A stretch of 36,726 nucleotides of DNA from assembly GCA_028291455.1 (NCBI GenBank), contig JAQGHY010000321.1, positions 1 to 36,726 on the forward strand. The letters are read 5' to 3'. Both the position numbers and the translations under genes were made by a program. Under the pieces are notes generated by a model. That model was not told where the DNA came from. It saw nothing but the letters and a program-made list of their open reading frames with translations, and did not search any database. Source of the DNA: Rubritepida sp. GTDB taxonomy: Bacteria > Pseudomonadota > Alphaproteobacteria > Acetobacterales > Acetobacteraceae. Shown piece after piece: positions 1-36,726 of the stretch; position 1 is the stretch's first letter; each line of letters starts with the position of its first letter.

Positions 1-2051
1 TGCGCGTTCATGTTCGCGCCGTCCATATAGACCTGCCCGCCCTGGGCATGGATGAGCTTGCAGATCTCGCGGATCTGCTCCTCGAAGACGCCATGCGTGG
101 AGGGGTAGGTGATCATCAACGCCGCGAGGTTGGCGCCGTGCAGTTCCGCCTTGGCGCGGAGGTCCGCGACATCGACATTGCCGTCGCGGTCGCAGCCGGT
201 GACGACGACGCGCATGCCCGCCATCACCGCGCTGGCGGGGTTGGTGCCATGCGCGCTTGACGGGATCAGGCAGATGTTGCGATGGCCCTCGCCGCGCGCC
301 CGGTGGAAGGCGCGGATGGCGAGCAGCCCGGCATACTCGCCCTGGCTCCCCGCATTGGGCTGGAGCGAGACGGCGGCAAAGCCGGTGACGCCGCAGAGCC
401 ACGCCTCCAGCTGCCGGATCATCGCGATATAGCCGCGCGCCTGATCGACCGGTGCGAAGGGGTGGATATCGGCGAAGCCGGGGAAGGTGACGGGGATCAT
501 CTCCGCCGTCGCGTTCAGCTTCATGGTGCAGGAGCCGAGCGGGATCATCGAGCGGTTGAGCGCGACATCCTTGTCCTCCAGCCGCTTCATGTAGCGCAGC
601 ATGGAATGCTCGGCGTGATGCGCGTTGAAGACGTCGGCTTCGAGGAAGGGTGTGGCGCGCGCCAGCGTCTCCGATATGCCACCGGCCGGTTCGAGGGTGC
701 TCAGATCGCCGCCGCCCAGCAGCGTGGCGAGGGTGGCGAGCTCGGCGCGCGTCACCGTCTCGTCGAGTGCGATAGCGACGGCATCGGCATCCACGCGGCG
801 CAGGTTGAACCCGGCCTCCAGCGCGGCTTCCATGATGGCGTCGGTGCGCCCGCCGGTCTCGATGCAGATGGTGTCGAAGAAGGCGGCATGGCGCAGGGGG
901 AAGCCGCCCTTGGCTGCCGCGCCCGCGAGCAGGCGCGCCTGCAGCGCTACGCGGCGGGCGATGCGCTTCAGGCCCTCGGGGCCGTGCCAGACGGCGTACA
1001 TGCTCGCCATGACCGCCAGCAGCACCTGCGCGGTGCAGATGTTGGAGGTCGCCTTCTCGCGGCGGATATGCTGCTCGCGCGTCTGCAATGCGAGGCGCAT
1101 GGCCGGCGCGCCGGCGGCGTCGATGGAGACGCCGACGAGGCGGCCGGGGAGTGCGCGCTTGAGCGCATCCTTCACGGCCATGTAGCCGGCATGCGGGCCG
1201 CCATAGCCCAGCGGCACGCCGAAGCGCTGCGAGGAGCCGACGACAATATCCGCACCCATCTCGCCAGGCGGCGTCACCAGGGTCAGCGCGAGGAGGTCGG
1301 CGGCGACGATGGCCAGCGCGCCGACGGCCTGGGCGGCCGCGATCTCGGGCGCGATGTCACGCAGGGCGCCGGTCGTGCCGGGATACTGCGTCAGCACCGC
1401 GAAGGGCTTTTCGGCGGCGATGGTTGCGGCCAGATCGGCGGGCTCGGCCAGGATCACGGTGATGCCGACCGGCTCGGCGCGCACGCGCACGACGGCGATG
1501 GTCTGCGGGTGGCAGTCGCTCGCGACAACCAGCGTATTGCCTTTGCCCTTATGCGTGGCGTGGGCGAGCGTCACGGCCTCGGCCGCGGCGGTGCCTTCGT
1601 CGAGCAGCGAGGCGCCGGCCATGGGCAGGCCGGTGAGCTCGCCAATCATGGTCTGGAAGTTCACCAGGGCTTCGAGGCGGCCCTGCGCGATCTCGGCCTG
1701 GTAGGGCGTATAGGCGGTGTACCAGCCCGGATTCTCCAGGATGTTGCGCAGGATCACGGGCGGGGTGTGCGTGCCGTTGTAGCCCATGCCGAGCAGGCTG
1801 CGCTTGCGGATGTTGCGCTCGCTGAGCGCGCGCAGCTCGGCCAGAGCGCCGGCCTCGTTCACCGGTGCGGGCAGTGCTGAGAAATCGACGCCGCGGATAT
1901 CGGCGGGGATGGTCCGCGCCGTCATCTGCTCCAGGTCCTGGCAGCCGATGGTGGCCAGCATGGACTGCACGTCGGCCTCGGTCGGGCCGATGTGGCGGCG
2001 GATGAATTCGCCCTGGTCCTCGAGGGCCGTGAGCTCGGTGAGTGCGCTCAT
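1..2051 (-). CDS. gcvP: Glycine dehydrogenase (decarboxylating), P-protein, 3' end outside window
   Basis: PLP-dependent P-protein of the glycine cleavage system: it decarboxylates glycine and passes the aminomethyl group to the lipoyl arm of GcvH. About 683 codons are present, read leftwards from an ATG that overlaps the gcvH stop (ATGA), and the frame is open to the left edge. The N-terminus ([19 protein letters not shown]) and the internal [17 protein letters not shown] and [10 protein letters not shown] blocks are typical of the family. Both the N-terminal half and the start of the C-terminal half lie in one frame, so this is the single-chain type (usually about 950 residues), not the split GcvPA/GcvPB type. 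The last visible residues are MDGANMNA; the PLP lysine would lie just beyond the window. A long plus-strand open frame over this gene is a GC-driven shadow. Confidence 0.96.
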
Positions 2052-2422
2052 CCCAGCGTGTCCACGAAGGCGTTGTAGGCGTCGGCGTCCATGAGATCCT
2101 CAGGCAGCGGGCCGTCGGGCTCGATCTTGAAGAACCAGCCGGAGCCCGTGGGCTCGGTGTTGATCAGCGCGGGATCGTCAACCAAGGCGGAGTTCACCTC
2201 GGTGATGCGGCCGCTGATCGGCGCGTAGACGTCCGACGCCGCCTTCACGCTCTCCACCACGGCGATGGCCTCGCCGGCGGTGACGACGCGGCCGGGCTCG
2301 GGGAGGTCCACGAAGACCACGTCGCCCAGCGCGTTCTGCGCGTGGTCGGTGATGCCGATGGTGGCGACATCGCCCTCCAGCCGCACCCATTCATGGTCCT
2401 TGGAGTATTTCAGTTCGGTCAT
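2048..2422 (-). CDS. gcvH: Glycine cleavage system H protein
   Basis: Lipoyl carrier of the glycine cleavage system, 124 aa (normal length). It carries the aminomethyl intermediate from GcvP to GcvT and is reoxidised by dihydrolipoyl dehydrogenase. The start [17 protein letters not shown] is a canonical GcvH N-terminus, and the lipoylation site is Lys60 in [13 protein letters not shown]. The longer open frame reaching back into gcvT is not used; ATG at 2422 was chosen from family alignment. It lies 11 nt after the gcvT stop and its own TGA overlaps the gcvP ATG, so T-H-P form one translationally linked operon. Confidence 0.97.
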
Positions 2423-2433
2423 GGGATCTGTCC

Positions 2434-3519
2434 TCAGCGAGCGTAGCGGTGGGGATGGAAGGGCATGGCAGCGATACGGGCAGGCAGCGCCTTGTCCCGC
2501 ACCATGAGGTCGAGAGCAGTGCCGTCGGCCGCAGCGGCGCGCGCGACATAGCCCATGGCGACGGGTGCGCCGACCGAGGGGCCGAAGCCGCCGGAGGTGA
2601 TCTCGCCGATGACGGCGCCGTTCTGCTGGATGGCGGTATGCCCCCGCGCGGGCTGGCGGCCCTCGGGACGGATGCCGACGCGCAGGCGCTTCACGCCGTT
2701 GTCGAGATGGTCGCGCACAGTGTCCGCGCCGACGAAGTCCCATGCCACGCGGCGGCGCTTGCCCATGGACCAGGTGAGCGCGGCTTCGACCGGGCTCGTC
2801 GTTTCGTCGAGGTCGTTGCCGTAGAGGCAGAGGCCGGCTTCGAGCCGCAGGCTGTCGCGTGCGCCCAGGCCGGTGGGCATCACCCCGGGCATCGCCAGCA
2901 GCGCGCGGGCCAGCGCCTCGGCCTGATCGGCATGGACGGAGATTTCGAGCCCGTCCTCACCGGTATAGCCGCTGCGGCTGGCGAGGACCTGGATGCCCGC
3001 GATCTCGATCTGGGCGATGCCCATGAAGGTGAGGTCCGTCGGCACCAGCGCCGCAACGGCGGGGCCTTGCAGCGCGATCAACGCGCGATCGGCCAGCGGG
3101 CGCAGCTTCACGCCGGAGGGCAGCACGCTCTCGATGAGTGGAAGGTCAATATGCTTGCGGCTGGCGTTGACGACGAGGAACAGCCGGTCGCCGAGGTTGG
3201 CCACCATGAAGTCGTCCACGATGCCGCCGGCCTCGTTCAGCAGCAGGCCGTAGCGCTGGCGGCCGGGCTTGAGTGCCTGGACGTCCGCAGGCGTGAGCTT
3301 CTCCAGCGCGGCGGCGGCGCCTTCGCCGACGAGCTCGGCCTGGCCCATGTGGCTGACGTCGAAAAGGCCGGCCTGGGCGCGGCAATGCAGGTGCTCGGCC
3401 ATGATGCCGGCGGGGTACTGCACCGGCATGGAATAGCCGGCGAAGGGAACCATGCGCCCGCCCAATTCGCGGTGCAGCGCATCCAATGGTGTGACGAGAA
3501 GTGATTCGGTATCGGTCAC
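2434..3519 (-). CDS. gcvT: Aminomethyltransferase, glycine cleavage T protein
   Basis: Tetrahydrofolate-dependent T protein that releases ammonia from the aminomethyl-lipoyl group and forms 5,10-methylene-THF. GTG at 3519 ([19 protein letters not shown]) is chosen because it gives 361 aa, the family length, and follows a GGGGGA Shine-Dalgarno; the frame stays open further upstream but that DNA is the riboswitch. Family blocks visible include [15 protein letters not shown], the FDVSHMGQ motif, [12 protein letters not shown] and [23 protein letters not shown]. It is the first gene of gcvTHP, directly behind the tandem glycine riboswitch, so it should be induced by glycine. Confidence 0.97.
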
Positions 3520-3557
3520 GCGTCCCCCTGCCGCAGTGCGGCGGTTGAGTTTCGTGA

Positions 3558-3757
3558 CCCCCCTCTGTCCATGATACCTGAGAGATTCAGGAATGCCGGA
3601 ACATTCCCTTACTCCGTCGGTGCCGCCACCCCAGGGGATGGCGAGCTTTCCAGAGTGCCCACTCCCGCGCGGCCCTTGATGCCTGAGCGTTTCCGGGGGC
3701 CGGTTGCGCCTTCGGCGATCCGGCGCCACTGATGGTGCCGGATACTCTCCCGCGCGC
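3558..3757 (-). promoter_or_regulatory. Tandem glycine riboswitch (gcvT type)
   Basis: Read on the minus strand there are two consecutive glycine-aptamer-like units. The upstream unit (about 3657-3757) starts GGGAGAGTATC, contains GCCGAAGGCGCAA and ends near GGGCACTCTGG. The downstream unit (about 3558-3656) contains GGAGTAAGG and CTCTCAGGTATCATGGACAGAGGGG, split here by its own pairing; AATCTCTCAGG followed by GGACAGAGGGG is the classical 3' signature. Two units joined by a short linker is the usual glycine-sensing layout. It ends about 38 nt before the gcvT GTG. Boundaries are by eye and could shift by 10-15 nt. Confidence 0.9.
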
Positions 3758-3774
3758 GATGCCCAGGCCAGGAC

Positions 3775-3803
3775 TTCATGCCCGCCGATCGGAACGCGCG
3801 CAA
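3775..3803 (-). promoter_or_regulatory. Putative promoter of the gcvTHP operon
   Basis: On the minus strand TTGCGC (3798-3803) and CATGAA (3775-3780) are separated by 17 nt, placing a transcription start 10-15 nt before the first glycine aptamer. The -10 box is a weak match (3 of 6), so the position matters more than the boxes. Confidence 0.3.
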
Positions 3804-3862
3804 GCTGATTCGGCCGAAATCGGGTGGGGCCGGACCGGGGCTGCCTGGAATCCGTGCAGCCG

Positions 3863-4351
3863 CTACAGCTTCACGATCATCAGCGTCGACGAGCCGTAGG
3901 CGTAGAGCGTCTTGCCGCCATCGCCCGTCAGCCGCGCCTCGGCGATGGCGATGCGGCCGCCGCGGCTGACCACCTTGCCCTCGCAGGTCACCAGCCCGCT
4001 CTTCATGGTCAAGGCGCGGGCGTAGTTCACCTTGATTTCGAGCGTGGTGTGGCCGTAGCCGGGCTCGATGGTGGTGCGGATCGCGTTCCACAGCGCTGCG
4101 TCCAGGATCGTAGCCGCGTAGCCGCCATGGGCCATGCCGATGCTGTTGTAGTGCTGCTCGCCGATCTCGCCCTCCATGACGGCGAGGCCGGAGTCGGCGC
4201 GCACCAGCCGGATGCCCATGAGCGAGAAGATCGGGGCGCGCCGCACGCCGTCGGCGATGCCCGCGCGCATGGATTCCAGGCCGGGCAGGCCGGCATGGGG
4301 CGAAGGGCCCTCCTCGACATCCCAGGTGACGGTGTGGCTGCGGGTCTGCAT
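3863..4351 (-). CDS. PaaI-family hotdog thioesterase
   Basis: A 162-aa acyl-CoA thioesterase-like protein with a single hotdog fold. The segment YNSIGMAHGGYAATILDAALW matches the PaaI/YdiI pattern HGG-x(4)-L-D, where the Asn/His-Gly-Gly stretch and the Asp shape the CoA-ester active site. KVNYARAL and a C-terminal strand pair (GGRIAIAEARL, LYAYGSSTLMIV) complete the fold. ATG at 4351 (MQTRSHTVTWDVEEG) fits the family better than the ATG 60 nt upstream. It stands alone, divergent from the next gene. The substrate cannot be predicted; a generic hydroxybenzoyl-, phenylacetyl- or medium-chain acyl-CoA activity is possible. Confidence 0.85.
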   Translation of the reverse strand: MQTRSHTVTWDVEEGPSPHAGLPGLESMRAGIADGVRRAPIFSLMGIRLVRADSGLAVMEGEIGEQHYNSIGMAHGGYAATILDAALWNAIRTTIEPGYGHTTLEIKVNYARALTMKSGLVTCEGKVVSRGGRIAIAEARLTGDGGKTLYAYGSSTLMIVKL

Positions 4352-4458
4352 GTGTGGGCCTTCTGCATCGGAGAGACGTATCAAAGGCCGGCTCGCGCGG
4401 ATCGCCAACACGGGTTGCTCCTATTGTCGCCAAGCAACGCATCCGCCACAAATGACAA

Positions 4459-6087
4459 ATGACGGTGGGGCCGGATTTGATCTCCAAGAGCGCGAGCGGC
4501 GCGGCGCCTGTGCCGCATGACGCCTGGACCGAAGCGCGGCGCGAGATCCTCGACGCCTTCGCGGCCGGCGAGCCGCTGGTGTTGCTGACGGGCCCGGCGG
4601 GCATCGGCAAGACCTGGCTGCTTGTCGATATCGAGCATTCTCTCCGCACGCCCGATCGCGCCGTGCTGCGGCTGGAAAGCGGGGACTACGACGCCCCCAG
4701 CCTGCCGCCGGTGCTGCTGGTGGACGAGGCGGACCGGCTGGAGCCGGCGCTGCTGCTGTCCTGGGCGGTGCGCGATGGCGGCTTCACCGTGCTGGCCGGT
4801 CTGCCTGCCCTGGCCGAGGCGCTGGCGGACCTGCCGCACCGCCGCGTCGAGCTCGGGCCGGTGCGGGATCAGGACATCCCGGCCTATATCGCCGCGCGGA
4901 TGCAGGAGCTGAAGCTGCCGCCGAAGCCGCTGGATGCGGGCGCGGCGGAAGCCCTGGCCGAAGCCGCGGGCGGTGTGCCGCGCTTGCTGAACCTGCTGCT
5001 CGGCGGGAGCCTGTTGGTGGCCGGGGCGGAGGGTTCCGACCGCGTGCAGGCCGAGCATGTGCGGGAAGCCGCCGCCTTGCGCAGCGGGATGTTCGAGGAG
5101 CCGCCGGCTTACGCTGCGGCGCCCGTGGAGCCTGAGGTGGAGCCGGAGCCGCCGGCCGCCATGCCGGAGGCATCGGCTGAGCAGTCCCCGGTCTTGGCAC
5201 CGGTCGCGGTCAAGCGGCATGGCGGTCGCTGGGCATTGCTCGCCGCGCTGCTGGCGGCCGGCGGCTTGCTGGCTTGGTGGGCAGTTCAAGACCAGCCGCG
5301 CCCGCCCATCGTGACGGAGGTTGCGCCTGCCGCGATGGCGTCGGCCCCAGCTGCTCCGCCGCCGGAGGCCACGCCCGCACCCCTGCCCGACGCACCGCCC
5401 AGCCCCACCGCCGGATTGCCCTCGGGCGCGATGGTGCGGGTCATCGTCACCTATCCCCGAGGCGCGGCCGGCGCGGCACGCGCGGCGGAGGCGGTGGCGG
5501 CGCTGGAGCAAGCGGGGCTCGCCGTAAGCGCGCCCTTTCCGGTCACGCAGGCTGCCGCTGTGCCGCGCCTCAGCTACTTCTTCCGCGAGGACCGGGAGGC
5601 CGCGCTGCAAGCCCTCGGCAAGGCCGGCCCGGGGCTGGAACGGGCGGTGCCTCGGCTGGGGTTGCTGGAAGGCGCGGCGCCCCGGCCCGGCGCCATCGAG
5701 CTGGCGCTGCCGGATGCCGCCGGCGGGCCCGACGCACCGGCGCGCGCCGAAGAAACCACCGAGCCCCCTGCCCCCGCACCCGCCGTTCTGACCGCCCCCG
5801 CCGATGGCGCGGTGCTTCCGGCCGAGGCCGCGCAGCGTGGGATCACCCTGTCCTGGCAATCGGCGGGCGCGGAGCCGGGCTGTTGCTTCGTGGAGGCCGT
5901 TCGGCTGGATGGTGGCGGGGCTCTCCGACCGGTCTTCGCGGCCTACGCGGCGGCTGCGGGCCAGCAGTTGGTGCAGATCGGCCGGCCCGGGCGCTATGCC
6001 TGGCGCGTCCTGACCGTCTCGCGCGCGGCGCAGCGCTACAGCGCCAGCCCGTGGCAACACTTCGTGCTCGGTGAGGCCCAGCCATGA
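4459..6087 (+). CDS. Membrane-anchored P-loop ATPase (ExeA/GspA-like) with C-terminal periplasmic region
   Basis: 542 aa. Residues 20-205 form an ATPase module with Walker A GPAGIGKT (45-52), Walker B VLLVDEAD (85-92) and a small helical lid, resembling the MSHA/GspA/ExeA AAA group. An Ala/Pro/Glu-rich linker (215-255) leads to one membrane helix (about 258-276), then a second Pro/Ala-rich linker. Residues 325-402 (MVRVIVTYPRGAAGAARAAE, later RLSYFFRED) resemble a LytR C-terminal-like or divisome-type periplasmic domain. Residues 448-538 end in a fibronectin-like strand pattern (GRYAWRVLTVS). The family predicts a cytoplasmic ATPase coupled to an envelope-binding domain, as in ExeA. The specific role is unknown. 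Its TGA overlaps the ATG of the following lipoprotein gene. Confidence 0.7.
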   Translation: MTVGPDLISKSASGAAPVPHDAWTEARREILDAFAAGEPLVLLTGPAGIGKTWLLVDIEHSLRTPDRAVLRLESGDYDAPSLPPVLLVDEADRLEPALLLSWAVRDGGFTVLAGLPALAEALADLPHRRVELGPVRDQDIPAYIAARMQELKLPPKPLDAGAAEALAEAAGGVPRLLNLLLGGSLLVAGAEGSDRVQAEHVREAAALRSGMFEEPPAYAAAPVEPEVEPEPPAAMPEASAEQSPVLAPVAVKRHGGRWALLAALLAAGGLLAWWAVQDQPRPPIVTEVAPAAMASAPAAPPPEATPAPLPDAPPSPTAGLPSGAMVRVIVTYPRGAAGAARAAEAVAALEQAGLAVSAPFPVTQAAAVPRLSYFFREDREAALQALGKAGPGLERAVPRLGLLEGAAPRPGAIELALPDAAGGPDAPARAEETTEPPAPAPAVLTAPADGAVLPAEAAQRGITLSWQSAGAEPGCCFVEAVRLDGGGALRPVFAAYAAAAGQQLVQIGRPGRYAWRVLTVSRAAQRYSASPWQHFVLGEAQP

Positions 6088-6617
6088 ATCGCATTCCGCC
6101 CCTGCTCGTCCTGGCCGCGCTGGGGCTCGGCGCCTGCCAGACGCCGCCGGCACCCCCGCCGCGCGCAACCGCCCGGCCGGCGGGGCCGCCAGCCAGCCCA
6201 GTGCAGGGCGCTTGGTCGTTCGGGATCGTGGGCGATCGCTGCACGGCGCGGGTGACGCACCGGGATGTGGCTCTGGACGTCACCGCCGGGCCGGGCCGGC
6301 GGGCCAGCCTGGGCGTGACGGCGCCGGGCCAGGCGCTGCCCGTCAATGGCCGGTTCACCATGGCGTTCCAGGGCGGAAGCGGGTGGCAATTGGCCGGCCG
6401 GACCGATGCCCAGCGCAAGGCCGCCGCCACCCTGGCGCTGGACGATGCGGGACAGGGGCGCCTGCGCGACCTGTTGGGCGGCGGCACGCTGCGGCTGCGT
6501 GGGGCGGGCGTCTCGGCGCCGCCGCTGATCCTGCCGGATGCCGGCGTGTCCGGCCGGGACTGGTACGGCTGCGTCGCCCGGCTGACCGAGAACGAGGCGG
6601 CCGACCCGGCTCGCTGA
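6084..6617 (+). CDS. Lipoprotein of unknown function
   Basis: 177 aa with a lipoprotein signal: Met-Asn-Arg, a hydrophobic stretch LLVLAALGLGAC, and lipobox LGAC giving Cys18 as the acylated residue. A Pro/Ala-rich spacer (19-45) precedes a compact domain (47-170) with two further cysteines (in GDRC and WYGC) that could form a disulfide. The ATG overlaps the TGA of the membrane-anchored ATPase gene, so the two are co-translated and probably work together in the envelope. I do not recognise the globular domain; a small beta-barrel like the Inh/AprI inhibitors is possible but unproven. Confidence 0.7.
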   Translation: MNRIPPLLVLAALGLGACQTPPAPPPRATARPAGPPASPVQGAWSFGIVGDRCTARVTHRDVALDVTAGPGRRASLGVTAPGQALPVNGRFTMAFQGGSGWQLAGRTDAQRKAAATLALDDAGQGRLRDLLGGGTLRLRGAGVSAPPLILPDAGVSGRDWYGCVARLTENEAADPAR

Positions 6618-6626
6618 GCGGTTTCG

Positions 6627-7142
6627 TCAGCGGCTGGCGTTGGCGATGACCTCGGCGACATAGGCGGACTTGGCGTCGGTATAGGCCTCGCGGTCCTGCC
6701 GGTGGCGGACGGCCAGCTCGCGCTTGAGGGCGGCGTAGCGCGCGGCCTCGTCGGGGTCGGCGCGGAGGATGTCGCGGAAGAGGAGCAGGTTCCACATCGC
6801 TGCGGAGGGCTCGATCATGTGGACGTGGTGGGTGCGGCGCGGGGCGCGCGGCGGCAGGCCCTTCACGAAGAACAGCCGCTCGCGCCGGGGGTTCTCGGCC
6901 CAGAAGGCGTAGCCGAGGGCTTCGAGCGGGGCGACGGCGATGGAGCGGGCCTCCTCGATGGAGGAGACCGTGACGAGGATGTCGATCACGGGCTTGGCGA
7001 GGAGGCCGGGGACGGCGGTGCTGCCGAAGTGGTCGATTCGGAGGGCGAGGCCTTCGGGTAGGGCGGCTTGGAGGCGCTCGGCCTCGGCGGCGTACATGGC
7101 AGGCCAGGCGGGGTCGTGGGGGAGGAGTTGGACTTCATCCAT
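6627..7142 (-). CDS. GrpB family protein (UPF0157)
   Basis: 171 aa. The stretch IDHFGSTAVPGLLAKPVIDI is the hallmark of the GrpB/UPF0157 family, a nucleotidyltransferase-like fold; the paired acidic positions and the GS motif resemble the minimal NTase active site. It ends in an Arg/Asp-rich helix. It converges on the lipoprotein gene with a 9-nt gap, and the other side is the insertion carrying the 1303-aa gene. The biochemical role of the family is not established; some members are fused to dephospho-CoA kinase. Confidence 0.85.
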   Translation of the reverse strand: MDEVQLLPHDPAWPAMYAAEAERLQAALPEGLALRIDHFGSTAVPGLLAKPVIDILVTVSSIEEARSIAVAPLEALGYAFWAENPRRERLFFVKGLPPRAPRRTHHVHMIEPSAAMWNLLLFRDILRADPDEAARYAALKRELAVRHRQDREAYTDAKSAYVAEVIANASR

Positions 7143-7162
7143 TGGCGTTAATAACGGCAGGG

Positions 7163-7246
7163 GTGGAGACTTTCCAGCTGAAGGAATGGAAGCCTGAGTG
7201 GGAGTTGGCGCAGCAGCAGCGCATCGCGAACATGCTGCCTGGGTGA
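7163..7246 (+). pseudogene. Possible C-terminal gene remnant at the edge of the insertion
   Basis: A 27-codon frame from GTG (or 34 codons from TTG at 7142) reads VETFQLKEWKPEWELAQQQR and ends in ANMLPG, then TGA. Its composition (Trp, Gln, Glu) looks more like true coding sequence than chance in GC-rich DNA, and it stops just where the AT-rich insertion begins. It may be the tail of a gene cut off when the 1303-aa gene arrived, or a short peptide. I cannot assign a family. Confidence 0.2.
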
Positions 7247-7273
7247 CCGGCCGCCGCGATCCAGTCGTAAATC

Positions 7274-10200
7274 TTATTCCGCTTTATTATTTTTAAAAAC
7301 GACTGCATCAGATAAAAAGTGGCCGCGAAGCCAGTATTCTAAATAGCGCACAAGATAATGACAATCTCTAACTTCTAAAATAATTGCCCACAAAAGTTCT
7401 GCATAATCTTTCCGCTCTCGTACAATCTGGCGCAGCAGATCATCAGTAGCGGATTTTCGGAAATCGAGGGTAGAACTGTCATTCCAGAGGTCACGTAGGC
7501 AGTTCGTTACTGCTTCAAGGTGAGATACTGGCTCGGCCACGCGACCGCCAATCATTCGGATCAGCATTTGGAACAGATATCCCGGTGCACTACCGGAATG
7601 TGCATCCAGCTTGGCCGCTCTCGCCAACATCAAACCTGACACGCCAAGATGGTTGTGCCCAGTCTCAATGAGATTAGCTGTCCAAACGATGTATCGATCC
7701 GGCGCTATATATCTTCGTTCGAGCGCTAGCCCTAAAACCGCATGTAACCACGTGCCTCCATCCCCACCGATGGCGCGATGTAACTCCCGTATAGGGAGGT
7801 CATCCGTAATTAGCAGCATTCCGGTCTGTCGCGTGAGAATCAAGGCTTCGAAGATACCTCCACGTCCAAGCCGCAAATGCTCGCGCAGTGCCGAAGGCAG
7901 ATCATCGCTTGCAATAACCGGACAAATTAACGCGTTGGATTCGATCCACGTGATCGCTCGATCAATTTCATCCCTAGCTTCAACCACTACTCCAGCCGAA
8001 ATTTCCTGCAGGACAAGCTTTCCGTTTTCGTAGCCAGCATTTTTCTGCCCGTCTCGCGCCGAAAACTGGAGGCGCTCACGCCGTTCGCGTAAGCGATCCA
8101 GTACGCCTTGCGCGAGATGGATTGGACCACACGTCTTATGCACGCCCTCCAATGCTCCAAGACGCCATGCCGTCCAAAAGGTCCACAAATCAAGCACGCA
8201 GCCACGATGCATATTCTTGCCAACGGCCGACCGGGCGGCAACGCGCTCTTCTATATTGCCCAAAGCGACCTTGAGCTGACCGCCATTTCCAGCGATCCCC
8301 GCCGCTACCTCGATCGTATCTGAGCCAACGCGGTAAGCCAGAACGCCTAGGGGCATCGGCCCACTATGATATCCACTCTCTTCGTCCCGAACCCAATCGT
8401 GTCGCGCCTTAACTTGGGCGATTAGCTGATCGAGCCCGCCCGGCTGTTCAAAGTTCACGGACAATCGGCGGAAGCCACCTAAAATTTCAGGAAAACGCGC
8501 TTCATGGTTCTGGAGTACATAGTGGAGCCTAGCGACGTACTTGTGCCGAACTCGCTGGACGACGCCTTCCCGGCCGTCAGGCCCGACGAAGCGGGCGCCG
8601 GCCTGAAGTCCCGTAACTACACGCACGAGAGCGTGATTCGGCTCCCAAGATTCAGTGTCCAACTTACGGAGTTCGGCGCTTGGCTCGATTACAAAGAAAA
8701 CGTTCGATCCATCGTCATATGTCAAGTCTACGGCCGTGTTGGCCTGCGCAGTATTGGCATCCCAAGGCCTCGGCTCACCGCCCTGTCCTCGACCTTCATC
8801 AAGCACAAGCATCGATAAAGTCATCCAAGCACGTGACAGATCCCGATGCCTGATAAACAGTTCATATGCCGAATCTGCGGCGCGCGCTGTGAAGCCAAAA
8901 TGGCTGAGTAGGGAGGCCAGCCGAAATTGGTCAGTAGGCTCCCGCCAAGCCAGCCGCTCCAGCGGCTTCTCAAGTTCATCGAAAAGTTCCGCCGAACGGT
9001 TCAGCCGGATAAGAATTTCGATCTTTAGAAGGCGTGCCCGCGGCTGATCCGGCTTCTGTGCGAGCAGCGCGTTAACTGCGAACATGGAAGCGCTTAAATC
9101 ACCCAAATTCCAGGCGTGGGCCGATATCGTCCAAAGCGTTTCTGTATCGTTGCGAACTTCAGGTGCCGCTTCTTCTAAGGCCGCTTGGAATGCTGCATCA
9201 CGTCGGGCAGCTGCCAAGCTCTGCAAATAGAGGGACGTCATTGGGCTCTGGCGCGTCAAATCAACTTGCCCGTCAAGAAGACGGGACGCCTCCTCAGGTA
9301 GGTTTCGATTTCTGAGTTCAACGGCGATGAGATAGCGGGAAATGGTGTCGATGGTAGCGGGAACAGACAAGGCAAGCGCACGTAATCGCGTCTGAATGAC
9401 TTCATCATCCGCAGCGGTCCTCCGCTCAACTAATATTTCAAGTAGGCTGGCGCTCACATCGTTCGGGTCGAGAGCGCGAAGTCCGGACACGGCGGCATCG
9501 AGGCCCGAGCGATCCGCGAGCCGCAGTGCCAGCTCCCCGATGAGCCTCCATCGGAGTCGCTGCAGGCGCGAAGAGAGGTCAGTGGCATCAACCGCTAACG
9601 CTTCCCTCAGCCCGTCAGCAAGGTTGTTTACCGAGTGCAGCTCGGCGAGGAGGATTTGGTTCTCAGGATCGGTATCGCCATCAAGCGTCGCGATCGCTTC
9701 ATCCACACGGTTCTGCACCAGTCTCGCTACAGCGAGTAGGCGGTAAAGCTGCGGCTCTTTTCCGACTTTTGAAATACCTCGGACAAGCAACGCTTCGCTT
9801 TCCACGTGGCGTTCGCACAGCCGGAGAAGCACTGCAGCATTGTTGACATAAGCGGTGAGGTCGTGCGCATCGGCAAATCCGACATCCAGACAGTGCTCGG
9901 CCACCGCCTTCATGTCGTCGGCCGCAGAGTTTAATTCAGCGGCGGTCACAGCGCCGCGTCCACCGGGAATAATGGTATCGGATTCAATCGCCAGAGAAAG
10001 TACGGCGATCGCGCGAATGCGTTTGAAATCCGGCACGTCGGAATGCCGTCTCGCAATCCCCAGCGTGCGCTTGGCCCAATCCGGCACGTCTCTACGGCGC
10101 AGGAACTCTGCTAATCCAATGTCGGCCTGCGCCGAGCCGATCAAACGATCCGGAATAAGCGTCTCGGGATCACCTTGCCAATTCGATCGGGCCGCCGCCT

Positions 10201-11185
10201 GGAGTAGATAACCTACAGCGTGATCCACTGGTGGCTCGCTATTGAGCGCCTTCCCTGCAGCCGCCGTTGCCTCATCGAACCGCCCCTGGATGGTCCGCGC
10301 GAGTGCGAGGTTTGCGAGTGCATTCGGATCACTCGGCCGGATCGCATGTGCAGTTTCAAAGCGAGCTGCCGCTTCCGCATCACGGCCCAAATCCAATGAG
10401 ATTGAACCGAGATTAGTCTCAAGACGATAGCGCGCCCAAGGCTTGGCCGAGAGGTCTTCCTTTTTGAGAATATTGAGTAGGCCTATCTGAGCCAGAAGCG
10501 TTTGGCGTTGATCCTTGAACAGATCGCGGAATATATCGATTCTGGCATGTAATGCCGGATCTTCTTTTGCATCTGCTGTACCCTCGCGGGGTCCAACGGT
10601 CAGAGCCGCGCCACGCAGCTGCTCGATCAAATGGGTCGCAATTAGCGACGCGAATTCAATAGGTCCCCCATTGGGGTCAGAGAGATTTTGAACTGACGAA
10701 CTGCCTACTACCGAGGGCTGGAAGGCAGCGTACGCTAAGTCGTGGAGTGCGATTAATGTCTGCAGCTGGCCCCAGCCATAAACAATAATTGTCAGCTCGT
10801 GCCCTTCAGCCTGCAATAGTCGAGTGACGGCAATCGCCGCGTCAGCAGCTCCCGTGTCATCAGGCGCGGTCGTAACGAAGATAAGTTCTTTCAGTCCCAC
10901 CCTCAGCTTGAGGGCGGCACGCGCATCGGAAAGTATTTTCTTCTCTTTTAGAGGTTTTAAGATCAAGCGGCACTGGACGCCGACGAAGTGGTCAGTACGA
11001 CCACCTCGTCTACCCAAGATATCTATGCCGCCTTGGCTTTGGCCTGATCGACCGTATTCCTGCGCATGAGGATCTTGCAGTTCGGAACGGTATAGTAGGA
11101 CGCAGTTGCGCTGGAACGCCTGCCAATCCTTTGGCTTCGGAATTTCGATTGCAAGGCGCGTTGTGATCGGAACGTTATTTCTCAC
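7274..11185 (-). CDS. Giant TPR protein with Mrr-like nuclease, GreA/B-C-like and PIN-like regions; putative defence protein
   Basis: 1303 aa from GTG (MRNNVPITTRLAIEIPK) with AGGG just upstream. Residues 15-155 look like a restriction-endonuclease-fold domain: GRSGQSQGGIDILG (Asp55) followed by FVGVQCRL (71-73), matching the Mrr-type GxD...QxK pattern with Arg73 in place of Lys. Residues about 245-800 are helical TPR-like repeats. Residues about 845-915 (VVTGLQAGARFVGPDGREGV, then VRHKYVARLHYVL) resemble the GreA/GreB C-terminal domain. Residues about 995-1200 look PIN-like, with CVLDLWTFWTAW, LLITDDLPIREL (Asp1128, Asp1129) and a late ASDDLP/TAN region. The combination matches the TPR-GreAB-C-PIN proteins predicted from genome context to be immune effectors. 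Base composition and codon use are much more AT-rich than in neighbouring genes, suggesting acquisition. It is single-gene and flanked by grpB and prmA. The domain reading is by eye. Confidence 0.72.
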   Translation of the reverse strand: MRNNVPITTRLAIEIPKPKDWQAFQRNCVLLYRSELQDPHAQEYGRSGQSQGGIDILGRRGGRTDHFVGVQCRLILKPLKEKKILSDARAALKLRVGLKELIFVTTAPDDTGAADAAIAVTRLLQAEGHELTIIVYGWGQLQTLIALHDLAYAAFQPSVVGSSSVQNLSDPNGGPIEFASLIATHLIEQLRGAALTVGPREGTADAKEDPALHARIDIFRDLFKDQRQTLLAQIGLLNILKKEDLSAKPWARYRLETNLGSISLDLGRDAEAAARFETAHAIRPSDPNALANLALARTIQGRFDEATAAAGKALNSEPPVDHAVGYLLQAAARSNWQGDPETLIPDRLIGSAQADIGLAEFLRRRDVPDWAKRTLGIARRHSDVPDFKRIRAIAVLSLAIESDTIIPGGRGAVTAAELNSAADDMKAVAEHCLDVGFADAHDLTAYVNNAAVLLRLCERHVESEALLVRGISKVGKEPQLYRLLAVARLVQNRVDEAIATLDGDTDPENQILLAELHSVNNLADGLREALAVDATDLSSRLQRLRWRLIGELALRLADRSGLDAAVSGLRALDPNDVSASLLEILVERRTAADDEVIQTRLRALALSVPATIDTISRYLIAVELRNRNLPEEASRLLDGQVDLTRQSPMTSLYLQSLAAARRDAAFQAALEEAAPEVRNDTETLWTISAHAWNLGDLSASMFAVNALLAQKPDQPRARLLKIEILIRLNRSAELFDELEKPLERLAWREPTDQFRLASLLSHFGFTARAADSAYELFIRHRDLSRAWMTLSMLVLDEGRGQGGEPRPWDANTAQANTAVDLTYDDGSNVFFVIEPSAELRKLDTESWEPNHALVRVVTGLQAGARFVGPDGREGVVQRVRHKYVARLHYVLQNHEARFPEILGGFRRLSVNFEQPGGLDQLIAQVKARHDWVRDEESGYHSGPMPLGVLAYRVGSDTIEVAAGIAGNGGQLKVALGNIEERVAARSAVGKNMHRGCVLDLWTFWTAWRLGALEGVHKTCGPIHLAQGVLDRLRERRERLQFSARDGQKNAGYENGKLVLQEISAGVVVEARDEIDRAITWIESNALICPVIASDDLPSALREHLRLGRGGIFEALILTRQTGMLLITDDLPIRELHRAIGGDGGTWLHAVLGLALERRYIAPDRYIVWTANLIETGHNHLGVSGLMLARAAKLDAHSGSAPGYLFQMLIRMIGGRVAEPVSHLEAVTNCLRDLWNDSSTLDFRKSATDDLLRQIVRERKDYAELLWAIILEVRDCHYLVRYLEYWLRGHFLSDAVVFKNNKAE

Positions 11186-11253
11186 TCAACCCTGCTATCG
11201 ACGACAATGTACTGCCTATCAATTCGATGCCGTTCGACATAGTACTTTGCTGC

Positions 11254-12144
11254 TTATAAAATGTCCTGCTTCCTCAACACCAACGTACACCACGGCTTCA
11301 AATCAATACGCCGCTCCAGCACCAGCCCCGCCCGCCGATGCGCAACCAGCACCATCCGCGCCTGCGTCCCCAACAACCCCGCCAGGATCGCGCGCCCGCC
11401 CGGCGCCAGATGCGCGCCCAGGTTCCCCGCCATCGCACACAGCGGCCGCGCCAAGATGTTCGCGAAGATCAGGTCGTACGGCGCCCCCCGCGTGATCGCG
11501 CGGTGCCGGTACCCATCCGCCAGGATCGCGCGCATGCGCGGCTTCAGCCCGTTCATCGCGGCGTTCTCCTCCGCCACGCGGACGGACCACGGCTCGATAT
11601 CCGTGGCCAGCGCCTTGATGTGCCACAGCTTCGCCGCCCCCATTGCCAGGATGCCGCTGCCCGAGCCCACGTCCAGCACGTTGCGCGGCCGCCGCGCCAG
11701 CCCCTCCAGCGCCATCAGGCAGCCCTGCGTCGAGGCATGCTCGCCCGAGCCGAAGGCCAGACCGGCATCGAGCGTGAGCGCGATGCGCCCATAGGTCGGG
11801 CGCGCCGGCACATGCGTCGGGCGGATGAGGAAGCGCTTGCCGATATCGGCCTCCGGGAAGGCCTCGATGGTCCGCGCCAGCCAGCCCTCGGATTCCGTGA
11901 GCGAGCGCGTCATCGGCGCCTCGTGGCCCGAAAGCCCGGCGGCCAGCGCCAGCGCCGCCACCAGGCAGCCCTGGTCGGCCTTGGTGTCGCGCACCGCCTC
12001 GATGCGCCAGGTGTCGGTGGCCTCGTCGCGGAACAGCGAGACGGTGGCGCTCACCGCCAGCAGCGCGGCCTCGTAGGAGGGCACGGCCTCTTCCGGCAGC
12101 TGGTCGAGCACCAGGGTTTCGAGCTGGGCGGGATGCTTCTTCAT
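11254..12144 (-). CDS. prmA: Ribosomal protein L11 methyltransferase
   Basis: SAM-dependent methyltransferase, 296 aa, that trimethylates ribosomal protein L11. The segment TLDAGLAFGSGEHASTQGCL precedes motif I VLDVGSGSGILAMGAAKLW, and the NPPY-type loop reads LIFANILARPLCAM; both are diagnostic of PrmA. The N-terminal third is the diverged L11-binding domain. The ATG overlaps the uvrD TGA (ATGA), so it is translated with uvrD. The last few residues (QDIL) run into the AT-rich boundary of the insertion, so the extreme C-terminus may differ from relatives, but the catalytic domain is whole. Confidence 0.92.
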   Translation of the reverse strand: MKKHPAQLETLVLDQLPEEAVPSYEAALLAVSATVSLFRDEATDTWRIEAVRDTKADQGCLVAALALAAGLSGHEAPMTRSLTESEGWLARTIEAFPEADIGKRFLIRPTHVPARPTYGRIALTLDAGLAFGSGEHASTQGCLMALEGLARRPRNVLDVGSGSGILAMGAAKLWHIKALATDIEPWSVRVAEENAAMNGLKPRMRAILADGYRHRAITRGAPYDLIFANILARPLCAMAGNLGAHLAPGGRAILAGLLGTQARMVLVAHRRAGLVLERRIDLKPWCTLVLRKQDIL

Positions 12145-14348
12145 GCGGGCTCCACGAAGCGGTCGAGCACGCGCTTGGTGCCGGCCCGCTCGAATTCGAT
12201 TTCCAGCTTGTCGTCGTCCACGCCGGTCACTCGGCCATAGCCGAATTTCTGGTGGAAGACGCGGGTGCCGACGGAAAAGGCTTTCTCGCGCTCCGGCCGC
12301 TGGTCGACCTCCCATGCGCCGGCCTCGATCACGCGGGGGCGGCGCATGGAGGAGAGCGGCGCGCCGGCGGAGAAGACCGAGGAGGGGATGCGCGGGGCCT
12401 GCTTGATGCCGCCTTCACGCATGATCTCGCTTTCCGGCAGCTCCTCCAGGAAGCGCGAGGGGATGGAGTTCACCCAATTGCCGTAGATGCGCCGGTTGGC
12501 GGCATGGCTGATGGTGCAGTACTTGCGCGCCCGGGTGATGCCGACATAGGCGAGCCGCCGCTCCTCCTCCAGGCTCTTGGCGCCGCCCTCGTCGAGGCTG
12601 CGCTGGCTGGGGAAGAGGCCCTCCTCCCAGCCCGGCAGGAAGACCATGTCGAATTCGAGCCCCTTGGCGGCGTGCAGCGTCATCAGCCCCACTTTTGCGC
12701 CCTCGGAATTGTCGTCGTTCTCCATGACGAGCGCGATGTGTTCGAGGAAGGCGCCGAGCGTGGCGAAATCCGTCATGGCGCGCAGCAGTTCTTTGAGGTT
12801 GTCGAGGCGGCCGGCGGCCTCGATGCTGCGGTCGTTCTTCCACATGTCGGTGTAGCCGCTCTCCTCCAGGACCTGGGCGGCGACGACGACGTGGCCTTCC
12901 TTCTCCAGCGCGGCGTTCCAGCGGGTCATGCCCTCCAGCAGCTCACGCAGGGCGGCGCGGGGGCGGGGGCGGATGGCGTCGGTCTGGATCAGCCGCTCGG
13001 CGGCGAAGCGTAGCGGGACCTGTTCGTCGCGGCTCATGCGGTGGAGGGCGGCGATCGCGGTGTCGCCCAGGCCGCGCTTGGGGGTGTTGACGATGCGCTC
13101 GAAGGCGAGGTCGTCGGCGGGCTGGGAGAGGGCGCGGAAATAGGCGATGGCGTCGCGGATCTCCTGCCGCTCGTAGAACTTGGCGCCGCCGTAGACCCGG
13201 TAGGGGATGTTGAGCGTGATCAGCCGCTCCTCGAAGGCGCGGGTCTGGAAGCCGGCGCGTACCAGGATCGCGATCTCGCTGAGGTTCTGGCCGTCCCGCC
13301 GCGCCTCCTCGATGCGGCCGCCGACCATGCGGGCCTCCTCGTCACTGTCCCAGAGCGAGACGACGCGGACGCGCTCGCCCGAAGCGTCCTTGCGGCCGGA
13401 GCGCAGGGTCTTGCCCAGCCGCCCCTCGTTGCGCGCGATCAGGCCGGAGGCGGCGGAGAGGATGGGTTGGGTGGAGCGGTAGTTCTGTTCCAGCCGGACG
13501 ATGACCGCGCCGGGGAAATCGCGCTCGAAGCGCAGGATGTTCTCGATCTCCGCACCCCGCCAGGAATAGATCGACTGGTCGTCGTCGCCGACGCAGCAGA
13601 TGTTCTTGTGCCCCTGCGCGAGCAGCCGCAGCCAGAGGTACTGGACCAGGATGGTGTCCTGATACTCGTCCACGAGGATGTAGCGGAAGGTGCGGTGGTA
13701 GCGCTCCAGCACATCGGGCTGGGTGCGGAGGATTTCGGTGATGTGCAGCGGCAGGTCGCCGAAGTCGCAGGCGTTCAGCGTCACCAGCCGGGCCTGGTAG
13801 GCGGCGTAGAGCTTTTCGGCGCGGTTGTTCGCGTAGTCCGAGGTTTCGGCGACGGGGATGCGATCCGGCGTGAGGCCGCGGTCCTTCCAGCGCTGGATCA
13901 CCGACATCAGCCCGTTCGGCGGCCAGCGCTTGAGGTCGATCCCCTCGGCGTCCATCACCTGCTTGAGCAGCCGCTGCTGGTCGTCCGTGTCGAGGATGGT
14001 GAAGCTGGAGGTCAGGCCGACGAGCTCCGCATGCCGCCGCAGCATTCGCGCGGCCAGGGCATGGAAGGTGCCGAGCCACAGCCCCTCCACCGGGCGCTGC
14101 AGGATGGAGCCCACCCGCTCGCGCATCTCCCGCGCCGCCTTGTTGGTGAAGGTGACGGAGAGGACCTGGTGCGGCTGGGCACGGCCGGTCATCAGCAGAT
14201 GGGCGAAGCGCGTGGTCAGCACCCGCGTCTTGCCGGTGCCGGCGCCGGCGAGCACCAGCAGCGGCCCGTCGAGGGTTTCGACGGCCGCGCGCTGCTCGGC
14301 GTTCAGGCGTGCGAGGTAATCATGGGGGGGGGCCGGTGGTGCGTTCAC
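12141..14348 (-). CDS. uvrD: UvrD/PcrA-type DNA helicase
   Basis: 735-aa superfamily 1A 3'-5' helicase for nucleotide excision/mismatch repair and removal of stalled complexes. The order is: Q motif [11 protein letters not shown], Walker A AGAGTGKT (Lys40), motif Ia [14 protein letters not shown], motif [10 protein letters not shown], motif [16 protein letters not shown], motif IV EQNYRST, motif [14 protein letters not shown], and motif [11 protein letters not shown]. It ends with a PcrA-like Tudor tail, [18 protein letters not shown] at 14348 is chosen because the protein then begins just before the Q motif and the promoter boxes sit 7 nt upstream; the longer open frame would cover that promoter. 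There is no Shine-Dalgarno, so translation is probably leaderless. Coupled to prmA downstream. Confidence 0.94.
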
Positions 14349-14355
14349 CGGCAAG

Positions 14356-14384
14356 CCTATAGAACAAATAGCGAAGGCAACCAA
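14356..14384 (-). promoter_or_regulatory. Putative sigma-70 promoter of uvrD-prmA, giving a leaderless mRNA
   Basis: TTGGTT (14379-14384) and TATAGG (14356-14361) on the minus strand are spaced by exactly 17 nt. The expected transcription start is within a base or two of the GTG at 14348, leaving no room for a leader or ribosome-binding site. Confidence 0.5.
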
Positions 14385-14397
14385 CCGCGCAGAGCCC

Positions 14398-15345
14398 TTG
14401 GAACTCACTCGCCGCTTCCTCGAATGGTCCGCCTTGCGGGGCGCCGCGCTCCTGGCGGTCGGCATCTTCGCGGGCCTGTTCATTCCACCGCTCGCGGCGC
14501 TGATGCGCAACGTGATCACGCCCGCCGTCTTCCTCCTGATGGTGCTGGTGCTGCTGCGCGTGGACCCCGCCCAGGTCCTCGGCTACCTGCGCCGCCCGCT
14601 GCTGGTGGTGGGGCTGCTGGCCTGGCTGCTGATCCTCTGCCCGTTGGCCGTCTGGCTGATCCTGCGGCTGCTGGGCATCGAGGGGCCGCTGGCCGCCGGG
14701 CTGGTGATCGTGGCCACCGGCTGCGCCGCAACGTCCTCGCCCGCCTTCGCGCGGCTGGTCGGGCTGGATGGCGAGATCTCGCTGGTTGTGGCTGTGCTCT
14801 CCACCCTGCTGATCCCCTTCACCGCACCGCCGCTCGCCCTCGGCCTGCTCGGCATCGACCTCGCGATTTCGGTGGAGGGGCTGATGCTGCGCCTGGCGCT
14901 GCTGGTCGGGGTGCCGCTGCTGCTGTCCATCGCCATCCGCCGCGCGGCCGGGCCGGCGCGGCTGGCGCATTGGGGCCGGGCTGTCGACGGCGCCGTGGTG
15001 CTGATGGTGGTGATCTACGGCTTCGGCGTGATGGACGGCGTCCTGGCCAAGTTGATCGCGACACCCGGCCTCGTCCTGGCCGGAACCGCGCTGGCGGTTG
15101 CCGGTTCCTTCGCGATGAACGCCCTCACCGCGCTCGGCTTTGCCGGCTTCGGCCGGCGGCTGGCGCTCTCGGCGGGGTTGCTCGCCGGCAACCGGAACAT
15201 GGCGCTGTATTTGGCCGTGCTGCCCGCCGCGACGGACCCGCAGATCACGCTTCTCTTCGTGCTCTGCCAGTTCCCGCTGTTTCTCAGCCCGTTCCTGCTG
15301 AAGCCGGTCTACCGGCGCATCATGGAGCGCGCAGCGCCGCCGTGA
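14398..15345 (+). CDS. Bile acid:sodium symporter-like (BASS superfamily) membrane transporter
   Basis: 315 aa, almost entirely hydrophobic, with 9-10 membrane helices. The features VIVATGCAATSSPAFARLVG and LSAGLLAGNRNMALYLAVLP echo the two broken-helix repeats of the BASS/ACR3 fold, where paired Gly/Asn/Ser positions form the sodium and substrate site. TTG at 14398 is used (LELTRRFLEW) because no ATG or GTG precedes the first helix. It is divergent from uvrD with 49 nt between the starts. Its 3' end overlaps the end of the convergent lipoprotein gene by 26 nt. The substrate is unknown. Confidence 0.7.
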   Translation: MELTRRFLEWSALRGAALLAVGIFAGLFIPPLAALMRNVITPAVFLLMVLVLLRVDPAQVLGYLRRPLLVVGLLAWLLILCPLAVWLILRLLGIEGPLAAGLVIVATGCAATSSPAFARLVGLDGEISLVVAVLSTLLIPFTAPPLALGLLGIDLAISVEGLMLRLALLVGVPLLLSIAIRRAAGPARLAHWGRAVDGAVVLMVVIYGFGVMDGVLAKLIATPGLVLAGTALAVAGSFAMNALTALGFAGFGRRLALSAGLLAGNRNMALYLAVLPAATDPQITLLFVLCQFPLFLSPFLLKPVYRRIMERAAPP

Positions 15346-15934
15346 TGTCGCGCAGGAAGGCGCGCGGATCGGCCAAGGCCGGCTCGTGCTGCGGCATGGA
15401 GACGCGGATCCGCAGCAGCTGGCCGCCCGCGCCGCCGACGCAGGTCATGCTCTGCACCGCCTGGCGCCCGTAGGTGCCCTCCATCTCGGCGCAATGGAAT
15501 AGCGGGTTGTTCTCGGGATGGTTCACTTCGGCGATGACACGCAGCCGGCGATGCTGCCCCGCGCCCCGCACCGCCTCGGCGATCGAGCGCTGATACTCGG
15601 CCTGCGCCGCGGCCGACTCGATCCCGTCGGGAAGCGCGTCCTCGCCGGGCGGACGCAGCACCTGCACGAAGCCGGCTGCCGTGCGGCCGTTGGTGGCGTA
15701 GGCGACCTCGACACCGGGCGAAGGCTGCCTCACCGGCGTGGTAGCGCCGCGCCGGAAGCTGGCCGCCTCAGCCGGGAGCCGCCGCGCGAGCAGCTCCGGG
15801 GCGGTGGCAACCGGGATCGGCTCCGGAGGCAGGGCGACCGCCGGCGGCGTTCCGTCCACCATCGCGCAGGCGGCCAGTCCGAATGCCGCCAGCAGCGGCA
15901 GTCCGAATGCCGCGAGCAGCGGGAGGACGCGCAT
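15320..15934 (-). CDS. Lipoprotein of unknown function
   Basis: 204 aa. The signal peptide runs MRVLPLLAAFG then LPLLAAFGLAAC, with lipobox LAAC and Cys23 acylated; its hydrophobic core is a perfect duplication of LPLLAAFG. The mature domain has two more cysteines (FHCAEME and QSMTCVGG), likely a disulfide, and a conserved-looking C-terminal helix, DPRAFLRDITAALRAP. ATG at 15934 overlaps the terC stop by one base, so it is the second gene of that transcript. I do not recognise the domain. It also overlaps the convergent transporter gene by 26 nt at its 3' end. Confidence 0.7.
   Translation of the reverse strand: MRVLPLLAAFGLPLLAAFGLAACAMVDGTPPAVALPPEPIPVATAPELLARRLPAEAASFRRGATTPVRQPSPGVEVAYATNGRTAAGFVQVLRPPGEDALPDGIESAAAQAEYQRSIAEAVRGAGQHRRLRVIAEVNHPENNPLFHCAEMEGTYGRQAVQSMTCVGGAGGQLLRIRVSMPQHEPALADPRAFLRDITAALRAP
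15855..15905. repeat. 24-bp tandem repeat within a signal peptide
   Basis: Two nearly identical adjacent 24-bp copies (CAGTCCGAATGCCGCCAGCA and four more bases, the second copy differing at one base) encode LPLLAAFG twice in the lipoprotein signal sequence. The reading frame is kept. Confidence 0.7.
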
Positions 15935-16599
15935 CAAGCCAGCCTGACCAGCGGCGGTGCGCTGGGCAGGGCAAAGCCGGTCTGGACGGCGGGATGATGG
16001 CCCAGGAAGTTCTGCACGTCGTGATAGACCATTTCGACACCGATATAGACGATGAGCGCCACGCCGATATAGGCGATGACGGGGAACTTCTCGAGCAGCT
16101 TGGCGATCAGCGTCGCGGCGATGCCCATCAGCAGGATCGAGATGATCAGGCCGATGATCAGCATCGGCGTATTGCCCCGCGCGGCGCCGGCCACGGCCAG
16201 CACGTTGTCGAGGCTCATGGACACGTCGGCGATGACGATCTGGCGCAGCGCGACCATCATGGTCTTGGGCGTCTCGTCGACATGGCCTTCCGCCGCGTCC
16301 TTGTCCTTCTGCCGCAGCTCCTTGAAGAAGGTATAGGCGATCCAGAGCAGGATCAGGCCGCCGACGAGCATGATGCCGGGAATGCCCAGCAGGTAGACCG
16401 CGGCGAGGCTCAGGACGATCCGCAGGAATACGGCGAGGATCATGCCGAAGAGGATGGCCTTCCCGCGCTGCGCGGCCGGCAATCCGGCCGCCGCAAGCGC
16501 GATCAGCACGGCGTTGTCGCCGGAAAGGATGAGGTTCACACCGAGAATCTCGGTGAGGGTCACCCAGTTCCAACTCGCGGCGAAGGAGGCGAAATCCAT
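15934..16599 (-). CDS. TerC-family integral membrane protein
   Basis: 221 aa with about seven membrane helices. The two family signatures are present: LILSGDNAVLIALAA near residue 25 and ADVSMSLDNVLAVAGAARGN near 120, whose acidic residues are thought to bind metal (Mn2+ export in the YceF/YkoY/Alx group). A charged loop, ELRQKDKDAAEGHVDE, separates the halves. The first gene of a two-gene unit with the lipoprotein; a paralogue lies 94 nt upstream in the same direction. I looked for a yybP-ykoY manganese riboswitch upstream and did not see its core. Confidence 0.88.
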   Translation of the reverse strand: MDFASFAASWNWVTLTEILGVNLILSGDNAVLIALAAAGLPAAQRGKAILFGMILAVFLRIVLSLAAVYLLGIPGIMLVGGLILLWIAYTFFKELRQKDKDAAEGHVDETPKTMMVALRQIVIADVSMSLDNVLAVAGAARGNTPMLIIGLIISILLMGIAATLIAKLLEKFPVIAYIGVALIVYIGVEMVYHDVQNFLGHHPAVQTGFALPSAPPLVRLA

Positions 16600-16629
16600 A
16601 TGCGTTGACTTTCCCGAACGTGAGCGAGG

Positions 16630-16656
16630 GGGAACCTAGACTCCCCCGCCCCGCCT
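16630..16656. terminator. Hairpin between the two terC paralogues
   Basis: GGGGGA and TCCCCC are separated by eight bases and form a short GC-rich stem. No T-run follows on either strand, so it may be an intrinsic terminator without a tail for the upstream terC, or a leader structure of the next gene. Confidence 0.25.
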
Positions 16657-16693
16657 GTCTTTGCAGATTGGCAATGTTTCGGACATAAATGGA

Positions 16694-17449
16694 CTACCGC
16701 CGGATGGCCTTTCGCACCGCGTCCGACATGAGGGTGACGAACACCGTCAGCACCGCGATCTGGATCAGCGTCGCCCCCGCCCACATCCAGGCGGGAAAGA
16801 CTCCCGGCAGCGCCAGATAGCCCAGCGGCAACAGGAGAAAGGCATAGGCCTCGGGAAGTCGGTCGGCGACCTCATGCGTGCCCCCCCAGATCATGTCGGC
16901 CGAGACATAGAGAATGATGATCAGGCCCACCCAGGCGATCCAGCGATGCTTGTTCAGCAGGTTGGCGATCAGCGTGGCCGCCACGCCCATCAGCACCACC
17001 GAAATCGCGAGGCCGAAGACGAGCACGTAGGGATGGTCCTTCGCCGCGCCGGCGACCGCCAACACATTGTCCAGGCTCATGGAAATGTCGGCGACGAGGA
17101 TCTGCATGATGGCCTGGGGCAGCGTCTTGCGGGGGGCCTCGATGGCGGCGCCGTCGGCGTCATGCGTGGCATGCCCGCCCGCGCGCAGCTCGCGGTACAT
17201 CTTCCAGCAGACCCAGAGCAGCAGCACGCCGCCGGCCAGGGTGATGCCGACGATCGCCAGCAGCTGCGTCGTGATCGCCGCGAAGCCGATGCGCATGATC
17301 GTGGCCGCGCCGATTCCCCAAAGGATCGCGGTCCGCCGCTGGTCGGTCGGCAGCCCCGCCGCAGCCATGCCGACGACGACGGCATTGTCGCCCGCCAGCA
17401 CGATATCGATCAGCAGAACCTGTAGGAGGGGTACAAGCCAATCCGGCAT
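16694..17449 (-). CDS. TerC-family integral membrane protein (second paralogue)
   Basis: 251 aa with seven to eight membrane helices. Signatures are DIVLAGDNAVVVGMAAAGL near residue 15 and ADISMSLDNVLAVAGAAKDH near 125. It is clearly homologous to the neighbouring TerC but longer, with an extra C-terminal region, SADMIWGGTHEVADRLPEA, and two added helices. A His/Asp-rich loop (GGHATHDADGAAIEAP) lies between the halves and could contact metal. GAAGGATG precedes the ATG as a ribosome-binding site. The pair probably arose by local duplication. Metal export (Mn2+) is the best functional guess from the family. Confidence 0.88.
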   Translation of the reverse strand: MPDWLVPLLQVLLIDIVLAGDNAVVVGMAAAGLPTDQRRTAILWGIGAATIMRIGFAAITTQLLAIVGITLAGGVLLLWVCWKMYRELRAGGHATHDADGAAIEAPRKTLPQAIMQILVADISMSLDNVLAVAGAAKDHPYVLVFGLAISVVLMGVAATLIANLLNKHRWIAWVGLIIILYVSADMIWGGTHEVADRLPEAYAFLLLPLGYLALPGVFPAWMWAGATLIQIAVLTVFVTLMSDAVRKAIRR

Positions 17450-17597
17450 GGTGGCATCCTTCGAATGAAAAAACTGTAATCAGGAACGATATCTCAGATC
17501 ATTGCACATCTGACAGAAATGGCGTCCCAGGCCAAGCCCGCTTGCCCCGTGCCATGCTACGCGCGACACCATCCGCGATCTTCGAGGAGAGACTGCG

Positions 17598-18941
17598 ATG
17601 GTACCCCGCTACACCCGCCAGGCGATGGCCGACATCTGGTCGCCCGAGGCGCGCTATCGCATCTGGTTCGAGATCGAGGCGCTGGCGGCGGAGAAGATGG
17701 CCGAACTCGGCACCATCCCTGCCGCTGCGGCCCAGGCGATCCGCGCCCGAGGGGGCCCGCGCGTGGCCGCCATGGGTGCCGTCGAAGTGGAGCGGATCGA
17801 CGAGATCGAGCGGGTGACGCGGCATGACGTGATCGCCTTCCTGACCTGGCTCGGCGAGGGGATTGGCGAGGATGCGCGCTACATGCATCAGGGTCTCACC
17901 AGCAGCGACGTGCTCGACACCTGCCTCGCCGTGCAGATGACACGGGCGGCAGATTTGCTCGTCGCGGATGTCGAAGCTGTCATGGCGGCGTTGCGAATGC
18001 GCGCGATGGAACACAAATTCACCCCCACCATCGGCCGCAGCCACGGCATTCACGCGGAGCCGACCACCTTCGGCCTCAAGCTCGCCAACCATTACGCAGA
18101 ATTCGCGCGGAATCGGCAACGATTGATCACGGCCCGGGCCGAAATCGCCACCTGCGCCCTTTCGGGCCCCATCGGCACCTTCGCCTCGGTCGATCCCCGG
18201 GTGGAGGTCCATGTGGCGGAGAAGCTCGGCCTGGCGGTCGAGCCGGTCTCAACCCAGGTCATCCCGCGCGACCGGCACGCGGCTTTCTTCGCAACCCTGG
18301 CCGTCGTCGCCGGCGCGGTGGAGCGGCTGGCCACGGAAGTCCGCCACCTCCAGCGCAGCGAAGTGCGCGAGGCGGAGGAGTTCTTCCATCCGGGGCAGAA
18401 GGGCAGCTCGGCGATGCCGCACAAGCGCAACCCGGTGCTGTCGGAGAACCTGACCGGCCTCGCCCGTCTCGTGCGCGGCTATGCCATGCCCGCGCTGGAG
18501 AACATCACGCTCTGGCATGAGCGCGACATCAGCCACTCCAGCGTCGAGCGGGTGATCGGCCCGGACGCCACCATCGCGCTGGATTTCGCGCTGACCCGCC
18601 TCGCCGGCATGGTCGAGAAGCTCACCGTCTATCCCGTGCGGATGGAGGAGAACCTGGAGGGTCTCGGCGGTGTGGTGCACTCGCAGAAGGTACTGCTGGC
18701 ACTGACCCAGGCAGGCATGTCGCGTGAGGGCGCCTATTCGGCGGTCCAGCAGGCGGCGATGGCGACCTGGCTCAAGCTCGGCAAGGCCGATGCCGTCCGT
18801 TTCCGCGAGAACCTGCTGGTGCAGCCCGAGGTCGCGGCGGTGATGACTGGCGCGGCGCTGGATGCGGCGATGGATCCGCAGATCGACTTCCGGCATGTGG
18901 AGACGATCTTCGCGCGGGTCTTCGGGGAAACCACGCGCTGA
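17598..18941 (+). CDS. purB: Adenylosuccinate lyase
   Basis: 447 aa, normal length. It cleaves SAICAR to AICAR plus fumarate and adenylosuccinate to AMP plus fumarate. The fumarase/aspartase signature GSSAMPHKRNPVLSENL lies near residue 268 with the catalytic Ser in its flexible loop. RHDVIAFLTWL, MHQGLTSSDVLDTC and TIGRSHGIHAEPTTFG carry the other active-site His/Thr/Ser residues. GAGGAGAG sits 6-7 nt upstream of the ATG. It is followed by a YaiI-family gene whose proposed start overlaps the stop. Its position near purC and purS fits de novo purine synthesis. Confidence 0.96.
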   Translation: MVPRYTRQAMADIWSPEARYRIWFEIEALAAEKMAELGTIPAAAAQAIRARGGPRVAAMGAVEVERIDEIERVTRHDVIAFLTWLGEGIGEDARYMHQGLTSSDVLDTCLAVQMTRAADLLVADVEAVMAALRMRAMEHKFTPTIGRSHGIHAEPTTFGLKLANHYAEFARNRQRLITARAEIATCALSGPIGTFASVDPRVEVHVAEKLGLAVEPVSTQVIPRDRHAAFFATLAVVAGAVERLATEVRHLQRSEVREAEEFFHPGQKGSSAMPHKRNPVLSENLTGLARLVRGYAMPALENITLWHERDISHSSVERVIGPDATIALDFALTRLAGMVEKLTVYPVRMEENLEGLGGVVHSQKVLLALTQAGMSREGAYSAVQQAAMATWLKLGKADAVRFRENLLVQPEVAAVMTGAALDAAMDPQIDFRHVETIFARVFGETTR

Positions 18942-19429
18942 CCGAGCTCTACATCGACGCCGATGCCTGCCCCGTGCGCGAGGAGGCCTACAAGGTCGCG
19001 TTGCGGCTGGGCGTCGCCGTGCACGTCGTCTCCAACGGCGCGCGGGGGCTCCGCATCCCCGAGCACCCGCTGTTGCATCGGGTGATCGTGACGGAGGGGG
19101 CGGACGTGGCCGACGACTGGATCGCCGAGCGCGTGACCGAACGCGACGTCTGCGTCACGCAGGACATTCCGCTCGCCGCGCGCTGCCTGGAGAAGGGCGC
19201 CGCGGCGCTGAACTCGAAGGGGCGCCCCTGGACCACGGACAATATCGGTGGCGCGCTGGCGGGCCGGGCGGTGGCGGAGCACCTGCGCTCCACGGGCGAC
19301 CGCACGGGAGGGCCGGCCGCGATGGCCCAGGCCGACCGCTCGCGCTTCCTGTCGACGCTGGACACGATGCTGCAGGCCGCGCTGCGCGGGCCGGTTCCGA
19401 AGATGCGGATCCCGCCCGGCGGGTTCTAG
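18938..19429 (+). CDS. YaiI/YqxD family protein (DUF188), apparent CTG start
   Basis: 163 aa if read from CTG at 18938: LTELYIDADACPVREEAYK aligns with the conserved start of E. coli YaiI (residues IWVDADACP). Further family blocks are DVADDWIAER, VTQDIPLAARCLEKGAAALN and RSTGDRTGGPAAM. The fold is PIN-like (VDADACP and TQDIPLA supply Asp residues), but the function is unknown. No ATG, GTG or TTG lies in frame for at least 45 nt upstream; the next in-frame start (GTG at 18974) would remove the conserved DADACP. The CTG shares bases with the purB TGA (CTGA), with GGGGAAA about 12 nt upstream, so reinitiation is plausible. Confidence 0.8.
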   Translation: MTELYIDADACPVREEAYKVALRLGVAVHVVSNGARGLRIPEHPLLHRVIVTEGADVADDWIAERVTERDVCVTQDIPLAARCLEKGAAALNSKGRPWTTDNIGGALAGRAVAEHLRSTGDRTGGPAAMAQADRSRFLSTLDTMLQAALRGPVPKMRIPPGGF

Positions 19430-19518
19430 CGGGCCGCTTCGCCGCGGCATCGAGCTTGTGGTTTTCGCGCCGTTCGAGCCGTACCTTGATCCGCCTGCCA
19501 CAGGGGAGAGAGGCCTGC

Positions 19519-19980
19519 ATGAGCCGTATCGAAGCGCGCCTGGAGGAACTCGGGTTGGTGCTGCCGCCGGTGGCACCGCCTTTCGCAAGTTTCCAGCCGG
19601 TCGTGATCGCGGCGGGGCTGGCGTTCGTGGCCGGGCAACCGCCGCTGCTCGGGACGGAGCGACCTTATAACGGCCGTGTGGGGGAGGATCTGTCGCTGGA
19701 GCAGGGCCAGGCGGCGGCGCGGCTCTGCGGTCTCAACATCCTGGCGCAGATGAAGCTGGCGCTCGACGGCGACCTCGACCGGATCCTGCGCTGCGTGAAG
19801 CTCGGCGTGTTCGTGAATTCGGCGCCGGATTTCCAGCAACAGCCGCAGGTCGCGAACGGCGTGTCGGACCTGATGGTGGAGATCATGGGGGATGCGGGAC
19901 GTCATGCGCGGTTCGCGGTGGGAACGATCGGGCCGATGAACTTCGCCTGCTCGGTGGAGGCGATCTTCGAGGTGCGGTGA
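19519..19980 (+). CDS. RidA/YjgF-family protein
   Basis: 153 aa. The N-terminus MSRIEARLEELGLVLPPVAPPFASFQP and AGLAFVAGQPPL belong to the longer RidA subfamily, and RILRCVKLGVFVNSAPDF is the characteristic central motif. The C-terminus GTIGPMNFACSVEAIFEV has no arginine at the site used for imine or enamine hydrolysis in canonical RidA, so activity may differ. GGGGAGAG lies 8-9 nt upstream of the ATG. It follows the YaiI gene after 89 nt with no terminator and may have its own promoter. Confidence 0.82.
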   Translation: MSRIEARLEELGLVLPPVAPPFASFQPVVIAAGLAFVAGQPPLLGTERPYNGRVGEDLSLEQGQAAARLCGLNILAQMKLALDGDLDRILRCVKLGVFVNSAPDFQQQPQVANGVSDLMVEIMGDAGRHARFAVGTIGPMNFACSVEAIFEVR

Positions 19981-20356
19981 GCGGCCTCGGCTGGAGCGAC
20001 GTGGCGGCCCGGCGTCCGCACATCTACGTCGAGCGTTCCGTGGCCAGCGACGAGCGATTTACATTTCGTTTCATGCGTTTTCTCCGAGCGGTTAGCCGTC
20101 GTCCCCAGGCTTGAGATCGGCCATGGGGTTAGGATTCGGTGGACTTGTTGCGTCTGAGATATGACCGTTGGAGCGTGAAAACGCTGCAATCCCGCCATGG
20201 TTCAGCCATGCCGAACACCCATATGGCAATGGGAAGCGATCGACGGCGAAAATCTGCACCTCGACCGCTCCCCAACATTATAATCCTGCGGTTTCGTCCC
20301 CCCGACCAGGCACTCCCGTCCTGACATGGAAGGCACCGCAGGCGGAGGAACGTGCG
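19981..20356. other. Intergenic region without a gene
   Basis: 376 bp, slightly less GC-rich than its neighbours, with no convincing ORF, tRNA or repeat. A perfect TATAAT lies at 20279-20284, about 73 nt before the next start. No good -35 sits at 17 nt (a CTGCAC lies at 19 nt), so promoter assignment is only tentative. GGCGGAGGAA near 20341-20350 is the ribosome-binding site of the next gene. Confidence 0.5.
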
Positions 20357-20713
20357 ATGCGCAGGTTTCGAATTTTCGCCGTCCTGGGACTGGCCGCCTC
20401 GCTGCTGGGCTGCGCGCCGGGGTACTACGGTCCTGTCGTTGGACCGGCCTATGCGGGCGCCTATTACCCGCCGGGTCCGGCTCTTGGATATGGGTATGGA
20501 TACGGCTATGGCGGACCGCGATATTATGCCCCGGCATATCGTGGATACGGCTATGGTGGAGGCTACGGTGGGGGTTATGGAGGCCGTAGCTTCGGCGGTT
20601 ACCGGGGCGGCGGCGGTGGCGGCTTCAGAGGCGGTTACCAAGGTGGCGGCGGTGGCGGCAGGGGCGGGTTCCACGGTGGTGGTGGAGGCGGGCGTGGCGG
20701 CCACCGGCGCTGA
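20357..20713 (+). CDS. Gly/Tyr-rich lipoprotein
   Basis: 118 aa. MRRFRIFAVLGLAASLLGCAPGYYG is a lipoprotein signal with lipobox LLGC (Cys19). The mature part is low complexity: GYYGP and PAYAG, then GYGYGYGYGG, GYGGGYGGGYGG, and a tail of glycine runs with regularly placed Arg/Phe/His. AGGAA precedes the ATG. It is followed after 69 nt by another Tyr/Pro/Gly-rich exported protein. No enzyme fold is expected; a structural or surface role is possible. Confidence 0.72.
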   Translation: MRRFRIFAVLGLAASLLGCAPGYYGPVVGPAYAGAYYPPGPALGYGYGYGYGGPRYYAPAYRGYGYGGGYGGGYGGRSFGGYRGGGGGGFRGGYQGGGGGGRGGFHGGGGGGRGGHRR

Positions 20714-20782
20714 GCGCCGAAATTTCGCCACGCTTCGCCGCCACGATAGTTCAGTGTTTCAAGGATGAAGGAGGATATTCCG

Positions 20783-21046
20783 ATGCGAATGTTCCGAAAC
20801 GTATTGATGGCCAGCCTGGTCGCGCTCGGCGCCGGCGCAGGCGCTGCTCAGGCCCAGTGGATCGACAAGCCGGGCTACGGCTACGGCTACGCACCTCCGC
20901 CGCCGCGCTACTACGCGCCGCCGGTGCCGATCTACGTGCCGCCTCCGGTTTATTACGGCCCGCGCTATTATGCGCCGCCGCGTCCCTATTGGGGCGGCCG
21001 GCCCTATGGCGGCTATTACGGCGGGCACCACGGCCGCCGCTGGTAG
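20783..21046 (+). CDS. Secreted Tyr/Pro/Gly-rich small protein
   Basis: 87 aa. ATG at 20783 is chosen over the ATG at 20765 because AAGGAGGA lies between them, correctly placed for 20783. MRMFRNVLMASLVALGAGAG then AAQAQW is a Sec signal with cleavage after AQA. The mature chain is repeats of Tyr-Gly, Pro-Pro and Arg-Tyr-Tyr ending GGYYGGHHGRRW, with no cysteine. The tandem position after the similar lipoprotein suggests joint expression in the envelope. Many Acetobacteraceae carry such PGYG/YYAPP proteins; function unknown. Confidence 0.72.
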   Translation: MRMFRNVLMASLVALGAGAGAAQAQWIDKPGYGYGYAPPPPRYYAPPVPIYVPPPVYYGPRYYAPPRPYWGGRPYGGYYGGHHGRRW

Positions 21047-21104
21047 GGGCATGATTTCCGCGCCGGGTGCTGCCTCGGCGCGGATCATGTTCTAAGGGGC
21101 GTGC

Positions 21105-21812
21105 ATGTGTACCGTGATCCTGCTGCGCCAGCCGGGCGCGGCCTGCCCGCTCCTGCTCGCCGCCAATCGCGACGAGCGTCTGGACCGTGCCTGGGACCCT
21201 CCGGCGGAATACTGGCCAGGCATTCTCGGTGGGCGTGACGCGACGGCCGGCGGCACCTGGATGGCGCTCAATCGTCATGGCGTGGTCGCCGCCGTCCTGA
21301 ACCGCCCCGGCAGCCTGGGACCGGCACCGGACAAGCGCTCGCGCGGCGAACTTCCCCTGATGGCGCTGGAATCGGCCACCGCGGCCGAGGCCGCCGAGCG
21401 CATGGCCGGGCTCGACGCCGGGTTGTACCGCCCCTTCCACCTCGTCATCGCCGATGCCGCGACGGCCTGGTTCATCGCGGGCCTCGGCACCGGCCGGCCG
21501 CAAGCCGACGTTCTGCCCGTGGGCATCACCATGGTCACGGCCCGACCTCCGAACGACATCACCAGCCCGCGCACCGCCCGCCATCTCCCGCGCTTCCAGG
21601 CCGCGGCAGCGCCCGAGCCGCCGGATTGGGGCACCTGGCCCGCTCTGCTGTCGGACTCCACCGGCACCTCCTCCGAGGCCCTGAACGTCCCGCCGATCGG
21701 CGGCTTCGGCACCGTCTGCGCCTCGCTCCTGGCACTCGGCAAAACCCGGCAATGGCTCTTCGCCCCCGGCCCGCCCGACCGCACATCCTTCAAGGCACTT
21801 ACGCTGCCCTGA
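21105..21812 (+). CDS. NRDE family protein (TANGO2 homologue)
   Basis: 235 aa. The start MCTVILLRQPGAACPLLLAA then NRDERLDRAW contains the diagnostic NRDE motif, and Cys2 after the initiator Met is the conserved N-terminal residue that places the family near the N-terminal nucleophile (Ntn) hydrolases. GGRDATAGGTWMALNRHGVV and FGTVCASLLAL are further family blocks. The eukaryotic homologue TANGO2 is linked to coenzyme A or acyl-CoA metabolism; the bacterial role is unknown. The gene is single and lies 63 nt before purC. Confidence 0.85.
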   Translation: MCTVILLRQPGAACPLLLAANRDERLDRAWDPPAEYWPGILGGRDATAGGTWMALNRHGVVAAVLNRPGSLGPAPDKRSRGELPLMALESATAAEAAERMAGLDAGLYRPFHLVIADAATAWFIAGLGTGRPQADVLPVGITMVTARPPNDITSPRTARHLPRFQAAAAPEPPDWGTWPALLSDSTGTSSEALNVPPIGGFGTVCASLLALGKTRQWLFAPGPPDRTSFKALTLP

Positions 21813-21837
21813 TCAGCGTGGCACGCATGGGCAAGCC

Positions 21838-21846
21838 TGCTATATG
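21838..21846 (+). promoter_or_regulatory. Putative extended -10 element for purC
   Basis: TGCTATATG is an extended -10 (TGn-TATATG) about 30 nt before the purC ATG. No clear -35 accompanies it. Confidence 0.25.
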
Positions 21847-21875
21847 CCAGGATGATGTGAGGAAGGACCACCAAC

Positions 21876-22640
21876 ATGGCTCGTCGCCGGCAGATCTACG
21901 AAGGCAAGGCCAAGATTCTGTTCGAGGGTCCGGAGCCGGGCACCATTGTCCAATACTTCAAGGATGATGCGACTGCCTTCAACGCCTCGAAGAAGGGCAT
22001 CATCACCGGCAAGGGCGTGCTGAACAACCGCATCAGCGAGTACCTGATGACGCGCCTCGGCGAGATCGGCATTCCCACCCATTTCATCCGCCGCCTCAAC
22101 ATGCGCGAGCAGCTCGTGCGCGAGGTGGAGATCATCCCGCTCGAGGTCGTGGTCCGCAACGTCGCCGCCGGGTCCATGGCCACGCGCCTGGGCATCGCCG
22201 AGGGCACGCGCCTGCCGCGCTCCATCATCGAGTACTACTACAAGAACGACGCCCTGCAGGACCCCATGGTCAGCGAGGAGCACATCACCGCCTTCGGCTG
22301 GGCCGCCACGCACGACCTCGACGACATGGTGCAGCTGACCCTGCGTGTAAACGACTTCCTCACCGGCCTCTTCCTCGGCGTCGGCATCACGCTCGTGGAC
22401 TTCAAGCTGGAGTTCGGGCGCCTCTACGAGAACGAGGAGATGCGGATCGTCCTGGCCGACGAGATCAGCCCCGACAATTGCCGCCTCTGGGACAGCAAGA
22501 CCGGCGAGAAGATGGACAAGGACCGCTTCCGCCGCGACCTCGGCAAGGTCGAGGAGGGCTACCAGGAGGTCGCCCGCCGCCTCGGCATCCTCCCTGAAGC
22601 CGGCATCCGCGACATGAAGGGCCCGGAGCAGATGCAGTAG
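21876..22640 (+). CDS. purC: Phosphoribosylaminoimidazole-succinocarboxamide synthase
   Basis: 254 aa. It ligates aspartate to CAIR with ATP to form SAICAR, the step before PurB. It starts [18 protein letters not shown] with the ATP-binding N-terminal strands. [46 protein letters not shown] and the signature [14 protein letters not shown] follow in order. GAGGAAGGA lies 9 nt upstream of the ATG. It leads the purC-purS-...-purQ cluster. Two hairpins separate it from purS and may set their ratio. Confidence 0.96.
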
Positions 22641-22642
22641 CT

Positions 22643-22745
22643 CCCCACGAAAACTCCTCAAGTGGAGTTTTCGCGAGGGCCCCTGTTGGTGCTTCTTCCT
22701 GGTCTGCCGGCTCCTCCCCACGAAGCTAAGCTTCGCGGGGGCGCC
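22643..22745 (+). repeat. Two related hairpin elements between purC and purS
   Basis: Hairpin 1 (22643-22678) has a perfect 10-bp stem, CGAAAACTCC with GGAGTTTTCG, around TCAAGT, inside outer CCCC/AGGG arms. Hairpin 2 (22716-22745) has CGAAGC-TAA-GCTTCG inside CCCC/GGGG arms. Both begin CTCCCCACGAA and end TTCGCG then G-rich bases, as if two copies of one element with different inner stems. There is no T-run, so they are weak terminators at best; processing, attenuation or REP-like roles are possible. Confidence 0.65.
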
Positions 22746-22774
22746 GGGGGCCGCTTATCTTGGCGAGGGATCGC

Positions 22775-23017
22775 ATGACTCGACTTAAGGTTACCGTATT
22801 TCCGAAGGCCGGCGTGCTCGATCCGCAGGGCAAGGCCATCGAGCGCGCGCTCGGCGGGCTGGGCTTCCAGGGCGTTGGCGAGGTCCGCACCGGCAAGGTC
22901 ATGCTGGTGGACGTCGCCCAGGCCGACCCTGTTCTCGCCAAGGCCGAGGGCGAGGAAATGGCGCGCAAGCTGCTCGCCAACACGGTCATCGAGAGCTTCA
23001 CCGTGGAGCTCATGTGA
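22775..23017 (+). CDS. purS: Phosphoribosylformylglycinamidine synthase subunit PurS
   Basis: 80 aa. Small subunit that docks PurQ glutaminase onto PurL. MTRLKVTVFPKAGVLDPQGK, GKVMLVDVAQADP and a C-terminal KLLANTVIESFTVELM are standard PurS. The ATG is preferred to TTG 15 nt upstream. The frame ends in ATGTGA, sharing bases with the GTG of the next small gene. The PurLQS tripartite enzyme agrees with the short PurL found downstream. Confidence 0.93.
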   Translation: MTRLKVTVFPKAGVLDPQGKAIERALGGLGFQGVGEVRTGKVMLVDVAQADPVLAKAEGEEMARKLLANTVIESFTVELM

Positions 23018-23253
23018 CCACCCGCGAGAACTCCCTCCGCATCTTCATCTGGGTGTCGTTCGGCCTCGCCGCCTGGCGCTTGCTGACCACCTGCGCCTAC
23101 CTGCTCTTCGGCCCCGCCATCCCGCCGGAGCTGCGCACCACGCAGATCTTCTTCTACCTCTCCAAGGCCTTCCTCGGCGGCCTCTTCTGGCCCATCAGCC
23201 TGCTCATCGACGGCTGGCAGGACCCCATCGCCTGGCTGTTCTACCCATGGTGA
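23014..23253 (+). CDS. Small membrane protein between purS and purQ (1)
   Basis: 79 aa from GTG overlapping the purS stop (GTGA). It has two hydrophobic stretches: RIFIWVSFGLAAWRLLTTCA near the N-terminus and KAFLGGLFWPISLLIDGW near the C-terminus, the latter with several Trp and a Gly-Gly. No family recognised. Its stop overlaps the ATG of the next small gene. Translational coupling on both sides indicates it is truly expressed. Confidence 0.65.
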   Translation: MTTRENSLRIFIWVSFGLAAWRLLTTCAYLLFGPAIPPELRTTQIFFYLSKAFLGGLFWPISLLIDGWQDPIAWLFYPW

Positions 23254-23474
23254 AGGCCTCGCTCCTGCTGATGGTCTTCATGACCGTGCTGATCTTCATG
23301 GCGATGGGCTGGCGCGAGCAGCGGATCTCCGCCGCCAAGCCCACCCCTCGCCTCGGCTGGATCGCGCAGCAGAAGGCCAAGGCCAACCGCTGGGTGACCG
23401 CGGCCGCCATCTCCGCCATCGGCACCACCGTGCTGCTGGGTGCTGTCCACTGGCTCCGGCTATGGCAAGGTTAG
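23247..23474 (+). CDS. Small membrane protein between purS and purQ (2)
   Basis: 75 aa. The ATG at 23247 overlaps the end of the previous gene by 7 nt (CCATGGTGA). It has an N-terminal helix, SLLLMVFMTVLIFMAMGW, a basic loop with several Lys/Arg/Gln (REQRISAAKPTPRLGW and QQKAKANRW), then a second helix, AAAISAIGTTVLLGAVHWL: a helical hairpin with a positively charged loop. Unknown function; it ends 6 nt before the next gene. Confidence 0.65.
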   Translation: MVKASLLLMVFMTVLIFMAMGWREQRISAAKPTPRLGWIAQQKAKANRWVTAAAISAIGTTVLLGAVHWLRLWQG

Positions 23475-23480
23475 CTTGCG

Positions 23481-23840
23481 ATGGCGGTGGTCTGGGCCCT
23501 GCTGCTGCTGATCGTCCTGCCCGCCGGGATCTTCTCGATCGTCTTCGGCGCCCTCGCCATCGCGGCCGTGCCGCTCACCATCCTGCTGATGTTCCTCATG
23601 CCCCGGCGCTGGGCCAGGGGCTTGCCCGCCCTCACCCTCTTCCTCGCCTCCATGCTGCTCGCCCCCGTGTTGATGATGTTCTGCCTGATGGTCGGTGCCC
23701 TCGCCGAAAAGCCCCTTGCATGGGAACCCATCGAGTGGCGCGTCATCGCCCATACCCGCCTGCCGGGCGACACCTGGCGCCACCTCTTCCCCGTCCGTCC
23801 GTCCCGAGAGGCCGCCGCCCAGGCCGATCCAGAGGAGTGA
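23481..23840 (+). CDS. Small membrane protein between purS and purQ (3)
   Basis: 119 aa. Two or three membrane helices cover residues 1-70 ([20 protein letters not shown], then [13 protein letters not shown], then [20 protein letters not shown]). A soluble tail follows: [20 protein letters not shown] and an acidic end. Unknown family. It is 4 nt before purQ, whose Shine-Dalgarno AGAGGAG lies within its last codons. Confidence 0.65.
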
Positions 23841-23844
23841 TCCC

Positions 23845-24519
23845 ATGAACGCCGCCATCATCGTCTTCCCCGGCACCAACCGCGAGCGCGACGTGGCCCT
23901 CGCCCTGAAGCGCGTCACCGGCCGCAAGCCGCACATGCTCTGGCACCGCGACACCGAGCTGCCGGCCGGCCTGGACCTCGTGGTCCTTCCCGGCGGCTTC
24001 TCCTACGGCGACTACCTGCGCTGCGGCGCCATGGCCGCGCAGTCGCCCATCATGCGCGCCGTCCGTGCCCATGCGGAGCGCGGCGGCCTGGTGCTGGGCG
24101 TCTGCAACGGCTTCCAGATGCTGACCGAGGCCGGCCTGCTCCCCGGCGCGCTGCTCCGCAACGCCTCGCTGCGCTTCCTCGCCATGGACTGCACCATGCG
24201 CGTCGAGCGCGCGGACACCGCCTTCACGCACCACTTCCAGCGCGGCCAGACCTTCGGCGCCACCCTGGCCCATGGCGACGGCAACTACTTCGCCGACGAC
24301 GCCACTCTCGATCGCCTCGAAGGCGAGGGCCTCGTCGCCCTGCGCTACGAGGGCGAGAACCGCAACGGCAGCGCGCGGAGCATCGCCGGCATCCTCTCGC
24401 CGAACCTGCGCGTGCTGGGGCTGATGCCGCATCCGGAAAACTGCACCGACCCGCTGGTAGGCGGGACGGACGGCCTTCCGATGTTCACCTCTCTGGCCGA
24501 GAGCTTCACCGCGGCCTGA
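23845..24519 (+). CDS. purQ: Phosphoribosylformylglycinamidine synthase subunit PurQ (glutaminase)
   Basis: 224-aa class I glutamine amidotransferase that supplies ammonia to PurL. It starts [36 protein letters not shown] precedes the nucleophile Cys87 in [18 protein letters not shown], and the His/Glu pair is in [12 protein letters not shown]. An AGAGGAG ribosome-binding site overlaps the previous gene. It converges with the SDR gene after only 3 nt and no terminator. purL, normally close by, is almost 4 kb further on. Confidence 0.96.
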
Positions 24520-24522
24520 AGA

Positions 24523-25548
24523 CTATCGCTTGGCGGGCCTTTTCGGCCGCTTCGGCTTCGACATTACGGCGTACAGCGCGGCGGCGCCGAGGGCAGCGAG
24601 CGCGCTTTGGGCGGGGTGCGTCTGCGCCATCGTGGTGAGGCTGAAGGGGCGGGCATAGTAACGGCCCGAACGCTCCTGGCCCTCGGCCGGGACGGTGTGG
24701 AGATTGTCGATCAGCGGCGGCGGGCGGGCCTCGTCGACGACAGCGGCGCGACCGACCTGGCTCAGCAACGCCTCCATCAGGCTGGGGGCCATCCGTGCGA
24801 CGGCACCACCGAAAAGCGCATCAGCACCGACAGCTATCTCGCGTCGCGGAATCACCGCCGCGTTCAGAATGGCCCGCGCCACGACGACGGGCTGATAGCG
24901 CGGCGGCGGCATCGCCGTTGCGGCGCCGAGCATGGTCTTCGCGTGGTTCGCGAGTGGCGAGTCCACGGAGCCCGGCTTGATCAGCGTGACGCTGACCGGA
25001 AGCCGCTCGTGTCGCAGCTCCATTCGAAGGGAGGTGGTGAAGCCCTTCACCGCGAATTTCGACGCCGCATAGGCGCCCATGAACGGCAACGCGATATCGG
25101 AAGCCGCGGAACCCATGTTGATGATGGCGCCGGCCGTGCCCTGGCTGCGGAAATACCGCGCCGCGGCCAGCGAGCCGTAGACGACGCCCCAGTAGTTGGT
25201 TTCGAAAAGCCGCCGGTGGTCGTCCGTCGCGGTGTCCTTGAGCTCGCCGACGAGCCCCACGCCGGCGGCGTTTACCCAGGTGTCGATCCCGCCGAAACGC
25301 GCCAACGCTGCCTGCGCCAGTGCCTCCATGGCATCCTCGGAGGCGACGTCCAGCGCCAGATAGGCGGCCTTGCCGCCGGCGCTTTCGATCTCGGCGCAGA
25401 TGGCGCTCAGGGCTTCGCCGGCGCGTGCGGCCAGGAAAACCCTGGCACCGGCGGCGGCGGCCTTGCGCGCGGTGGCGAGGCCGATGCCTGAGCTGGCGCC
25501 GGTGATGACGAGGATCTGGCGGTTGAGCGGTTTGAGGATGGGTGGCAC
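24523..25548 (-). CDS. Short-chain dehydrogenase/reductase with C-terminal extension
   Basis: 341 aa. NAD(P)-binding TGASSGIGLATARKAAAAGA (residues 16-35) is the classical SDR fingerprint. DVASEDAMEA binds the adenine, NAAGVGLVG is the NAG motif, and the catalytic set is Ser in INMGSAASD plus YAASKFAVKG. The first 240 residues are the enzyme. The remainder (DALFGGAVARMAPSLMEALL and a tail ending KPKRPKRPAKR) is an extension, perhaps membrane-associated (ALAALGAAALYAVM). It lies on the opposite strand to the purine genes and interrupts them. Substrate unknown. Confidence 0.88.
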   Translation of the reverse strand: MPPILKPLNRQILVITGASSGIGLATARKAAAAGARVFLAARAGEALSAICAEIESAGGKAAYLALDVASEDAMEALAQAALARFGGIDTWVNAAGVGLVGELKDTATDDHRRLFETNYWGVVYGSLAAARYFRSQGTAGAIINMGSAASDIALPFMGAYAASKFAVKGFTTSLRMELRHERLPVSVTLIKPGSVDSPLANHAKTMLGAATAMPPPRYQPVVVARAILNAAVIPRREIAVGADALFGGAVARMAPSLMEALLSQVGRAAVVDEARPPPLIDNLHTVPAEGQERSGRYYARPFSLTTMAQTHPAQSALAALGAAALYAVMSKPKRPKRPAKR

Positions 25549-25757
25549 GGGATGCTCCTTGTTGGGAGCAAACCCTGCGTGGGCGGCGGGGGTTTCATCG
25601 GGCGGGTGGAAAGGGCGGCAGGCTGGGGGTGTTGGGGTGACGGCGGCTGAAGCAGTAGGCCATTTAGATCAGCAGTCCCAACAGGTGAGGCATGGGCTGT
25701 GTCGGCCGAGTTGGTAGGATGAGCCGTTGTTTGGGCGGTGATATGCAAAGACGACGA

Positions 25758-26894
25758 TCAACGTGGCTGGATAATCGTATCGTCGCTCGGCTTCCTGTTT
25801 CCGTTTCCCCACGTGTTTTGAATGAAGCCATCTCGGGCCAGTTGAAGGCAAATGTCTTTGATATTCGTTTCGCGGAGCATATGAGCCTGAAGCGCAAAGT
25901 CGACAATGGTCGAAAATCGTACGCCGCCCCTCTCAGCAAGAAATACTCTTATATCGGCCGCAGCAATCTTCTTCTGCTGGATAACCACATCGTCAATCGT
26001 CGCTTCCTGCTGAGCATCATATCCTGGGAATAGTTCGTCGACCCCCGTAAGGTCTTCTCGCCTTCTCTCTTTTGCTGACACGCGGTTCCTTGCGTGCTCC
26101 TTTAACGCCTCATGCTCGATCCGACGAAAGGCCTTAAGGCCCTCCCGGCTTTTCGTGCCGTAAGCAAGGAAGAAGTGCGGCCGATCAATAGTGTTTTTAT
26201 CGATTTTAGTAGAAATTACATATTGAAATCTACCCTCCCGCTTAAGCGTTTCACGAAAAAGCTTTTCGACTGCGGCTCCGCGCGGAAGGGACTGGTCAAG
26301 ACGCTGATGCCAACCAGCGCCCCCGAGAATAGGATCAAGGGACGCAATCGTGTTCACGTCTTGACTTGAGACAAATCTATTTACAAAATCATACATAAAA
26401 TTTATGAGAACTTCGCACTTATCTGAATCAAAAATAGATTTGATTTTGTGGAAAGGATAACCTGTCCATCCTGTCGGATCGATAAATATGAGCGGAAAGT
26501 TACCGTTAATGATATTTTTTATTTGCTCAACCGCGTCTTCAAACTTACCGAAGTAAGTTTGGATTTCAAACTTTCCAGAAACGCTGCGATGCGGAGCAAC
26601 GGCGTTTTCAAGTTTTTTATATGCAACAGCGTCGCTTTCTGAGAAAAAACACCGGATGTGTCTTAGGTTCCCGGTATCTTGCAGAATTCTTTTTTGCGCG
26701 TCTTTTAATACGTCAATTGCTATCATGAACGAGGTATCGGAAAAGTCACTCGTTCTTGATTGCCAGGGGCCTGAGAAGCCATCAATATATGTTACATCCC
26801 AGCTCCGAAGAACCTTGAATGCTAACGCCTGGAGATAGCGGCGCAGAATAAAATGCTTTGCCTTCGTTTGCTCTCGCTGCAAATATACGTCCAT
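25758..26894 (-). CDS. TcmP-like protein (three-Cys-motif partner)
   Basis: 378 aa. Residues 1-22 carry MDVYLQREQTKAKHFILRRY. YIDGFSGPW (36-44) is a Gly-rich motif resembling a methyltransferase-like motif I, FIDPTGWTGYP (137-147) a D-P-P-x motif, and LINFMYDFVNRF (163-174) follows. The C-terminus (about 300-370) reads as a winged-helix-like segment (RGGVRFSTIVDFAL and LARDGFIQNTW). These match the TcmP family, found next to genes with a three-Cys motif, and here it follows such a gene by 17 nt with GGAGA before its ATG. No experimental function is known to me. The gene is conspicuously AT-rich for this chromosome. Confidence 0.8.
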   Translation of the reverse strand: MDVYLQREQTKAKHFILRRYLQALAFKVLRSWDVTYIDGFSGPWQSRTSDFSDTSFMIAIDVLKDAQKRILQDTGNLRHIRCFFSESDAVAYKKLENAVAPHRSVSGKFEIQTYFGKFEDAVEQIKNIINGNFPLIFIDPTGWTGYPFHKIKSIFDSDKCEVLINFMYDFVNRFVSSQDVNTIASLDPILGGAGWHQRLDQSLPRGAAVEKLFRETLKREGRFQYVISTKIDKNTIDRPHFFLAYGTKSREGLKAFRRIEHEALKEHARNRVSAKERRREDLTGVDELFPGYDAQQEATIDDVVIQQKKIAAADIRVFLAERGGVRFSTIVDFALQAHMLRETNIKDICLQLARDGFIQNTWGNGNRKPSDDTIIQPR

Positions 26895-26911
26895 CTAATT
26901 CTCCGGCATAT

Positions 26912-27664
26912 TCATGAGGCGAATTTCGCAGCCAGATTCTTTGTTAGGTCGGGATACTCACTCCACTCGCGGCCTTTAAGCAAGCGCCCTCCAGTTTTCG
27001 GCCGTATACCGCCCCACTGCTTAAAGAAAAAAGCTACCTTATCTGCCTTGCATTGGTCGAGGATTTCTAAGACCCACTTCTCTTCGATTGGACGAGAACG
27101 CGGACCGCTTTCGCCGCCAACTATAACCCAGTCAATCCCTGCCAAGCTAATTGGCCCAACCGAAGCCAACAAGGGCTCAAACGATACGAACTTAACAGAT
27201 GCGTTAGCCGACTTTAGATGACTAAGTCGTACCGTGTTTTTTCGATCTTCGATAGAAACGCCCAACCAGATGTGCGATGGCGCGACGCCATCAATATATC
27301 TTTTCTTGAGGTATTTCCCCATCAATGAGCTTCTTTTAGTTAATACTTGATATGTGTGCCAAGCGGCTTTTTCCATAGTATCAAAAACAGCGTCAATAAA
27401 ATTGTCTGGTACGTCTTTGTGGAAAAGATCGCTCATCGAATTGACGAAGATTCTGCGAGGTTGCTTCCATAACAGCGGCTGTTGGAGCCTCTGCGGCCGA
27501 AGCATTAGATCGAATCCACGTTCAAAAGGGTGTCCTTTGACCCCGCGAAATCTCTCTGAAAACCGTTCAGCGTAACAAAAGTCGCAGCCCGCCGTGACCT
27601 TGGAACAGCCGGTCACCGGATTCCATGTCGAATCGGTCCATTCGATATGCGTCAACTCAGCCAT
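26912..27664 (-). CDS. Gp37/Gp68-family three-Cys-motif protein (DUF5131-like)
   Basis: 250 aa from ATG at 27664 (MAELTHIEWTDSTWNPVTGC), with AAGG 6 nt upstream; the ATG 33 nt earlier lacks a ribosome-binding site. Cys20, Cys27 and Cys30 form C-x6-C-x2-C followed by YAERFSERF, the three-Cys motif of phage Gp37/Gp68-like proteins, which may hold an Fe-S cluster of radical-SAM type. Other blocks: RRIFVNSMSDLFHKDVPD, YQVLTKRSSLM, IWLGVSIEDR, FVSFEPLLASVGPI, DWVIVGGESGPRSRPIE and FFFKQWGG, all typical of the family. AT-rich like its partner TcmP; together they look acquired. Confidence 0.85.
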   Translation of the reverse strand: MAELTHIEWTDSTWNPVTGCSKVTAGCDFCYAERFSERFRGVKGHPFERGFDLMLRPQRLQQPLLWKQPRRIFVNSMSDLFHKDVPDNFIDAVFDTMEKAAWHTYQVLTKRSSLMGKYLKKRYIDGVAPSHIWLGVSIEDRKNTVRLSHLKSANASVKFVSFEPLLASVGPISLAGIDWVIVGGESGPRSRPIEEKWVLEILDQCKADKVAFFFKQWGGIRPKTGGRLLKGREWSEYPDLTKNLAAKFAS

Positions 27665-27806
27665 AATGAACCTTAGAACAAAAAAAGAACGATGCAAGCG
27701 GCAGCCTCGGCTGCTCCAATCGTCACCTGTTCCGTTGCGTTTTAAACATCGTGGTCGGCTCTAACGACAGATACGGCCCTAAACAGCACCACTACGACAT
27801 TTTCCC

Positions 27807-27836
27807 TTGCATCAGCCACAACCAAAATCCTACATG
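27807..27836 (+). promoter_or_regulatory. Putative promoter of the transposase-like gene-purL transcript
   Basis: TTGCAT (27807-27812) and TACATG (27831-27836) are spaced by 18 nt. Transcription would start almost at the ATG at 27844, giving a leaderless or near-leaderless mRNA. The -10 match is only 3 of 6. Confidence 0.3.
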
Positions 27837-27843
27837 CTAAGGA

Positions 27844-28430
27844 ATGTCGTCCTATATCCTCCGCATCCCCCACACCCCCATCTCCGACCCCGAATGGCTC
27901 TCCCTCCTCCCCCACTTAACCCGCACCCACACAACCGGCCGCCCCTGCCCTGACCTCCGCGCCCACCTCAACGCGATCTTCCACATCGCCGCCACCGACG
28001 GCCCCTGGCGCATCCTCCCGCCCGAGCACGGCAAGGCCGACACCGTCTCGCGCTACTTCCGTCGCCTCACCCATGCCGGGTTCTGGGAACGCCTGCTGAC
28101 CGCCCTGGCCGCCGCCCCGCCCGACCATCCCCTCCGCCGCATCGAGGCGCTGATCTGCCGTGCCGCCCGCCGCGCCATGCGCCTGCGCGGGTTGCGCCTC
28201 ATCGCCCTCGCCCGCCGCCTCAAGCTGCTTCGCGCCCTGCCCGGCCCACCCGCGTTGATCGCCAATCCGAGTTTGTCCGAAATCGTCTTCTCCCTGCCGA
28301 TTCCGATGCGAATGCCGGAAACGCGGAGAGGCTGGCTCATCGCCCTCCGCTGGCTGCGCCTCCTGCGCAAGCTCATCACCATCGCCGCCGGCCGCCGGCG
28401 CCTCTCCCGTGCGGTCAGGGCACGTTGGCT

Positions 28431-28434
<4 letters not shown>
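27844..28434 (+). CDS. Stand-alone relative of the IS5-type transposase N-terminal domain, coupled to purL
   Basis: 196 aa. Residues 12-88 ([59 protein letters not shown]) follow the DUF4096/IS5 N-domain pattern: L-T-D-x-E-W, G-R-P-x-x-D-L-R, N-A-I, W-R, then S-x-x-x-R-Y-F-R-R. The DDE catalytic domain is absent; instead there is an Arg/Leu-rich tail (90-196) with amphipathic helices and many basic residues. The frame is GC-rich like the host genes and intact, so it looks like a domesticated DNA-binding protein. Its TGA overlaps the purL ATG (ATGA). Function unknown; a regulator or accessory of the purine genes is conceivable. Confidence 0.65.
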
Positions 28435-30680
<2,246 letters not shown>

Positions 30681-30686
30681 CCGACC

Positions 30687-30920
30687 ATGGCAATGCAGCC
30701 GGCCGAAATCGAAGCCCTGATTAAATCCGCCATGCCCGACGCCACCGTGGCGATCGAGGATCTGGCCGGCGACGGCGACCATTATGCCGCCACCGTCGTC
30801 TCCGAATCTTTTCGCGGACTGTCTCGCGTGAAGCAGCACCAGCTCGTCTACGCCGCGCTTCAGGGCCGGATGGGCGGGGTGCTGCATGCCCTCGCGCTCC
30901 AGACCAGCGCACCCGAGTGA
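30687..30920 (+). CDS. bolA: BolA family protein
   Basis: 77 aa. The MAMQPAEIEALIKSAMPDAT N-terminus, GDGDHYAATVVSESFRGLSR loop and the VKQHQLVYAAL helix are typical of the short BolA/IbaG group. The conserved His in KQHQLVY and the His in GDHY could bind a bridging [2Fe-2S] cluster with a monothiol glutaredoxin. grxD follows immediately, the classical pairing. Only 6 nt separate it from purL. Confidence 0.92.
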   Translation: MAMQPAEIEALIKSAMPDATVAIEDLAGDGDHYAATVVSESFRGLSRVKQHQLVYAALQGRMGGVLHALALQTSAPE

Positions 30921-30943
30921 ACCCCAGCAAGGAACCCCTAGAG

Positions 30944-31282
30944 ATGACGCAATCCGCAGTTCAGCGCATCGAGGCGGACATCACCTCGAACCCCGTGGTG
31001 CTCTACATGAAAGGCACGCCCGTCTTCCCGCAATGCGGCTTTTCGGCGCGCGTGGTGCAGATTCTCGGCCATGTCGGCGTGCCCTTCAAAGGCGTGAACG
31101 TCTTGGAGGACACCGAGATCCGCGAGGGCATCAAGGCCTATACCAACTGGCCGACGATCCCCCAGCTCTATGTCGGCGGCGAGTTCGTCGGCGGCTGCGA
31201 CATCATCATGGAGATGTACCAGTCGGGCGAGCTGCAATCGATGCTCAAGGAAAAGGGCATCGCGGTCCAGGCCGAAGCCTGA
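30944..31282 (+). CDS. grxD: Monothiol glutaredoxin Grx4
   Basis: 112 aa. It ligates and transfers [2Fe-2S] clusters with glutathione, with BolA as partner. Active site CGFS is at 31-34 in TPVFPQCGFSARVVQ, with Lys23 (YMKGTP), WPTIPQLYV and GGCDIIMEMYQSGEL for glutathione binding. ATG at 30944 (MTQSAVQRIEADITSNP) is the family start; a GTG at 30917 overlapping the bolA stop would add nine residues. It ends 3 nt from the convergent DUF1796-like gene, closing the purL-bolA-grxD unit. Confidence 0.96.
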   Translation: MTQSAVQRIEADITSNPVVLYMKGTPVFPQCGFSARVVQILGHVGVPFKGVNVLEDTEIREGIKAYTNWPTIPQLYVGGEFVGGCDIIMEMYQSGELQSMLKEKGIAVQAEA

Positions 31283-31285
31283 AGG

Positions 31286-32209
31286 TCACATGCTGCTGAG
31301 CTGCGGCGCCGCGAGGGCGCCGCGGAGCAGCACCACCTCGTCGAGAGGATCGCCATAGCCGGTCCCGGACGCCTCCGAGAGCGTGTGGCAGCGCAGGAAA
31401 CGGTGCACGCCGCGCGCCTTGGAGAGTTCCATCTCGGGGAAGGGTCCGCTGGGCGAGCCTTCCACGACCGCGATCGTCACCAGGATGGCGCCGCGGGCCG
31501 AGCGGTCGAGCATGTCGCAGGTGTCCTCGAAAGCGGCCAGGCTGCGCCCGGTTTCCTCGGTGACCTGCAGGATCAGCTTGCCGTGCAGCCCGCGCAGCGC
31601 CTCGCGGAAGCGCAGCGTCGCCCGCTCCAGCGCGGCATAGCCGGCGGGCTCCAGCGGGTCGTACTGGTGGAAGTAGGTTGGGCCGTAGATCTCGGAGAAG
31701 CGGCGGTGGCGGCAGAGGTAGCCCTTGCTGCCCTCCGGCCGTTCCGCGGCAGGGATCGACTCGTACTCCGAGGCCATGAGCAGCCCGGCGCAGTCGTCGA
31801 CGATCGAGTCCCGCACGGCCTCGGCCGGGATGGTCATCCAGTCGAAGGGGCCGGCCCAGCGGCGCAGGCCGGCGCGGCGTAGCATGCCGGCGGTTCGCGG
31901 GGTGCAGCCGGCACCGATGCACGCCAGGGGCGAGGGCCGGGCTGCGAGGCCAGGCGAGACCACCGGCTCGATCCCGCGCCCGTCGAGCCCGGCCAGGAGG
32001 CGGGCTTGCGCCTCCGGGCTCGTGTAGATGATCTGCAGGAAGTCGGTGATCACATCCGTCAGCGGGAGCGTTGCCGTGCGTCGGGTCAGTTCCTCGGTGA
32101 AGGAGGTGAGCCAGGTCGGGTCCACCTTTCGCCCCAAAAAGGACTGGTGTGTGGCCCGCACTACCGATTCCAGAACTTCGCGGAGGGGGATCGTATCAGG
32201 AGCCGGCAT
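31286..32209 (-). CDS. DUF1796-like putative papain-type cysteine peptidase
   Basis: 307 aa. Residues 97-124, ACIGAGCTPRTAGMLRRAGL then PFDWMTIPAEAV, match the DUF1796 pattern (G-x-x-C ... R-x-x-G-L-x-x-x-x-x-P-F-D-W), where Cys102 is the presumed nucleophile. A His lies in YFHQYDPLEP (near 187), with later Glu/Asp candidates, so a Cys-His hydrolase is possible. The N-terminal 85 residues are helical and not part of the family core. No signal peptide. The gene is isolated between convergent grxD and the rpsD terminator. Peptidase activity for this family is predicted only. Confidence 0.7.
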   Translation of the reverse strand: MPAPDTIPLREVLESVVRATHQSFLGRKVDPTWLTSFTEELTRRTATLPLTDVITDFLQIIYTSPEAQARLLAGLDGRGIEPVVSPGLAARPSPLACIGAGCTPRTAGMLRRAGLRRWAGPFDWMTIPAEAVRDSIVDDCAGLLMASEYESIPAAERPEGSKGYLCRHRRFSEIYGPTYFHQYDPLEPAGYAALERATLRFREALRGLHGKLILQVTEETGRSLAAFEDTCDMLDRSARGAILVTIAVVEGSPSGPFPEMELSKARGVHRFLRCHTLSEASGTGYGDPLDEVVLLRGALAAPQLSSM

Positions 32210-32280
32210 GGGAACCTGTGTGCAGGCGAAGGCCCCGCTCCGTCAACCGGGCCGCGCAAAGCTTCATCGCGCCGAAACGC

Positions 32281-32319
32281 AAAAGGGCGGCGCGGAATGT
32301 CCCGCGCCGCCCTTCTTTT
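32281..32319 (-). terminator. Strong intrinsic terminator of rpsD (bidirectional)
   Basis: GGGCGGCGCGG and CCGCGCCGCCC form an 11-bp stem around a 5-base loop, with TTCTTTT on the plus side and CTTTTG on the minus side. It lies 16 nt after the rpsD stop. Confidence 0.88.
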
Positions 32320-32334
32320 GAGCAAAGACGAAAT

Positions 32335-32976
32335 TTAGCGCGAGTAGAACTCGACCACCAGGTTCGGTTCCATCTGCACCGGATACGGCACGTCGCTGAA
32401 CTTAGGCGAGCGCAGGATGCGGCCCTTCATGGCGCGGTGATCCACCTCGATGTACTCCGGCACGTCGCGGCCGGCTTCCTGGGCGGCGTCGAGCACCATG
32501 GTCAGCTGCTTCGACTTCTCCTTGACCTCGATCATATCCGTGTCCTTGACGCTGTAGGACGGGATGTTGAGGCGCTTGCCGTTGATCAGCACATGGCCGT
32601 GGTTCACGAACTGGCGAGCGGCGAAGGGCGTCACCACGAACTTCATGCGGTAGATGATGGTGTCCAGCCGGCGCTCCAGCAGGTCGATCAGGTTCTCGGA
32701 GGTGTCGCCCTTACGGCGCACGGCCTCGTCGTAATACTTGCGGAACTGCTTCTCGCCGATATTGCCGTAGTAGCCCTTCAGCTTCTGCTTCGCCATGAGC
32801 TGGATGCCGAAGTCGGTCGGCTTGTTCTTGCGGCGCTGGCCGTGCTGGCCGGGGCCGTAGGTGCGGGCGCCCTGCTCACCCTTGCGGGGCTTGGCGACCG
32901 GGCTCTTGGCGCGGCCCCAGAGGTTTTCACCCAGGCGGCGATTGATCTTGTACTTGCTGGCAAGGCGCTTGGTCAT
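32335..32976 (-). CDS. rpsD: 30S ribosomal protein S4
   Basis: 213 aa. Primary 16S-binding ribosomal protein that nucleates 30S assembly. [20 protein letters not shown], then the basic [20 protein letters not shown] and the S4 RNA-binding domain [32 protein letters not shown], are canonical, ending [15 protein letters not shown] at 32976 is the family start. A TTG at 32985 has a better placed AAGG and would add three residues (MQR), so the true start is slightly uncertain. It has its own promoter, a 145-nt leader and a terminator: monocistronic. Confidence 0.96.
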
Positions 32977-33121
32977 GCGCTGCAACCCGGCACCTTTTCG
33001 GCACCGGACCTTCTTTATGATGCGGACCCATTCTCAGGTCTGCTGGTTGTCCCGGTAGTCCTTCGCCCTTGCGGACGAAAGCGGGCGCACGCCCCGAAGG
33101 CGCGTCCTCGTTCCCAGGAAT
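32977..33121 (-). promoter_or_regulatory. Long, hairpin-rich 5' leader of rpsD
   Basis: The region between the inferred transcription start and the rpsD ATG is about 145 nt. It includes a hairpin CGCCC...GGGCG, a hairpin around ACGCGCC-TTCG-GGGCGT, and a direct repeat GGTGCCG-AAAA-GGTGCCG just before the start codon. It could carry S4 autoregulation; structure read by eye. Confidence 0.3.
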
Positions 33122-33127
33122 GGCGGG

Positions 33128-33156
33128 GTGATAGGTGCCGCGGCCGGGCTTGTCAA
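33128..33156 (-). promoter_or_regulatory. Promoter of rpsD
   Basis: On the minus strand a perfect TTGACA (33151-33156) is separated by 17 nt from TATCAC (33128-33133). A second TTGACA lies 16 bp further upstream (33167-33172), in a direct repeat of TTTGACAAGCC. Confidence 0.75.
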
Positions 33157-33177
33157 ACCCCAGGCTTGTCAAACCAG
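33149..33177. repeat. Direct repeat carrying duplicated -35 boxes
   Basis: GCTTGTCAAACC occurs twice (33149 and 33165) with a 16-bp period. On the minus strand each copy holds TTGACA; on the plus strand TTGTCA could serve as -35 of the small gene at 33202, with TACTCC at 33190-33195. Confidence 0.7.
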
Positions 33178-33201
33178 GGCACCCGGCCGTACTCCCCAGC
33201 C

Positions 33202-33405
33202 ATGGTCACGCGCGAAGATATCCTGGTCCTGGGCCTCACGGCCGGCGTCTTGGGGAGCCTGGTCGGCGGCCTCATGCTCGGCATCGGGCTGGGGATGGTG
33301 GTGCAGGGCGTGCATATCGGCTGGCTGCTGGTCCTGCCAGGCGCACCGGCGGGCGGCGGGTTGGGCTATCTGCTGGCTCGCAAGCTGGCGAAGAAGCTCG
33401 GCTAA
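33202..33405 (+). CDS. Small membrane protein of unknown function
   Basis: 67 aa. MVTREDILVLGLTAGVLGSL plus a Gly/Leu-rich membrane helix (VGGLMLGIGLGMVVQGV), then a second helix (IGWLLVLPGAPAGGGLGYLL) and a basic tail, ARKLAKKLG. No Shine-Dalgarno; promoter-like boxes in the upstream direct repeat would give a start 5-7 nt before the ATG, suggesting a leaderless transcript. Divergent from rpsD and convergent on trmJ with 7 nt between stops. Family not recognised. Confidence 0.55.
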   Translation: MVTREDILVLGLTAGVLGSLVGGLMLGIGLGMVVQGVHIGWLLVLPGAPAGGGLGYLLARKLAKKLG

Positions 33406-33412
33406 ACAGCTT

Positions 33413-34219
33413 TCATTCCTCGTCCAACGTCACCCGGTTGTCCGGCTTTCCCCGGGTAACCCGCCCGACGGAAAGCTCCGACACCACGCCATGCAGCGTG
33501 CGGACTTCCTGCTCGGTGATCTCGCCGCGCTCGAACAGGTGCCGCAGGTTGCGGACCATGCCCGGCCGCTTGGGCGCATTCCTCAGGAAGCCGCAGGCGT
33601 CCAGTTCCGCGATCAGGTGCCCCATGAAGTTCTCCAGCGAGCCTTTGGTGGCCAGCTCCGTCTTGTGGGTCTGGAGAATGCGGGGCGGCGTCGCATCGGC
33701 GGCCACCCACCATTCATAGGCCATCACCATCACCGCCTGGGCGAGGTTGAGCGAGCTGAATTCGGGGTTGAGCGGATAGCGGACCAGCGTATCCGCCCGC
33801 GCCATGTCCTCGGCATCCAACCCCGCCCGCTCCGGGCCGAAGAGGATAGCCACGCGTTCGCCGCGCCCGTTGATCTCGCGCAGCTCCGTCGCCGCCGCGC
33901 GTGCCGTCATGATCGGCACGATGATGTGCCGCGGGCGCGGACAGGTGGCGATCACCCGGTGGCAGTCGGCGACGGCGGCGTCCACGCTGTCGTAGAGCGT
34001 GGCGGCATCGAGGATGCGGTCGGCGCCCGAGGCGGCGGCCCAGGCGCGCGGCTTCGGCCAGCCGTCGCGCGGCGTCACCAGGCGCAGGTGGAACAGCCCG
34101 CCATTGGCCATGGCCCGCGCCGTGGTGCCGATATTCTCCGCCAGCTGCGGACGTACCAGCACCACGATGGGCGTCTCGCCGGCCGGGGCGACGAGCGGTG
34201 CGGCGCCTTCATCCCTCAT
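33413..34219 (-). CDS. trmJ: tRNA (cytidine/uridine-2'-O-)-methyltransferase TrmJ-like
   Basis: 268 aa of the SpoU/TrmH SPOUT class. PIVVLVRPQLAENIGTTARAMANGG (motif 1 region, with the N-x-G-x-x-x-R arginine), VAILFGPERAGLDAEDMARAD (motif 2) and VRYPLNPEFSSLNLAQAVMVMAYEWW (motif 3) are typical of TrmJ, which methylates position 32 of tRNA. The C-terminal helical region (160-265) contributes dimerisation. ATG at 34219 is preferred to the ATG 57 nt upstream because the latter lies inside cysS. It lies 4 nt after the cysS stop; gltX-cysS-trmJ form one translation-related operon. Confidence 0.87.
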   Translation of the reverse strand: MRDEGAAPLVAPAGETPIVVLVRPQLAENIGTTARAMANGGLFHLRLVTPRDGWPKPRAWAAASGADRILDAATLYDSVDAAVADCHRVIATCPRPRHIIVPIMTARAAATELREINGRGERVAILFGPERAGLDAEDMARADTLVRYPLNPEFSSLNLAQAVMVMAYEWWVAADATPPRILQTHKTELATKGSLENFMGHLIAELDACGFLRNAPKRPGMVRNLRHLFERGEITEQEVRTLHGVVSELSVGRVTRGKPDNRVTLDEE

Positions 34220-34223
34220 CGGA

Positions 34224-35641
<1,418 letters not shown>

Positions 35642-35645
<4 letters not shown>

Positions 35646-36726
35646 ACGGCAAGCCTTTCGGCGACGCGGGCGCGCCCCATCAGTGGAAGCAGGGTCTTGA
35701 GATCCGGCCCGTGATCCTCACCCGTCAGGGCGAGGCGCAGCGGCATGAACAGCGCCTTGCCCTTGCGGGCCGTCGCGGTTTTCAGCGCCTCGGTCCAGAC
35801 CGCCCAGGTGGTTGTGTCGAAGGGTTCGGCGGGCAGCAGGTCCAGCGCGGTGCGAAGGAACTCGGCCTGATCGGGCTGTTCGATCGGCGCGATATGGCCG
35901 CGCACGACATCCCACCAATGCTTCGCCTCGGGCATGAGGTCGAGGTTCTCGCGCACGGCTTCCCAGAAGGTGGCATCGGCACCGGCGGGCAGATGCGGCT
36001 GCGCCTCCTTGAAAGGCATGGCATGCAGGAACTTGCGGTTCAGCGCCAACAGCTGCCGCGGATCGAAGCGCGGCGAGGAATGCGAGACCGCCTCGAGATT
36101 GAAGTTGTCCACCAGGTAGGCCGGCCGCCCCGGAACCGGATCGTGCGAGGTGCCGAGCGCGGCGAGGTAGCCGGTGATCGAGGCCGCCTCCACCCCATCC
36201 CGCCGCAGCTGCCGCAGCGAGAGCGAGCCGATGCGCTTGGAGAGCGGGCCGCCATCGGCGTCGGTCAGCAGCGGCATATGCGCGAAGTGCAGCCACTTGC
36301 CGCCCAGCGCGCGCCAGATATCGAGCTGCACGCCGGTATTGGTCACATGGTCCTCACCGCGAACCACATGGGTGATCTGCATGTCGAGGTCATCAACCAC
36401 TGACGTGAAGGTGTAGAGCGGCGAGCCGTCGGCGCGGATCAGCACGGGGTCGCTCAGCGAGGAGAGCTTCACCGCGCGGTGGCCGAGGACGCCATCCTCC
36501 CACTCGACGCTGCCGGTGGAGAGCTTGAAGCGCCAATAGGGCGTCTTGCCGTTCTCCATGGCGCGGGCGAGCTGCTCCTCAGTCATGCGCAGGGCGGCGC
36601 GGTCGTAGAGCGGCGGACGGCCCTGCTTCATGCGGAGTTCGCGCTTGTAGTTCAGCTCCTCCTCACTCTCCAGGAAGGGGTAGAGATGGCCGCTCTTCTT
36701 CAGCCTTTCGGCGGCGGCGGCGTAGA
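35642..36726 (-). CDS. gltX: Glutamyl-tRNA synthetase, 5' end outside window
   Basis: About 361 codons; the frame is open to the right edge, so the HIGH-containing N-terminus is missing. The visible start is YAAAAERLKKSGHLYPFLES, then PPLYDRAALRMTEEQLA. DLDMQITHVVRGEDHVTNTGV and HFAHMPLLTDADGGPLSKRIG show the KMSKS region as PLSKR. The C-terminal anticodon-binding domain ends LPLMGRARVAERLAV. This form, with PLSKR and SLSLRQLRRDGVE, resembles the second type of alphaproteobacterial GluRS rather than the main one, though which tRNAs it charges is not shown here. First gene of the gltX-cysS-trmJ unit. Confidence 0.93.

Follow-up and report, generated by a model that had tools for sequence, protein, structure and literature searches.

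Our main finding is that a single gene in the window, the whole 36,726-nt stretch of Rubritepida sp. DNA that was analysed, is a REase-type member of the published TPR-GreA/B-C-PIN conflict system. Overall, it is a well-formed, foreign, patchily distributed and architecturally ordinary member of a predicted immune family, with one peculiarity, which lies in its N-terminal site. What is new here, at the level of sequence and judged against the available passages of the paper on the system (eLife 2021 e70394), is a clade-wide, strongly constrained Q25/R73/K80 change in the N-terminal domain.

According to those passages (eLife 2021 e70394, PMC8195603), members of the system combine constant TPR, GreA/B-C and PIN parts with an N-terminal effector, which is EAD10 or any of 13 others such as REase and HNH, and their genes are mostly standalone. 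The proposal made there is that the proteins act on an RNA polymerase (RNAP) hijacked for viral DNA, that the PIN domain cuts the extruded transcript, and that the N-terminal effector acts upon failure. The first-pass annotation of this DNA was aware of no mechanism; the published proposal of action on RNAP via GreA/B-C supplies one. The fusion of an N-terminal nuclease to which it pointed is no new step. A new architecture was dropped as a candidate, because the system as described in the same passages already includes N-terminal REase versions.

An apparently foreign gene at a variable spot beside prmA

The gene occupies positions 7274..11185 of the minus strand, stop codon included, and its open reading frame runs from a GTG start through 1303 aa with no interruption, while on the plus strand the frame over the same interval is riddled with stops. 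The earlier description of one 1303-aa gene at this place therefore holds, with the minus strand, which it had left unnamed, now added. The four 1-kb bins of the gene have a GC content of 0.537 to 0.572, against 0.746 at 6001-7000 and 0.659 at 11001-12000, the latter bin including 185 nt of the gene. Counted from stop to stop, GC3 is 0.547 for the gene versus 0.82 for the grpB frame and 0.82 for the prmA frame, in keeping with the AT-rich composition, unlike that of its neighbours, remarked on at first pass. The gene is apparently foreign and horizontally acquired. It is present once in the genome assembly, which is about 90% complete.

Both neighbours were identified by Pfam, and the gene indeed stands alone between them, as is usual for the system: prmA lies upstream (11254..12315, minus strand, E=1.1e-53), 68 nt ahead of the start codon, and grpB downstream (6627..7142, minus strand, E=3.5e-50). 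Counting the window genome, prmA occurs in 21/21 genomes of the genus and grpB in 3/21. At the 13 of 20 congeneric prmA sites that were compared, the gene was missing in every case (13/13). When these sites are aligned to the window, the flanking blocks prove to be joined, the gap measuring about 17 nt in G008, 22 nt in G015 and 62 nt in G016, and some 110-115 nt in both G011 and G020. Other congeners have something else there: in G007, prmA and grpB lie 3.0 kb apart, and two frames between them have a GC3 of 0.50 and 0.55; a 269-aa frame (GC3 0.457) occupies the spot in G006; and G012 has a different insert of host-like GC (0.69). The spot 3' of prmA is therefore variable. No integrase was seen adjoining the gene in a Pfam scan of nine window ORFs, and a search for a specific integration signal near it returned none, the repeat pairs there being only short and imperfect. 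As a side observation, G011 carries its own copy of the gene family on a contig other than its prmA contig.

Domain architecture and relatives

The order of domains proposed at first pass (Mrr-like, TPR-like, GreA/B-C, PIN) was upheld, with changes of extent. The TPR-like helical region spans residues 211-790 (8816..10555, minus strand). TPR_2 and TPR_19 are above cut-off within residues 267-323 only, ahead of the GreA/B-C domain; TPR matches at residues 627-777 are weak, and NCBIfam matches are TPR-like and far under their cut-offs. Of the roughly 550 TPR-like helical residues estimated earlier, those at 267-323 are thus firm, the remainder being weakly matched.

The GreA/B C-terminal-like domain is present, at about residues 806-882 (8540..8770, minus strand) instead of the 845-920 first suggested. 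A Pfam search with the window's segment gave no match, and 2/10 aligned segments exceed the Pfam cut-off for GreA/B-C; in the predicted model of the window segment, Gre factors fill structural-match ranks 1-9. The placement of this domain between TPR and PIN comes from structure and from alignment to the segments above cut-off, not from Pfam on the window.

As for the C-terminus, PIN-TPR-GreABC (PF20698) matches residues 997-1137 (7775..8197, minus strand) above cut-off, with E=6.9e-21, which confirms the PIN-like end previously drawn at 995-1200 and narrows its core. The acidic residues D999, D1030, E1113 and D1129 of an active PIN RNase are all there. In a 31-row alignment, D999 is conserved in 29/29 rows, D1030 in 26/28 and D1129 in 27/28, and position 1113 is D or E in 28/28, with E in the window. 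Of the Asp1128/1129 pair singled out earlier, Asp1129 is conserved and Asp1128 is not. The C-terminal model has a mean pLDDT of 60.7, with the PIN region poorly predicted and the nuclease fold weak there, and Foldseek alone gave no match for it at E<=0.001; the assignment leans mainly on Pfam and less on the model. The PIN domain is probably the working nuclease of the protein. The lack of a nuclease fold at both ends, named at first pass as a reason to abandon its reading, was not what we found: the models show one at the N-terminus and a weak one at the C-terminal end. The last part of the protein, residues 1159-1303 (7277..7711, minus strand), is helical and of no assigned family, with helical-repeat matches of low Z.

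The window protein therefore shares with the system, as far as the passages describe it, the order of variable N-terminal effector, TPR, GreA/B-C and PIN in a standalone gene. That the effector varies on a constant core is seen in the congener protein L012. Its core is the nearest to the window's clade, at about 41% identity and with a node support of 1.000 (in a core tree that excludes L003, L092, L078 and L077), and its N-terminus is unrelated to that of the window and stayed without a Pfam match even at E up to 1; the N-terminal module is thus exchanged while the core stays. A QCK-type protein, L013, is also encoded by a congener. The 31-row alignment leaves out the duplicates L083 (of L005) and L076 (of L098), as well as L101, L104 and the second piece of L078. 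L104 and L101 are weak or partial members, since the former matches the window at the N-terminus only and the latter at the C-terminus only.

Several other proteins resemble parts of this one. The antiviral STAND protein Avs4 carries a STAND NTPase; in the window protein, where a Pfam search found no NTPase family, TPR-like helices, Gre and PIN stand instead. Unlike GreA, GreB and Gfh1, the window protein has no Gre N-terminal coiled coil by domain searches. The HTH_upst_double_PIN proteins L109 and L110 (PF24407) have a QCK-type N-terminus resembling the window's, with PF20698 on the same chain and Mrr_cat above cut-off in L109 only; they differ in having HTH_upst_double_PIN ahead of PIN, in frames of 2072 and 1411 aa, and in keeping K73. 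DS-3, in the available passages of PMC13092281, is likewise a one-protein PIN defence, validated, with no cognate antitoxin and with catalytic residues required against phage; its PIN is split across the N- and C-terminus, and these passages mention no Gre or REase part. No PADLOC model matched the window protein at E up to 1.

The altered site of the N-terminal domain

The Mrr-like, REase-fold domain covers residues 8-158 (10712..11164, minus strand). Mrr_cat is marginal on the window protein (E=0.047, below cut-off) and exceeds its cut-off in L087 and L088, two relatives from the alignment. The predicted fold is that of an Mrr-type PD-(D/E)xK nuclease and comes from one confident model of five (mean pLDDT 66.8, against 41.5-44.2 for the other four); the closest solved structural match is the N-terminus of Avs4 (PDB 8dgf), and a sequence-based search of solved structures gave no useful match.

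An Mrr-type active site is expected to show E, D and QxK, the general motif of the superfamily. In the window, D55 and Q71 are present, but Gln25 (CAG, 11111..11113, minus strand) replaces the Glu and Arg73 (CGC, 10967..10969, minus strand) the Lys. A further residue, Lys80 (AAA, 10946..10948, minus strand), is invariant in the clade and absent from the wider REase-type rows. Nine alignment rows, the window included, share Q25, D55, Q71, R73 and K80, while the other REase-type rows have K73 in 18/18 cases and E25 in 17/18; four of the 31 rows (L012, L099, L080 and L077) have no readable REase columns. A tenth Q25/R73/K80 case is L007, cut by a contig end after residue 152, so that Q25 and R73 occur in 10/10 intact N-termini of the clade, with Lys80 specific to it. 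The decayed remnant L008 matches at positions 25, 73 and 80 and has Pro at 71. K73 is also found in L109, L110, L104 and L077 (the last two read by eye), which brings the wider relatives to 22/22 for K73, rows that include several close kin and are not independent, and to 20/21 for E25. In a search of the class sample with the N-terminal domain, 3/384 genomes matched (window's genome excluded), and two of the three matches, L109 and L110, are without R73. Compared with the available passages on the published system, Q25/R73/K80 sets the window's clade apart.

The altered Q25/R73 site is not plain decay, because the domain that holds it is the most constrained and the best conserved of the protein. 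Its dN/dS is 0.050 and 0.042 in two close pairs, both with L002 (in pairs involving the window protein itself dS is mostly saturated), compared with 0.109 and 0.094 for TPR, 0.286 and 0.090 for GreA/B-C, and, in one L002 pair only, 0.111 for PIN; it is the lowest of the whole protein in both pairs. Moreover, the N-terminal domain is the region of highest identity to the window in 8/8 clade rows.

As its site is remodelled throughout the clade, the domain has probably ceased to function as a standard E/D/QxK enzyme. The Mrr-like nuclease region of the first-pass annotation thus keeps its fold, modelled confidently once and matched by relatives above the Mrr_cat cut-off, and loses its standard active site; Asp55, picked out then as a key residue, is conserved in relatives. 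The suggestion of two potential effectors in one chain has become doubtful, with two of the four expected N-terminal positions replaced. In its refined form it would have both ends active, the Mrr-like domain cutting DNA via Arg73 or a displaced Lys80, as DNase and RNase in one chain. D55 and Q71 are kept, the dN/dS of the domain is the lowest of the protein, and K80, clade-invariant, sits in the predicted model just ahead of the helix that follows the Q71-R73 strand, all of which suit this reading; against them stands the replacement, in 10/10 clade N-termini, of residues otherwise found in nearly all (E25) or all (K73) wider relatives, and we regard two active nucleases as possible and rather improbable. 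We would give a similarly tentative place to a broader account, in which the effector of this clade was rebuilt: Glu and Lys were swapped, an invariant Lys80 was fixed and the domain became the most constrained of the protein. It would then be either a REase whose catalytic lysine has been relocated or a DNA sensor that does not cut and instead licenses a PIN RNase docked on RNAP.

Distribution, defence context and proposed mode of action

PF20698 is above cut-off in 2/20 congeners and 0/39 further relatives, in 6/298 genomes of the order sample (one being a congener already counted) and in 9/397 of the phylum sample, the window genome excluded throughout. A ubiquitous core gene of host-like composition, which the first-pass annotation had set against its own reading, is thus not what this is, and a housekeeping core gene was rejected as a candidate on this rare and patchy distribution.

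Matches occur in 21 plasmid records, of which 14 were retrieved for reading of the neighbourhoods. PADLOC, applied to name-picked genes of the hit stretches alone and not to controls, recognised defence genes near 6/14 copies: GajA and GajB near L094, L096 and L102; GajB and SduA near L097; a CBASS cyclase and phospholipase near L099; and PycC, a TIR effector and an E1-E2 protein near L093, a close-clade relative. By gene names, scored non-blind, defence appears in 5/14 hit stretches versus 0/14 controls, which were equal-length stretches elsewhere on the same 14 plasmids (Fisher two-sided p=0.041). Qualifying names were TIR, SIR2, Shedu, CBASS and Abi, with toxin-antitoxin names excluded on both sides; the names in the other 8 of 14 hit stretches gave no qualifying defence signal. 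The association holds on plasmids and not for the window copy, whose neighbours are housekeeping genes. Phage records held no match to the protein, and among viral contigs five stretches fit a pattern and none was a relative, in a single-protein query that finds close relatives only. The immune role predicted from context at first pass is upheld by this context as a candidate role; an anti-phage function of the window protein is likewise a candidate, suggested by family and context.

Two other roles were weighed. A Gre-PIN protein could clear stalled polymerases for host physiology, as a factor of transcription or RNA quality control and not of immunity; its Gre and PIN parts suit such a role, as does the position of the window copy between housekeeping genes. 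The patchy distribution, the foreign composition, the plasmid matches with their defence neighbours and the exchanged N-terminal domain make this improbable. Still less probable is a gene for selfish maintenance or addiction, encoding a PIN toxin restrained within its own chain: the neighbourhoods seen have no antitoxin-like partner in common, the window copy lies in a chromosomal-looking context, and Gre and effector modules would be unexpected in such a gene.

The best explanation, which we favour by a modest measure, is an immune protein of the TPR-GreA/B-C-PIN system that is encoded by one horizontally acquired gene and would act through autoinhibition, RNAP docking and RNA cleavage by PIN. 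Its basis, as observed here, is the architecture, conservation, patchiness, N-terminal exchange and defence context, together with the folds at the confidence stated for each. The protein would wait in an autoinhibited state, with GreA/B-C docking at the secondary channel of RNA polymerase and the TPR-like scaffold passing on a cue from infection or from the state of the polymerase; the C-terminal PIN would then cut RNA, either the transcripts that a stalled polymerase extrudes or RNA generally. The Mrr-like domain would be an exchangeable effector module whose remodelled site (Q25, D55, Q71, R73, K80) may mark a DNA-binding or regulatory domain, or else a nuclease with a displaced lysine. A D-S-P loop in the Gre C-terminal domain takes part in RNAP contact. 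Docking is the weakest step of this scheme, because N-H-A stands in the window where GreB has D-S-P, so that the loop sequence of a Gre-like secondary-channel factor is not kept; much of the family has x-H-P there.

The system is a predicted one: among the matches listed in the literature searched we found no experimental test of it, and it is not a subject of the available passages of PMC13092281, PMC7159879, PMC12839542 and PMC10907252. The window gene raises the questions of whether, during infection, a Gre-fused PIN RNase targets transcription, and whether a REase fold with no standard lysine retains its cutting activity or now serves as a sensor, for which the QCK-type L013 and L012, with its other N-terminus, are natural comparison partners. 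If the rebuilding of the N-terminal domain is true, an effector would have been turned into a receptor inside an immune protein family.

Plasmid relatives and longer proteins

Three plasmid relatives (L095, 4663-10008; L100, 4642-9984; L097, 5104-9972) are of the QCK type, which keeps Lys73 in the N-terminal REase domain where the window's clade has Arg73. Each also carries a DnaD/HTH-like gene along with a small one; the small gene ends about 9 nt ahead of the TPR-GreA/B-C-PIN gene in all three, and the three genes possibly form one operon. The small gene is Abi_2-like in L095; that of L097 gave no match when scanned.

QCK-type N-termini of the same kind also occur on two longer frames, both of which match PF20698 and contain an HTH_upst_double_PIN domain: L109 (446-6661, minus strand, 2072 aa) and L110 (567-4799, plus strand, 1411 aa).

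Other relatives are damaged: the plasmid copy in L092 (7938-11057) is truncated, its end adjoining IS66-family genes, that in L008 (8001-8261) has decayed to a short remnant containing a stop, and that in L078 (1967-5956) is interrupted, being split into two frames.

Variable DNA around prmA

At the prmA-flanking spot of the window gene, two congeners carry low-GC3 frames (L044, 4221-5854; L049, 3623-4429). PADLOC found no match for the one frame scanned from each; one of those in L044 shows weak similarity to 2-oxoglutarate-dependent hydroxylases. Alignment with the window revealed that two congeners (L046, about 3334-5512; L050, about 6934-9045) have, between uvrD and prmA, a stretch of about 2.1 kb that the window lacks.

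A second low-GC island

Besides the main gene, the window holds another low-GC island at 25758-27697 (minus strand; GC per bin, 0.458 and 0.510). Within it, on that strand, a TcmP gene (TIGR04474, 9.2e-40; PADLOC candidate PDC-M30A, 4.2e-16) adjoins a gene for a DUF5131 protein (PF07505, 6.6e-93; PADLOC candidates PDC-M41B, 9.5e-102, and PDC-M30B, 8.4e-101). The two are a candidate defence pair.
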